A stretch of 54,071 nt of DNA from Thermoplasmata archaeon (GTDB lineage Archaea; Thermoplasmatota; Thermoplasmata; Thermoplasmatales; Thermoplasmataceae), in NCBI GenBank assembly GCA_021792655.1, contig JAJYUG010000002.1, positions 1 through 54,071 on the forward strand. The letters are read 5' to 3'. The notes below the pieces were generated by a model. It made no database searches and was not told where the DNA came from. It saw only the letters and a program-made list of their open reading frames with translations. Shown here piece by piece: positions 1 through 54,071 of this stretch (positions are counted from its first letter, which is position 1; every line of letters starts with the position of its first letter). A program made the position numbers and the translations under genes.

Positions 1-1613
1 GAATGAAATACGCCCGCTTTGTAGAAAACGCCTCCAGCGATTGCAATCCTGTCGCCGGAAATGGATGCGTTTGTGCCCGCAACTCCCAGGTCCTTCAAGA
101 GGGTGGAATTGAACATCGACGGGTTTATGATGCCAGCGATTGTGATGGACGCCTCTACGCTTCCAGTCCCGTTCCCGGGTATGAGATATCCGGACTTCAG
201 CCCATCCTCAAACATCACAAGCGGACCGGACTGGTTCATTTCACCTGTTACCGGCGAGATTACCTGCCACAAATTACCCGGCCATGCCATGGCACCGGAG
301 AATACGTAAATCGATCCAGAGAATCCCGGAAATGCACTGCTTGAGCTCAGGTTGAGGCTGATGAGCAGCTTTGTTCCTGTCCCGCCTGAAAGCGATATTA
401 TGTTGTTGGCATTCTGGGTTGCTGTGCTCCCGTACTGTAATGTGCTTCCGTTGTAGCCCTCGATCACGATAACCTGTGGAACGATGTTGAGCAAGTTTCC
501 GAGTGTGGAAGATCCAAGGATTCCGGTTCCGTTGATTATCTGGTCCGCGGACAGGGCGTCGGCTATCTGGGTGAGGTTGTAAGTATATATCACCAGGGTA
601 AAATCAGAGGCGCCGGCAGCTTTTGTTCCGTACCACTGTGAGCTTGCGGCAGCCCCAACAAGGCCAGCCATTGCGTACAGGTTATATACGTCCCCGTATC
701 TGCCAACGATGCCAGCGGCGAAATATGTGGAGTTTATCCCAGAACCCGTTCCTGATGGGGTGAAACCTTTTATATCGGATGCTACGGTTGACGGTGAAAA
801 CTGCGCTATTCCTGATGGACCAGCGTACTGGACTGGAGAAGATGACGTCGCCTGGCCGGTGACTGAGGGATATGGAGAGATGGGGGAGCTGTGCTGTGAG
901 AAATCGGCAAGGACAGCAAAACCGCCTGCGACAACGGCAATAACCACAAGTGCGGCCACAACTCCAGAGGGCTTCTCCTTCCTGGGCCGCACCATCCTTT
1001 GAAATAGCCTGCCAAATATGTAGGATGCCACCAGGAAAATAACCAGGTTTATGATCAGGTATACCAGGAAATTGCTCTCCAGTGATGAGATGATCTGCGA
1101 GGTGCTCGGACTTCCTGACGCAGCGGAGGATGTTCCGCCGAATACACTGGCGTATGATGAGACTATCCCGACTATATTGCCAACCAGCGGCTCGTTTTCA
1201 ATTGTATACAGGTTTGTTCCGGATGGCGGAGTTGACAGTATCCCTGTAAGTGAAGATAGCGAAGGCGTCGATACACCCGACAGGATGTGCGCACTGAACA
1301 GGAGGGAAATGGCAGATATGCCAAGGAATCCAAGGATGGACAGGTAAACCGTGAACGCGGTTCCTGCGGCCCTGCCTCCCCTTCTTGCGCCAGCAGCAAC
1401 AAAAAATGCAATAATGATCCATGACGCTATTATTACAGGGAATTCAATGGGGTTTCCCATGAGCAGGAAGAGGATGGGCAGAATGAATGCAAGCGGCGCC
1501 CCGAAATAAGGACCGAGCCAGTCCAAAAGAGGTGTATAATATGCAGAAAGAATGTAATACGCTACCAGCAGCGCTGCAGAAACACCAAGGATGTATCCGG
1601 TGAGTTTCCCCAT
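1..1613 (-). CDS. Large membrane-anchored exported protein, C-terminus outside the window
   Basis: I do not recognise this family. The frame is open from an ATG at 1613 to the window edge (537 codons), so the 3' end is missing. Four hydrophobic segments lie within about residues 4-108, a Ser/Thr/Gly-rich loop follows, and two more membrane segments lie near residues 180-200 and 213-235. After them comes a long Ser/Thr/Gly/Asn-rich domain with several N-X-S/T sequons (for example NST, NLT, NGT, NGS), which suggests an extracytoplasmic glycosylated region. A TATA-like GGTTTATC about 25-30 nt upstream on the minus strand supports the ATG. It is transcribed divergently from the mutase gene at 1733. 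Function is unknown; a surface or cell-envelope role is an inference from topology only. Confidence 0.75.
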   Translation of the reverse strand, partial: MGKLTGYILGVSAALLVAYYILSAYYTPLLDWLGPYFGAPLAFILPILFLLMGNPIEFPVIIASWIIIAFFVAAGARRGGRAAGTAFTVYLSILGFLGISAISLLFSAHILSGVSTPSLSSLTGILSTPPSGTNLYTIENEPLVGNIVGIVSSYASVFGGTSSAASGSPSTSQIISSLESNFLVYLIINLVIFLVASYIFGRLFQRMVRPRKEKPSGVVAALVVIAVVAGGFAVLADFSQHSSPISPYPSVTGQATSSSPVQYAGPSGIAQFSPSTVASDIKGFTPSGTGSGINSTYFAAGIVGRYGDVYNLYAMAGLVGAAASSQWYGTKAAGASDFTLVIYTYNLTQIADALSADQIINGTGILGSSTLGNLLNIVPQVIVIEGYNGSTLQYGSTATQNANNIISLSGGTGTKLLISLNLSSSSAFPGFSGSIYVFSGAMAWPGNLWQVISPVTGEMNQSGPLVMFEDGLKSGYLIPGNGTGSVEASITIAGIINPSMFNSTLLKDLGVAGTNASISGDRIAIAGGVFYKAGVFH

Positions 1614-1697
1614 GTGTATCTATGACGTGGATGGAGATAAACCTTACATTTGTGCGACAGGGACAGATTGAAGTCCGTAATCTGCCGGAATGACTTG

Positions 1698-1708
1698 AAA
1701 TATTTATT
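1698..1708 (+). promoter_or_regulatory. TATA box for the phosphohexomutase gene
   Basis: The A/T-rich AAATATTTATT sits 25-35 nt before the ATG at 1733, the spacing expected for a leaderless archaeal transcript. No Shine-Dalgarno sequence precedes the ATG, which fits leaderless translation. Confidence 0.6.
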
Positions 1709-1732
1709 ACGTCTCCTGGGATATTCATTCAT

Positions 1733-3091
1733 ATGTCCAGGATAGAGGAAGGGCCAAGACTGTTTGGAACAAATGGAATACGCGGCATCCCTAACGGGGA
1801 CCTCAACGTTGAGTTCTGCGAGAACGTCGGGAAAGCCATAGGTTCATACTTGCAATCAGGTGAAATCGTAGTGGGGAAAGACACAAGGATCAGCGGGGAC
1901 ATGATTCTATCTGCGGTTATCGCCGGCATATTGTCCACGGGCACGAAAGTTGTGGATCTTGGCGTGTTGCCGACTCCCGCTCTCCAGTACTTCTGCAGGA
2001 GAAACAGCAAGCCGGGCGTTATAATCACTGCTTCCCATAATCCTCCGCAGTTCAATGGCATAAAGTGTATCCACAGGGATGGCACGGAAATGCCCCGTTC
2101 AGACGAGGAGGGAATAGAGAAAATATTCTATGACGAAGATTTCACAAGGGCAGGCTGGGAGGCTGTGGGAACATGCAGGAGATATTCCGGAGCAGTTGAG
2201 GAATATGTACAGGGGGTTGCCTCCATGGTGGATTCCAACCTGATCAGGGAGAAGCATTACAGAGTTATTGTGGATACTGGAAATGGCGCTTCTTTTTCCA
2301 GCACACCTATGCTGCTGAGGATCCTGGGCTGTTCGGTTGTAACTCTCAACGCAAACCCTGACGGTACCTTCAGCGCCAGGCAGTCTGAACCGAGACCAGA
2401 AAATCTCTCTGCCTTAGCGGCCCTGATGAAGTCTGGAGGATTCATGGTTGGCTTTGCGCACGATGGCGATGCCGACAGAACAGTCGTGTTTGACGAATAC
2501 GGGGAGTTCATAGACGGGGACAAGACGCTTGCCCTTATTACAAAGAACGTTGCAGGAGAGGGGGATGTTGTGGTGACCCCAATAAGCAGCTCGGATTCCA
2601 TAACAGATGTATGCAGAATTGCAGGAGCTAAGCTTATCAGGACAAGGGTCGGAGCACCAATCGTTTCCAGGACTATGATAGAAAATGGCGCCAAGGTCGG
2701 AGGGGAGGAGAATGGAGGGATCATATACGGACCGCATCAGTATTGCAGAGACGGCGCAATGGCTGTTGCACTATTCCTGGAACTCATGGCAAAGACCGGA
2801 AAAACACCGTCAGAACTCATAAGGAGCATTCCTCAGTATGCGCTTGTCAAGAGAAGCGTTGAACTCAGGAAACCGTGGAAGGAGGTCCGTACCGTTCTGC
2901 TTCAAGAGCTGGAGCACGAAGTCACTGACCTGATGGACGGCATAAGGATAATCCGCGACAGCGGCTGGGTACTCATAAGGCCTTCCGGAACAGAACCCAT
3001 AGTACGCGTCTATGCAGAAGCAAAAAAGCTCGAGACTGCCACCGAGATGGAAGATGAGTTTGTGGAACTTGTAAGGGGCGCAAGTTCATGA
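1733..3091 (+). CDS. glmM: Archaeal phosphoglucosamine mutase / phosphomannomutase (alpha-D-phosphohexomutase)
   Basis: This cytoplasmic enzyme interconverts hexose (or glucosamine) 6- and 1-phosphates and feeds UDP-GlcNAc or GDP-mannose type sugar donors for lipid and protein glycosylation. All four superfamily signatures are visible in 452 residues, a normal length. They are the N-terminal LFGTNGIRG (10-18), the phosphoserine loop TASHNPP with Ser101, the metal-binding DGDADR (244-249), and the phosphate-binding RPSGTEP near 415. The FGTNGIRG form resembles the GlmM side of the superfamily more than bacterial ManB, but the exact sugar cannot be decided from sequence. Its last 6 bases overlap the convergent lipid synthase gene. 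Confidence 0.92.
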   Translation: MSRIEEGPRLFGTNGIRGIPNGDLNVEFCENVGKAIGSYLQSGEIVVGKDTRISGDMILSAVIAGILSTGTKVVDLGVLPTPALQYFCRRNSKPGVIITASHNPPQFNGIKCIHRDGTEMPRSDEEGIEKIFYDEDFTRAGWEAVGTCRRYSGAVEEYVQGVASMVDSNLIREKHYRVIVDTGNGASFSSTPMLLRILGCSVVTLNANPDGTFSARQSEPRPENLSALAALMKSGGFMVGFAHDGDADRTVVFDEYGEFIDGDKTLALITKNVAGEGDVVVTPISSSDSITDVCRIAGAKLIRTRVGAPIVSRTMIENGAKVGGEENGGIIYGPHQYCRDGAMAVALFLELMAKTGKTPSELIRSIPQYALVKRSVELRKPWKEVRTVLLQELEHEVTDLMDGIRIIRDSGWVLIRPSGTEPIVRVYAEAKKLETATEMEDEFVELVRGASS

Positions 3092-3697
3092 AAGTGCAAT
3101 GTACGCATCCCTGAACCGCATCAGCGCGGTAATGTTCCCGCCTATTGCAAACCACAGGAGCAGTATGGTTGATACGTCTATTTTTATGCCATATACCGGG
3201 ACTGATCCGGTGATTATTATCTGCAGTATAATTGCAACCAGAATGAATACTAGCCTGTCAGCCCTGCCAAGTATGCCGGAATAATTTCTCCTTAGACCGA
3301 GCGCCTGGGATTGCGTTCCCATGTAGCTGGTGAGCATTACCCCGATAATTGCCGCGAGGCCTATTGCGACATTTCCGTATGTCGAGAAGGTTATACCCAG
3401 AATTATGAATATATCGGCGTACCTGTCGAACACATGGTCGAGCAGGTCCCCCCTCTTTGAGGAAATTTTCTGCAGCCTTGCGACCCTTCCGTCCAGTGCG
3501 TCGAACAGCGATGACAGAACCAGTGCAATAAAGGCACCGAGGAGGAAGTATGGCAGCGAGAGATAATAAAATACTCCGGTAATGGCGGCGAAGACTATTG
3601 CAAGATAGGAGATGAAATCAGGGTTGAACCTCTTGAATTTCAATGCAAGGGGAAGAAGCATCGGGTCTACCTTCGAACGCATTGAGTCAAGAACCAT
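3086..3697 (-). CDS. CDP-alcohol phosphatidyltransferase, probably archaetidylinositol phosphate synthase
   Basis: A 203-aa integral membrane enzyme that joins CDP-archaeol to a polar alcohol to make an archaeal phospholipid headgroup. The catalytic signature D-x2-D-G-x2-A-R-x8-G-x3-D-x3-D is complete: Asp66, Asp69-Gly70, Ala73-Arg74, Gly83, Asp87 and Asp91. About six membrane helices follow the pattern of the family. The N-terminal KVDPMLLPLA and KRFNPDFIS segments resemble archaeal archaetidylinositol phosphate synthases, so inositol 1-phosphate is the likely acceptor, but glycerol or serine cannot be excluded. It lies 16 nt downstream of the AK6 gene on the same strand and probably belongs to that operon. 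Confidence 0.85.
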   Translation of the reverse strand: MVLDSMRSKVDPMLLPLALKFKRFNPDFISYLAIVFAAITGVFYYLSLPYFLLGAFIALVLSSLFDALDGRVARLQKISSKRGDLLDHVFDRYADIFIILGITFSTYGNVAIGLAAIIGVMLTSYMGTQSQALGLRRNYSGILGRADRLVFILVAIILQIIITGSVPVYGIKIDVSTILLLWFAIGGNITALMRFRDAYIALS

Positions 3698-3713
3698 GAG
3701 GGATTAACCGCAA

Positions 3714-4169
3714 TCAAGATTTATTATTTCCCCTGATCAGCGAAATAATTGACATGACCCGCGCAAGAACAGCTCCTTCGTTCTCGCTGTCTGTGCTTAC
3801 GGTGAAAATCCTTCCTGCCGGCAACCTGTCGAGCGCCTCATAGTAGATGCTGTCTGAGAGCATTACATCAATATTTTCCTCGATTTTCTCCCTGCTGTAT
3901 CCCCTATCAAGCAGCCTTTTTCTGATGGTTTCCTCTGATCCGGTCAGTATTATTACACACTCACAATCAAGGAGGTGGGTATAGTGGCCCTCAATTATGT
4001 TGACTCCATTGATTGCCCCTCGCAGCCTGTCCGTATCGACCACGTCTCCGGAAACACAGCCAAGCCTCTGAGCTTCATCGTTGGCAGGCCTGCATGTGAC
4101 ACCGTTCCTGTTAAGATTGAGGCAAAGAGTGCTTTTTCCCGTTCCGGGTATTCCGGTTATGCATATCAT
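3714..4169 (-). CDS. AK6/Fap7-type adenylate kinase-like P-loop NTPase
   Basis: A 151-aa P-loop kinase with Walker A GIPGTGKST at residues 6-14 and a short lid region containing RGYSREKIEENI. This is the size and layout of the archaeal putative adenylate kinases related to human AK6 and yeast Fap7, which act in small ribosomal subunit maturation and nucleotide balance. The ATG overlaps the stop of tiaS by four bases (ATGA), so the two are translationally coupled. Its grouping with tRNA and lipid genes gives no further functional hint. Confidence 0.82.
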   Translation of the reverse strand: MICITGIPGTGKSTLCLNLNRNGVTCRPANDEAQRLGCVSGDVVDTDRLRGAINGVNIIEGHYTHLLDCECVIILTGSEETIRKRLLDRGYSREKIEENIDVMLSDSIYYEALDRLPAGRIFTVSTDSENEGAVLARVMSIISLIRGNNKS

Positions 4170-5470
4170 TGATACACCGTTCTTTCTGTTTCAATGTCAA
4201 ATGGCCGGGAGAGATGCCGCCTGGCCATAACCGGAACGTCGTAGAGCCCCGGGGATAGCTTTCGTTCAACCTGCACATAATCCGGGTGCCGGGCCTTCGC
4301 CCCGCAAGAAGGGCAGCGAAAATCATCCCTTCCTCTGGTATGCATCCTCTCTCCGCATCTGGAACATATGGGAGGGTATCTTATGAACTGCCTGGATAGA
4401 TCCAGGATCTGCATTTTCTCCACGTGCAGGGATCCATTGACGTACGAACCGTATACGCGAATCTCGTCTCCAATCCGCAGGGAGGAAAAAATCCTGCGGA
4501 AGGACTTTGTAGGTTCAAACGCTGCTATGCGGATTCCTGAACCCCTGTAAAGCAACGTGGTAAAGTAATGTCCTCCCTGAATCACCTCGGGATTTTCCAT
4601 TATCCTACCCTGCACACTGTAAGATCCAAGTTCCCTGATCGACTGTGGATCTGCCACAATGTGATCATCGGTTCCCTGGTTTGTAACATAGAGTATCTTT
4701 GACTCCGGCAGGATGCCAAAGGCCGCATCAAGTTCATTTGAAAAGTTCAGCAGGCCCTCGTGGAAGCGAGACCGGAGGCCATAGATTACCGGTGTCCTCT
4801 CCTTTGGGAATATTGCTGCATAATCGTTATCCCTGTCAATGTTGTTGAAAGTACCGGGAATTGTGTTCGCATATTCCGCGATTTCTATCTTTCTTTCGTG
4901 GCTGATCGGTTTCCCCCGTGGGTATCTGTAAGCAATGCATTCATATGTAACTGAATTCATGGGCCATGATATTGCGGCGGCTGACCCGATAATACCCCTT
5001 CCATTCTTTATTTTCACGAAATTTGCGCCTGCATCGCGGAGTTTTATTTCAGCCTCTTCAATCGTGATCTCCTCTGAAAGCGCCTTAGAGTAAAAATCTG
5101 AATTGAGAGGAGCTTCCATAACTACAATTCCAGGGTTTGTGTTATCCTCATTGAGTTCAGAGTATTCCTGCACAAGCGTGACGGCTTCCTTCATCAGTAT
5201 GCACGAATCCTGGATTTCCTCCACATTTTCATAGGAATATATGGGATGCCCGTTGAACAACCCTATAACAGTCCTTGTGCCCGAACCATGGATGCCGATC
5301 TGAACGCCAAGCGCACCATTCCCCCTTGTCTTGTAGCTGATGTTGGGATTCAGCCTTACAAGCCTGGGAAAGCCCTTTACTGCGAAACCTGTTTCCTGAA
5401 GGAATTTTGCCATAAGGTATGTAGTACACATACCCCTGCGTGAGTCCGTATCGTCAAACGCAAGAAACAA
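4166..5470 (-). CDS. tiaS: tRNA(Ile2) 2-agmatinylcytidine synthetase TiaS
   Basis: TiaS attaches agmatine to C34 of the CAU-anticodon isoleucine tRNA, so that it reads AUA instead of AUG; it is essential in most archaea. The 434-aa protein starts with the family hallmark FDDTDSRRGMCTTYL. It ends with a zinc-ribbon-like segment holding two CxxC pairs (CSRC and CPSC near residues 378-396) after an OB-like nucleic-acid-binding region. The start is a TTG directly abutting the uppS stop codon, preceded by a GA-rich ribosome binding region inside uppS. No earlier ATG fits, and the FDDTDS motif requires this start region. Confidence 0.93.
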   Translation of the reverse strand: MFLAFDDTDSRRGMCTTYLMAKFLQETGFAVKGFPRLVRLNPNISYKTRGNGALGVQIGIHGSGTRTVIGLFNGHPIYSYENVEEIQDSCILMKEAVTLVQEYSELNEDNTNPGIVVMEAPLNSDFYSKALSEEITIEEAEIKLRDAGANFVKIKNGRGIIGSAAAISWPMNSVTYECIAYRYPRGKPISHERKIEIAEYANTIPGTFNNIDRDNDYAAIFPKERTPVIYGLRSRFHEGLLNFSNELDAAFGILPESKILYVTNQGTDDHIVADPQSIRELGSYSVQGRIMENPEVIQGGHYFTTLLYRGSGIRIAAFEPTKSFRRIFSSLRIGDEIRVYGSYVNGSLHVEKMQILDLSRQFIRYPPICSRCGERMHTRGRDDFRCPSCGAKARHPDYVQVERKLSPGLYDVPVMARRHLSRPFDIETERTVYQ

Positions 5471-6247
5471 CTATTCACCGAACCTCCTCTTCCTCATCTG
5501 GTATGACTTGATTGCCCTCAGGAAATCAACCTTCCTGAACTCAGGCCAGTAAACGTCGGTGAAATAGAGTTCTGAGTACGCACTCTGCCAGATCAGGAAG
5601 TTGGACACCCTTTCCTCGCCGCTCGTACGGAGTATGAGATCAGGATCTGGAATGTTCCCGTCATAGAGATATTCCCTGAATTTTGCCTCCGATATATCCG
5701 AGGGTGTTATCTTCCCTTCCATTCCGTCCTTCAGTATCTTCCTGACTGCGTTAATTATCTCTTCCCTGCCGCCATATCCTACTGCAAGGTTAAGCCGAAA
5801 ATCCTTGTTTGCGGAAGTGGCCTCCTCCACTTCTCTGATCGTGTTGACCAGGAAGTCCGGCAGGTTTATCTTCTCGCCTATGATCTTCACGCCAATGTGA
5901 TATTTTTTGACCCTCTCGTCATTCATCAGGTCTATGAGGCTCTGGTTTATCAGCTTGAAGAGGAAGTTTATCTCCTTCTTGTCCCGCCTGAAGTTCTCCG
6001 TTGAGAATGCATAAACCGTCACGACCTTGATTCCAATCTCCCTGCACCAGTCAAGCACATCCTCAAGCTTGTTCTTTCCGGCGACATGCCCTTCGTCCGT
6101 GCTTATCCCGAGAGCCATTGCATATCGCCTGTTGCCGTCTGTTATAATGCCTATATGATTGGGCACCTTATTCTGGCTTATCTCGTTCATAAGCGCTTTT
6201 TCGTATATCTGTCCAACAAGGTCCCCGACACGTGATGAAATTCCCAT
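5471..6247 (-). CDS. uppS: cis-Prenyltransferase (undecaprenyl diphosphate synthase family)
   Basis: A cytoplasmic or peripheral enzyme that condenses isopentenyl diphosphate units in cis onto an allylic diphosphate, giving the long polyprenol that archaea use as a lipid carrier for glycosylation. The 258-aa protein contains the substrate-binding HIGIITDGNRRYA with catalytic Asp37, and the C-terminal signature RTSGEERVSNFLIWQSAYSE. An N-terminal extension of about 30 residues precedes the core, as in other archaeal members. It heads the operon uppS-tiaS-AK6-lipid synthase, with zero spacing to tiaS. Confidence 0.92.
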   Translation of the reverse strand: MGISSRVGDLVGQIYEKALMNEISQNKVPNHIGIITDGNRRYAMALGISTDEGHVAGKNKLEDVLDWCREIGIKVVTVYAFSTENFRRDKKEINFLFKLINQSLIDLMNDERVKKYHIGVKIIGEKINLPDFLVNTIREVEEATSANKDFRLNLAVGYGGREEIINAVRKILKDGMEGKITPSDISEAKFREYLYDGNIPDPDLILRTSGEERVSNFLIWQSAYSELYFTDVYWPEFRKVDFLRAIKSYQMRKRRFGE

Positions 6248-6375
6248 TTGTGTTATATTAGTAATGCAACACAGGGAATCAAATTTTTCCTTTCCGGCGT
6301 TATGCCGGCAGAATGCCAGAAACTCTCACGGCATGGGCATGGAAATCTTATACTGAATAATCATGGCAGAAGGAA

Positions 6376-6648
6376 ATGATTGCATCCGCAAAGGACATTG
6401 TTCATATCGTATCCAGTCTTCTGGCGAGGGACGAGCCACCGGTGGAGATACGAATCCTGAGTTTCAAGAAGGATCGGTCAATCACCCTGAGGATGTCTGC
6501 TGGAGATACAGTTGAGGTTTCCGAAAATGGCTTTGATCAGAAGACATTTAATTGCAGCAAAGAAGCTTTGCCGAAATTAATTGAGGAAGTCAGTGACAGG
6601 GAGTTTCCAAGAAGCCATCGGGTGAGGATATCCCTCATGAAAAAATGA
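6376..6648 (+). CDS. Small conserved-looking hypothetical protein (90 aa)
   Basis: I do not recognise this protein. It is 90 residues, charged and probably soluble, with an N-terminal helix, a beta-rich middle (EIRILSF, SITLRMS, TVEVSEN) and a basic C-terminus. The ATG at 6376 lies 25 nt after a TATA-like CTTATACTG, which supports a leaderless gene. An overlapping ATG at 6363 is in another frame. It stands alone between the divergent uppS gene and the convergent serS gene, whose 3' end is 15 nt away. Confidence 0.65.
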   Translation: MIASAKDIVHIVSSLLARDEPPVEIRILSFKKDRSITLRMSAGDTVEVSENGFDQKTFNCSKEALPKLIEEVSDREFPRSHRVRISLMKK

Positions 6649-6663
6649 GTTGAGAGATTTGGA

Positions 6664-7998
6664 TCAGTCTTCTCTGCTGACGCTGTCAAATCCGGTGTAG
6701 GGCACAAGCACATCTGGCACCTTGAAGGATTTCCCTCCATCGTACTGGAAATTCTCCATAATTGCCACCAGTATTCTCTTCGTGGCTATTGCAGTGCCAT
6801 TCAGAGTATGGACATACCTGTTTCCGTCCTTGGTCCTGTATTTTATTCCAAGAGACCTTGCCTGGTAATCCGTGTCATTGGATATGGAAACAATCTCCCT
6901 GAACTTTCCCTGCGACGGGAACCATGCTTCCATGTCGTATTTTTTCTCTGCAAGGTATCCGAGTTCTCCGGAACAGACATTGACTATCCTGTACGGAATT
7001 CCAAGGCTCTGGTATATTTTCTCGCTGTTGGCAACGATCTCAGCAAAATAATCCCAGGAATCTTCCGGTTTGCAGAAAATGAACTGCTCGACCTTGTTGA
7101 ACTGATGCACCCTGAATATGCCCTTTGTATCCTTTCCATGAGCGCCCGCTTCCCTCCTGAAACACTGTGAAGCTCCCGCTACCCTCTCCGGGAGATCGCT
7201 CTCCTCGAGAGTTTCATCCTTCAACATTGCAGCTATTGCATGCTCGGAAGTAGAAATCAGGTAGAGGTCCTCCCCCTCTATCTTGTAGAGCGAGTCCTTG
7301 AATGTCTCTATGTCTGTCGCTCCAGCCATTGATTCATAGTTGATCATCAACGGCGGCTCAAGCACGGTGAATCCCCTCTCGGCGAGGAAGTCCGTTGCGT
7401 AGTTTATCAGGGCCTGCTCGATCTTGAAGAGCCTGTTCTTTATGAAGAAGAATCTTGCTCCGGAGATTTTCCCTGCCCTGTCCAGATCAACGAGGTCGAG
7501 ATCCTTTATCATGTCAACGTGGCTTACGGGTCTGTCGTCAAGAAGTTCGTAATCCCCGGAGTTGCCTGAATCCCTCAGGAATGTATCCCTGTCATCGCGG
7601 AAAACCCTGGCGTGCCCGGTGTACCTGACAAGTTGGTTGTTTTCGTCACCCCTGCAAACAGGAACATCGTCATGGATCAGGTTGGGTATGAGCCGAAGTG
7701 TGCCATCCCGTTCGTCTGAAATTTTTTTCTGTGCTTCCTCAAGGTTGCCAATGCGATCGTTCAATGCCTTGACCATGCCCTTTTCTTTCTCTACACCGGA
7801 TCCGGTCTTTACGTTCCTGGCGATTACCTCAGTAAGGCTGTTCTTCTCATGCTTCAGATCGTTGATCTCCCTCAGCTTTTCCCTCCACGCCTCGTCAAGC
7901 GTGAAGAACCTGTCAAGAACTGACGTATCAAAGAAGCGTTTCTTGCAGGAATCGTAGAATATCTCGGGCTTCTCCCTCAGGAGCTTGACATCTATCAT
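6664..7998 (-). CDS. serS: Seryl-tRNA synthetase, class II (bacterial/standard type)
   Basis: Charges tRNA-Ser (and tRNA-Sec where present) with serine. The 444-aa protein has the N-terminal long coiled-coil tRNA-binding arm (about 30-110). The class II catalytic core follows: motif 2 with FRREAGAHGKDTKGIFRVHQ and motif 3 with NGTAIATKRILVAIMENFQ. This is the standard SerRS, not the rare methanogen type. A TATA-like AATTATTATA lies about 25 nt upstream of the ATG on the minus strand, so the gene has its own promoter. Confidence 0.96.
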   Translation of the reverse strand: MIDVKLLREKPEIFYDSCKKRFFDTSVLDRFFTLDEAWREKLREINDLKHEKNSLTEVIARNVKTGSGVEKEKGMVKALNDRIGNLEEAQKKISDERDGTLRLIPNLIHDDVPVCRGDENNQLVRYTGHARVFRDDRDTFLRDSGNSGDYELLDDRPVSHVDMIKDLDLVDLDRAGKISGARFFFIKNRLFKIEQALINYATDFLAERGFTVLEPPLMINYESMAGATDIETFKDSLYKIEGEDLYLISTSEHAIAAMLKDETLEESDLPERVAGASQCFRREAGAHGKDTKGIFRVHQFNKVEQFIFCKPEDSWDYFAEIVANSEKIYQSLGIPYRIVNVCSGELGYLAEKKYDMEAWFPSQGKFREIVSISNDTDYQARSLGIKYRTKDGNRYVHTLNGTAIATKRILVAIMENFQYDGGKSFKVPDVLVPYTGFDSVSRED

Positions 7999-8175
7999 GG
8001 TTGAGAAAATGTTGGGCAGTATAATAATTATTCACACCTTTAACTTTATTTCAGGCATTGCAATGTCCGCTCTGATCAAAAGTTGCGCACATGTATACCT
8101 CACAGATAATTTCCTTAAGGTATTGACACGGGAAAGTGACAAAACCTATATCTATTGAACTCAGCTAGCAATATC

Positions 8176-9069
8176 ATGACCTTCTGCCCCGTGTGCGGCT
8201 TGAAATTTGATAGGGGGAACTACCGCATGCTTGCGGATCATTTTGTTGATCAATCCAGGGCAAGCGATTTCCGGCACATTTCATGGCTTAACAGGAATGT
8301 TTCAAAGGATCTCATGAAGGCGGAAGACCTTTCAGTTTCCCTGATGACTTTCTACCATATTTCTGGTGGCATTGGAAAGTGGATAATTACTGATTTTGTG
8401 AGAAGATTCAGGGGAGATTCTCCGCATCCCTTCATACTGGCTATGCAGCAATACGACCCTGAAGTGATCAGGGGCTATGTGGTAGAGCACCACCACTTCC
8501 TGAAACAGTGGATAAGGTCATGCTCATACATCATCGCGAAGACCGAATTCGAGGATGTCCAGTCCTTTGAACTGGAGAACATAATGACAGAATTGCACGG
8601 ATATGGTGCCTCGGAGCCCTCACACCACGAGCTCCTGATCAGGATGGGGGAATCGCTGGGACTTGACAGAAATTTTATTCTGGCAGAAAAACCGCTGAAG
8701 CAAACTGTGGAAGCCATAAAGATATGGAATGACCTTGCCGCCTCTGGAAGCTGGATATCAGCAATGGCAGCCATGCATTCCCTCGAACTAATTGCAAACC
8801 GTGATCTTTCAAACCATGGTGCTAGATACCCTTATTTCAACCCCTCAATCCTGTCAGATAAAATGGTTCCGGAAGAGGTTAAGACGTTCCTGAGGGAAGG
8901 GTATGAAGCCGATGTTTCCCATTCCTACACGGCACTACAATTGGTTGAAAGGCACGCAAGGAATGAAGACACTGAGGAGATACAGTACGCTTATTTGCGG
9001 TCTGCCGAGGCCTTCAGCGATTATCTTGAGGCTAGGCTGGAAAGAGGTGTTATGCTTGGAAACAAATAA
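8176..9069 (+). CDS. Zinc-finger plus heme-oxygenase-like (TenA/PqqC/HDO fold) protein
   Basis: A 297-aa protein with an N-terminal metal-site candidate (Cys4, Cys7, His22, His34), followed by an all-helical domain of the TenA/PqqC/heme-oxygenase-like superfamily. Residues 132-163 carry a segment typical of the iron-containing oxidase branch, with acidic and His positions Glu134, Glu139, His141, His150-His151 and Glu152, and a later SHSYTALQLVERH helix. I infer a possible diiron oxidase, but thiaminase-like or non-enzymatic roles remain open. I chose ATG 8176 because a TATA-like CTATATCTA lies about 25 nt upstream; the TTG at 8155 would fall on that box. The gene overlaps the next one by 14 nt. 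Confidence 0.7.
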   Translation: MTFCPVCGLKFDRGNYRMLADHFVDQSRASDFRHISWLNRNVSKDLMKAEDLSVSLMTFYHISGGIGKWIITDFVRRFRGDSPHPFILAMQQYDPEVIRGYVVEHHHFLKQWIRSCSYIIAKTEFEDVQSFELENIMTELHGYGASEPSHHELLIRMGESLGLDRNFILAEKPLKQTVEAIKIWNDLAASGSWISAMAAMHSLELIANRDLSNHGARYPYFNPSILSDKMVPEEVKTFLREGYEADVSHSYTALQLVERHARNEDTEEIQYAYLRSAEAFSDYLEARLERGVMLGNK

Positions 9070-9349
9070 CAGGAAGGGATGCGCGCTATGCGACGCGACC
9101 TGGGGAGAATACTACAGAGAAATTGATGGTAACAGGATGTTCTTCTGCTGCGACATATGTGCTGACATATTCGAAAACATGGTGTCAGAGGTAAAGAAGA
9201 GGACGGGGTGGAAGAACATCGACCATGTTGACCTTAACGGGAATTTTTCCTTGGGAAGGCAATGCACAGCCAAGTCAGGGAAGGAGACTTTCAACTTTTA
9301 TTTCAGAACCTATTCTGATGGAAGAATGATGAAATTCGAGGAACGCTGA
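9056..9349 (+). CDS. Ta0938-like small zinc-binding protein
   Basis: A 97-aa protein whose cysteine pattern (C9-x2-C12, then C31-C32-x2-C35 in MFFCCDICADIF) resembles the Thermoplasma Ta0938 family and, more loosely, YHS/TRASH metal-binding treble-clef domains. A beta-rich C-terminal half follows. I chose the TTG at 9056 because GAGGTG at 9043-9048 is a well-placed ribosome binding site. The longer open frame upstream is only the shifted frame of the preceding gene. The 14-nt overlap with that gene implies coupled translation and a shared job, perhaps metal handling. Function is unproven. Confidence 0.72.
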   Translation: METNNRKGCALCDATWGEYYREIDGNRMFFCCDICADIFENMVSEVKKRTGWKNIDHVDLNGNFSLGRQCTAKSGKETFNFYFRTYSDGRMMKFEER

Positions 9350-9368
9350 AGACGGGGGATAGGAAAGG

Positions 9369-10028
9369 TCAGTCCGTTCTTGACCATCCTATGGCAGAAT
9401 CGTCATCCCTTCGGTCGCCAGTGAAAGGTGTTATGACCTTGTCCTGGAGTTCCACCTTTGGCTTACGCCATGACGATGTCCCTGCCTCGTTCTTCACAAA
9501 ACTGTAGTTGAAGTTTTCCTCGGATAGTTTCATTGTCGATACGAACCCGCCAACATAGCTGAATATTGTTAGCGTAAGGATCGCGCTCGGCAGGACAACT
9601 GCTATGGTCTTGACGAATCCATAGTATGTGTTAAGGTCGGTTGCGAAGTTTGATACGACGAAAATTGACGATCCTGAGACAGTAACTATGCCGCTGCGGA
9701 GATATGCAGACATAACTCCGAATGGACCTGATGTGAATGGCGCGAGTGATACCATTGCGAAGGTTATCAGGGCATCTGCCACCAGGGCTGACATAAGGGA
9801 CTTGCCTATGGATCCGGATTTCCGGCCGGACATGTACCCGGCAATTCCTGGGCCTGCTATTGGTATCCACCAGAGCAGCATTGAAAATATGAGGGCGTAC
9901 ATTATCCCCTTCGACTGTGAATAATTAAGTGAGGCTTTTTTCTGTTTCTTCTTGTCCAGGCGGAAAATGCTCTTAACCCTGATTTTTTCAGCTATTTCCT
10001 CAAATATTGAACGCTTCCATCCTGTCAT
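9369..10028 (-). CDS. Integral membrane protein of unknown function with glycine-rich helix
   Basis: I do not recognise a named family. The 219-aa protein has a basic cytoplasmic N-terminus (about 45 residues, Lys/Arg-rich) and then four predicted membrane helices. The first contains a glycine-rich turn (GPGIAGYMSGRKSG) of the kind seen in small archaeal DUF5518-like membrane proteins. The hydrophilic C-terminal tail is about 45 residues. A TATA-like CTTTAAATAG lies about 30 nt upstream of the ATG. It converges on the Ta0938-like gene with 19 nt between them. Confidence 0.65.
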   Translation of the reverse strand: MTGWKRSIFEEIAEKIRVKSIFRLDKKKQKKASLNYSQSKGIMYALIFSMLLWWIPIAGPGIAGYMSGRKSGSIGKSLMSALVADALITFAMVSLAPFTSGPFGVMSAYLRSGIVTVSGSSIFVVSNFATDLNTYYGFVKTIAVVLPSAILTLTIFSYVGGFVSTMKLSEENFNYSFVKNEAGTSSWRKPKVELQDKVITPFTGDRRDDDSAIGWSRTD

Positions 10029-10097
10029 ACTACGTCAGACATGACACAACAATTTACTATTTAAAGATATCCTATGGGAACGGGATAATTTTCCAGT

Positions 10098-11312
10098 TCA
10101 TGCTCCATACTTTTCTGATCTCTCGGATAGCTGCAGCAAATACTGCATAACGTCGCCGCTCTTCAGCCTCAGCGCTGACCGCTGTGCGCTTATCTCGTCA
10201 AATTGTGCGGTCCTGTCCTTTATAATGCCCTTGGAGTAGAACACTATTGGAACGGGATCCCCGGAGTGATCCTTCATGGAGCAGGGAGTGCTGTGGTCAC
10301 CCGTTATGCATATTACCGTATCTTCAGCCAAGTGTACCAGTTGTCCGACAGCGTCATCAATTTTCTCTATAACATCCCTCTTGAGTATGGGGTCACCGTC
10401 ATGACCTGCTATATCCGGCGCCTTTACGTTCACAAGCACGTAATCATATGTCTTCAGTGCCTCCATTGCTCCCTTTATCTTCCCCCTGTAATCCGTATCG
10501 ACCCTTCCCGTAACTCCTGGAACGCTAAGTGGGGTGATTCCCGCAAGGCTGCATATCCCGGAGATCATCGGTATGCCAACAACACATGCCCCTTTCATGT
10601 TGTACCGATCACTAAATGGTTCCAGTTTCGGTGCAATACCGGCACCCCTGAGCAGGATCTCGTTTGCCGGAGGAAGACCCTCCCTGATGCGATCGTGGTT
10701 CACATCGCTCTCATCCAGTATCTTCCTAGATTCCACAAGAAACTTGTTTATCAATGATGCTGTGATCTCCCCGTCAGGTTTCGTGGCACTGACGCTTGAA
10801 ACTTTTTTCCCCGCCTCGTGCGGATCTGAGTCGGTAACGTTTGGAGAGAGCCCAGCCCCGTGCATAACCATCGCGGCCCTGTGTTCCACACCTTCCTTCA
10901 CCCTGAACTCAACCCCGCCGATCTCCATGTTGAGATCCCTTGCCAGTTCAGCGGTGCCGGATGTTATCCTCCCTGCTCTCCTGTCGAGAATCCTCATAGC
11001 GTCGTCGCGGGATGCAAAATTTGCCCTGAATGCTATATCGCCCGCCCTTACTTCCATTCCAAGGCCCATAGCCTCAAATGGTCCCCGTCCGGTGTACACT
11101 TTTTCAGGATCATAACCGATAAGGGAGAGGTGCGATGTGTCTGACCCAGCTCTTATTCCGGGAGAAATAGGATGCATAAGCCCGTTCATCCCGTTCCTTG
11201 AAATGAAATTAAGATTTGGCCTGAAAGCCGCCTGCAGCGCAGTCATGTTCCCAAGGACTTCGTTTGGCCTGTCTCCGAGCCCATCCAGAACGATCAGCAT
11301 TATCTTTTTCAT
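10098..11312 (-). CDS. apgM: Cofactor-independent phosphoglycerate mutase, archaeal type
   Basis: Interconverts 3- and 2-phosphoglycerate in the lower glycolytic/gluconeogenic pathway; enolase at 51270-52490 is the next step. The 404-aa length, N-terminal metal-binding IVLDGLGDRP, phosphate-site AGSDTSHLSLIGYDP, and C-terminal metal-binding ITGDHSTPCSMKDHSGDPVP identify the archaeal ApgM branch of the alkaline phosphatase superfamily. An AATTATTAACG element about 25 nt upstream and an AAGGAAC just before the ATG could both serve expression. Confidence 0.95.
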   Translation of the reverse strand: MKKIMLIVLDGLGDRPNEVLGNMTALQAAFRPNLNFISRNGMNGLMHPISPGIRAGSDTSHLSLIGYDPEKVYTGRGPFEAMGLGMEVRAGDIAFRANFASRDDAMRILDRRAGRITSGTAELARDLNMEIGGVEFRVKEGVEHRAAMVMHGAGLSPNVTDSDPHEAGKKVSSVSATKPDGEITASLINKFLVESRKILDESDVNHDRIREGLPPANEILLRGAGIAPKLEPFSDRYNMKGACVVGIPMISGICSLAGITPLSVPGVTGRVDTDYRGKIKGAMEALKTYDYVLVNVKAPDIAGHDGDPILKRDVIEKIDDAVGQLVHLAEDTVICITGDHSTPCSMKDHSGDPVPIVFYSKGIIKDRTAQFDEISAQRSALRLKSGDVMQYLLQLSERSEKYGA

Positions 11313-11373
11313 GTTCCTTGAATGTGAGAAACGTTAATAATTGCTGCGTAGTGTTATCTATTTATAAGCTGAA

Positions 11374-11724
11374 TCATTTTTCTGTTACTACAGGCTTGCT
11401 GGATCCGCGCCACGCACGCATGCCACCCTCAAGGTGGCTGACCTTTGTTACACCGTTCCTGATCAGCATTGCAGAAGCTGCCCTGCTGCGGTGGCCGGTT
11501 GCGCATACCAGAAGGTAGTGCGAATTCTTATCAAGCTTGGGCGCAAGCTCTTTCATTGAAGCGAGAGGATGCAACTCCACCCCTTCGATGTGGCCGTGCC
11601 TGTATTCCATCTGTGTCCGAACATCTATAGGCATTGTCCCCTCTTCCTTCATCTTTCTCTCAAAATCGTCTGGCGAAAGATTGACCAGCATATCAGGCTG
11701 CCTAAAATAATCCAGAAATCCCAT
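11374..11724 (-). CDS. Single-domain rhodanese-like sulfurtransferase
   Basis: A 116-aa single rhodanese domain with the active-site loop CATGHRS, Cys74 being the persulfide-forming residue, after the usual PIDVRTQMEYRHGHIEG segment. It probably transfers sulfane sulfur or acts in sulfide or cyanide handling. ATG 11724 is preferred over the in-frame TTG at 11733 because a strong TATA (ATTATATATATTAG region) lies about 25 nt upstream, making a leaderless message. It sits between apgM and ahcY on the same strand but has its own promoter. Confidence 0.85.
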   Translation of the reverse strand: MGFLDYFRQPDMLVNLSPDDFERKMKEEGTMPIDVRTQMEYRHGHIEGVELHPLASMKELAPKLDKNSHYLLVCATGHRSRAASAMLIRNGVTKVSHLEGGMRAWRGSSKPVVTEK

Positions 11725-11783
11725 GATACCCAATTCTTACTAATATATATAATCAACTGGAAATTGAAAAACTGAGGGAAGAA

Positions 11784-13022
11784 CTACGTTCCTTCTTCCC
11801 ATGAGTTTGCGTATTTCTCCTGCTGGGGAGTCAACTTGTCAAGTGTTATTCCTAGAGCCTGCAGCCTGATCTCCGCCACATACCTGTCTATGCTCTCCGG
11901 AACCGAATAAACCTTTTTTTCAAGGGAAGAACCATTGGAAACAAGATACTCCGCTACAAGTGCCTGGAGTGCAAAGCTCAGATCCATGATTTCAACCGGA
12001 TGACCCTGCCCGGATGCGAGGTTTACAAGCCTGCCATCCGCGATTAGATTCACTGTGTTGCCGTTTTCCAGCCTGAACTTCTTGACGCTCTCCCTTACGG
12101 GAACAATGCCTATGTTTCTCTTTTCAAGTTCTGAAACTGCAATCTCGTTGTTAAAGTGCCCGGAATTTGCCAGTATAATATCCTTCTTTGCTTTCAGCAT
12201 ATGGTCGTATGTCACAATATCTTTCATCCCAGTAGCTGTCACTACCATGTCAGCTGACTTTATTGCATCTTCCATCCTTTCGACGCTAAAACCTTCCATC
12301 AGCGCTTCGTTTGCCTTGACAGGGTCAATCTCAGTAATGCTAACCCTTGCTCCCATGCCCTTCATCCTTAGCGCTATTCCCTTCCCGCAGTATCCGTACC
12401 CGGCCACTACAACCTTCTTGCCAGCTATCAGGATATTGGTTGCATTCATGATTCCGTCAAGTGTGCTCTGGCCGGTACCGTACCTGTTGTCGAAGAGGTG
12501 CTTCATCTGTGCATCGTTAACGTCAAACATGGGGAATTTCAGTGCCCCATCTTTTTCCATCGCCTTGAGCCTAACCACGCCGGTCGTTGTCTCCTCGTTC
12601 CCGCCGATCACGTGCGGGAGAAGTTCTTTGCGGTCCCCGTGCACCAGCTTTACAAGATCCCCTCCATCATCCACGATTATGTCGGGTCCAATGTCCAGTG
12701 CCCTGTTGAGATTCTCATAGTATTCCTGCTCATTCTCGCCCTTCTTTGCAAAAACCTTCATTGAATAGTCGCTTTTAAGTGAAGACACGACGCTGTCATC
12801 TGAACTGAGAGGGTTGCAGGACGCCATGTTTACTGTTGCTCCCCCTTCCTTAAGCAGCAGGGCAAATATCCCTGTCTTTGCCTCCACATGCAGTGCCATT
12901 GCCACCTTGATCCCCTTGAACGGTTTCTCCTTTATGAACCTGGGACGTATCTGCGAAATGACATCCATGTGCTCCCTTGCCCATTGCAGCCTTAAAAATC
13001 CTTTTTCTTCCACCTTATTCAC
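11784..13022 (-). CDS. ahcY: S-adenosylhomocysteine (or S-inosylhomocysteine) hydrolase
   Basis: Removes the S-adenosylhomocysteine left by methyltransferases, using tightly bound NAD. The 412-aa protein shows the Rossmann NAD-binding segment GYGYCGKGIALRMKGMGAR, the substrate-site DDGGDLVKLVHG and the GNEETTTGV loop, and lacks the plant/bacterial insertion. Some archaeal members prefer S-inosylhomocysteine, which cannot be told from sequence. It starts with GTG at 13022, overlapping ribC by 8 nt; another GTG lies 9 nt downstream. Coupled to ribC in one transcript. Confidence 0.93.
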   Translation of the reverse strand: MNKVEEKGFLRLQWAREHMDVISQIRPRFIKEKPFKGIKVAMALHVEAKTGIFALLLKEGGATVNMASCNPLSSDDSVVSSLKSDYSMKVFAKKGENEQEYYENLNRALDIGPDIIVDDGGDLVKLVHGDRKELLPHVIGGNEETTTGVVRLKAMEKDGALKFPMFDVNDAQMKHLFDNRYGTGQSTLDGIMNATNILIAGKKVVVAGYGYCGKGIALRMKGMGARVSITEIDPVKANEALMEGFSVERMEDAIKSADMVVTATGMKDIVTYDHMLKAKKDIILANSGHFNNEIAVSELEKRNIGIVPVRESVKKFRLENGNTVNLIADGRLVNLASGQGHPVEIMDLSFALQALVAEYLVSNGSSLEKKVYSVPESIDRYVAEIRLQALGITLDKLTPQQEKYANSWEEGT

Positions 13023-13635
13023 CCTTCAGTTTCTTACAGTCAAGTGTGTAAAGCACGCCATTCCCAATAATAGTTTTCCCGATAACTATATCCCTTATGT
13101 CCCTTTGAGGCTGGAAGAGGGGCAGTCCGTTGTGTATTAGTATATTCCCCACGTAGATGAAGAATTCATCACACAAGCCTTCTGATAAAAGCTCGTTTAT
13201 CACAGTTCTCCCTCCCTCCACTAGAATGCGTTTTATGCCAAGGCCATAGAGGTCTGCCATGACATTTCCAACACTAAGATCCGCCTCGTCCCGCACCATT
13301 ACTCTGGCATTTGGCATTTTCCTCCCCTGCTGCGACGTGAAAATAATTGTTTCCGCCGTGCCGTCAAATATATTTGAGTTTTCCGGAACCCTGAGCTTGT
13401 TGTCCAGCACGATCCTCTTCGGGTTGGCTCCATTTTTCACCCTTACTGTTAGGGAAGGATTGTCGTTTATCACCGTATTCGCTCCTACCATTATGGCATC
13501 AACAGATCTCCTGATGCCATCAACGCGCTTCATATCCTCATTGCATGAGATCGATACTCTCCTGCCACCATTTCCGGCAATCATGCCGTTGAGGCTCTGT
13601 GCAACGTTGATTATTATGTATGGCCTTGGCGTCAC
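13015..13635 (-). CDS. 2,5-diamino-6-ribosylaminopyrimidinone 5'-phosphate reductase (archaeal RibC/RibD-C)
   Basis: Performs the NAD(P)H-dependent side-chain reduction in archaeal riboflavin and F420 precursor synthesis. The RibD C-terminal fold is recognisable from PYIIINVAQSLNGMIAG, VDAIMVGANTVINDNPSLTVR and the late ILVEGGRTVINELLSEGL. I chose the GTG at 13635 (206 aa), which places PYII seven residues from the start, as in short archaeal homologues; a TATA-like TAATTTTTAA lies about 25-30 nt upstream. The in-frame ATG at 13692 would add 19 residues with no ribosome binding site. The open frame extends further, antisense to the start of hel308, but that part is not homologous. Confidence 0.87.
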   Translation of the reverse strand: MTPRPYIIINVAQSLNGMIAGNGGRRVSISCNEDMKRVDGIRRSVDAIMVGANTVINDNPSLTVRVKNGANPKRIVLDNKLRVPENSNIFDGTAETIIFTSQQGRKMPNARVMVRDEADLSVGNVMADLYGLGIKRILVEGGRTVINELLSEGLCDEFFIYVGNILIHNGLPLFQPQRDIRDIVIGKTIIGNGVLYTLDCKKLKGE

Positions 13636-13743
13636 AATATCATTTATGGCAAGGCGGTTAAAAATTATTGCAAGACCTACCAACGCACACATGTAAGAAG
13701 AAAGGAAATGGTATTTTAGGTGTGCAGCAATCTCCATTGGCAG

Positions 13744-15804
13744 ATGAAGGTAAGCGAACTTGGATATCCAGAGGAATTCATTGAGATTGCGGGTGGCGAT
13801 CACGAACTGTACCCACACCAACAGGAAGCCATAGGGGCAATTCGTGGCGGCACTAATGTCCTGGTTACTGTTCCAACCGCATCCGGAAAGACCTTGATCG
13901 CTTATGCGGCAATAATGGAAAAGCAGAAGACGGGACTGAAGTCCCTCTATATTGTCCCTCTCAAGTCCCTGGCATCCGAAAAATTTGATGACCTGAAGAA
14001 ACTCCGCAAGCTTGGAATGAGAGTTACCATAGCTGTAGGGGATGTGGATTCTTCGCCGTCTTTCATAAAGGATTATGACGTTGTGGTATGCACTTCAGAG
14101 AAGGCGGACTCCATGATAAGGCATGATCCTTCCATCCTGTACGATATAGGGCTTATCATAGCTGACGAGGCTCACCTCATAGGTGACCCGGACAGGGGTC
14201 CGAAGCTTGAGATGGTGCTCTCCGCCTGCATGTACCTCAACCCTGACCTCACCATTATATCGCTATCAGCCACGATCTCCAATGGTGAGGACATGGCCAG
14301 ATGGCTCAGGAGCAAACTGATCAGCAGCAATTTCAGGCCTGTTCCGCTAAGGTATGGAGTCATCAACGGAAATGAGATAGAATATACGGACGGGAAACTT
14401 GAAAAGGTCAGCGGGAAGAACTACCTGGATGACATAATAAGCGGGGATATCGAGAACGGAGGGCAGGTTCTCGTGTTCGTTAACTCCAGGAACAGGGCAG
14501 AAGCGCTTGCAAAGCAGATAGTGCCGATCACGGGGAAATATGTATTTCTGGAGGAAAGCCTCATCGATCTGGGAGATGATGCTGACAGGTACCAGGAAAT
14601 GCTCAAATCCCTATTGAGAAAAGGTGTTTCCTTCCACCATGCAGGCCTTTCCATGAAGGAGAAGGATACCATAGAGAGGCTTTTCAGGGATCGTTACATA
14701 AAGGTGCTGGTGGCAACGCCGACACTGGCTGCAGGGGTGAACCTTCCCGCACGCACCGTAGTGGTCAGGGACATGAGCAGGTTCATGGATGGTTACAGCC
14801 AGTATGTGAAGAAAATTGAGATACTGCAAATGCTTGGAAGGGCGGGCAGGCCGGGATACGACACTGAGGGCAGGGCGCTGATATACGCATCAACCGATAG
14901 CGCCGTAGAGAAGGCACAAGAATACCTGTCTGGTGAATCTGAGCCCATTATCTCCATTTTCGGAGGAAGGCGCGCACTCCAGATGAACGTCCTTGCACTG
15001 GTTTCAACAGGAATTGCAAAAAACCTCGAAGAGGTAAAGAAATTCTTCGGATCGACGTTCTTCGGGCAGCAGAACGTTATCTCTGATATATACACTGATC
15101 TGGAGAGAACCCTGGGTTTCCTTGTATCAGAGGACTTCGTCAGGGAGAAGATGGGAAACTATGAGGCGACAACGTTCGGGAAGACCGTTAGCGATCTTTA
15201 CATAGAGCCGAAGACCGCACTGATACTCAGGGAATACTTTGAAAAGCCCCATTCAATCGATCTTGCCCTTTTCTATATATGCAGGACCCCCGACATGATC
15301 AATTTTTCCACCAGAACCGGGGACATGCCTTACATAACTGATTTTCTTGAAGAAATTGAAGTATTCAGTGATGACGATGACAATTATTCTGCTGCAAAGA
15401 CAGCAATCGTACTGAAGAACTGGATAGACGAGGTTCCAATTATCGACATAACAGAGAAGTTCAATATAGGCCCCGGGGACGTGCAGAGCAAGATAGCTTC
15501 AGCTGACTGGATTTCATATTCCCTCTCCCGGCTGGCGGAATTGTTCAAGCCGGAGATCAGGGGGGAACTGGAACGCCTGAATATAAGGATCAAGGAGGGA
15601 ATTAAGGAGGATGTCCTTTCGCTAATCACCATACCTAACATAGGAAGGGTCAGGGCAAGGAGGCTGCACAGGGCGGGTTACAGGACTCTGGATCAGGTTG
15701 CTTCCGCGCAGCCCTCTGAAATCTCCAGGATATTCGGCTTTTCGTCCAAACTGGCTAATGAAACTGTGGATCATGCCAAACGGATAAAGGGAAGATACAG
15801 ATGA
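13744..15804 (+). CDS. hel308: Hel308-family ATP-dependent DNA helicase
   Basis: A superfamily 2, 3'-5' DNA helicase that acts at stalled replication forks. The 686 residues show the Q-motif region LYPHQQEAI, motif I PTASGKT (44-50), motif II DEAH, motif III SAT, and motif VI QMLGRAGRPGYD. A C-terminal helix-hairpin-helix (IPNIGRVRARRLHRAGY) matches the ratchet and domain V region. ATG 13744 is preferred over the GTG at 13720 because a TATTTTAG element lies about 25-30 nt before the ATG. The stop overlaps the start of trm5 by four bases. Confidence 0.93.
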   Translation: MKVSELGYPEEFIEIAGGDHELYPHQQEAIGAIRGGTNVLVTVPTASGKTLIAYAAIMEKQKTGLKSLYIVPLKSLASEKFDDLKKLRKLGMRVTIAVGDVDSSPSFIKDYDVVVCTSEKADSMIRHDPSILYDIGLIIADEAHLIGDPDRGPKLEMVLSACMYLNPDLTIISLSATISNGEDMARWLRSKLISSNFRPVPLRYGVINGNEIEYTDGKLEKVSGKNYLDDIISGDIENGGQVLVFVNSRNRAEALAKQIVPITGKYVFLEESLIDLGDDADRYQEMLKSLLRKGVSFHHAGLSMKEKDTIERLFRDRYIKVLVATPTLAAGVNLPARTVVVRDMSRFMDGYSQYVKKIEILQMLGRAGRPGYDTEGRALIYASTDSAVEKAQEYLSGESEPIISIFGGRRALQMNVLALVSTGIAKNLEEVKKFFGSTFFGQQNVISDIYTDLERTLGFLVSEDFVREKMGNYEATTFGKTVSDLYIEPKTALILREYFEKPHSIDLALFYICRTPDMINFSTRTGDMPYITDFLEEIEVFSDDDDNYSAAKTAIVLKNWIDEVPIIDITEKFNIGPGDVQSKIASADWISYSLSRLAELFKPEIRGELERLNIRIKEGIKEDVLSLITIPNIGRVRARRLHRAGYRTLDQVASAQPSEISRIFGFSSKLANETVDHAKRIKGRYR

Positions 15805-16763
15805 CAATTCACATTTCCGTGAACAGGGAGGACGCGCAGGACTCCATATCCGTCCTGAAAAGAATGGGGATGATAGATCCTTCACACAAGATATACAACT
15901 CCGGGGAAAGGGTCTTCATACCTGTCATATCTGCGGATACCATCCCGGAATCGGTTCCGGGCACCATCGTTGACCTGGACGGAAAGCCCAGGGAGGAAAG
16001 GTTGAGACCGCTGGTTCAGCCAGGTTCTTTTGATGTCGTTGGACACATTGCCATAATAAAGTACATTGAAGGGAAGGACTACTCATCGAAGGCCAATGAG
16101 ATACTGCAGACCAGGAAGAGCATCCGGACTGTGTACCTGGACAGGGGAGTTAAAGGTGATCACCGTAAAAGAACGCTTGAACTCCTTGCCGGTGAGGACC
16201 TGCCGGAAACGCTGTACAGGGAGAATGGAATCACGCTTAGGGTAAATGTCAGAAAGGCATATTTCTCCCCGCGTCTGGCAACAGAAAGGCTGCTCATTTC
16301 CAGCAGGATCAGGGACGGAGAATATGTGTGTGACATGTTCTCCGGCATTGGTCCGTTCTCCATATCGATTGCCAAGAATGCCAGGGCACGGGTAGTAGCA
16401 ATCGATTCCAACTGCGACGCCGTAGAAATCCTCAGGGAGAACATCAGCATCAACAGGCTGGTTGGTACCATCGATGCCATCTGCGCAGATTCCTCTTCGG
16501 AGATCTTGAAACACGGCAAGTTCGACAGGATAATAATGAATCTGCCACACGACGCATTCAGCTTCATTGAAAATGCGTACGCAGCTCTGATTGACGGCGG
16601 CCTGATAAATTATTACGAAATCAGCACCGATGAGGGTATAACCGACAGGATGATGCAATTCCGCGACATGGGACTGAAACTCACGTGGAAAAGAGTCGTG
16701 CACGGATATTCCAAAATGGAAAGTCTGCACTCGATGGAGTTCCAGAAGATTCCAAGAAACTAG
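15801..16763 (+). CDS. trm5: tRNA (guanine37-N1)-methyltransferase Trm5
   Basis: Methylates G37 next to the anticodon, preventing frameshifts and starting archaeal wyosine formation. The 320-aa protein has an N-terminal substrate region and a class I SAM-dependent methyltransferase core. The core carries DMFSGIGPFSISIAKNA (motif I), VVAIDSNCDAVEILREN (motif II), and the catalytic-site IIMNLPHDAF. The length suggests a Trm5b-like enzyme. It is translationally coupled to hel308 through ATGA, and its stop codon overlaps that of the convergent oxidoreductase. Confidence 0.92.
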   Translation: MTIHISVNREDAQDSISVLKRMGMIDPSHKIYNSGERVFIPVISADTIPESVPGTIVDLDGKPREERLRPLVQPGSFDVVGHIAIIKYIEGKDYSSKANEILQTRKSIRTVYLDRGVKGDHRKRTLELLAGEDLPETLYRENGITLRVNVRKAYFSPRLATERLLISSRIRDGEYVCDMFSGIGPFSISIAKNARARVVAIDSNCDAVEILRENISINRLVGTIDAICADSSSEILKHGKFDRIIMNLPHDAFSFIENAYAALIDGGLINYYEISTDEGITDRMMQFRDMGLKLTWKRVVHGYSKMESLHSMEFQKIPRN

Positions 16764-18196
16764 GTTCTTCTTCCGGCGGAAGCGGAATATGTTTTCCACC
16801 TGTCAAGTATCGGCAGTTTCTCATCGTAAACTGTATCCATGAGGTTCAGGTGCTCAAGTATTCCCATGACGGATTTGTCTGCGTCTCTCACTGCGGAAAT
16901 CAGGTCCTTGTTCGTGTTTGTTGAATCGCCGCCGGAAAAAAGCCCCGGTATGGAGGTCATTCCTACGTCGTCAACAACTACATGCCCCTGCGGCGTCAGC
17001 CTGAGGCTTCTGAGATACTCAGGATCTATGAATGAGTAATCCGTTTCCTGCCCAGTTGCTTCAATGACGGTATCTGCCTTTATCTCATGCACCTTGTCCT
17101 TGATCGGTACAGGCTTGGCCCTTCCGCTCTTCTCCACCACCATTTCATTCTGCCAGTACTTCACAGAAACGACCCTGCCGTTTTCCTGAACGTATTCAAA
17201 TGGTGTGACTTCCCATTCGTATTTCACAAACTCTTCAACGGACTCTTCAAGTTCCTCTTCCGCATTGAGTGATGGATAGCCTGGCCTGTCCTGCTCCCTC
17301 CTGCGATACATGATTATAACATTCTTGGCGCCAAGTCGCATAGCAGTTCTTGATGAATCATTTGCCGTGAATCCCCCACCAATTACGACGACATCGTTTC
17401 CAACGTCAATATTTTCCCCGAGGCTTACCCTTTGCAGGAAATTCATAGCGTGATAAACATTTGGTGCATCTGATCCTGGAGTTCCTGTCATGTGTGGCTT
17501 GTGCGTGCCTATGGACATGAAGACCGCATCATTGCTCTGCATTATCTCGGAAAATTTGATATCCTTTCCTACTACAGTATTGAGGTGAACTTCAACACCC
17601 TGCGAAAGTATGAAATTGATTTCCTTGTCAAGTACATCCTGCGGAAGCCTGTATCTGGGAATACCAGTTTTCATGAAACCACCCAATGCAGGCAGAGCCT
17701 CGTATATGACTACCCTGACACCCTGGATTGAAAGATAGAAAGCTGCTGTCAGTCCAGCAGGTCCGCCCCCAATTATGGCAACTTTCTTGTCTACAAACTT
17801 TTTCTTTGGAACGCTGATTATCTTTCCGTAATCGCTGAACTTATCTGCGGCATACCTCTTGATGTGCCTTATTGCTATTGGACCGCCCTCATCATAAAGA
17901 ACGCAGATATCCTCACAGAGATGAGTGCACACCCTTCCGATTATTGCAGGGAAAGGCAGCGTCTCAAAAACTATCCTGACAGTCTGCGCCGGGTCTCCTA
18001 CCGCAGTGCTTCGGATATAGCCGCCTATGTCAAGGCTGGCTGGACATGCCTGGGTGCAGATGTTGCATCCTATGCATCTGCTGGCCTCTGCATACGCTTC
18101 GTTATCGGTGTATTCCTTTACTGGCTCAATTTCGAATGATTTGATCCTCTTTGCCGGATCTTCATGACTCTGCTTGACACGTTCGAAATTGAGCAT
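16760..18196 (-). CDS. GltD-like NAD(P)H oxidoreductase (glutamate synthase small-subunit family)
   Basis: A 478-aa iron-sulfur flavoprotein of the family that feeds electrons from NAD(P)H. The N-terminal region has the cysteine clusters CIGCNICTQACP and CTHLCEDIC for iron-sulfur binding. An FAD-binding GGGPAGLTAAFYLSIQG and a second dinucleotide site GGGFTANDSSRTAMRLGA follow. No glutamate synthase large subunit is in the window, so the acceptor is unknown; a ferredoxin:NADP oxidoreductase (NfnB-like) role is also possible. A TATA-like GGTTTATAACTG lies upstream. Confidence 0.87.
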   Translation of the reverse strand: MLNFERVKQSHEDPAKRIKSFEIEPVKEYTDNEAYAEASRCIGCNICTQACPASLDIGGYIRSTAVGDPAQTVRIVFETLPFPAIIGRVCTHLCEDICVLYDEGGPIAIRHIKRYAADKFSDYGKIISVPKKKFVDKKVAIIGGGPAGLTAAFYLSIQGVRVVIYEALPALGGFMKTGIPRYRLPQDVLDKEINFILSQGVEVHLNTVVGKDIKFSEIMQSNDAVFMSIGTHKPHMTGTPGSDAPNVYHAMNFLQRVSLGENIDVGNDVVVIGGGFTANDSSRTAMRLGAKNVIIMYRRREQDRPGYPSLNAEEELEESVEEFVKYEWEVTPFEYVQENGRVVSVKYWQNEMVVEKSGRAKPVPIKDKVHEIKADTVIEATGQETDYSFIDPEYLRSLRLTPQGHVVVDDVGMTSIPGLFSGGDSTNTNKDLISAVRDADKSVMGILEHLNLMDTVYDEKLPILDRWKTYSASAGRRT

Positions 18197-18262
18197 TTAC
18201 TTGATCCCACGGTAAATCTGTTTGACAGTTATAAACCTTATCTAGCTTGGAAATACACCATT

Positions 18263-18658
18263 TCAGGATAGAAAGTGCGGCACCACCAGCATTGCAAAGA
18301 AGAGCACGAACAGTACACACGATGAAAGAGCAATGTAAAGCCTGTTCCTGGTTTCTATAAACGACATCAGGGCAATGACAACAACGGTAATGGGCGTGAA
18401 TATGAGAACCCACAGGCCGAATGCGACGTAAAATGCCCCATCCAGCTGATACATGCCGGTAAACAGGTTGTTGAGCGGGATAAGGGATGAATACAGGGTC
18501 TGGCTCTTTGAATAGCTTGCGATCTGGGCCAGGGTATAACCATCCGCACCCCCCTTAACCATGATGATAACTATACCACTAATGACTGAGGCCATGCTCA
18601 ATATCACACCGGTTCTCAAGGAGGCGCTGATGATCCTGTAAACGTCAAAGTGCTTCAA
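18263..18658 (-). CDS. DUF1634 membrane protein
   Basis: A 131-aa protein with three predicted membrane helices that matches the DUF1634 pattern (hydrophobic, ending in a short basic loop and a helix). The family usually lies beside TauE/SafE permeases, as it does here. It starts with a TTG at 18658, supported by a GAGGT ribosome binding site 6 to 10 nt upstream, and overlaps the permease gene by 14 nt. It probably forms a complex with that permease; this is an inference from gene order. Confidence 0.8.
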   Translation of the reverse strand: MKHFDVYRIISASLRTGVILSMASVISGIVIIMVKGGADGYTLAQIASYSKSQTLYSSLIPLNNLFTGMYQLDGAFYVAFGLWVLIFTPITVVVIALMSFIETRNRLYIALSSCVLFVLFFAMLVVPHFLS

Positions 18659-19628
18659 CTGACCTCACCCTCCTCATGTTATGCAAATAAAGCACTGCTA
18701 TGAAGACCACGGCGATCACGATGGAAATTAAGAACTGGATCAGCGGCACTATGAAAATTATATTATCAGTTACGAACCCCCGGATAATCATTTCTACTCC
18801 TAGAAAAGAGAGGATTGCCAGAAAAATCCACCTTATATCCTTGTTGGTTATCTTAACAAGTGCCTTGGCTCCAAAATACGCCCCTATCACAACACCGATT
18901 GCCGTGGCGGCAGCGATGAATATCTGGATATAACCGGAATACCAGTAGATGGAGCTTCCGGTGGCAGCAGTAATCCCTATCATGAAATTGCTGGTAGTTG
19001 TGGTGACCTTCATTGGCAGGTTCATTGCCCAGTCCATTCCTAAGACCTTGAGAGCCCCGCTGCCAATGCCCAAAAGCCCGGATACAGTGCCTGCGAAGAA
19101 CATTATTATCTCCCCTAGCCACCATCTTATGCCGTTATAGTCCACATCCTTCTTCAGCCTTGCATCATGATATTTTCCTGAAAGCTCAAAAATGCGCGTA
19201 GTCCAATCCGGTCTTGTGTGCGGCGGCAATTCGCTCTGTCCACGCTTCACTGCAGGAACCAGGGATCCAAGAAGCACAATTCCGAATATCACGTAAATGA
19301 GCCATGTCAATGCGTGGTGATCCAGGTACACGGTCAAAAGCGATCCAACGACCGCTCCGATTGTTGTTGCGACTTCCAGCCCCACACCGATCTTTATGTT
19401 TGCAATCTTCTCCTTGGTATAGGCGCTTGCAGAACCTGCTGAAGTTGCAATGGTTGATATCAGGCTTGCTCCAGTTGCAAATACTATTGGAACGCCGTAA
19501 AATATGCTGAGGAGCGGAACAAGAACAGTGCCACCACCGAGACCTGTCAACGAGCCTATAAACCCGGCGAGTATTCCGCCAAATACAATTGAAATGAACT
19601 TTAGGATTATTGCGAGAAGCTCATACAT
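18645..19628 (-). CDS. TauE/SafE family sulfite/anion exporter-like permease
   Basis: A 327-aa integral membrane protein with two repeats of glycine-rich helices (GFIGSLTGLGGGTVLVPLL near the N-terminus and GTVSGLLGIGSGALKVLGM in the middle), diagnostic of TauE/SafE. The family exports sulfite, organosulfonates or related anions. Substrate here is unknown; sulfur compounds are plausible for an acidophile. A strong TATA (ATAATTTATAATG) lies about 25 nt before the ATG. It leads a two-gene unit with the DUF1634 gene. Confidence 0.87.
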   Translation of the reverse strand: MYELLAIILKFISIVFGGILAGFIGSLTGLGGGTVLVPLLSIFYGVPIVFATGASLISTIATSAGSASAYTKEKIANIKIGVGLEVATTIGAVVGSLLTVYLDHHALTWLIYVIFGIVLLGSLVPAVKRGQSELPPHTRPDWTTRIFELSGKYHDARLKKDVDYNGIRWWLGEIIMFFAGTVSGLLGIGSGALKVLGMDWAMNLPMKVTTTTSNFMIGITAATGSSIYWYSGYIQIFIAAATAIGVVIGAYFGAKALVKITNKDIRWIFLAILSFLGVEMIIRGFVTDNIIFIVPLIQFLISIVIAVVFIAVLYLHNMRRVRSVEAL

Positions 19629-19868
19629 TATGAACCCAGTATGTCATGACATTATAAATTATAATCGGAGTGCAGGGCACATTTAACATCGAAGTCAGAG
19701 TCGGTAATCCGATCTTATATGCCTGGAGGCAATGGATGCTATGACAGCTTCATAGAATTTACTCAAAGCTTACGAGTTCGGCATGCAGGTCTTATTTCAT
19801 TGATAAATTATTGGGAAATAATAGGACAAATATGCAAACCTTTTTAAATATTAGCGGATTGTTTGAGC

Positions 19869-20804
19869 ATGCTGGTAAGAGACATAGATCGAAAACTCGA
19901 CATGCGGGTTATACTTCGGGTAAGGCAGAATACCGAACTCTTCAATCTTACTAGGGAAATGAAAGGAAAATTTCCGGTCTTCATTTTTGGTCGCGATGGA
20001 GAAACATGGATGAGTACATATTTTCCTAAGGAACTGAAAAGCAATAAACTTGATGTTGCATTCAAGAAGTTCCGGGCTACGGAAAAAGAAAACTCATTTG
20101 TGGTGGACTCAAGAATAAACAATGTGAAGGACCTCAAAATTATCAACAAACTAATGGAGATTCCATCTTTCATAGTCAACAGGTCAGACATTAATAACGG
20201 TTTTCTGAATGTGTATGCACGATTTCATAGCTCCCAATTGCCCGTGGTATCTGAAAACCTTGCCTATTATACAGAAGATATAGAAAATTCTAGGGTTGAG
20301 TGGCTTGGACCGAATCCCGGCATAACCAAGACCATGGATCTCATAAATTCGGAGTACCCAGTGTCCATTGTTACCTACATTATCAAGCTTAATGGAGAAG
20401 ACAGAACGATGTCTGAACTCGCGCACAATGTAGACTCAATAGCAGAAGTTAAGAACAGCCAGATGAGCGATGGTAAATTCAAGGCAGTGCTATATAGCAA
20501 TTCCACTTCGGCAGGATTGATTGAAGGGGTTAACGCAATCTCAAAGGATGACGGCATATTCGAACTTGAGACTGCCAACGATATTCTGTCAATGATAAGG
20601 GATGTTTCAAACAGTGATCATATAATGAGACTGAGGTATTTCGTGAAACCACGGGATGGAAACCTCGAAGTTACTGTCTTCTTGCCCAGCAGCACATTGT
20701 ATGAATATTATTCAGTTCTTTACAACATAGCACGGAAGTCTGAGGGGAAAATTGTGGCAAAATACATACTGCCATACACACAGGATATTTGGGAATTCAT
20801 TTAG
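19869..20804 (+). CDS. Hypothetical protein, 311 aa, lineage-specific
   Basis: I do not recognise this protein and see no clear HTH, nucleotide-binding or membrane motif. It is soluble, with alternating beta strands and helices. The second half looks like a repeat of a roughly 80-residue unit, each unit with strands of the type AVLYSNSTSAG and LEVTVFLPSSTLYEYYSV. The C-terminus is short and aromatic. ATG 19869 is preferred to the in-frame TTG at 19863 because the TATA element TTTTTAAATA at about 19841-19850 places transcription start at the ATG. It is a single-gene unit. Confidence 0.7.
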   Translation: MLVRDIDRKLDMRVILRVRQNTELFNLTREMKGKFPVFIFGRDGETWMSTYFPKELKSNKLDVAFKKFRATEKENSFVVDSRINNVKDLKIINKLMEIPSFIVNRSDINNGFLNVYARFHSSQLPVVSENLAYYTEDIENSRVEWLGPNPGITKTMDLINSEYPVSIVTYIIKLNGEDRTMSELAHNVDSIAEVKNSQMSDGKFKAVLYSNSTSAGLIEGVNAISKDDGIFELETANDILSMIRDVSNSDHIMRLRYFVKPRDGNLEVTVFLPSSTLYEYYSVLYNIARKSEGKIVAKYILPYTQDIWEFI

Positions 20805-21099
20805 GCCGTTGCGTTAAGAAAACGTGTAAATTCTGGAACGAATCCATAAAACTCGCATTTCATTCGAAATACTCAGGAAAGATTCCGTTGTTGAGCAAAT
20901 TATACGTCGGATAGCAGACTATCGCTCATTGCCATTGATCGCTTTCCGCCCCATCTGCTGAACCAGTGCGTTGTATACCCCTTTGATTAGATCGTAACAT
21001 TAGATGTTCATGAAATTCAAAAAGTGATGAGGTGAGATTATCTGATTCATTACCGGCATTCGAGGTAATAATTTTAAGGGGTTTAATCATCACAATCTG

Positions 21100-22590
21100 A
21101 TGGGAAATGAGATTAAAGACGAAACCAATACAGAAAGCGATCAGAACGGAAAGGCCGTTCCGGTAACTGTGGCTTACGGCGATGGAATAGGACCGGAGAT
21201 CATGGAAGCAACCTTAAGGATCATCAAAGCCGGAGGTGCCAACCTTGACCTTGAGACAATCTCCATAGGGGAAACAGTTTTCAAAAAGGGAATAACTGCA
21301 GGAATTGAACCATCAGCCTGGAATTCCCTCAGAAGAACGAAGGTGTTCCTTAAGGCACCGATCACAACACCGGAAGGCGGGGGATTCAAGAGCCTTAACG
21401 TCACAGTAAGGAAAACACTAGGATTATTTGCAAATGTGAGGCCTTGTCTTTCCTATGATCCTTTCATATCCACGAAGCACCCTGATATGGATGTTGTAAT
21501 CGTAAGGGAAAATGAGGAAGATTTGTATGGTGGGATTGAACACCGGCAGACCGCAGAAGTATTTCAGTGCCTGAAGCTGATTTCTATCCCTGGATCTGAA
21601 AGAGTGATAAGATACGCTTTTGAATATGCCAGAAGATACAACCGGCATAAAGTCACCTGCTTCACAAAAGACAACATAATGAAGCTTACGGACGGTACTT
21701 TCCACAGGATATTTGATGAGGTTGCCAGAGAATATCCCGATATTGAGAACGAACACTGGATTGTGGATATTGGAGCAGCAAAGCTGGCTGATTCTCCTGA
21801 ACAGTTTGATGTCATTGTAATGCCAAATCTTTACGGGGACATACTTTCTGATGTAGCTGCCCAGATAGCTGGTTCAGTCGGACTGGCAGGAAGTTCAAAC
21901 ATAGGCGATGGGATCGCAATGTTCGAAGCTATTCATGGTTCTGCCCCGAGGCGTGCTGGACAGAACCTTGCCAACCCGTCTGGGCTCCTTTTAGCTGCAG
22001 TACAGATGCTTGTTTACATTGGGCAGGGTGACGTGGCAACCAAGGTGCATAATGCGTGGCTAAAGACGATTGAAGACGGTATACATACCTACGACATCTT
22101 CGATCCTGCCGTTTCCACCAAGAAAGTAGGAACGAAAGAATTTGCTGATGCGGTTATTGAGCATCTTGGACAGTATCCACAGAAGCTGAAAAGTGTCAAT
22201 TATCCGCCACACGGGACTCCATTGAAAATTAAGCTGGCGGAACGCCCAGTTCCGTCCAAAGAATTGGTCGGTGTGGATGTATTTATTGACTGGCGAGGTT
22301 CAGCAGATGAACTTGGAAGACGTCTTGAGGAAATTTCAAAGCCTGAATTCCAACTTGTAATGATCACGAACAGGGGGACCAAAGTTTATCCCGACGGAAT
22401 TCCAGAAACTTTCTGTGTTGATCACTGGCGCTGCAGGTTTCAGAGTAACTCTTCCGGACGGAAAGTAACACACAGGAATGTGGTCGATCTCCTGGATCGC
22501 CTGGTGACTGCTGATCTTCCTCCAATCAAAACTGAGGGACTGTTTACCTTCGATGGAAAACCAGGATTTTCACTTGGACAGGGTCAATAA
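21100..22590 (+). CDS. icd: Isocitrate dehydrogenase, Thermus-type long form with C-terminal domain
   Basis: Oxidises isocitrate to 2-oxoglutarate in the citric acid cycle, supplying reductant. The 496-aa protein contains the isocitrate/isopropylmalate dehydrogenase signature (VMPNLYGDILSDVAAQIAGS) and the substrate-binding SLNVTVRKTLGLFANVRP. The AIHGSAPRRAGQNLANPSG loop also matches. About 120 extra C-terminal residues after residue 360 match the long form known from Thermus thermophilus, rather than the short archaeal form. Coenzyme choice is not certain. A TATA-like AATTTTAAGG is 25 nt before the ATG. The last codons are followed by a 377-nt non-coding stretch. Confidence 0.92.
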   Translation: MGNEIKDETNTESDQNGKAVPVTVAYGDGIGPEIMEATLRIIKAGGANLDLETISIGETVFKKGITAGIEPSAWNSLRRTKVFLKAPITTPEGGGFKSLNVTVRKTLGLFANVRPCLSYDPFISTKHPDMDVVIVRENEEDLYGGIEHRQTAEVFQCLKLISIPGSERVIRYAFEYARRYNRHKVTCFTKDNIMKLTDGTFHRIFDEVAREYPDIENEHWIVDIGAAKLADSPEQFDVIVMPNLYGDILSDVAAQIAGSVGLAGSSNIGDGIAMFEAIHGSAPRRAGQNLANPSGLLLAAVQMLVYIGQGDVATKVHNAWLKTIEDGIHTYDIFDPAVSTKKVGTKEFADAVIEHLGQYPQKLKSVNYPPHGTPLKIKLAERPVPSKELVGVDVFIDWRGSADELGRRLEEISKPEFQLVMITNRGTKVYPDGIPETFCVDHWRCRFQSNSSGRKVTHRNVVDLLDRLVTADLPPIKTEGLFTFDGKPGFSLGQGQ

Positions 22591-22967
22591 CCTGGAGTTT
22601 TCGGGTTAATTCCATTGAAATTACACAACTCTCACCAATTTAAATTTATCAAGCCCTGCTTATGGTTACAAGCACTTTTTCCTTGGAGGCGATATTTACT
22701 GATCTCTGCGGGCTTTAGATCACTGTACTTTTATGCTTATTTCCAAGGCTCCTGCATGGGTGTGTATGATTTGTCTAATCCGGACACCAAGGGAAGAAGC
22801 TACCTGGGTATTAGATTACTCCACTGGAAAAGGGAAAAGCGACTTCAGGTTTGAATAGCCAGATGAAAAAGTATGAGACCTGACCGTTTTCTTTCCTTTA
22901 TATTACAGAAAACCGGACCAAAACAAAATCACCATATATTTATATTTTCTATGAATGCCTATCAATC
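22591..22967. other. Non-coding stretch with an internal TATA element and stem-loops
   Basis: I find no convincing gene here; the 79-codon frame at 22615-22854 lacks any domain or ribosome binding site and has unlikely composition. An AATTTAAATTTATC box at 22637-22650 is followed, 30 nt on, by a nested stem (CCTTGGA 22681-22687 with TCCAAGG 22742-22748, enclosing TGATC/GATCA). A small RNA is possible but unproven. Confidence 0.35.
22933..22947 (+). promoter_or_regulatory. TATA box of pdxS
   Basis: ATATATTTATATTTT ends 21 nt before the ATG of pdxS; this is the strongest TATA match in the region and predicts a leaderless message, since no ribosome binding site precedes the ATG. Confidence 0.7.
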
Positions 22968-23984
22968 ATGAACAAGGAACTTAATCTTTCTGACCTCAGG
23001 TTTGGTGACGAACTCATCAAAAGAGGATTTGCCAAGATGACAAAGGGTGGCGTAATCATGGACGTTACTACTGCTGCTCAGGCAAAGATTGCTGAATCTG
23101 CAGGCGCTGTGGCAGTCATGGCACTGGAGAGGGTCCCTGCGGATATCCGTGCGGCAGGAGGAGTTGCAAGAATGGCTGATCCAGCCAAGATCAAAGAAAT
23201 AATGTCGGCTGTATCTATCCCGGTAATGGCTAAGGTAAGGATAGGACATATATCGGAAGGTCGTGTCCTCGAGGCACTGGGAGTCGACATGCTGGACGAG
23301 AGCGAAGTGCTGACTCCCGCAGACCCATTCTTCCATCTGTACAAGGAGGAGTTCAAGGTGCCGGTTGTCTGCGGCGCGAGAACCCTTTCAGAAGCGGTCA
23401 GGAGGATATTTGAGGGAGCCGCCATGATAAGGACAAAGGGAGAAGCTGGTACTGGAAACATAATTGAGGCGGTCAGGCACATAAGGGTGGTTAATGAAAG
23501 CATAGCCGTGCTGAAAACGCTTGGCATTAAGGATCTTGAAAGAGTTGCCGATAATATGACTGATTCATACCGCACTCTAAGAAAGACTGTGTCTGGAGAC
23601 CTTTTTGGAAATGAGGTTTCTCTTTCGATGCACAACCTGTTTGCAGGAATTGGAGAAGACAGGATAAGAGGAGAAATCCTGAAAATTCTCAAGGAGATAA
23701 GAAGCAAGGGGAGACTGCCCCTCGTTAACTTTGCTGCCGGTGGAGTAGCCACTCCTGCAGATGGAGCACTCATGATGCAGCTTGGATCGGATGGAGTCTT
23801 TGTTGGAAGCGGCATATTCAAATCTCCTGATCCAGAGAAGATGGCAAGGGCAGTGGTTGAAGCTGTAGAGAATTACGAGGATTTCAAGCTAATAGGAAAC
23901 GTATCAGAAAACCTGTCTGGCATGGCCGGTATGGACATAGAATCCATGCCAAAGGAAATGCGACTGCAGGAGCGCGGATGGTAG
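22968..23984 (+). CDS. pdxS: Pyridoxal 5'-phosphate synthase subunit PdxS
   Basis: Lyase subunit that makes the vitamin B6 cofactor from ribose 5-phosphate, glyceraldehyde 3-phosphate and ammonia. The 338-aa protein has the (beta/alpha)8 signature sequence with lysines in [19 protein letters not shown] and [18 protein letters not shown]. Its terminal glycine-rich part has the conserved [20 protein letters not shown]. The glutaminase partner PdxT is not in this window, so it must be encoded elsewhere or ammonia is used directly. The next gene begins within about 10 nt and is probably cotranscribed. Confidence 0.96.
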
Positions 23985-23990
23985 GTATCG

Positions 23991-24719
23991 ATTTCCGTTG
24001 ACTATTTTCTCCTGATCATCCTATTTCTTGTAATACTATTTGTTCTCTCAAGAGCACTTAATATTTTCGATCTCAAGGGCAGCATTGCAGCATTTGTAGT
24101 TGGGCTGTTCGTTGCCGTCCTGGGATCGCTCGATTGGCTTATATTAATGATTGTATTTGCAGCGGTGTCTCACATTGCAACCATCTCGTTCCTGAAACAG
24201 AAAAAGAAAATATCCATGCAGGAGGGGAAGGAGGGCGAAAGGAAAACCTCAAATGTGGTGTACGCAGCACTAATAGGCCTTGGAATTGCGGTTGTGCACT
24301 TTTTTCATCCAGTCAATGTTCCATATTTCACGCTTTTTGCCGTTTCATTTGCCGTTATAGCTTCTGATACCTTCGCCTCTGAAATAGGAATAATGGACAA
24401 AAAAGTATTTATGATCACGTCTTTCCGCAGGACAACCAGGGGAATAAACGGCGGCATTTCATTGATCGGAGAATTTGCTGCATTGCTCGGTTCTTTTATA
24501 ATCTCAATAACCTATAGCCTTCTCAGGCATGGAAATCTTGATCCCCTTCCCATTGTTGCAATAGGAATAATGGGATTCATAGGATGCCAGATAGACAGCG
24601 TTCTTGGCGCCGCTTTTGAAAACAAGGGGAAATTGACCAAGGGCGAGGTAAATCTCTTTGCCTCTCTCACTGCAGTCATAGTAACCGGGTTGATCATCAT
24701 ATTTTACCCTGGTATTTGA
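23991..24719 (+). CDS. DUF92 family membrane protein with non-standard start
   Basis: A DUF92 integral membrane protein with about six helices and the family segments ASDTFASEIG and TTRGINGGISLIGE. Related plant and bacterial members include phytyl-phosphate kinase (VTE6), so an isoprenoid-alcohol-phosphate role is possible but unproven. The conventional ATG at 24147 would remove two N-terminal helices. The frame stays open back to a stop at 23982-23984, but that stretch contains no ATG, GTG or TTG. I placed the start at the ATT 23991, four nt after AGGT, giving 242 aa. A sequencing frameshift near the pdxS stop is the alternative. Confidence 0.7.
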   Translation: MSVDYFLLIILFLVILFVLSRALNIFDLKGSIAAFVVGLFVAVLGSLDWLILMIVFAAVSHIATISFLKQKKKISMQEGKEGERKTSNVVYAALIGLGIAVVHFFHPVNVPYFTLFAVSFAVIASDTFASEIGIMDKKVFMITSFRRTTRGINGGISLIGEFAALLGSFIISITYSLLRHGNLDPLPIVAIGIMGFIGCQIDSVLGAAFENKGKLTKGEVNLFASLTAVIVTGLIIIFYPGI

Positions 24720-25363
24720 GCCCCGTGACGCTTGAAAAAGTGTTCGCGTTCCTCCAGAAGCGATTCCCTGAATGATATCATTCTCCTTCTTCTTATAAGA
24801 GGATAATCAAAAGAGGAATGTTCTGTAATGTACTTCTTGGTGTCATCTAGCAGGTTGCCGGGGTTGTAGGCAATATCCACGTTCACTCCGGATACCGCCT
24901 TGCCTTTTCCTGGGTTTTTGAATCTTGAGGAAGTTATGGAACCGCCGAGCATAAATGTGTATGAAGGACTGAATCCAACCTCTATTGCGTTTGATGATAA
25001 CACAACGTCCCCCAGGAGCGCAATCTCGTAACCTATATCAATTGCGTTACCGTTAACAATTGTGAAAACGGGCTTTTCTATTGAATATACAAGGGAAAGC
25101 AGTGCACCGCAGTATTCCACTAGATTTTCCGTTTCCTTACTGTCGCCAAAATTGAAACCTGTTCCATAGCGCATGTTCAATCCTGTTATGGCAACCGCCT
25201 TTACGCCATCATCCATCGCAGCTGTGCCGACAGCGGTGACAAGTTCAGAAATGTGGGAGGTTTCAAGACGGGAGTTGTCATCTGGCCTCAGGACAACCAG
25301 ACCAATATTGTCCTCCTGCCAGAAGCTTATTGATTTGTAGCCATCTACCCTGATATCACTCAT
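24704..25363 (-). CDS. Crotonase-like protein, short and partly degenerate
   Basis: A 219-aa member of the enoyl-CoA hydratase/isomerase superfamily, about 40 residues shorter than typical. The first oxyanion-hole region (VAITGLNMRYGTGFNFGD) is recognisable. The second, normally NGxAxGGGxxxAL, reads NGNAIDIGYEIAL, so two of the glycines are lost and classical acyl-CoA hydration is doubtful. It overlaps cytochrome b by 8 nt (ATGAGTGA), which implies coupled translation with a respiratory-chain gene, an unusual partner. It could be a redox-complex accessory factor; this is speculation. Confidence 0.72.
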   Translation of the reverse strand: MSDIRVDGYKSISFWQEDNIGLVVLRPDDNSRLETSHISELVTAVGTAAMDDGVKAVAITGLNMRYGTGFNFGDSKETENLVEYCGALLSLVYSIEKPVFTIVNGNAIDIGYEIALLGDVVLSSNAIEVGFSPSYTFMLGGSITSSRFKNPGKGKAVSGVNVDIAYNPGNLLDDTKKYITEHSSFDYPLIRRRRMISFRESLLEEREHFFKRHGAQIPG

Positions 25364-27056
25364 GATAGAAAGCCGCCCTGTATAGCCTCATGATCAAGCC
25401 GCTTATGACGAGTATCCCTCCGAGACCAAGCCCGAATTCTCCCTCAGATATAACTCCAACCGGATTCAGGGTGGATATCATTGCGATCACGGCCACGGCG
25501 AATATTCCAAGTATAGCGGATATAATCACTGCTGTGTTTACGCTTATAACGTGCTGTTTTGGCTCCTTCACGGGCTGATATTTCTCTGCGACCTGAGCAG
25601 ATTTCATGGTTCCGAATGCAACAAAGGAAGTTGCCCCGCCTGCTAAGGCGGTTGATACAAGATTGAGCGCCGACGTGTGGTTCATGAATGCGGAGAAGTT
25701 CTCTGCGAGTTCGATCACCATAAATATCAACAGGAACATGAAGAGCAGGAAAGAAGCAATGGATTTATTCGAGGTCACCCTGAACTTGTTTTGCTTGTAC
25801 ATCCTGTTAAGGAAGTACATTCCTCCAACTACTATTACCCAGGGCGGAATGAATACTGCATATACCTCTGATGGCGGAATTGGTATGCCCGGGGAGAGCG
25901 CACCCCAGGCTGAGAGTATCACCATGTAAATGACTGCCAATATGCCGAAGGCAGTTACCATTGGCCTCGCAAGAGGATGCAGATCCTTGCTGCCATCCAT
26001 GAAAGGTATAAGGAGGAAGTAAAGTAATGGAACTACACCGAAAACCGTAGACGCTATGAGAGGAGACATTGGGCCGGTGAAAATTTGGAAATCGACTGCC
26101 TTGTAAATGAACAACAGGAACCATGGCGGATAAGCTGGAACATATCCTGCAAAAGGACTGGTAGGTGCAAAACTAGGGAATGGTGAGAACAGTGGAGGAA
26201 TTGGCGGATTTGTGGCACTTGCCGGTACAGTGCTTCCGTTTATGAGCATTAGTATCGAGGGGATTATTATCAGAATACCGAATGTGTATAACGCAAGCTG
26301 CACCATGAATGCCATATTGTATGGAAACCAGGGTTTGTACGAAGGGTCTTCCTTGTCAACAGCTGGAGCGGTGTATTTGGATTTCCTATTTGAGGGCATC
26401 ATGCCGTTTGCTTCTGCAAGGAAGAAATGTAGGCCGAAGAGCAGACCTATAATTGCAGTGAATATGATGTGCAGGGACAGCATGTGGGTGAAGAGGGATA
26501 GTGACGTCCCGTTCCCGAATACTAGGGATTCTAAGGTTGCACCAAGGATAGGCGTGGATAATGCTATACCTCGACCAACATCGGTTGCGTCTGATGACAG
26601 CACATCCCCGGTCATTGAATAGCCAAAGAATCCAACGCCGATGGTAATAGCGAGAAGCAGTACTCCCGTTACCCACTGAAGCCGCCTGGGCTTCTTGTAT
26701 GCTCCCATGAAATAGTTCCTGAAGAGATGGATGTATATCAGGACAATCATCGCGTAGGCACCGTATAAATGGGAAGCTAGGAAAAGGGCGCCAAACGGAA
26801 CGGTATCTATGATGACATTGACTGTATTATAGTACGGATCAGACGGAGTATAGTATATGAGTAGTAGAAGACCGCTGATCACCTGATAGACAAAAGCTAT
26901 GGTTATCAGCGCGCCTGTCCAGTACCAGATACCCCTCTTTCTCCTCATGTAGTCCGGCACTGTTTTAAGTGGAAGTTCATTAAGCTTCAGGGTATCAACA
27001 ACTTCTTCCACAACGTCCTGTCTTTTCTTCCAGAATTTGTACTTCTCTATATCCAT
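25356..27056 (-). CDS. Cytochrome b of a Rieske/cytochrome b (bc-type) complex
   Basis: Membrane cytochrome that passes electrons from quinol through two b hemes. In 566 residues, helices 2 and 4 carry His96/His110 and His196/His210, each pair separated by 13 residues as in all cytochrome b proteins. A C-terminal half with about seven further helices follows, making it longer than bacterial forms. No cytochrome c1 lies nearby, typical of archaeal complexes. The ATG follows the Rieske stop by 14 nt, with GAGAGG as the ribosome binding site. Confidence 0.93.
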   Translation of the reverse strand: MDIEKYKFWKKRQDVVEEVVDTLKLNELPLKTVPDYMRRKRGIWYWTGALITIAFVYQVISGLLLLIYYTPSDPYYNTVNVIIDTVPFGALFLASHLYGAYAMIVLIYIHLFRNYFMGAYKKPRRLQWVTGVLLLAITIGVGFFGYSMTGDVLSSDATDVGRGIALSTPILGATLESLVFGNGTSLSLFTHMLSLHIIFTAIIGLLFGLHFFLAEANGMMPSNRKSKYTAPAVDKEDPSYKPWFPYNMAFMVQLALYTFGILIIIPSILMLINGSTVPASATNPPIPPLFSPFPSFAPTSPFAGYVPAYPPWFLLFIYKAVDFQIFTGPMSPLIASTVFGVVPLLYFLLIPFMDGSKDLHPLARPMVTAFGILAVIYMVILSAWGALSPGIPIPPSEVYAVFIPPWVIVVGGMYFLNRMYKQNKFRVTSNKSIASFLLFMFLLIFMVIELAENFSAFMNHTSALNLVSTALAGGATSFVAFGTMKSAQVAEKYQPVKEPKQHVISVNTAVIISAILGIFAVAVIAMISTLNPVGVISEGEFGLGLGGILVISGLIMRLYRAAFYHE

Positions 27057-27070
27057 TATCTAACCTCTCT

Positions 27071-27781
27071 TTATCCCTGAATAGATTCTGTTGTTACATC
27101 CGTGTACGTTTGGCCCTCTGGAAGCGGTGTACCACCAGTTAAATCGCTGATTTTCCCATATATTGTTGGGCCTGTCATGCTGACCACTTTGAAAGTCCCG
27201 GTTACAGCATCGTATTTCAGTATCGTTGCTGGGAGCGGATGCGTGGTTGGCCCCGTTATAACCTTGGCACCCCTGCTGGGATCATAGGTGCTGCCATGGC
27301 AGTTGCAGTGAATGTAAGTGGGAAAAGCCGCGCTCCCAGCTGCATAATAATGTATTATGGGAGGCACACAGCCAAGATGCTGGCAGATTGCACTGAAAGC
27401 AACAACGGAATTGTCCGGACCAACACCTCCAGGAGACTCGTATGTTCCGCCAGTTGCAGGTATGAATACAGACATGGGTTCAACCGGAGCGGGAGTCTTA
27501 TTATCATTGCTTATATTGAGCAGGAAGTTCGGATCGCTCTGCAGGGGGTAATCAAAAAGCACAATGTTTCCACCGGTGAAACTTGGTGGGATATCACTGT
27601 ATTTTAACGGGTTTCCATTGAAAAAAAGGGTTAACTCTGGAAATGAACTAAGTCCGGAAGAGGGTGGAATGATATTTTGAACGACACCCTTCAGAACTCC
27701 AGCAACGGCGGCCCCAGCAGAGATAACGACCATCGCCTTAAGAAAGTTCCTTTTACCAGAATCTATGGATTCTTCGCCCAT
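27071..27781 (-). CDS. Rieske iron-sulfur protein
   Basis: The [2Fe-2S] subunit that accepts electrons from quinol and hands them on beyond the cytochrome b complex. The 236-aa protein has one N-terminal membrane anchor (about 14-36). It carries the Rieske motifs CQHLGC (133-138) and CNCHG (159-163), supplying Cys133/His135 and Cys159/His162 as ligands and Cys138/Cys161 as the disulfide. The KRNFLK preceding the anchor resembles a weak twin-arginine signal. A TATA (AATATTAAATG) 25 nt upstream of the ATG marks the operon promoter for Rieske-cytochrome b-crotonase-like gene. Confidence 0.95.
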   Translation of the reverse strand: MGEESIDSGKRNFLKAMVVISAGAAVAGVLKGVVQNIIPPSSGLSSFPELTLFFNGNPLKYSDIPPSFTGGNIVLFDYPLQSDPNFLLNISNDNKTPAPVEPMSVFIPATGGTYESPGGVGPDNSVVAFSAICQHLGCVPPIIHYYAAGSAAFPTYIHCNCHGSTYDPSRGAKVITGPTTHPLPATILKYDAVTGTFKVVSMTGPTIYGKISDLTGGTPLPEGQTYTDVTTESIQG

Positions 27782-27897
27782 ATTTGGAAATAACGTCTAG
27801 CATTTAATATTTTTCCTCAACTGCCGAGGCTGATATCGCAAGATAAAGGAGACAAGAGCAAATATTATACCATCAAAATGATTACACCAAGCTTAAA

Positions 27898-27970
27898 GGG
27901 CTCGTAGTCTAGTGGTTATGATACCGCCCTTACAAGGCGGTGGTCACCGGTTCGAATCCGGTCGGGCCCA
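27898..27970 (+). tRNA. tRNA-Val (anticodon TAC)
   Basis: A complete 73-nt cloverleaf: a seven-pair acceptor stem (GGGCTCG with CGGGCCC, one G-T pair), D arm, anticodon stem CCGCC/GGCGG enclosing CTTACAA (anticodon TAC), and T arm ACCGG-TTCGAAT-CCGGT, with discriminator A. CCA is not encoded. A TATA-like AATATTATA lies about 30 nt upstream. The gene's 3' end is repeated twice downstream, at 33974-33988 and 36967-36981, and is the likely integration target of the adjoining islands. Confidence 0.96.
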
Positions 27971-28029
27971 TTTATAGCTATAAGTAAGTCCTGAGAATTA
28001 CAAAAATGCCTTCCAAAAAAGTTTAAGAT

Positions 28030-29439
28030 ATGCCGATTAATGAAGTGACTGGTGAAGCGTTGAGTGTTCAAACTACAAGAGTTACCAATAAGACAAGCGG
28101 GCTAAAGCGAGAATTAGAGTTTAGAGACATATTTTTCTTATCGTTGGGTGGACAGGCACCTTTTCTGTCTATGCTTACATACGCAACAGCTGTATTATTG
28201 CTTGCATTGTATTTTTCTCCAATAGTAATAATTATTGGAACGGCTGTTGTGCTTGTTAACGGTATAGTAGTATATTACCTCTCCAAGAAACACGTAGAGA
28301 CTGGCGGGTATTTCAACTATGCGTTTAAACTCTTATCAGAGAGATTTGGTTTCGAAACGGGCTGGATTTATGCATTTTATTCAATTCTGTACGCGGGGGG
28401 CTACCTTATAGGATCAGCTTTCGTGCTTTCTTACATTGTTGGAATACCTGCACCAGTAGCGTTTGCAATTGTATTCATACCGACGTCATTGTTTCTTATT
28501 TTTGGGATTAAACCGTCGAAGCATTACGCTGTTTTTGCGGGCGCTATTGAAATGGTGGTGCTGGCTACCGTCGTTATTGTATCTTTGTTTATCTCGCATT
28601 TTGTTCTTTACAATCCAGTAAGTAATGTACCATCTGCCTCCGTAATATTTCTTGGAATACTATTTGCAATAGGAATACCCACAGGCTATGGGGCGATTAC
28701 ACCTATATCCGGTGAGACAAAAAATGCACATAAAAACGTAGGTCGCGCAGCGCTGATGGTTATCGTAATCGGCGGTCTGTTAGAGGCTCTTGTTCTGTAC
28801 GGGCTTGTCGATGTTGGCATAACAACACATTCGTTCAGCGCTATGCTTTCTTCAAACATTCCAGTAATAACAGTTATGAGATCATTCCTTGGAAATTACT
28901 CCGTACCATTGTTTCTCTTTGCTGGAGTTAATGATGGTATACTTGGTTCATTAGCCTTTTTAACGGCTGCCTCTCGTAATATATATGCCATGGCCGATAA
29001 TCAGCTTATAAACCCGTTCTTCTCAAAGATTTCAAAACATTCTAACACCCCAATAACAGCCGTCCTTACCGTAATACTCATTTCGACCGTAATTCTTGTT
29101 CCCGCTATTCTAACGGTCAATGCTTTTGTACTCTTCTTGTTTCTGGGATCAATAGCTGGCCTCGCCAACCTCGCAGTCCATCTAACTTCCAATTTTTCTC
29201 TTCTATCTGAATCTTTAAAATCTGCTGCGCGGAGTGTGAGAAGAATTAGTGTATCTCTGACGGCCATAGCACTGTCAGGTTTCGTGCTTATATATAGCTT
29301 AATTGGATCAACTGATGAAATTATCTTGGTTTTCATGGCTTATATTATAACAGGATTCGTAGTATTGGAAGTTATAGATGTGAGAAGACTAGGAAGTAAA
29401 AAAATGAACCCTGATCTGCATAGTGATAGATTTTTTTAA
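28030..29439 (+). CDS. APC-superfamily amino acid permease
   Basis: A 469-aa protein with about 12 membrane helices. It has the amino-acid/polyamine/organocation signature in the first helix (FFLSLGGQAPFLSMLTYA) and the conserved GIPTGYGAITPISGETKNAHK loop after helix 6. It probably imports amino acids or other organic cations; substrate is unknown. Codons end mostly in A or T, unlike the neighbouring core genes, fitting lateral acquisition. It is a paralogue of the gene at 29548, but shorter by the C-terminal cytoplasmic domain. Confidence 0.87.
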   Translation: MPINEVTGEALSVQTTRVTNKTSGLKRELEFRDIFFLSLGGQAPFLSMLTYATAVLLLALYFSPIVIIIGTAVVLVNGIVVYYLSKKHVETGGYFNYAFKLLSERFGFETGWIYAFYSILYAGGYLIGSAFVLSYIVGIPAPVAFAIVFIPTSLFLIFGIKPSKHYAVFAGAIEMVVLATVVIVSLFISHFVLYNPVSNVPSASVIFLGILFAIGIPTGYGAITPISGETKNAHKNVGRAALMVIVIGGLLEALVLYGLVDVGITTHSFSAMLSSNIPVITVMRSFLGNYSVPLFLFAGVNDGILGSLAFLTAASRNIYAMADNQLINPFFSKISKHSNTPITAVLTVILISTVILVPAILTVNAFVLFLFLGSIAGLANLAVHLTSNFSLLSESLKSAARSVRRISVSLTAIALSGFVLIYSLIGSTDEIILVFMAYIITGFVVLEVIDVRRLGSKKMNPDLHSDRFF

Positions 29440-29547
29440 AACTTCCATATTTTTTAGAGAATCGAACTATTCAATGAATGGCTATCGAATAGTATTAAGG
29501 GGGAAGTAACATCTTTATGCATAAGTTTTTTCACTTACTAGATTGAA

Positions 29548-31404
29548 ATGGTTAATTCAAACTTCGAAAATGGCTCTGAATTGGAACTCCAAAGGCACCT
29601 TTCGTTCAGAGATGTTTTCTTTCTTTCCTTTGGCGGAATGTCACCGCTACTTAGTCTGCTGACTTACGGAGCAGTTGCCCTTTCCTACGGGGGTTTGCTA
29701 ACACCACTTATCATGATAGTTGGTACTCTGCTTGTGCTGATCAACGGTCTTGTAGTAATGCAACTGTCCAGAAGGTTTAGGACCTCTGGAGGATATTATA
29801 CATACGCATTCCAAGTCCTTTCCGAAAGGGTTGGTTTCAGTACAGGATGGGTGTACCTTTTCTATTCCCTGCTATTTGGCCTGGCATATGTGATCGGAGC
29901 TGTGTATGTGGTTTCAGCGATTTTCGGTTTCTCAGTCTACCTGACACTTTTTGCTATCGTCTTACCCGCTTCTTTTTTCCTTATTGTAGGCATAAAGCCA
30001 TCTGCGAAGTACGCTATTTATACTGGAATTGCTGAAATAGGAATTATTCTGTTCATAATATTTCTATCATTTTACTTGACTGGAGGTTCTGCATATATAC
30101 CAAATCTTGGTTCAACGCACATTACTGGAGGAGCTTTTACCCTCGGCATCCTGTTCGCCATGGGCATCCCCACAGGCTATGGGGCCATTGCACCCATTTC
30201 CGGTGAAGTAAAGAATGCAGAGAAAGTTGTGGGCAGATCTGCCATTTCAGTAATCCTTACCGGAGGATTTCTGGCATCATTCTTCATCTATGCGATATCC
30301 AACCTGCTCCTCCAGAAGAACATTACCATTCCCTTTGGTGGTTCCGGACTCCCTATACTTTCCATCCTCTCAGGGCACTTCTCCTTTTACAGCAGGTACA
30401 TAATTTATGCAGTTTCCATAGCGGTCATAAATGATGGGATACTTGCAATCCTATCTTTTGGCTCTGCTGCTTCAAGAACCATATTCAAGATGGGAGTTGA
30501 CAGGACTTTTCCCACACTTTTTGCGAGAAAAATAAAGGAACAACCCATTAATGCAAACTTAACAGTTTCCGTCGTTATAATAGTGATTCCCACAATCATG
30601 CTTGCTGTCCTCCCTGCTTTTGCCATATTCATAATACTTGGAACAATAGCATCTCTTGGAGGCCTTTTCATTCATATTATGGCCGGAGCATCCCTAATGA
30701 GGGTTGGCATTCGCAGAGGCAGAAGGCTCATACTGAGTGGTTCAAAAGGACTGCTGCAATTCCTGGTTGACTATAAGGAGGCTCTACTGGCCGGAACAGC
30801 AGCAATGATAACTTCTGTGGAACTTGTTTATTCGGCTTATTCCACTCTGATCGTATATTCAACATTCTTCCTGATCTGGATCGTTGCCGGTTACATAATC
30901 ATGGACATAAGGGATATTGTGATGAGAACTCCTTATTTGGTCAAGTTGACCAAGGGAGAAATATCGGTAGCTGAAAGATTCAAGGATCTCACAAGCTTGA
31001 AAATAAGAAGTGCTCTTCCTGATGTTGTGGTAGGAATTAACGATTCAGTAAGAACTGCAATGGAAAAATGTATTTCCATGGATTCCCCTGGGGCCGCAGT
31101 AATCGATCACAACTCTGTGCCTGTAGGTACGCTCATTCTGAGAGATGTCTTCATGCTCTCTGAGAACGAGATGAGCAGAATGAAGATGAAGGACATCTGG
31201 CTGGAACGGCCTGTTACAATAGGCAGGGAAAGCGATGTTACGGACATAATAAAAACATTCAAGGAGAGCAGGATACCAATACTGTCCATTGTAGACGCAC
31301 AAGGGAAATTCTCAGGGACAGTCCGGGAAAGAGAAGTCATCATGTCACTCGGAGGATTCGGGCAGACACAGCCGTCGGACAATTCAGACCTATCGCTGCA
31401 TTGA
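29548..31404 (+). CDS. APC-superfamily permease with C-terminal CBS-like regulatory domain
   Basis: A 618-aa permease. The N-terminal 12 helices (FFLSFGGMSPLLSLLTYGA and GIPTGYGAIAPISGEVKNAEK) are the paralogue of the gene at 28030. The last 130 residues form a soluble pair of CBS-like repeats (SALPDVVVGINDSVRTAMEK and WLERPVTIGRESDVTDIIKT). CBS pairs usually bind adenosine nucleotides, so transport may be gated by energy charge. It is less A/T-biased than its upstream neighbour, so the two may have different histories. ATG 29548 follows a TATA-like CTTTATGC region. Confidence 0.87.
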   Translation: MVNSNFENGSELELQRHLSFRDVFFLSFGGMSPLLSLLTYGAVALSYGGLLTPLIMIVGTLLVLINGLVVMQLSRRFRTSGGYYTYAFQVLSERVGFSTGWVYLFYSLLFGLAYVIGAVYVVSAIFGFSVYLTLFAIVLPASFFLIVGIKPSAKYAIYTGIAEIGIILFIIFLSFYLTGGSAYIPNLGSTHITGGAFTLGILFAMGIPTGYGAIAPISGEVKNAEKVVGRSAISVILTGGFLASFFIYAISNLLLQKNITIPFGGSGLPILSILSGHFSFYSRYIIYAVSIAVINDGILAILSFGSAASRTIFKMGVDRTFPTLFARKIKEQPINANLTVSVVIIVIPTIMLAVLPAFAIFIILGTIASLGGLFIHIMAGASLMRVGIRRGRRLILSGSKGLLQFLVDYKEALLAGTAAMITSVELVYSAYSTLIVYSTFFLIWIVAGYIIMDIRDIVMRTPYLVKLTKGEISVAERFKDLTSLKIRSALPDVVVGINDSVRTAMEKCISMDSPGAAVIDHNSVPVGTLILRDVFMLSENEMSRMKMKDIWLERPVTIGRESDVTDIIKTFKESRIPILSIVDAQGKFSGTVREREVIMSLGGFGQTQPSDNSDLSLH

Positions 31405-31425
31405 AGGGGGCGATGCAATTTGTAT

Positions 31426-31446
31426 CAAATGGCCTCACACCATTTG
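31426..31446. terminator. Stem-loop after the APC-CBS gene
   Basis: CAAATGG (31426-31432) pairs perfectly with CCATTTG (31440-31446) across a 7-nt loop, 22 nt after the stop codon. No clear T-run follows, so it may be an mRNA 3'-end structure rather than an intrinsic terminator. Confidence 0.35.
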
Positions 31447-31607
31447 GCTGAATTCACTTTCTCCTGCCAAAAGCCAGAAATGTGATGTTTCTTACCCATC
31501 AGTCAACATAAATGAGAAATGGCTCGGCTTTTTTAAAGACTTTTCAAACCCTTAGCTCCGTACTCTCTTAGATGCCGATGAAAAAGGTTCTTATATTTCT
31601 TGGTGAG

Positions 31608-32057
31608 ACTTCTTCCTAAGAAGTTTCTCGCAAAGGAAAGCCCGTGTTATTACCAATTGAAATTTTAAGGGCTTTCCTGCGAACCCCCTCCCCGCCGAGC
31701 GTAGCAGGTCTGAACGTAGTGAAGACCTGAAGTGAAGACCTGAAGTGTTCCAAAGGGACACGTAGCCCACACGTGTGAAACACGTGGGGGTGCGTAGCAT
31801 AGGACACGAGGGGTTGGTGGACAGCCCAAAGGGCTGGACAAATCAGGGTAATAGGCTGTCCCGAAGGGACAAGTGAACGGCGAAGCCGGACACGTGGCTA
31901 TCCCTGATTAGACCTCCGAGACGAGCGAAGGCAAAAAGAGGGGGGAATGTGTGAGCGAAGCGAACAAAGGAGGGATGAATTTTTGCCGTAGCGAAAGCCC
32001 GTACTCCGTGCAGGAGGCGGGAGTGTCGCAGAGTGTCCTGTGTTACGCTCGGCGGGG
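31608..32057 (+). ncRNA. GC-rich, hairpin-dense structured locus; candidate novel non-coding RNA
   Basis: A strikingly GC-rich stretch inside A/T-rich island DNA with no plausible gene. A 17-nt stem joins 31690-31706 to 32041-32057, closing a domain that contains many hairpins. Clear ones are 31746-31760 (AAA loop), 31761-31794 (GAA loop), 31822-31836 (AAA), 31857-31871 (GAA) and 31878-31888 (GAA). An eight-pair stem (31841-31848 with 31902-31909) encloses the last two. Another stem pairs 31930-31937 with 31980-31987. Outside it, 31628-31682 forms a 14-pair hairpin and 31608-31624 a seven-pair one. A TTATATTTC at 31591-31599 could be its TATA. Three imperfect pairs (31704/32043, 31749/31757, 31763/31792) are G-U only if + strand RNA is transcribed. 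Function and family are unknown; a MITE-like DNA element is the main alternative. Confidence 0.6.
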
Positions 32058-32085
32058 TAAGCTAAAGCGGACTACAAAGCGTATT

Positions 32086-32098
32086 TATAGTTAATTAC
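32086..32098. repeat. Left terminal inverted repeat of IS630-type element
   Basis: TATAGTTAATTAC, the exact reverse complement of 33140-33152. An extra imperfect match runs further inward. Confidence 0.85.
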
Positions 32099-32131
32099 TA
32101 ACATTATTATACTTATTAACATTAGATTTTC

Positions 32132-33139
32132 ATGGTCAAAACGGAGATGTATCACATCGAGAGGAAGATGGATGAAGATGATCTGGATCGGTTGATAAAA
32201 AGCCTTGAAAGAAGCACAAAGGTTCTGAAAAGACTCCTTTTTGTTAAGTACAGATACGATGGTGATTCTGTCCGGGAAGCTGCAAAGAGAATCGGAATAA
32301 CGAAGATGATGGGATACGCATGGCAGAGGAGATGGAATCAGGATGGATACAGAGGCCTTATGCCGAGATACGCAAGGAAGGGGCCATCAAAGATGTCTGT
32401 GGAACAGAAAGAAATGCTGAAGGAGAAGCTTAAAAACGGGGAGTACACAACCTCTCAGGTCAGGGATATGATAAGGGATGAATTCGGGATAGAATATACA
32501 ATGAAGCAGGTATGGGCCATATTGAAGAAGATGGGCATGAGGTATGCGAAGCCATACCCTCATGACAAACGCAGGCCAAGAGATGCGGAAAACGTTCTAA
32601 AAAAAACTTAGGCAAAATATCCCTGAAGGAAAACGTATTAGGATTCCTGGATGAATCTGCACCACAGACTACGGCGAACACGGTTAGATTATGGTCTTTC
32701 AGTAAACCTGAGATCATCAGGGATACTTCAAAATATAAGGCGAATACATTCGGTTTCTACGCAATGAACGGTAGCAGCGTTGTTGATTTTCAGGATCGCT
32801 CCAGGAAGGAAAACGTAACTTCTTTCATAAGGGAGATAAGGGAAAGAAATCCTGAAAAGCCTGTAGCCATAATACTGGACAATTTCAGATCACACCATTC
32901 AAAGACCGTTTTAGAAGCTGCTGAATATCAAGCTGATATTCCTTCCACCGTATTCTCCCGATCTGAATCCAATAGAATTCATATGGAAAAGCATCAAGAG
33001 AACCGTATCCATAGCGCCAATAGATTCAGAAGGCGACCTCAAAGATGCCATAAAGAAGAGCTTCATGGAATTTTCAGGAAGGCTAACATTTGCAAAAAGC
33101 TGGGCAGAGAATTCCCTAAACAAAAATATAATTATGTAG
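32132..33139 (+). pseudogene. IS630 family DDE transposase, frameshifted
   Basis: The reading frame is split twice. The first part (32132-32611) is the N-terminal HTH half (SVREAAKRIGITKMMGYAWQ). A -1 shift at an A8 run (32599-32606) is needed to continue into the catalytic half with the first Asp (LGFLDESAPQ) and ILDNFRSHHSKTV. A second, +1 shift near 32912-32930 leads to LPPYSPDLNPIEFIWKSIKR with the final Glu. IS elements often use programmed -1 shifting at A-runs, so the first break may be functional, but the second looks like real decay. The ending stop is at 33137-33139. Confidence 0.85.
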
Positions 33140-33152
33140 GTAATTAACTATA
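33140..33152. repeat. Right terminal inverted repeat of IS630-type element
   Basis: GTAATTAACTATA, directly after the transposase stop codon, exact inverse of 32086-32098. Confidence 0.85.
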
Positions 33153-33670
33153 ATTGGATAAGGGATAATAAGATAGGAATGTCGTAAAGAAAACTAATAA
33201 TATGTTAGATGTGGCTTCCAAATAATAGATACCCGTGTGCCTCTCCTGACTTTGCTCGCGTATATGGAGGGTCCTCGTTCTGCCGAGCATTATAAAAAAT
33301 ACTCAAAACCTTTTAGAATGTAGCTATAAGTAATAATAGAAAACCAATTCTAACTAGACGTGGAATAATCGCCTCTATCTAATCTATTAACCTTCAATTA
33401 ATATAAGATAAGTAATACGACTTGATGGTTTACGCTTTTCCCATAAAAGTATTCTTTTACCAGAAAACCTATTATGACTACTATGTTGATTTCTTCCCTT
33501 TGATTTGATCATCCCCCCTCTCTTTAACTTTTCTGGTAACTTTGTATGTTCTACTATTCACCGCAGTGCGGTATTCTGACTTCCATTTACAGGGATGCCG
33601 GAACCAGTCTTAATTGGGCTGCATTGCAGCATGTACACTATCGGCTCCGGTCACGCCTCTCATACTCAAC
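33153..33670. other. A/T-rich stretch without a gene
   Basis: No frame with plausible protein content and no RNA gene found on either strand. A short palindrome ACCGC-AGT-GCGGT occurs near 33560. The region probably represents decayed mobile DNA, given an IS110 fragment that follows. Confidence 0.4.
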
Positions 33671-33832
33671 CTATGTCATGTTGCGTTTGAGAATGTAGTA
33701 AATCATGCGAAGGAGATGCCTTGCCGCAGCTATCTTCGCCTTGTTTGATCCCGATCTGGTCTTGATTCTCCTGTAGGCCTCTGATATTTCAGAATCAGGA
33801 TCGTTTATGAGGTGTATCTGGACACATTCCAT
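33671..33832 (-). pseudogene. C-terminal fragment of an IS110-type transposase
   Basis: A 53-codon minus-strand frame contains MECVQIHLINDPDSE, then SEAYRRIKTRSGSNKAKIAA and AARHLLRMIYYILKRNMT. This is the pattern of the C-terminal Transposase_20 domain of IS110/IS1111 transposases. The catalytic N-terminal RuvC-like domain and the rest of the gene are absent, so this is a remnant. Confidence 0.7.
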
Positions 33833-33948
33833 AAAAAAGAGCGTTGTCTACAGCCTCATGCTAAAAATTGGTTGCGAAACTCAAGTTTAAGAGGTCAAGA
33901 TACTTTGGTTGTCTGGTCATAGTTACATGTTTCATTTGTCTATATAAA

Positions 33949-33988
33949 GGACTTGATTACACCTATAATGAAGTCCGGTCGGGCCCAT
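33949..33988 (+). repeat. Attachment-site repeat, copy 1 (island A/B junction)
   Basis: Forty bases that match 36942-36981 with three mismatches. The last 15 (33974-33988) equal the tRNA-Val 3' end. The first 25 hold the inverted pair GGACTT/AAGTCC, are not in the tRNA, and so belong to the element ends. Two related elements sharing the same terminal sequence would leave exactly this pattern. Confidence 0.8.
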
Positions 33989-34119
33989 AGATATAATAGT
34001 ATGAATATAATTATATTTCTCAAAGTCTGAAACTTTACTCTCACATTGTATTTTCAAGAGAAAATCTATTGATTGAAATCTAAAACAATGTTTATTAAAC
34101 ATCCTATATTGTATATACT

Positions 34120-34371
34120 ATGGATCAAGAAGTCCAGATGGACATTAAAGATGTGAGACTCACTGTCGAAAAGCACCTTAAAGATTTGGGTGTAGAAGGA
34201 CCGGCTAGGATTGCATCCGCAAAATTCTATCAGGGTTATTGGGACATTATTGTTGTCTATTCAAGAGACATAGAAGTTGGAGATAAAAAGCAAAAGACAG
34301 GCATAATCTCCTCATTGGTAATAAATGACACCACCAGAAAAGTTGAGGCATTCAAAGACAACCCAACCTAA
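34120..34371 (+). CDS. Small hypothetical protein (83 aa) of island B
   Basis: I do not recognise this family. It is a small soluble protein with a predicted helix (DIKDVRLTVEKHLKDLGV) then a beta hairpin or sheet (ARIASAKFYQGYWDIIVVYS, IISSLVINDTTRKVEAF), somewhat like a small alpha-beta or PepSY-like fold. A TTTATTAAAC element about 25 nt upstream of the ATG is a likely TATA. The next gene starts 15 nt after it, so the two form a pair. Confidence 0.65.
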   Translation: MDQEVQMDIKDVRLTVEKHLKDLGVEGPARIASAKFYQGYWDIIVVYSRDIEVGDKKQKTGIISSLVINDTTRKVEAFKDNPT

Positions 34372-34385
34372 GGACGCTTTTTCAA

Positions 34386-34745
34386 ATGGGATTGATCATC
34401 GAACAGGTTGAAATAAAGGGCACAGTCAAGAGTGTTAAAGTCTCCGCTTTGATAGATTCTGGAGCTGAAGGAAACTACATCGGTGCTGAATTGCCCAACG
34501 GAATCAGACCAGAACAACTTGGATTTATATCTTACGGTGAAATTCCTGTTTCAATTCCAGGGTCATCCATAAGAGAATTGCATGGTTCCCTGACATTCGA
34601 GAATCTAAAACTGAACGGGGTTATCGTTTCTGAACCGGAATTCATAATTCTTGAAAATATAGATTTTCCAGCCATAATTAGACTGGAAATACTTCAAATG
34701 ATTGGATTGAAACTGGACTTCAGAACTGATACTATGCGGTTCTGA
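34386..34745 (+). CDS. Retropepsin-like aspartic protease fold protein
   Basis: A 119-aa protein with the single-copy pepsin-like active-site motif ALIDSGAEGNYIG at about residues 22-34. Near the C-terminus is the matching IIRLEILQMIGLKLDFRT segment typical of the second half of retroviral-type aspartic proteases. Such proteins act as homodimers, contributing one Asp each; Asp25 is intact. Cellular archaeal relatives are poorly characterised. It pairs with the 83-aa protein just upstream. Proteolytic activity is an inference from the motif. Confidence 0.75.
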   Translation: MGLIIEQVEIKGTVKSVKVSALIDSGAEGNYIGAELPNGIRPEQLGFISYGEIPVSIPGSSIRELHGSLTFENLKLNGVIVSEPEFIILENIDFPAIIRLEILQMIGLKLDFRTDTMRF

Positions 34746-34853
34746 AGTCCAGTTATTCCTATAAAACAAGAAGAAAACGAGGTTCAGTTTCTGTTTTCCA
34801 GTTCCCCCTTAAAAGTAAAGTTTTTTCATAAATAGAAATATATTTCGGATACC

Positions 34854-34867
34854 TAACTATTAAGTTA
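34854..34867. promoter_or_regulatory. Inverted repeat, likely operator of the MarR gene
   Basis: TAACT-ATTA-AGTTA forms a perfect interrupted palindrome just before the MarR ATG and directly downstream of the TATA-like AAATATATTT (34834-34845), so it covers the expected transcription start. This is the position expected for autorepression by a MarR dimer. Confidence 0.5.
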
Positions 34868-34873
34868 CCTAAT

Positions 34874-35356
34874 ATGTCAAGAGAGGGAAAGGAGAAGTTA
34901 CTTAACAACAGAGTTGAGAATATTGGGGGAGTCTGGACAGATTTTGGAACACTTATATCAAAATTCACGAAAATTTCGAGGATAAACGCGAGAAAGGCAC
35001 AACTTACATTACCGCAGGCATGGGCATTGCAAGTGATATCTGTGCGGAAAGGAATTTCCCCCAAGGAGATATCTTCCTATTCAGGGACGACACTCCCTAG
35101 TATCACAGATCTACTAGACGGATTGACCGCATTAAAATATATATATAGGGCCAGGAGCGACAAAGACAGAAGGAAAGTTGAGATATCAATTTCAGAAAAT
35201 GGAAAAGAGAGGCTCCTGAAGTTTCAGAAAATGCAACAGTCAATGACAGAGCAACTTTATAAGTCACTCGATACAGAAAATATGAGTGCATTCTCTAGAA
35301 TTGTATCAACTATGGTAAAGGCACTGGACAATCTGGAGAAAATGGATAGTGAATAG
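34874..35356 (+). CDS. MarR family transcriptional regulator
   Basis: A 160-aa winged-helix regulator: QAWALQVISVRKGISPKEIS, the recognition helix region TTLPSITDLLDGLTALKYI and the wing ARSDKDRRKVEISISENG are typical of MarR. It likely represses the exporter gene it overlaps, and responds to a small toxic molecule. A palindrome precedes its start. Codon usage is A/T-rich, like its neighbours. The MFS gene start overlaps the MarR stop, so the two form one transcript. Confidence 0.88.
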   Translation: MSREGKEKLLNNRVENIGGVWTDFGTLISKFTKISRINARKAQLTLPQAWALQVISVRKGISPKEISSYSGTTLPSITDLLDGLTALKYIYRARSDKDRRKVEISISENGKERLLKFQKMQQSMTEQLYKSLDTENMSAFSRIVSTMVKALDNLEKMDSE

Positions 35357-36887
35357 TGTGTCTCTCGCGAAAGATAGAAGTAGCGAAATTAATAAAAAAA
35401 TACAATCAACAAGTCACCCCTATCTAATAATGGTTGGAATTGTAATGGGGGTGCTGATGGGTGCTCTTGACAATCTTATTGTAACAACTGCAATGCCAGC
35501 CATAGTTAGCGCGTTACACCAGCCCAATGGCCTTGCTTTCCTGATCGATGCCTATATTACTTCATCCGCGGTTGGGATGGTTATATTTGGGAAACTTTCC
35601 GACCACTTCAGTAAGAGAATAATTCTTCTGGCAACATCAATTATCTTCATCACAGGTTCAATCTTGGCAGGGTTGAGTCTGAATCTACCAGAACTGATTG
35701 CGTTCAGAGCAGTTCAAGGTCTTGGAAGCGGTGGATTTCTGCCCGTAGGACTCGCAGTGATTGCAGTGGTTCTACCTCCAAGTGCACGGGCTAAACTGAC
35801 CGGTGCCGTAACCAGTTTCATTGGGATTGCCATTGTGACTGGTCCTGAAGTTGGAGCATTCATCGCTGATACGACAAGCTGGAGATGGGTTTTTTACGTG
35901 AATATTCCGTTCGGCATAGTCTCTTTCATTCTCGTATGGTTTTTATTGGGTCCACTAAAACCCATTTTGCGTAGAAGGTTTGATTATTTAGGTTCTATTC
36001 TTCTTGCTTCGTGGGTCTCACTTCTGGTATTCCCCTTAATAGAAATGGCATATTCAGGATGGTCACTGAGAGACCCCTTAACTATTGCATTTTTTGCCAC
36101 CGGATTGATGCTGTTAGCTCTTTTCTTACTAGTGGAAATGCAGGTTGCGGAAGACCCGGTTATACCTCTCAGGATGTTCAGACATGAGACGATAGTTTCA
36201 GACAGTTTTCTTAGTTTCTTTCGCGGCGGAGTTCTTTTTTCCCTTAGTACATTCATTGCTATATTCGTAACGGAGGTTCTTTTCGGAACATCAAATATGC
36301 TCAGAAACGTTCTGTATGGTTTCGTCGTTCCTATGGTGATGGGGTCAATACTCGGAGGGATTTTACTGCCAAAGCTATCTTACAGATTTTTTTGCGTAGT
36401 TGGAACGATTTGCATGGCACTGGGGTTTCTGCCCCTTCTAAAAATATCGCCGAGTACACAACCCTATATATTTGTGGGACCATTCCCTGTCTTAGGCTTG
36501 GTGGAGGGACTGATCCCGATAGGCTTTGGCATTGGATTTACGATGGCTGCCACGACTCTTTCTGCGCAATACTCAGCAGAACCGCGAGATATTGGTGCGT
36601 CAAGTTCTATTGTACAATTTATGGGTAATATGGGAGGAAGCATTATCCTCTCTATCCTAACAGTATTCATCTATTCTAGGTATAAAGAATTATACTTGAT
36701 AAGCCATGTGACTTCTACGAATCCGGGTAAATATGGAATTAATGCCATAGCAATGTCTTCTGCTATACAGGAATCTTTCCTCATTCTGTTCATTCTGTCT
36801 TTATTCACTATAATTTCGGCATTCTTCATCTATGGCCGTCTTCCACACATATCTCGTGAATTTAAAGATAGAACCCAGAAACCTTAG
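35349..36887 (+). CDS. DHA2-type (14-helix) MFS drug/proton antiporter
   Basis: A 512-aa protein with 14 predicted helices. It has the MFS motif A region (GKLSDHFSKRIILLATS), motif B region (LIAFRAVQGLGSGGFLPVG) and the DHA2 motif C (TGPEVGAFIADTTSWRWVFYVNIPFGI, split across helices 5-6). It is likely an exporter of toxic hydrophobic compounds driven by the proton gradient, in keeping with its MarR neighbour. The start is GTG 35349 (or a second GTG 9 nt downstream), overlapping the MarR stop by 8 nt. Confidence 0.9.
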   Translation: MNSVSLAKDRSSEINKKIQSTSHPYLIMVGIVMGVLMGALDNLIVTTAMPAIVSALHQPNGLAFLIDAYITSSAVGMVIFGKLSDHFSKRIILLATSIIFITGSILAGLSLNLPELIAFRAVQGLGSGGFLPVGLAVIAVVLPPSARAKLTGAVTSFIGIAIVTGPEVGAFIADTTSWRWVFYVNIPFGIVSFILVWFLLGPLKPILRRRFDYLGSILLASWVSLLVFPLIEMAYSGWSLRDPLTIAFFATGLMLLALFLLVEMQVAEDPVIPLRMFRHETIVSDSFLSFFRGGVLFSLSTFIAIFVTEVLFGTSNMLRNVLYGFVVPMVMGSILGGILLPKLSYRFFCVVGTICMALGFLPLLKISPSTQPYIFVGPFPVLGLVEGLIPIGFGIGFTMAATTLSAQYSAEPRDIGASSSIVQFMGNMGGSIILSILTVFIYSRYKELYLISHVTSTNPGKYGINAIAMSSAIQESFLILFILSLFTIISAFFIYGRLPHISREFKDRTQKP

Positions 36888-36941
36888 ACATAACGAGTGT
36901 TTTGCTGTAATCATTGCAATTGGGTTTACACATTCCATCTT

Positions 36942-36981
36942 GGACTTGCTTACACCTATAATAAAGTCCGGTCAGGCCCAT
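36942..36981 (+). repeat. Attachment-site repeat, copy 2 (distal end of island B)
   Basis: Matches 33949-33988 with three mismatches. The last 15 bases (36967-36981) equal the tRNA-Val 3' end except for one G to A change. It marks the outer border of the accessory zone. Confidence 0.75.
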
Positions 36982-37267
36982 TAATAACCATATTTAACTA
37001 AGTACTGAAGCGACACGCTTGATAATATATGTCAATCTGGAAAATGTCCTGCATGCTTTCATTGTATCCTGAACTGAATGTCTGCAATTGAAAGGAATCT
37101 TGGATACAGTATTCTGTGGATGCAGCCTATGTATTTTTTATACGAAGGATGATTTCAGGAAACCGGACATTAATCAAGGTACCCCTGATCTCCTCCAGTT
37201 CGAGCCTTGCTTCTGTGGACATCGAGTAATATATAAACATCACATCGTTATGTGTCAGGGATTCATC

Positions 37268-37717
37268 ATGGATAAGGAGAAGGCTATCGAGTTCCTTGTT
37301 TACACCGTTGCGATCCTAGTGATTATCGCGATTTCATCCTATGACTCACTTTTTCTACTTGCTCCTCCCTATGCAGTAACGGCATATCTTATGATATTCG
37401 AAAACCGGAGCAAGTTCTCCAAAAGGTCATACGTTGCAATTTCCTATCTTTTTGTAATTTTCTCATCTGAGATTATTCACTTGACCCTTGGAATTTCCCC
37501 ATACTTCATGGCGCTTAACGTTGTGATCGTGTCCCTTTTCATTTCCTACTCTAAATTCAGCCACCCTCCTGCAATAGCACTTACAATTTTCTCATATATT
37601 GTACATAACACGATTTTCTTTGCTTTTACCTCTGTCGTTGTTCTTTTGGTTATTATCCTGATCTCATTTGCGTCTGATTTTATGAAGCACTGGCTGGAAT
37701 TGGGCCAGCGAGAGTGA
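37268..37717 (+). CDS. Small polytopic membrane protein with an HPP-like motif
   Basis: A 149-aa protein with about five hydrophobic helices and the sequence KFSHPPAIALT, which resembles the motif of the HPP membrane-protein family, though the protein is not otherwise clearly a member. The open frame extends upstream to 37088, but a strong TATATAAA at 37229-37236 places transcription start near 37257-37260, so ATG 37268 (or ATG 37250 if start is earlier) is preferred. It is the first gene beyond the island border and may be a chromosomal gene. Confidence 0.6.
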   Translation: MDKEKAIEFLVYTVAILVIIAISSYDSLFLLAPPYAVTAYLMIFENRSKFSKRSYVAISYLFVIFSSEIIHLTLGISPYFMALNVVIVSLFISYSKFSHPPAIALTIFSYIVHNTIFFAFTSVVVLLVIILISFASDFMKHWLELGQRE

Positions 37718-38017
37718 CGTTGATCCTTTCCTCCAAACATAGGAACATGCTTCATCGATCCAATTTCAAGATCGTTCCAAATGAATGCTGCTAGTCCTGG
37801 AACCCTCGAGATCACCGATGCTGCCTTGAACTCTGACTGCAGTGTATTATTTCTGGCTGATAAATTATCCAGTTTAACGCTGCTGCATCTGTGGGATTCC
37901 GAATAGAGAGAAATATTCTATTAGAAAAAAAATTACTCTTAAAAATGACCGCTTTCCTAGCAATTTAAGGAAGGTGCAGTTTTCTATAACTGCACTCTAT
38001 AGCTTAATAAAATATGT
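37718..38017. other. Intergenic stretch with a stem-loop
   Basis: No supported gene. A minus-strand frame across 37546-37815 lacks start context and overlaps the membrane gene. A hairpin GTGCAGTT/AACTGCAC (37975-37996) with a 6-nt loop lies downstream of the convergent 86-aa gene and is a likely 3'-end or terminator structure. Confidence 0.4.
37975..37996 (-). terminator. Hairpin downstream of the 86-aa gene
   Basis: Perfect eight-pair stem (GTGCAGTT with AACTGCAC) with loop TTCTAT, 22 nt beyond the stop codon of the minus-strand gene at 38018. Archaeal termination rarely needs hairpins, so this is only suggestive. Confidence 0.35.
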
Positions 38018-38278
38018 CTAGAATATTTTCTGGGCGTCGTAAACTTCGTGTTTCGTCGGTGGGTTCACGCTCTTGAGCAGGTTCTGCATGTCGCCTACGC
38101 TTGGTGCTTCCCAGTTGCATATTGCGCGGTTTTCCTCGCCTATCACATTTATGGACTTCAATGTGAATCCTGCAGGAAGCTTGCCGTTCTTTGCCATATC
38201 AACTATGCTGCCAACTACCTTGAATGCCTCTGCCTTGTTGTGCTCTCTCCATCTGTGTTCAACAACTACATTTGCCAT
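38018..38278 (-). CDS. Small ferredoxin-like-fold protein, DUF4242/DUF3303-like
   Basis: An 86-aa protein with a beta-alpha-beta pattern: VVVEHRWREH, helix AEAFKVVGSIVDMAKNG, then FTLKSINVIGEENRAICNWEAP and helix SVGDMQNLLKSV. This matches the DUF4242/DUF3303 type of small dimeric alpha-beta barrel proteins, whose function is unknown. His and Asn/Cys residues are present but no clear catalytic site. It is divergent from the HTH_10 gene, 67 nt apart, which could regulate it. Confidence 0.68.
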   Translation of the reverse strand: MANVVVEHRWREHNKAEAFKVVGSIVDMAKNGKLPAGFTLKSINVIGEENRAICNWEAPSVGDMQNLLKSVNPPTKHEVYDAQKIF

Positions 38279-38314
38279 TTTTTTATCACCAAATATCCAA
38301 TGTCGTGACAGGGC

Positions 38315-38325
38315 ATATATTTATA
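38315..38325 (+). promoter_or_regulatory. TATA box of the HTH_10 regulator gene
   Basis: TATATTTATAA lies about 25 nt before the ATG at 38346, fitting a leaderless transcript. It lies in the 67-nt divergent intergenic region. Confidence 0.65.
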
Positions 38326-38345
38326 ACCGGTCTGGATTGGTACTC

Positions 38346-39062
38346 ATGGATGAAGTCGACCTGATTCTTAGGAATGATCTCCCTTTTGGAAAGCTTTCCA
38401 GCCAGTTCCCAGGCGTTACGTTCTTCAGGTGGTGCAACTCCGCCATGGACTATCTGGAGTTCTATGGAAACACCGACGAACTGGACAATATCGCATCTTA
38501 TCTTCCAGAGATAGAGAAGGAGCTTGGAACACACGTGATCTACAGGTCAAAAAAGGAGAAGAGGCTGTCCGTTATGCTTGTGTGCAGGTGTTCGCGAACA
38601 AATTCGACAATACGCATAGCTGAACTTGATAACTGCATCTGGAAGGCACCCGTCAAGTATGCGGCAGGAGAGGAGAAACTGACCATCGTCACGCTCCTCG
38701 ATGACTACCTTAAGACCCTTTTCGCTGACCTTGATCGCATAGGGACGGTTGAAATAGTGAGAAAAATGACGGTGTACCCAGAATCCTTGAGAGATATGTA
38801 TACCATATCCCTTCAGTCCATATTTAACGGGATAACTGGAAAACAGCTGGAAGTAATGAGAAGCGCACTCCAGCATGGCTATTTTTCAATACCACGGAAA
38901 ATTAGCCTCGAAAAACTGGCAAGAATAAACAACCTCTCAAAATCGACAATAGAAGAACACCTTAACAAAGCCAGAACACGGATGATAAGCACAATGGAAC
39001 CTTACATTTCCCTGTATCTTGAAAGCCTTGGCAGTTCTCTAGCGCTTGGTGGACAACAGTGA
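38346..39062 (+). CDS. Bacterio-opsin-activator-like HTH_10 transcription regulator
   Basis: A 238-aa regulator. The C-terminal 55 residues form the HTH_10 domain: ITGKQLEVMRSALQHGYFSI and RKISLEKLARINNLSKSTIE, the archaeal Bat-type helix-turn-helix. The N-terminal part is an alpha-beta sensor domain of unknown ligand. The start is ATG 38346 (upstream open frame is antisense to the divergent gene), supported by the TATA 25 nt upstream. The neighbouring 86-aa protein is a candidate target. Confidence 0.83.
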   Translation: MDEVDLILRNDLPFGKLSSQFPGVTFFRWCNSAMDYLEFYGNTDELDNIASYLPEIEKELGTHVIYRSKKEKRLSVMLVCRCSRTNSTIRIAELDNCIWKAPVKYAAGEEKLTIVTLLDDYLKTLFADLDRIGTVEIVRKMTVYPESLRDMYTISLQSIFNGITGKQLEVMRSALQHGYFSIPRKISLEKLARINNLSKSTIEEHLNKARTRMISTMEPYISLYLESLGSSLALGGQQ

Positions 39063-39091
39063 TTTCATAATGCGGATTCCCAATGACGGTA

Positions 39092-40180
39092 TCATTGCAC
39101 TTTTTTTAGTTCGTTTTCCTTTGGCCAGACAAAGAGCTCGCTGAAGATGTAATTTGCAAATACACCGAAGAATATGCCAAGCAGGTTGAGTGCCAGGTAA
39201 TTGAATGAGATGCCTAGAGTCAAGAGGACGAAAGCGACGTAATTTATAACTCCCCCTATTCCGGCAAACATATTGTACCTGGCAGCCTTTGAAATTAGAT
39301 GTCCCTTCTTCCTGTTTCCGAATGTCCAGAAATTGTTGACAGCGAAGTTTGTGAGAATAGAGAATTCTATCGAGGGAATCGCAGCAAATACAGGATGGGT
39401 TATGGCACCGTGGAAAAAGCCGGAATAGGCCAGGAGATACAGTATACCTTCATTCACAAAAATGCCAGAAAGGCCCACCCCAACAAATTTCAGTGGCCTG
39501 TATCCAGACAAACTGAATACGAGCCTCAAGTAGTTGAGATTCTCCGTTACGCTCAACTTGCTCTTCCCCTTAAGCCTTGGGTTGAAAGTATATGGAACTT
39601 CTATGAGTTTTGTACCTGATCCCTTTACCAGTATTTCAAGAAGAATCTTGTATCCGCTTGAGTTGATCTTATCCTGCTCTATTATACCCTTCCTGAATAC
39701 GAAGAACCCCGATAGGGGGTCGGTAAGAACCTTTGTCTCCTGTAACATCAGGTGGGCAATGAAAGTCGCCGACTTCGATACCAGTTTCCTGAAAAATGAA
39801 AATTCTTCTGCGCTGCCTCCCGCCATGTACCGCGAGGCAATCACCATGTCGTTCCCTTTCTCTATGGCCGCGTACATTTGTTCAAGTGTCTCAGGAGGAT
39901 GCTGAAGATCCGCATCCATTACAGCAATGTATTTTCCAGTTGCAAGTTTCATGCCGTCCCTGATGGCGGTTGCGAGTCCCTGTTTTGATCCCCTCTCTAG
40001 CACCTTAATGTTTCCGTATTTCTTTCCAAGATCTTCAGCAATCTTGGCTGTTCCGTCAGGGCTCCCATCATCTATAATTATAATCTCCAGGTCAAGTTTG
40101 AGTTTTTCAAGCTTTTCTATCAGAACGGGAATATTTTCTGCTTCGTTATAAGTGGGTACTTCTACTGAAATGTCAACCAG
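39092..40180 (-). CDS. GT2 glycosyltransferase fused to GtrA-like membrane domain; CTG start likely
   Basis: A DPM1-like glycosyltransferase family 2 catalytic domain (SVEVPTYNEAENI, IIIIDDGSPDGT, AVMDADLQHPPE, DPLSGFFVFRK) followed from about residue 228 by a four-helix GtrA domain (VNNFWTFGNRK). It likely transfers a sugar onto polyprenyl phosphate at the membrane for surface glycosylation. No ATG, GTG or TTG lies in frame before the catalytic motif; the GTG at 40003 would delete it. A CTG at 40180, 6 nt after GAGAGG, gives 362 aa and the expected N-terminus. An ATT at 40171 is an alternative. Confidence 0.82.
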   Translation of the reverse strand: MVDISVEVPTYNEAENIPVLIEKLEKLKLDLEIIIIDDGSPDGTAKIAEDLGKKYGNIKVLERGSKQGLATAIRDGMKLATGKYIAVMDADLQHPPETLEQMYAAIEKGNDMVIASRYMAGGSAEEFSFFRKLVSKSATFIAHLMLQETKVLTDPLSGFFVFRKGIIEQDKINSSGYKILLEILVKGSGTKLIEVPYTFNPRLKGKSKLSVTENLNYLRLVFSLSGYRPLKFVGVGLSGIFVNEGILYLLAYSGFFHGAITHPVFAAIPSIEFSILTNFAVNNFWTFGNRKKGHLISKAARYNMFAGIGGVINYVAFVLLTLGISFNYLALNLLGIFFGVFANYIFSELFVWPKENELKKVQ

Positions 40181-40328
40181 GATTATCCTCTCCTTCTGTC
40201 ACTTACAACTATCTTTCACGTTGCCTCGTAACATCACTACTTAGGCAGGTAAACCCGAATATACATTAAAATTATCGGTTTTAGACTGAGTTCTTCAGTA
40301 GCACGCAAGCCTTATGCCAATTGATTCT

Positions 40329-42665
40329 CTATGAACCCCCGTTAAGGGATAGATTCGCAATTTCAACCATTACTTTTCCTTGATTGCCATAATTCAAGAC
40401 ATAGCTCAGCGTTGCTTGTTGCACTGGTCCAATAGTAACAATACTCGTATTATTGAGAATAAGACTGTTCAAGGCGGAGAAATTGATCGATGTCACATTG
40501 GTATGATAAACGAAGCGTGTTTGTTTTACTGTATTTGTCAATAAATCCTTACTAGTATTACTGTAGACAATGTAAAAATTATATTGCGCATTCAACGTGA
40601 CAACAGCCCCATAGAAAGATAGCCATGGTGCGGTCGTATTTACGGCAACCTTACCTCGTATCACGGAACTGCTGAGATTCAGGGAATAGTTGTGCTGTAC
40701 CAAGTATGTATAATTGATGTTTGAGCTAAGGGATTCGTGCACTGGCCCAGATTGTGTTGTTGTGTTTGCGACCATCACTATGCCACGATTAATCGACAAT
40801 GGGAAATTCCCCTTCAAAGAAGAACTCCACGCCCAACCCGGAATAATAAGGCCAGTTGATCCATTTGTAAGGAATGAAAGGGTCGGGTTGTTTATTGGAG
40901 TGTACTGGATTTTTATTGCCGTATCGTGAGTGTAAGTTGCAAGGACTTTACTGCTGTTTCCGTATGCAGACACCTTAAAGGTTCCCACATTCACCGGAAG
41001 CAATGAACTTGCATCAATAGGATATATGTCCACGTTGTTGTAGCCACTGTGGACGTAAGGATCTGCCGCATACCATAACAATCCGTTCGCACCTGCTGCC
41101 CCCAATGGACCGGCAAATATCCTGTAATGAAGCAGCATTGCGGCAGGGTCTCCGGAGACGGGATTGTATGATAAGTTTAATTGCATGTAGGTAACGTTGC
41201 CAGCCACCATGTATGGGTCACCAATCTGCTGTATGCTATGAATAGCTATGGGCGTCGAATCGTTCAGTGAATAATAGAACCCAGCGGATACAATTGTCGC
41301 AAGGAATATCAAGATCACAATTATAACAGCTGAAGTTTTCTTGTTCCTTATGGCAGACCGCTCGAAGGTCGCAAGAAAACGCAGTGTGGTTGATCTCGAA
41401 GGCTTCGGTGTCTCTGCCACTGAACTCTTGCTTGCTGTGAAATCAGGGAGCAGGAGCAGGATGAGGAACGGCCAGTATATGAGGTATGTAATTAGAGACC
41501 GATAGTCCAGAAGAAAGATCATTATTGGAAAGGCAAAAAACCCATACCTGAAGCGATCATAGTGAATTAAGTAAATGAAGAAGAGAGCCACGGTAAGGGC
41601 AATCAGGGAAACCGAGAAGAAAGCAGGTGGAAGGTGCAGGACTCCAGTGAAAGACAGTATGGATGGCCCGACCCCGATTCCTATGATTTTCTGTGATGCA
41701 ATGGAGGTTATGTTAACAAACCAGTCTGACGGGTTTGCCATTATATAGGGAATGTTTGGCACGATGAATGAAATGGCAGTGAACGCGATGAATGAAATGG
41801 TCTTCTTCTCGTCCCTGGAGTTCTCCATGTAGATAAAATAAAGGAAGAATGGAAATATCAGGGCCGGAATCTGCTTGAACGCAACTGAAAGCCCGTAGAA
41901 AATTCCAGCAATCCATGGCTTTTTCCTGAAAACGTACGCCACCCCCAGGAAAAACACCCAGATCACGTCAGTAACTCCGCTTGATGAGAAAATTCCGTAC
42001 TCGACTATCAACCCCATAATAAGGGCAAGAACCGGTGTGCTTGACGTGAATCCCCTTCGTTTGTAATAAAAAAATACGAGGAATAGGGATGCTATATCGA
42101 AGAAAATGGTAACTGTAAATGCTGGAAGGCCCAGAAGTATAGCAGGAATGAATACGATAGCAGCGAGACCAGGGTATTCAAAATAGGTCACTATACCGCC
42201 GGACAGCAGAGGCGTTGAAAGAAAACCAGTCGCTTTGTAATTTAGGAATACGTTAGCCATGTTCGCATTTACGTAGGGATCAATTCCGTGAATGGTCAGG
42301 TATGCGGCGTAACTGTCGATGATCATCTCGTCAGTGGTTGTATTTGGAAAAAATTGCAGATAAGCGGCTAGGATGACTACCAGGGCAAAGGAGAAAGCTA
42401 TGAATGGAAGGATTTTGGAAAGAGAATTCTCTGTTTTTAGGGCAACTGCGTAAAGTATGAAAATTCCGGAAAGTATCAGCAGAGCCCATATGGATATGAG
42501 TGCAGCTATGTTGAGGTACCCCACGAGATACCACATCACGAACGAGAAGTTTATGTAGATTACAGCATAGATTAGGAAGTGGATCCGCCATTTCTCCATC
42601 GGTTGACGCTGTTCCGCTTCATCTGTCTGAACAGCTTGGCTTCCTTCAACTTTTTCCTCTGACAT
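40329..42665 (-). CDS. GT-C-like polytopic glycosyltransferase with exported C-terminal domain
   Basis: A 778-aa protein. The N-terminal about 400 residues have 10-12 membrane helices, with an acidic loop (NTTTDEMIIDSYAAYLTIHG) of the kind that holds the catalytic Asp/Glu in GT-C enzymes, and GLSVAFKQIPALIFPFFLYF resembling DUF2029 (GT87) mannosyltransferases. A further helix near 440 precedes about 330 residues of Ser/Thr/Asn-rich, beta-like exported sequence with many N-X-S/T sequons. It probably uses a polyprenyl-linked sugar. It lies 149 nt upstream of the GT2-GtrA gene on the same strand, so a shared pathway is likely. Confidence 0.72.
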   Translation of the reverse strand: MSEEKVEGSQAVQTDEAEQRQPMEKWRIHFLIYAVIYINFSFVMWYLVGYLNIAALISIWALLILSGIFILYAVALKTENSLSKILPFIAFSFALVVILAAYLQFFPNTTTDEMIIDSYAAYLTIHGIDPYVNANMANVFLNYKATGFLSTPLLSGGIVTYFEYPGLAAIVFIPAILLGLPAFTVTIFFDIASLFLVFFYYKRRGFTSSTPVLALIMGLIVEYGIFSSSGVTDVIWVFFLGVAYVFRKKPWIAGIFYGLSVAFKQIPALIFPFFLYFIYMENSRDEKKTISFIAFTAISFIVPNIPYIMANPSDWFVNITSIASQKIIGIGVGPSILSFTGVLHLPPAFFSVSLIALTVALFFIYLIHYDRFRYGFFAFPIMIFLLDYRSLITYLIYWPFLILLLLPDFTASKSSVAETPKPSRSTTLRFLATFERSAIRNKKTSAVIIVILIFLATIVSAGFYYSLNDSTPIAIHSIQQIGDPYMVAGNVTYMQLNLSYNPVSGDPAAMLLHYRIFAGPLGAAGANGLLWYAADPYVHSGYNNVDIYPIDASSLLPVNVGTFKVSAYGNSSKVLATYTHDTAIKIQYTPINNPTLSFLTNGSTGLIIPGWAWSSSLKGNFPLSINRGIVMVANTTTQSGPVHESLSSNINYTYLVQHNYSLNLSSSVIRGKVAVNTTAPWLSFYGAVVTLNAQYNFYIVYSNTSKDLLTNTVKQTRFVYHTNVTSINFSALNSLILNNTSIVTIGPVQQATLSYVLNYGNQGKVMVEIANLSLNGGS

Positions 42666-42875
42666 TGCTTATTCCCGCACTCTTTAATTTCTTCTACTTT
42701 AGAGAAAATAACTTAATAACTTTTTGTGCAGGTTCATCTGGCCATATTCGCGATCTGGATAAGCCATAGGGCTCAAAATCACGATGTATTTCATGAATAT
42801 TGACCGGTACTCGAAAAACTTTTATATTTTACAGTTGGATAGCCCCGTTAAGCTTGATGCTTCAGAAGTGTTAAA

Positions 42876-44591
42876 ATGGCTGAAAAATACATCGATTATG
42901 AAACTGATATTCTTATAATAGGCGCCGGTGGGGCTGGCCTAAGAGCGGCAATTGCTGGATTTGACTCTGGTGTTCGTGTCACTGTTGTAACGAAATCCCT
43001 TCTCGGAAAGGCACATACTGTCATGGCAGAAGGCGGAATAGCTGCTTCACTTGGAAATCTTGACAGTAAAGACAACTGGGAAGTTCATTTCAATGATACT
43101 TTCGTTGAGGGCGTATATATATCCAACTGGAGAATGGCAGAATTGCTTGCCAGGGAAGCCCCCGATAGAGTTTATGAGCTTGAACAATACGGAGCCCTTT
43201 TTGACAGGACTCCTGAAGGAAAGATTTCACAGAGAGCCTTTGGCGCCCATACATACAGAAGATTATGCCACGTGGGAGACAGAACAGGCCTAGAACTGAT
43301 CAAGACCCTTGAAGATCAGGTTCTGCACAGGGACATCAAATTCTTCGATGAGATGTATATAACAAAGCTCTTAAAGAAGGGGGACCGAGTTATTGGAGCT
43401 GTAGGAATAAAACTGAACTCCGGTGAATTCTACGCGTTCCGCGCAAAGGCAGTCATTGTTGCGACTGGCGGCTGTGGAAAGATTTACAAAGTAACATCCA
43501 ACTCGTGGGAGTCAACCGGCGATGGTCTGGGACTTGCCTTCAACGCTGGTGCTGAATTAATGGATATGGAGATGATCCAGTTCCACCCAACAGGAATGGT
43601 ATATCCGCCTGGCGTAAGGGGTCTGCTGGTAACCGAGGGAGTCCGGGGAGATGGTGGAATACTCCTCAATTCTGAGGGCGAGAGATTCATGCTGAGATAC
43701 TCACCAAAAAAGAAAGAACTTGATGCCAGAGATATTGTTGCAAGAGCGAATTACGCAGAAATAATGGCCGGAAGGGGCACCCCGCATGGGGGAGTTTACC
43801 TTGATATCTCTCATAAGGGAGCGGATTACATCAAGACTAAGCTGCCGAGCATGTACGCACAGTTCAAAGATTTTGCTGGCGTCGATATTACAAAGGAAAA
43901 AATGGAAGTCGCACCAACAGTCCACTATCAGATGGGCGGGATAAAGGTCGATCCTGATACAACAAGAACGAATGTGGAAGGGCTTTTCGCTGCTGGCGAA
44001 GTAGCAAGCGGGTTGCATGGCGGCAACCGGCTGGGGGGGAACTCCCTTGCGGACATACTTGTATTTGGACGGAGAAGTGGGCTTGGTGCAGCCGAATATA
44101 CAAAGAAGGCAACGCTTGAGGATCCTTCAAAATCTGATATAGAGGGAGAGATTGCCCGGGTAAAATCTTACCTGAGGGATGATGGCAGAAACCCATACGA
44201 GGTTATTGAGGAACTCTCGTCAAACATGAGCGAAAACGTTGGCATAATCAGGACAGAGACAAACCTGCAGAAAGCACTGATCAAGATACTGGAGCTCAAG
44301 AGCGCCGCGCCGAAGGTAGGGGTAAGGGGTGACCTGAAATACAACAAGGGGCTTCTTGCCTGCCTGGAAATACCAAACATGCTGACCGCTGCCGAAGCAA
44401 TTGTAAGGGGAGCCATAACAAGGAAGGAGAGCAGAGGGGCGCATGCGAGAAGTGATTATCCAAAGAAAGACCCGAATTTCAAGAAGAATATTATATACAA
44501 GAAATCAGGAGATGAGATGAAGTTGGAGCTCAGGCCTGTGCCGGAGATGCCAGAGAATCTCAAAAAATTAGTGGATCCGGAGGAATACTGA
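42876..44591 (+). CDS. sdhA: Succinate dehydrogenase / fumarate reductase flavoprotein subunit
   Basis: Oxidises succinate to fumarate in the citric acid cycle, carrying covalent FAD. The 571 residues show the FAD-binding IIGAGGAGLRAAIAGFDSG, the active-site AHTVMAEGGIAASLGN and RAFGAHTYRRLCHVGDRTG, and the late LHGGNRLGGNSLADILVFGR. A TATA (TTTTATATTTTAC) starts the operon about 45 nt upstream of the ATG. The stop codon overlaps the ATG of sdhB by one base. Confidence 0.95.
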   Translation: MAEKYIDYETDILIIGAGGAGLRAAIAGFDSGVRVTVVTKSLLGKAHTVMAEGGIAASLGNLDSKDNWEVHFNDTFVEGVYISNWRMAELLAREAPDRVYELEQYGALFDRTPEGKISQRAFGAHTYRRLCHVGDRTGLELIKTLEDQVLHRDIKFFDEMYITKLLKKGDRVIGAVGIKLNSGEFYAFRAKAVIVATGGCGKIYKVTSNSWESTGDGLGLAFNAGAELMDMEMIQFHPTGMVYPPGVRGLLVTEGVRGDGGILLNSEGERFMLRYSPKKKELDARDIVARANYAEIMAGRGTPHGGVYLDISHKGADYIKTKLPSMYAQFKDFAGVDITKEKMEVAPTVHYQMGGIKVDPDTTRTNVEGLFAAGEVASGLHGGNRLGGNSLADILVFGRRSGLGAAEYTKKATLEDPSKSDIEGEIARVKSYLRDDGRNPYEVIEELSSNMSENVGIIRTETNLQKALIKILELKSAAPKVGVRGDLKYNKGLLACLEIPNMLTAAEAIVRGAITRKESRGAHARSDYPKKDPNFKKNIIYKKSGDEMKLELRPVPEMPENLKKLVDPEEY

Positions 44592-45355
44592 TGGGAAAAA
44601 TAACATTAAGCATATACAGGCGTGACCCGGCGGTTGAAGCTGAAGGAAAATTCGTTGACTATGAAGTCCCGACAGAAGACGGGATGGTTGTTCTAGATGC
44701 GGTGAAATACGTTGAGACAAACATAGATCCTACCCTCTCTCTTCGCTGGAACTGCAAGGCAGGAAAATGCGGATCGTGTTCAGCCGAGATAAATTATAAG
44801 CCTTCCTTGATGTGCAAGACCAGAATAGACACGCTTGGCGATCACATAAAGGTAGCCCCAATGGGCGCATTTCCACTTATAAAGGATCTTGTAACGGATG
44901 TATCCGCAAACTGGGAGATGCTGAAGAAGATTCCAGTATTCACGCCAAGACAGGATGCTCCAAAACCGTGGATCATCGCCCAGATTGACATTGAGAGGTC
45001 GAAGGAATTCAAGAAATGCATAGAATGTTTCCTGTGCCAGGACGTATGCCACGTTGTCAGGGAACACAGCGGAACCGGGTATTTTGGTCCAAGGCACATT
45101 GTAAAGGCTGCTTCAGCGGACATGCATCCAATGGACGCACTTGACAGGTCCGAATTCCTTGATGCAAACGCAGGGCTTGGATTCTGCAACATAACCAAAT
45201 GCTGCACTGAAGTCTGCCCGGAAGACATCCACATAACCGACAATGCCATAATTCCTGAAAAGGAGAGAGCCGTGAATGCATTTTATGACCCTATTGCCAT
45301 GATTGCCCGATCAAGAAGGAGAAAAAAGGAGGCGAAGAACAATGGAAAACAGTAA
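44591..45355 (+). CDS. sdhB: Succinate dehydrogenase iron-sulfur subunit
   Basis: Carries electrons from FAD to the membrane anchor through iron-sulfur clusters. The 254-aa protein has the [2Fe-2S] ligands in WNCKAGKCGSCSAE with later Cys, and two further cysteine clusters (CIECFLCQDVCH and KCCTEVCPEDIH). The arrangement is of the archaeal type with extra cysteines in the last cluster. It overlaps sdhA by one base and the sdhC start by 14. Confidence 0.95.
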   Translation: MGKITLSIYRRDPAVEAEGKFVDYEVPTEDGMVVLDAVKYVETNIDPTLSLRWNCKAGKCGSCSAEINYKPSLMCKTRIDTLGDHIKVAPMGAFPLIKDLVTDVSANWEMLKKIPVFTPRQDAPKPWIIAQIDIERSKEFKKCIECFLCQDVCHVVREHSGTGYFGPRHIVKAASADMHPMDALDRSEFLDANAGLGFCNITKCCTEVCPEDIHITDNAIIPEKERAVNAFYDPIAMIARSRRRKKEAKNNGKQ

Positions 45356-46055
45356 TGTTAAAAAACACATAATACCACCAGAATTTCTTGAACCTAACTG
45401 GAGGTTCTGGTCATTCATTCTGCTTGCTATAGTTGGAATTTATCTGATGATGCTGTACCAGGTTCCCGTACACGATGGCCTCACGGATCCGTTCTACTCG
45501 CCCACTGTTCTTGTACTGCCGCTTGTAGTGCTTTTCAGGGCAACCTGCTATGCTTACAGGAAGGACTACCACAGGCATCTCTTTGACCACCCGAACAGCT
45601 GCCTTACCAATGTCAGGCTTGACAGCAGCAAAAGGCAATACACAGGGGAGACAAGGTTCTTCAGGATTGAGGATTTTCACAGGTATTTCATGTACACAGC
45701 GTGGGCAATACTTCCATTCTTTTATTATGACGTCTATGTTTCATGGACCTACAGCGGTGCGTTCACATTGACACTTGGAAGTATTATTCTGCTTATCAAT
45801 ACACTTGCAGTGACATTCTACACTTTCTCCTGCCACTCAGTTCGCCATCTTACCGGTGGGTACAAGGACTGCTTCAGCTGCCCATCCAACCTTACAAAGA
45901 AGAGGTCGTTCTTTACATTCCAGTCCAAGTTCAATGAACACCATGAGGCGCTTGCCTGGACGAGCCTTATAATGTTCATATTCACAGACCTTTACCTGAG
46001 AGGAATACTGGCGGGCCTTCAACTGAATATAACCTTCATACACCTGGGGCTGTGA
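45342..46055 (+). CDS. Succinate dehydrogenase membrane anchor subunit C-like
   Basis: A 237-aa membrane protein with about five helices that would hold heme or quinone in the complex. HSVRHLTGGYKDCFSC and NEHHEALAW contribute His residues that could bind heme, but no standard SdhC motif is visible. I chose ATG 45342 because AAAGGAGG at 45325-45332 is an excellent ribosome binding site, and this start overlaps sdhB by 14 nt. The open frame continues upstream to 45303, antisense-free but redundant with sdhB. Confidence 0.78.
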   Translation: MENSNVKKHIIPPEFLEPNWRFWSFILLAIVGIYLMMLYQVPVHDGLTDPFYSPTVLVLPLVVLFRATCYAYRKDYHRHLFDHPNSCLTNVRLDSSKRQYTGETRFFRIEDFHRYFMYTAWAILPFFYYDVYVSWTYSGAFTLTLGSIILLINTLAVTFYTFSCHSVRHLTGGYKDCFSCPSNLTKKRSFFTFQSKFNEHHEALAWTSLIMFIFTDLYLRGILAGLQLNITFIHLGL

Positions 46056-46060
46056 GTGAA

Positions 46061-46231
46061 ATGGCAAGAATACTACCTTCAAGGTTCAGATACCCTCTTT
46101 TCTTCCTTGGGCTTTTTATTATGGAGCTATCCGGACTTCTGTTCAAGTTCCTTAACCTAGCCCTGAGCGGGGTTGAAGTTATGATCGTTGCAGGGTTCCT
46201 GATATTCGCGTTCTCAATATTATCTACCTGA
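46061..46231 (+). CDS. Tiny two-helix membrane subunit, SdhD candidate (56 aa)
   Basis: A 56-codon frame begins 5 nt after sdhC and ends with TGA at 46229-46231; it is too short for usual gene lists. It has a basic start (ARILPSRFRYP) and two hydrophobic helices separated by SGVEV. Immediate placement after sdhC, with GAGTGA just before the ATG, suggests a small anchor subunit of the succinate dehydrogenase. Homology cannot be shown from this sequence. Confidence 0.62.
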   Translation: MARILPSRFRYPLFFLGLFIMELSGLLFKFLNLALSGVEVMIVAGFLIFAFSILST

Positions 46232-46381
46232 TTTGTTAAACAATTTACTTATTTTTTTTAATTACCCTTCTATCTCTCTTTCATTCCATTACAGGTTATC
46301 TACTACCGCCGATCCCAGCCTGTCTGTGAAAAATTGATCACATACAAGAACTGATGTTCTGAAATGCTGCTATTTAATTCA

Positions 46382-47809
46382 CTAAATGGGTTTCTCGACA
46401 CCCTTATCCTTGAGGAACTCGGTATCGGGTTTCCTGTACACGGCATTTTTCATCAGGAGGGTGAAGACCACAGATATAGCAAGGAAAGCCATTCCCGTGA
46501 GGTACACGTAGCTGAAGGCCTGGTGTGAGGGGAAATTCTCTGTGATTGGACCAAGAGGGGTGTGGAACACAACCCCAGTTACATATATGGTTTCAAAAAC
46601 TCCACTGACCGCCGGAGCTATTGATGAACCTATGTTCCTGAATACGACATTCATTCCAGTTGATGCTCCTGACTCTGATCGCGGGGTTGAGACCAGGAGT
46701 ATATTTATCACGCCAACGAAGATGAACGATAGCCCGACTCCCATCAGGGTTGCATCCTCTGCGATTGCAAGCGGCGATGAACGATAAAAGTACAGCCCCA
46801 CATAGGAAAGAAAGAGAACGATTGTCCCTATCAATATTGTAATCTTTGGACCCCTGGTCTTTGTAACCTTTGCCGAAAGAGGGGCAAATGCCATGGATAC
46901 AATCGCAGCCGGCAGCATGATAAGGCCGGCATTAACGATGGAGAGCCCGAAACCAGCAGGAACCGGATCTTCCAGAAGCGTTGGAACACTATAGAAAAGG
47001 AAGAACATTCCCGCCATGGCAAACAGACCTGTGAAGTTCGAGAGAAATACATTTCTTATCTTCAGTAACTTCATGCTTATGAAAGGAGATTCAGTATGCC
47101 CCTCTATGAAGACAAACAAAACCAGTGCAATCACGGATGATGCGAAAAGGCCCAGTATCCTAAGTGATTCCCAGCCCCAGTATTCACCCTCGGAAAGGCC
47201 AAGTATCAGCGCCACAACACCCACCCCGAGAGAGGCGACTCCTGCAAAATCGACCTTCTCCTTGACTCTTACAGATGTATCCTTCAGGACTATTGCTGAA
47301 ACAATTAAAAGACCGAATGCCACGGGAATAGCCGAGTGGTAAGACCACTGCCATGTATAGTTCTGCGTGATCCATGCGCCCAGCACCAGTCCAATGGCTG
47401 CACCTCCCGTAAATGTCGAACTCAGTATCCCCTGAGCCAGGGGGAGATCCTCCTTTGGGACCTGATCGTTCAGGAGCGCAAATGCCACCGGGAACATGCC
47501 CATTCCGAGTCCCTGAACAGCGCGGATCGCAATGAATTCCTCAAGCGTTGTGGCGAAACCTCCAAAGGAAACGGCGATTGCATATACCAGTGCCAGGATG
47601 ATGAAGATCCTCTTCTTGCCATATATGTCTGCAAGCCTTCCAAAAATGGCTGCTGAGATAGTGCCGGAAATGATGTATGCGGTGATTATCCAGGAAAGTG
47701 CATCATAATTAGTCTTGAAAAAGGTCTCAAGTATTGGTATTGCTGGAGTAATCATCGTTTCCACATAGGTAATAAGAATACCCATGAAGGCCATTATCCC
47801 TATGGTCAA
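46382..47809 (-). CDS. DHA2-type MFS transporter
   Basis: A 14-helix MFS transporter with motif A (GRLADIYGKKRIFIILALV), motif B (IAIRAVQGLGMGMFPVAFAL) and a DHA2 motif C (AIGLVLGAWITQNYTWQWSYHS, split). It likely exports small molecules with the proton gradient. The TTG at 47809 is the only canonical start but has no ribosome binding site and cuts off a basic N-terminal segment (KTARFTRHAG). An in-frame ATT at 47857-47855, seven nt after GAGG, would give 16 extra residues. Transcribed convergent with the sdh operon. Confidence 0.87.
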   Translation of the reverse strand: MTIGIMAFMGILITYVETMITPAIPILETFFKTNYDALSWIITAYIISGTISAAIFGRLADIYGKKRIFIILALVYAIAVSFGGFATTLEEFIAIRAVQGLGMGMFPVAFALLNDQVPKEDLPLAQGILSSTFTGGAAIGLVLGAWITQNYTWQWSYHSAIPVAFGLLIVSAIVLKDTSVRVKEKVDFAGVASLGVGVVALILGLSEGEYWGWESLRILGLFASSVIALVLFVFIEGHTESPFISMKLLKIRNVFLSNFTGLFAMAGMFFLFYSVPTLLEDPVPAGFGLSIVNAGLIMLPAAIVSMAFAPLSAKVTKTRGPKITILIGTIVLFLSYVGLYFYRSSPLAIAEDATLMGVGLSFIFVGVINILLVSTPRSESGASTGMNVVFRNIGSSIAPAVSGVFETIYVTGVVFHTPLGPITENFPSHQAFSYVYLTGMAFLAISVVFTLLMKNAVYRKPDTEFLKDKGVEKPI

Positions 47810-47958
47810 TCCCGCATGTCTCGTGAATCGTGCCGTTTTTTCACCTTCTGTGCCAATTAATTTGCCTCAGAACCGATTTTGGGTGGTCTCTGATGCTAAA
47901 ACCGGGCATTTTCACCATGATTGCTCGATGTATAATTAAACATACGTCGCTGGCAGGG

Positions 47959-48630
47959 CTACTCCCTATCAGTCACTGCAGGTGTTCTCTTCTTCCTGTT
48001 ATTGTAAGCCCTGTAGACAAGCCATGCAAACACAAGAACGAAAGCAGCGATGGAGACATAGGTGTACTGATCAAAGAATGAAAGAATGCTCTCCCACTTC
48101 GGGCCTAATGTATAACCTAGATAGACGAGCATGATATCCCATATGAAACTTCCCACAAAGGTCAGGATGGAGAAAGCCTTCAGGTCCATCTTGGCTATTC
48201 CCGCAGGAATGGAAATGAATGACCTGAATACTGGAACCAGCCTTGTGAAGAAAACCGATATGTCTCCGTACCGAGTGAACCACTTGTGAGTTCTTTCAAT
48301 TGATCCAGCATCAAGAAGGAAATATTTTCCGTACCTGAGGATAAGCGGGATTCCGCCTTTGTCACCGATTACGTATGCAATCAGGGCTCCAACAAGATTA
48401 CCAATTGAACCGGCCAACAGGACAAGAATATAGGCAGGTATGCCGATGTATGGAGGCAATGCCCCGGTAAGTGCGAGATAACCCCCGAATGCGAGTACAA
48501 CCTCCGACGGCACTGGAATAAGCAGCCCTTCGAGGAGCATGAGGGCAAATATACCGGGGTAACCTATTGCAGCAATAAAATTCTGGACAATGATTATGAT
48601 GCCTTCCAGACTGCTGAGTAATACAGACAC
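47959..48630 (-). CDS. DedA / SNARE-associated (VTT-domain) membrane protein
   Basis: A 223-aa DedA family protein with five or six helices. The family segments are ALMLLEGLLIPVPSEVVLAF (first reentrant region) and FTRLVPVFRSFISIPAGIAK (second). DedA proteins move polyprenyl or phospholipid carriers across membranes or affect proton balance; an undecaprenyl-phosphate role is established for bacterial members. It starts with GTG 48630 and a TATTAAAA-type element lies about 25 nt upstream. Confidence 0.9.
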   Translation of the reverse strand: MSVLLSSLEGIIIIVQNFIAAIGYPGIFALMLLEGLLIPVPSEVVLAFGGYLALTGALPPYIGIPAYILVLLAGSIGNLVGALIAYVIGDKGGIPLILRYGKYFLLDAGSIERTHKWFTRYGDISVFFTRLVPVFRSFISIPAGIAKMDLKAFSILTFVGSFIWDIMLVYLGYTLGPKWESILSFFDQYTYVSIAAFVLVFAWLVYRAYNNRKKRTPAVTDRE

Positions 48631-48685
48631 ATGGGGTGATTCAAAAGCCCTTATTAAAACATTATTCCTTGAACATTGGCCAGGG

Positions 48686-49198
48686 TTAGTCTTCCCCAGA
48701 CTGCAGCGAATAGTCGCCTATCATGGCACTGACCTCATTCTGTGGCAATGTGAACCTGCGTTTCTTGATATCACTCTCAAGAAGCATCAACTCTGATAGT
48801 TCGTCTGGATAGCCTTCTGCATATATTATCTCTTCAATCTTGGCGTTCATCAGCATCTTAGAACAGACAACGCAAGGATGCGTGGTTACATAAATCTTTG
48901 AATTCGCTATGCTGACTCCGTGTACAGCTGCCTGAATTATTGCATTCTGCTCAGCGTGTAAGCCGCGGCATAATTCGTGCCTCTCGCCCGATGGGATGTC
49001 GAGGTCGTCCCTAATGCAGCCCACTATGTCACAGTTGGCCGTATTGCTTGGAGGGCCGTTATACCCCGTTGCAAGTACGTTCTTGTCATTGACTATGACC
49101 GCACCGACCTTCCTTCTCGTGCATGATGACCTTGATGCCGCCAGGAAAGCCATCCTCATGAAGTATTGATCCCATGTTGGTTTCTGGTATTTTAGCAC
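48686..49198 (-). CDS. Deoxycytidylate deaminase-like zinc enzyme
   Basis: Converts dCMP to dUMP for thymidylate synthesis. The 170-aa protein has the zinc site His81-Ala-Glu83 (HAEQNAI) and Cys109-x2-Cys112 (HPCVVC) in the standard order, preceded by [15 protein letters not shown] and GYNGPPSN. It starts with GTG 49198, and a GATTATTAAG element lies 20-30 nt upstream. It could alternatively be a related ComEB-type deaminase, but the active site is complete. Confidence 0.92.
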
Positions 49199-49267
49199 TG
49201 CTAATCATGGAAGGCGACTTAATAATCTTTCCCGAGCTCCTAAAGCAAATTTTACAGCATTGAAAAG

Positions 49268-49277
49268 TTTATATATT
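49268..49277 (+). promoter_or_regulatory. TATA box of the hsp20 operon
   Basis: TTTATATATT, a strong match to the archaeal TATA box, placed so that transcription starts near 49297 and directly adjacent to the palindrome at 49291-49317. Confidence 0.7.
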
Positions 49278-49290
49278 ATGAATTAATACT

Positions 49291-49317
49291 TAGTTGACAA
49301 CCATAGGTTGTTAACTA
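49291..49317. promoter_or_regulatory. 12-bp near-perfect palindrome at the hsp20 transcription start
   Basis: TAGTTGACAACC and GGTTGTTAACTA match as inverted repeats at 11 of 12 positions, with a 3-nt ATA spacer. The element spans the expected transcription start and ends just before the GGTGA ribosome binding site, so a bound dimer would block transcription. The cognate factor is probably the HTH protein encoded by the second gene. Confidence 0.75.
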
Positions 49318-49327
49318 GGTGATTGAA

Positions 49328-49882
49328 ATGGTAGGAAAAAGAAACAAAGACGATGACTGGGATGATGGCTTCTTTGGGGATTTCTTTGATGATTTCGGGT
49401 TTGACTTCAAGAGGATGAACGAGAGGATGCAGAGAATATTTGAGAACCTTATGAAGGGAAGCACCCAGAACTATGAGGAAAAGGGGCCGTTTGTTTACGG
49501 GTTTACTTACCGTGTTGGCCCGGATGGGAAGCCTCAGTTCCAGGAATTTGGAAACGTGCCCAGCACGAGAAGGGGTTATGGCAACCAGCTCGAGGGTGAC
49601 ATAAGGGAACCAATGACAGATTTCAATGAAGACAAGGAAAAGGTATATGTTACTGTGGAACTGCCAGGGGTTTCCAAGGAGAACATAGAACTGAAGATAT
49701 CGGAGAGAAACATCACCGTGGATGCAAATGAGGAAGACAGAAAGTATCACAAATCCATAGACTTTCCATACAGGATACTGACAGACACTGCCTCCGCAAA
49801 ATTCAAGAATGGTATTCTTGACGTCGTGGTGAACAAGGAATCCTCAGCATCCATGTCTGGAAAGAGCGTAAAAATAGAGTGA
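49328..49882 (+). CDS. Small heat shock protein Hsp20
   Basis: An ATP-independent chaperone that holds unfolded proteins. In 184 residues it has a charged Asp-rich N-terminus and an alpha-crystallin domain from about residue 85, with KVYVTVELPGVSKENIELKI, later YRILTDTASAKFKNGILDVV, and a short C-terminal VKIE. ATG 49328 is preferred over GTG 49319 because GGTGA at 49318-49322 is a well-spaced ribosome binding site. It overlaps the HTH gene by 4 nt and is preceded by the palindrome. Confidence 0.93.
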   Translation: MVGKRNKDDDWDDGFFGDFFDDFGFDFKRMNERMQRIFENLMKGSTQNYEEKGPFVYGFTYRVGPDGKPQFQEFGNVPSTRRGYGNQLEGDIREPMTDFNEDKEKVYVTVELPGVSKENIELKISERNITVDANEEDRKYHKSIDFPYRILTDTASAKFKNGILDVVVNKESSASMSGKSVKIE

Positions 49883-50487
49883 GCCGGCCAATGGAAAACG
49901 ACGATCTGGATTATATAATGAGTGCCCTCCTCAACAGTACGAGGAGGGAAATTCTTAAAATGCTCACGGTAGATGATTCATACGCGCTGGAGATGAGCAG
50001 GTGGCTTGGTGTCTCCCAGCAGGCAATAAACAAACAGCTAGAGATGCTTGAAAAAGCAAAGCTGATAAGCTCTGCCGGCTTTGTCCCGAGCAGTGAAGGC
50101 GCGTCCAGGAAGATTTATCGCCCGTCCGGATTCTCAACAATTACCATAGACTATTCAAGGAATTTTTTTGAGATAAAGCGCATGGGTCTCAACTACAGCG
50201 AAAGGGAAGATGAAACATTCGACAGGGACAATCGCGATCTTCTGGATGATTTAGTAAGGATAAACAGGGACATCGACGATCTCATGGCGAAACGAACCGA
50301 ACTGCTCAATAAGAAGGATGAAATCCTTGAATCTCTCCATGAACGTGTATCTCGGGGAGCAGCCTCACCGATTGAACGAAACATTCTTCTTAGATATCTG
50401 GAATCCATGAGCACCGAAGAAACAGCAGTAAAACTTGGAATACCGGTTGACTTCGTGAGAAATGTGGTATCTAGATTCACGGATTAG
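49879..50487 (+). CDS. ArsR-like winged-helix regulator with coiled coil and second HTH
   Basis: A 202-aa DNA-binding protein. An N-terminal ArsR-type winged helix (STRREILKMLTVDDSYALEM, LGVSQQAINKQLEMLEKAKL) is followed by a coiled coil (about 117-150) and a C-terminal helix-turn-helix-like segment (MSTEETAVKLGIPVDFVRNV). The layout recalls archaeal heat-shock repressors of the Phr type, and its operon with hsp20 and the palindrome suggests autorepression, but the family match is only general. The start is GTG 49879, or ATG 49891; overlap with hsp20 is 4 nt for the former. Confidence 0.78.
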   Translation: MSRPMENDDLDYIMSALLNSTRREILKMLTVDDSYALEMSRWLGVSQQAINKQLEMLEKAKLISSAGFVPSSEGASRKIYRPSGFSTITIDYSRNFFEIKRMGLNYSEREDETFDRDNRDLLDDLVRINRDIDDLMAKRTELLNKKDEILESLHERVSRGAASPIERNILLRYLESMSTEETAVKLGIPVDFVRNVVSRFTD

Positions 50488-50518
50488 CACCGGTCTTATT
50501 CCACGCCCGACGACCATC

Positions 50519-51277
50519 TTAACTTGCAGTCCTGAAAGAATCAATGTTTTCCATTTCGAATGTATCGGGATTACTCAGAATCACAATTGCTGCAGGAGAC
50601 TGGAAATCAAAAGACTTCAGTGCCTTGGCGTTTCCGCACAGGATTTTCTCTCCGATCTGACTCACACGAGATACTATGCAGACATGCTCATTATCGAGGA
50701 ACTTTTCGCCTCCCGCCATATTTTCCATCTCGAGAAGCCATCCTATTGCCTGTGTAATCTCGATGTTGCGCCCTGATTTCAGATCCAGCAGAACAATGGT
50801 ATGCATTCCATTGCTGTGGTTTCTCCTGATCTTATTGAAAACGCTGGCGGGAAAAAACTTATCTGTGATAAATGGAAGCGATACGGGAGGACCCATTTTA
50901 TATGTGTAAAGGCCCAATCTGCCAGGAATAACGTTCAGGATGGATGCATTTTCGTACACCTTCACGGAAATGCCAATTGAAATACACGTCTTCTCAAGAA
51001 CCTTGTGGGTAGTCGCAGACATTCCATCTCCTGCCACAAGGAGCGATACAGTCAGGTTCCTGCTCCTTTCTATTATTGGAGATTCTCCTTCAATGAACTC
51101 CCTGCCCACAGGAATTACCTCACGATTGAAGAATCTGGAGATCTCATCCAGAGATCCATCCGGAAGTATGGAAGTGTAGGTATCAAGATATACCTCGTCG
51201 CTTGTTCTGATGACATCAGCGGACCCGAGCGTGATGCTCTCCAACCCACGCAGCCCTATTCCGATAATGTTAAGCAT
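50519..51277 (-). CDS. dph5: Diphthine synthase
   Basis: Methylates the modified histidine of elongation factor 2 on the route to diphthamide, a SAM-dependent step found in archaea and eukaryotes. The 252-aa protein has the SAM-binding start [39 protein letters not shown] and the [19 protein letters not shown] region, all characteristic of Dph5. Its ATG overlaps the enolase stop by 8 nt, so enolase and dph5 share a transcript. Confidence 0.93.
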
Positions 51278-52490
51278 TGCTGGTTCCCAGGTTCTCCTCT
51301 ATACCAGCTAGTTCATTGAGCTTGGCAAGCCTTTCTCCACCGATAGTGCCGGACTTTATGAAAACGGAACCGAATGCAACAGCAAGATGTGCTATGAAAT
51401 TGTCCGTGGTTTCACCACTTCTGTGGGAAATAACATTCTTCATCCCAGCTTTCTTGGCTGCTTCCACTGCCCTATATGTAGCGCTCAGTGTTCCTATCTG
51501 GTTCACCTTTATCAATACCGCATTTGAGGACTTCTTTTCTATCCCCTTCATTATCCGCTTCTCGTTGGTAGTGTATAGGTCATCCCCCACAATCAGTGCC
51601 TTGGATCCTATACGCCCAGTCAGTATTGCAAACCCGTCGAAATCATTCTCTTCCAGGGGGTCCTCAATGAAGTAGAAATTATGGTCCTTCACAAGCGATT
51701 CCGCATAATCAATCTGCTCATCTCTTGTAATTTTGCCCTTTTTATACACGTATTTGCCATTTTCAAAGAAGGATGTTGCAGCGAAGTCCACTCCAAGCAG
51801 AACCTTCACCCCATGGGCTTTTGATATCTCACTGGCTGCCTGTTTCACTGTATCAATGGCAACTTCATCTGATATGTTGGCGGTCCATGCCCGCTCATCC
51901 CCTACGCCAACACTCTGACCCTTGAGATTTTCTGAGAGGATCTCCCCGATTCTCCTGTGAATCAGCGCATTAAGGTATATTGAGTCCAGAAATGTCTTTC
52001 CCTGTGAAGAAACCATGAATTCCTGTATGGTCGTACCGTTTCTGGAATGTTTGCCGCCACCGATCACGTTTCCCATCGGTCTTGGAATTGATCTTGTGAG
52101 AGTGCCGCCAACGTAGGCGTACAGAGGAAGCCCAAGCAGGTTTGCGGAAGCCTTTGCAGAGGCTATGGAAATTGCTGTGGCCATGTTTCCTCCAAGCTGG
52201 GAAAAATTATCCGTGCCGTCTATATCGCTGAGGAGGCTGTCAAGTTCAGCCTGGTTCCTTGCATTGAATCCTATAACCGCATTCTTCACATGCCTGTTGA
52301 AGAAGTCAAGAGATGAATCTATTCCCTTGGCAGAGAATGCAACAACCTCTGTTGCCCCCGTGCTGGCCCCGGCGGGAGCCGAAGCAATTCCTACAGCGCC
52401 GCTCAGGACGACTTCAGCCTCTATGGTGAAGTTCCCCCTGGAATCCAGTATCTTCCTTACCCGAACGTCCTTTATAGAAAAATCCTGCAT
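51270..52490 (-). CDS. eno: Enolase
   Basis: Interconverts 2-phosphoglycerate and phosphoenolpyruvate, the step after ApgM (10098-11312). The 406-aa protein has the N-terminal [17 protein letters not shown], catalytic-site [17 protein letters not shown], metal-binding Asp and Glu in [14 protein letters not shown], and the C-terminal [20 protein letters not shown] (family usually has TED). A TTTATG-like element overlaps the end of the neighbouring gamma-carbonic anhydrase gene, 21 nt upstream. Confidence 0.96.
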
Positions 52491-52511
52491 GATCCAAGTA
52501 ATGGATTAAAT

Positions 52512-53051
52512 TCATAAATACTTACTTGAATCTTTCATCTCCATGATATTTTTCCTGTATCTATCAACAAAGGTATTGTAGTTGTTCTTGTAATTGGTCC
52601 AAAGAGTCTTGTACGCTTCATCTATCTTCCCCACAACCTTTGCAGGAACTCCAACCGCAATGCTTTCATCCGGTATCTCGAACCTGTTTCTCACAACGGC
52701 GCCTTCACCGACAACCGCCCATACCCCGACAGTAGCAAAGTCGGAGACAGTCGCCCCCATCCCCACAACAGCCCAGTTCCTGACGTGCCCAGTATGTATT
52801 ACGGACAGATGTCCGATAGTTGCGTGCTCCTCTATGACCGTCATTTCTCCTGGGCGTGCATGAACTACGCAGTTATCCTCAACTGCCGAGAAGCTTCCTA
52901 CCTCAATTCTACCGTAATCACCCCGGAGAACTGCTCCAGGGCCTATCCAGACTCCATCTCCAATCCTGACGTTTCCAATGACCGTTGCATTCGGAAAGAT
53001 ATACGACCTGCCTATCTCTGGTACCTGACCTTCAAACGAGTAAACTGGCAT
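52512..53051 (-). CDS. Gamma-carbonic-anhydrase-like left-handed beta-helix protein
   Basis: A 179-aa hexapeptide-repeat protein (IGNVRIGDGVWIGPGAVLRG and later VSDFATVGVWAVVGEGAVV) of the gamma-carbonic anhydrase/PaaY/CaiE class, trimeric in the family. The three metal-binding His are present in VVHARPGE, GHLSVIH. A carbonic anhydrase role is likely but acyltransferase-like or other zinc-enzyme roles are possible. A TTTATAAAC TATA element lies about 25 nt before the ATG. Confidence 0.83.
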   Translation of the reverse strand: MPVYSFEGQVPEIGRSYIFPNATVIGNVRIGDGVWIGPGAVLRGDYGRIEVGSFSAVEDNCVVHARPGEMTVIEEHATIGHLSVIHTGHVRNWAVVGMGATVSDFATVGVWAVVGEGAVVRNRFEIPDESIAVGVPAKVVGKIDEAYKTLWTNYKNNYNTFVDRYRKNIMEMKDSSKYL

Positions 53052-53086
53052 AGTTCCTGAACGCGTTTATGTTTATAAATTGATTT

Positions 53087-53983
53087 TCAGCGAACAAGTG
53101 CATCCGACTCCCTGAGGATCAGGGGGATATCGGGCATGAAATCCACAATTCTACCTGTTATCGCGTGTGCTGCCACCACGGAACCGATCGCAAGCGAATT
53201 CCTCATCTGCAACTTGCGGAATAGCCCAAGATACAGTCCAGCACGGAAAGAATCGCCGGCGCCTGTCGTATCCCTCGGTGTGCCCGCGTTAAATGAGGGG
53301 ACAGAGAACTCTGTGTCCCGGCTATAAAACTTGGACCCATCCTTGCCGTGAGTTACGATAACCTGCACCCCCATCTGCGTTAGTTCCTGTAACGGAATTC
53401 CGAATTTATCGCGAAGCACGTCCATTTCGTGAGAATTTCCAATGAATAGATCTGTGCAAGCCAGCATCTCCAGAACTGAGTTTCTGTCATAGTTGTATGA
53501 AAGTTCCTGGCTTGGATCAAAGACCACTTTCGATTTCCCATGTGCCTTCTCCGCGATTTTGATGTATTCACTTGCTGGTCCGGTGGAAAGATGAACATAT
53601 TCATACTCCTCAGTCTTGAACCCGAAAGAAGGCCTCCAGCTATCCATGGGACCCTGAACCACGTACGCAATCTGGTCTGATCCATCTGAAACCAGATAGC
53701 ACATTGGGCCAGCGAGACTGTTGTCGATGAAGATATGATCGGTCCGGACTCCGATCTCCCCGAGTTTTTTCAGGTATGATTCGTGGGTCTTTTGTGAAAC
53801 TGCAGCGTAGAGATCAAAGGTGAAACCGAGCCTGGAAGAAACAAGGGCAAAATTGCCTGCGGTGCCTCCGAAGTTTTCAGAAACGCTATCCACCTTCACT
53901 GATCCGCTTGTAGGCAGTGAACCAACCCTTAGGGAGACGTCAATGTTCACGTGACCGAAATACGCAAGAAATCGCTTTTCCAT
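53087..53983 (-). CDS. PfkB family carbohydrate or nucleoside kinase
   Basis: A 298-aa ribokinase-type enzyme. It has the PfkB C-terminal signature RDTTGAGDSFRAGLYLGLF (catalytic Asp) and the N-terminal GGTAGNFALVSSRLGF substrate loop. It phosphorylates a sugar or nucleoside; the exact substrate (for example KDG, ribose or adenosine) cannot be assigned. A TATTAACG element lies about 25 nt upstream of the ATG. The remaining 88 bases to the window edge hold only that promoter region. Confidence 0.88.
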   Translation of the reverse strand: MEKRFLAYFGHVNIDVSLRVGSLPTSGSVKVDSVSENFGGTAGNFALVSSRLGFTFDLYAAVSQKTHESYLKKLGEIGVRTDHIFIDNSLAGPMCYLVSDGSDQIAYVVQGPMDSWRPSFGFKTEEYEYVHLSTGPASEYIKIAEKAHGKSKVVFDPSQELSYNYDRNSVLEMLACTDLFIGNSHEMDVLRDKFGIPLQELTQMGVQVIVTHGKDGSKFYSRDTEFSVPSFNAGTPRDTTGAGDSFRAGLYLGLFRKLQMRNSLAIGSVVAAHAITGRIVDFMPDIPLILRESDALVR

Positions 53984-54071
53984 CCCATGAGAATGTTCGT
54001 TAATAGATATCTTTTTTCCAGGGATAAAGCGATAGTAACTTAATATAAGCCTGCCATCATTGTCCGTAAGG

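Follow-up and report, generated by a model that had tools for sequence, protein, structure and literature searches.

What is a GC-rich, hairpin-dense block of some 450 bases that carries no evident gene, and might it act as an RNA? This question is raised by a locus near position 32,000 of the window, by which we mean the whole analysed stretch of 54,071 nucleotides, taken from a Thermoplasmata archaeon genome of 1.36 Mb in 84 contigs (G000). GC content is 0.55-0.57 across 31700-32000 against about 0.40-0.43 in the surroundings, in agreement with the GC-rich non-coding block of about 450 bases described in an earlier note on this DNA; the A/T-rich island that had been drawn around it was not recovered, since the flanks are not unusually A/T-rich. 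A protein-coding gene was rejected, as only short ORFs occur and by inspection no reading frame is preserved across relatives. The dense folding previously seen on paper holds up in calculation: the + strand RNA of 31600-32075 folds at -209.3 kcal/mol, compared to -157.0 +/- 6.6 kcal/mol for shuffled sequences (z -7.9; none of 100 shuffles equal), and the minus strand reaches z -6.7. The energy gap between the strands was discarded as evidence for strand, because the shuffled difference (-21.9 +/- 6.8) shows that composition explains it. Among the 4227 Rfam families, including GOLLD, ROOL, HEARO, group II introns, RNase P and SRP, none matched the window RNA at gathering score, so the Rfam comparison proposed earlier returned no family, and the best sub-threshold matches (E up to 10) are chance. 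A scan of the window together with nine loci of relatives yielded tRNAs only, plus part of a group II intron in L112, at a distance of about 3 kb. Plasmid and phage collections contained no match.

Homologues, covariation and strand

The earlier note had proposed a search for homologues and covarying stems, and both were found. By blastn against 60 relatives, full-length copies of the RNA in the form seen in the window (window type) were identified in five genomes of other genera at 82-88% identity, one of which (G042) belongs to another family, and no copy was found in the three congeners searched. High identity in so scattered a distribution points to horizontal transfer. The alignments start at about 31595-31628 and stop at 32048 in the closing stem, and homology to these five genomes, from about 31595 to 32048-32057, sets the conserved unit at 31595-32057 on the + strand, about 460 nt. 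Counting against an RNA gene, no conserved promoter was detected upstream of the 5′ hairpin, because homology begins abruptly there. The complete genomes G014 and G015 and the other-genus genomes G092 and G107 have 7-8 kb around the RNA copy in common at 99.9% identity.

In an alignment of six window-type sequences 97.6% of cells are paired, and 22 of the 135 pairs have changed in a compensatory manner, compared to 5.6 +/- 1.9 in shuffled alignments (0/500), while control structures slid by 1-3 columns gave 0-3 compensatory pairs. The locus is thus a conserved structured element with strong covariation, and its structure is under selection. For the strand, we used a Watson-Crick-only fold of the six relatives, so that the folding algorithm could not favour wobbles. 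Read on the + strand, the departures from this fold comprise 15 distinct G-U and 1 A-C; for the minus strand the counts are 1 and 11. The argument that imperfect pairs are G-U on the + strand and A-C on the other, made originally from the window alone, is therefore upheld at the level of the family. For the second form of the RNA (type A, see below) the ratio is 16:9, a weak bias that is uninformative.

Architecture and the G-rich module

All features of the window copy are given on the + strand. The 5′ domain comprises hairpin 1 (ACTTCTTCCTAAGAAGT, 31608-31634), followed by TCGCA and known also from remnants beside tRNA genes in other genomes, and hairpin 2 (TCGCAAAGGAAAGCCCG...AGGGCTTTCCTGCGA, 31628-31682), whose arms are invariant and whose AT-rich loop is conserved in the six-sequence alignment. 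The C-tract ACCCCCTCCCC (31683-31693) could, judging from its sequence, form pairs with G-tracts in the module described below. It overlaps the 5′ strand of the closing stem (CCCCGCCGAGCGTAGCA, 31690-31706), which contains the family-conserved core CCCCGCC and pairs with the 3′ strand (TGTTACGCTCGGCGGGG, 32041-32057).

The earlier note had described this closing stem as a 17-nt pairing that encloses the core of the locus. The pairing itself is real, with 17 nt paired and one G-U, but only the outer 7 bp (CCCCGCC/GGCGGGG) and a few further pairs are common to the relatives, which have a shorter closing helix, and the unit begins further 5′, at about 31595, with the 5′ hairpin domain (31608-31682) included. 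The inner half of the stem furthermore competes for 32041-32050 with an 18-bp long-range helix of the covariation fold (GTGC...CAGGACAC, 31790-31807, with GTGTCCTGTG..., 32033-32050), which is homologous in type A and to which the adjacent strand belongs in the relatives, because a small deletion in the window copy joined the closing strand to the end of this helix.

Within the enclosed region, the hairpin AGGTCTGAAC.../GAAGACCT (31707-31740) shows compensatory change at four of seven pairs in the alignment; in the window it also contains a 13-nt tandem duplication (31715-31740) that the relatives do not have. The covariation fold continues with the hairpins GTGTTCC-AAA-GGGACAC (31745-31761) and CCCACACGTGT-GAA-ACACGTGGG (31766-31789) and a branched domain (31809-31917) with compensatory change at 10 pairs, which consists of two helices (31809-31815/31911-31917 and 31841-31856/31896-31909) and three hairpins (31818-31840, 31857-31871 and 31873-31893). 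Pattern and covariance model then place the G-rich module at 31930-31987, where the stem GGCAAAAA/TTTTTGCC encloses GAGGGGGG...GGAGGGATGAA and an inner hairpin. The 3′ hairpin domain of the covariation fold (31991-32029) has the helices 31991-31994/32026-32029 and 31997-32007/32013-32022.

The module follows the motif CAAA-GAGGGGU-(inner stem or 2-3 nt)-GGGGUGAA-UUUG. Its outer stem showed 55 two-sided cells compared to 15.9 in shuffles (0/500), and the G-rich loop is nearly invariant within freely covarying stems. With regard to a possible RNA G-quadruplex, in which four G-tracts would fold into tetrads, the tracts of four G, which are paired per module, are near-invariant as well, with several copies being without one tract. 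Window-type RNAs carry one module, whereas type A RNAs carry two, about 100 nt apart. Both forms have the long-range helix (GCACAGGACAC/GUCCUGUGC in type A), and the 5′ domain of type A (hairpin, TCGCA, hairpin, GCGAA or CGAGAA, CCCC) is cognate to that of the window type.

A pattern scan of 85k genomes recovered the module in many Thermoplasmata, four Micrarchaeota and two Thaumarchaeota, with bacterial matches being without the stem. The covariance model detected it in 32 of the 117 genomes of the order, with 1-6 matches each, and in one further genome of the phylum sample outside the order. The micrarchaeal and thaumarchaeal occurrences were confirmed, as was one on an IMG/VR contig (L155); the Bacteroidota control lacked the module. 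The micrarchaeal and thaumarchaeal members have the module and the style of GAA- or GUA-capped stems in common, and little other sequence. On the viral contig L155 an A/T stem with no resemblance to the others holds the module, with 16 perfect pairs that mostly fall outside the search pattern, and the module adjoins a type I-like methyltransferase/specificity gene. The other viral matches of the pattern scan (L027, L028, L153, L154 and L156-L159) look like chance and were set aside, leaving L155 alone as convincing. Beside the L155 module (1210-1320 and 1440-1490), a hairpin-rich stretch after a small ORF resembles an integron attC site (TTATAACG...TTGTTATACG). At another place, in Micrarchaeota ARM-1 (L030, about 7170-7250, minus strand), a type A 3′ module comes immediately after the final repeat of a CRISPR array. 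The GGGG tracts of the element in Thermogymnomonas acidicola (L068/L011), plus one outside it, are all lengthened to 7-8 G, which is possibly a homopolymer sequencing artefact.

Integrative elements and cargo loci

Where its context is well resolved, the RNA lies in mobile or exchangeable DNA. Integrative elements harbour the window-type copies. That of G015 encodes a divergent SSV-like tyrosine recombinase that abuts tRNA-Val and is followed by a HerA/AAA-like ATPase and small genes; the G005 homologue of this recombinase has a Phage_integrase match (E 0.004). The 12-nt end of the tRNA-Val (CGGTCGGGCCCA) is repeated 12.3 kb away, with the RNA enclosed between the two. The cargo beside the RNA in this element is RiPP-like (radical SAM, nitroreductase/SagB-like, MFS). 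Cargo of this kind, with radical SAM/SPASM, occupies L022 2640-6518 and L023 3701-7827. The RiPP-like block of L025 lies on the opposite side of the RNA in L023, and in L025 the 3′ tail of the RNA occurs as an 88% direct repeat across that block (728-822 and 8284-8376). L002, L010 and L014 contain truncated 5′ domains close to tRNA-Leu and tRNA-Val genes, probably left behind by earlier integrations.

The window copy is itself a remnant, with a structurally intact RNA and a decayed element. About 25 nt past the unit, and outside the RNA, lies an IS630-like insertion (32085-33153, + strand) with imperfect terminal repeats (TTATAGTTAATTAC/GTAATTAACTATAA) and broken or frameshifted transposase ORFs. 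Element sequence resumes beyond it at 33178-33431 (+ strand; 80% to G016, L003), and 23 nt at 32051-32073, covering the RNA end and the bases just beyond, are identical to G016. No element proteins remain in the window, the comparison with congener G002 aligned the upstream permease alone and gave no clean empty site, and a search for a second copy of the tRNA-Val end present in the window, as a direct repeat, produced matches of 13-15 nt at most, which are unconvincing. Since the element is a remnant and the module has lost part of a G-tract (GGAGGGA), the window copy is possibly inactive and may no longer be functional. A related IS is found in L025 (G032) on the same side of the RNA as in the window.

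With an IS630-like element adjoining the RNA in both the window and G032, partial copies beside tRNA genes and internally deleted derivatives, the family might be thought a non-autonomous transposon (MITE) or an IS end with no independent function. We consider this very improbable, given 1-6 copies per genome, the lack of uniform ends or target duplications, flank searches that returned no repeat family, compensatory evolution across helices, and IS630 ends that lie outside the RNA. A match to an IS end or MITE, which the earlier note had named as evidence against its RNA reading, is thus disfavoured.

Type A RNAs are accompanied by cargo that is non-homologous between loci: type III-like helicases, SNF2-PLD, ThaI and MjaI R-M systems, N6/N4 methyltransferases, a toxin of the ParE family accompanied by a small ORF that resembles an antitoxin, and Orc1/Cdc6 (PDB 2v1u, 2qby) with a resolvase. 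Of the 28 distinct type A loci, 25 have R-M or helicase-nuclease genes 3′ of the RNA, often ending ≤10 bp from it, with gene calls made by Pfam on representatives of blastp clusters rather than on each gene. An Rfam match to a group-II-D1D4-4 intron lies near the type A locus of L112 (7254-7413, minus strand). The position of type A directly 3′ of R-M operons in convergent orientation, together with the G042 copy that begins 14 bp past a radical-SAM gene, would suit a cis-acting 3′ structure of cargo genes that lie upstream or converge on it, such as a terminator or an element for processing or stability; this is nevertheless improbable, since the element is far larger than any terminator, window-type neighbours occur in every orientation, and the strand bias points to the strand antisense to the R-M genes.

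Pairwise extents of similarity show type A RNA at the exchange junction of cargo. The same left flank and RNA are followed by unrelated cargo in L117/L138, L148/L149/L066 and L121/L123, and the same RNA and cargo stand behind different left flanks in L122/L138/L143. A folded single-stranded DNA site for recombination or exchange would produce this pattern, if one strand folded during replication or transfer and the recombinase of the element swapped R-M, toxin or RiPP cargo. Such a site would also fit the 3′ ends of type A within a few bp of cargo genes, a resolvase in L117 (Pfam match) with a homologue in L144, the ssDNA fold of the window sequence (z -9.1) and the hairpins at the 5′ boundary. 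Homologous recombination through the 450-bp conserved block gives the same pattern, however, the loci do not all share a HUH or IntI-type recombinase, and neither an att core nor a target duplication was found. The strand-biased G-U pairs of the window type suggest an RNA, though single-stranded DNA used on one strand would show the same. We regard a DNA site as unlikely, if by no means negligible.

In pairs of type A loci with a shared but diverged R-M gene, identity reaches 89-92% for the RNA, compared to 72-78% for the gene DNA and 80-83% for the protein. This constraint would reflect either strong selection or homogenisation by recombination between copies, and both would fit an active role; the high identity need not mean purifying selection, as gene conversion between copies could produce it.

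Possible role and comparison with known systems

Taken together, the locus probably encodes a large structured noncoding RNA (about 460 nt, putative) on the + strand, carried by integrative elements of the Thermoplasmatales. That it would function as RNA we infer from the conserved fold, the strand bias of the window type, the module, and the mobile and exchange context. The earlier suggestion of an undescribed archaeal structured RNA stands insofar as no Rfam family matches and none of the open-licence papers searched describes this family or a transcript of it; it does not extend to a stand-alone host RNA gene, as the RNA belongs to integrating mobile elements and to loci with exchangeable cargo. 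Judging from the sequences, the family is a previously undescribed set of putative folded RNAs or folded DNA sites that move between archaea inside mobile elements.

As a noncoding RNA, it might form a branched scaffold whose G-rich modules, one in the window type and two in type A, would bind a protein or ligand; alternatively, type A might bring four G-tracts together. It would then serve maintenance of the element or exchange of cargo, and not the host. More tentatively, the family may be a new archaeal RNA class around the invariant GAGGGGU/GGGGUGAA internal loop, common to Thermoplasmatales, Micrarchaeota, Thaumarchaeota and viruses and used by mobile elements for self-maintenance or for loading and swapping R-M and toxin cargo. 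An archaeal RNA family tied to integrative elements and unrelated defence systems would offer a handle on how such elements persist and how their defence cargo comes to be exchanged, including between hosts and their DPANN partners, and it can be tested directly with the help of the intact copies and the covariance model.

To our knowledge, large structured noncoding RNAs without known function come almost exclusively from bacteria and their phages. RNAs of the GOLLD and ROOL type are carried by phages or mobile elements, as is the archaeal RNA here. HEARO and the omegaRNA of IscB and TnpB transposons are likewise structured RNAs in mobile DNA, but differ in structure from our family, which has no Rfam match and no IscB or TnpB gene beside the loci examined. 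Integron attC sites and the hairpin ends of IS200/IS605 are also rich in hairpins, favour one strand and lie beside exchangeable cargo; in contrast, the family here is much larger, its members read by eye have no GTTRRRY core, and no matching recombinase is common to the loci, a resolvase being present in two. We know of no large structured RNA of such kind in SSV-like or pTN3-like elements. These tRNA-integrated archaeal elements (PMC8371274) have a tyrosine recombinase beside the tRNA target and a HerA-like ATPase, as do the window-type elements. GOLLD, ROOL and other large ornate bacterial noncoding RNAs (PMC12286853) are, like the RNA here, several hundred nt long, multi-branched and of unknown function, from which it is set apart by its archaeal origin, its G-rich module and the lack of an Rfam match. 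Large ornate noncoding RNAs of this sort (GOLLD, ROOL; PMC12286853) appear to be the closest kinds, and, by behaviour, attC-like folded sites.
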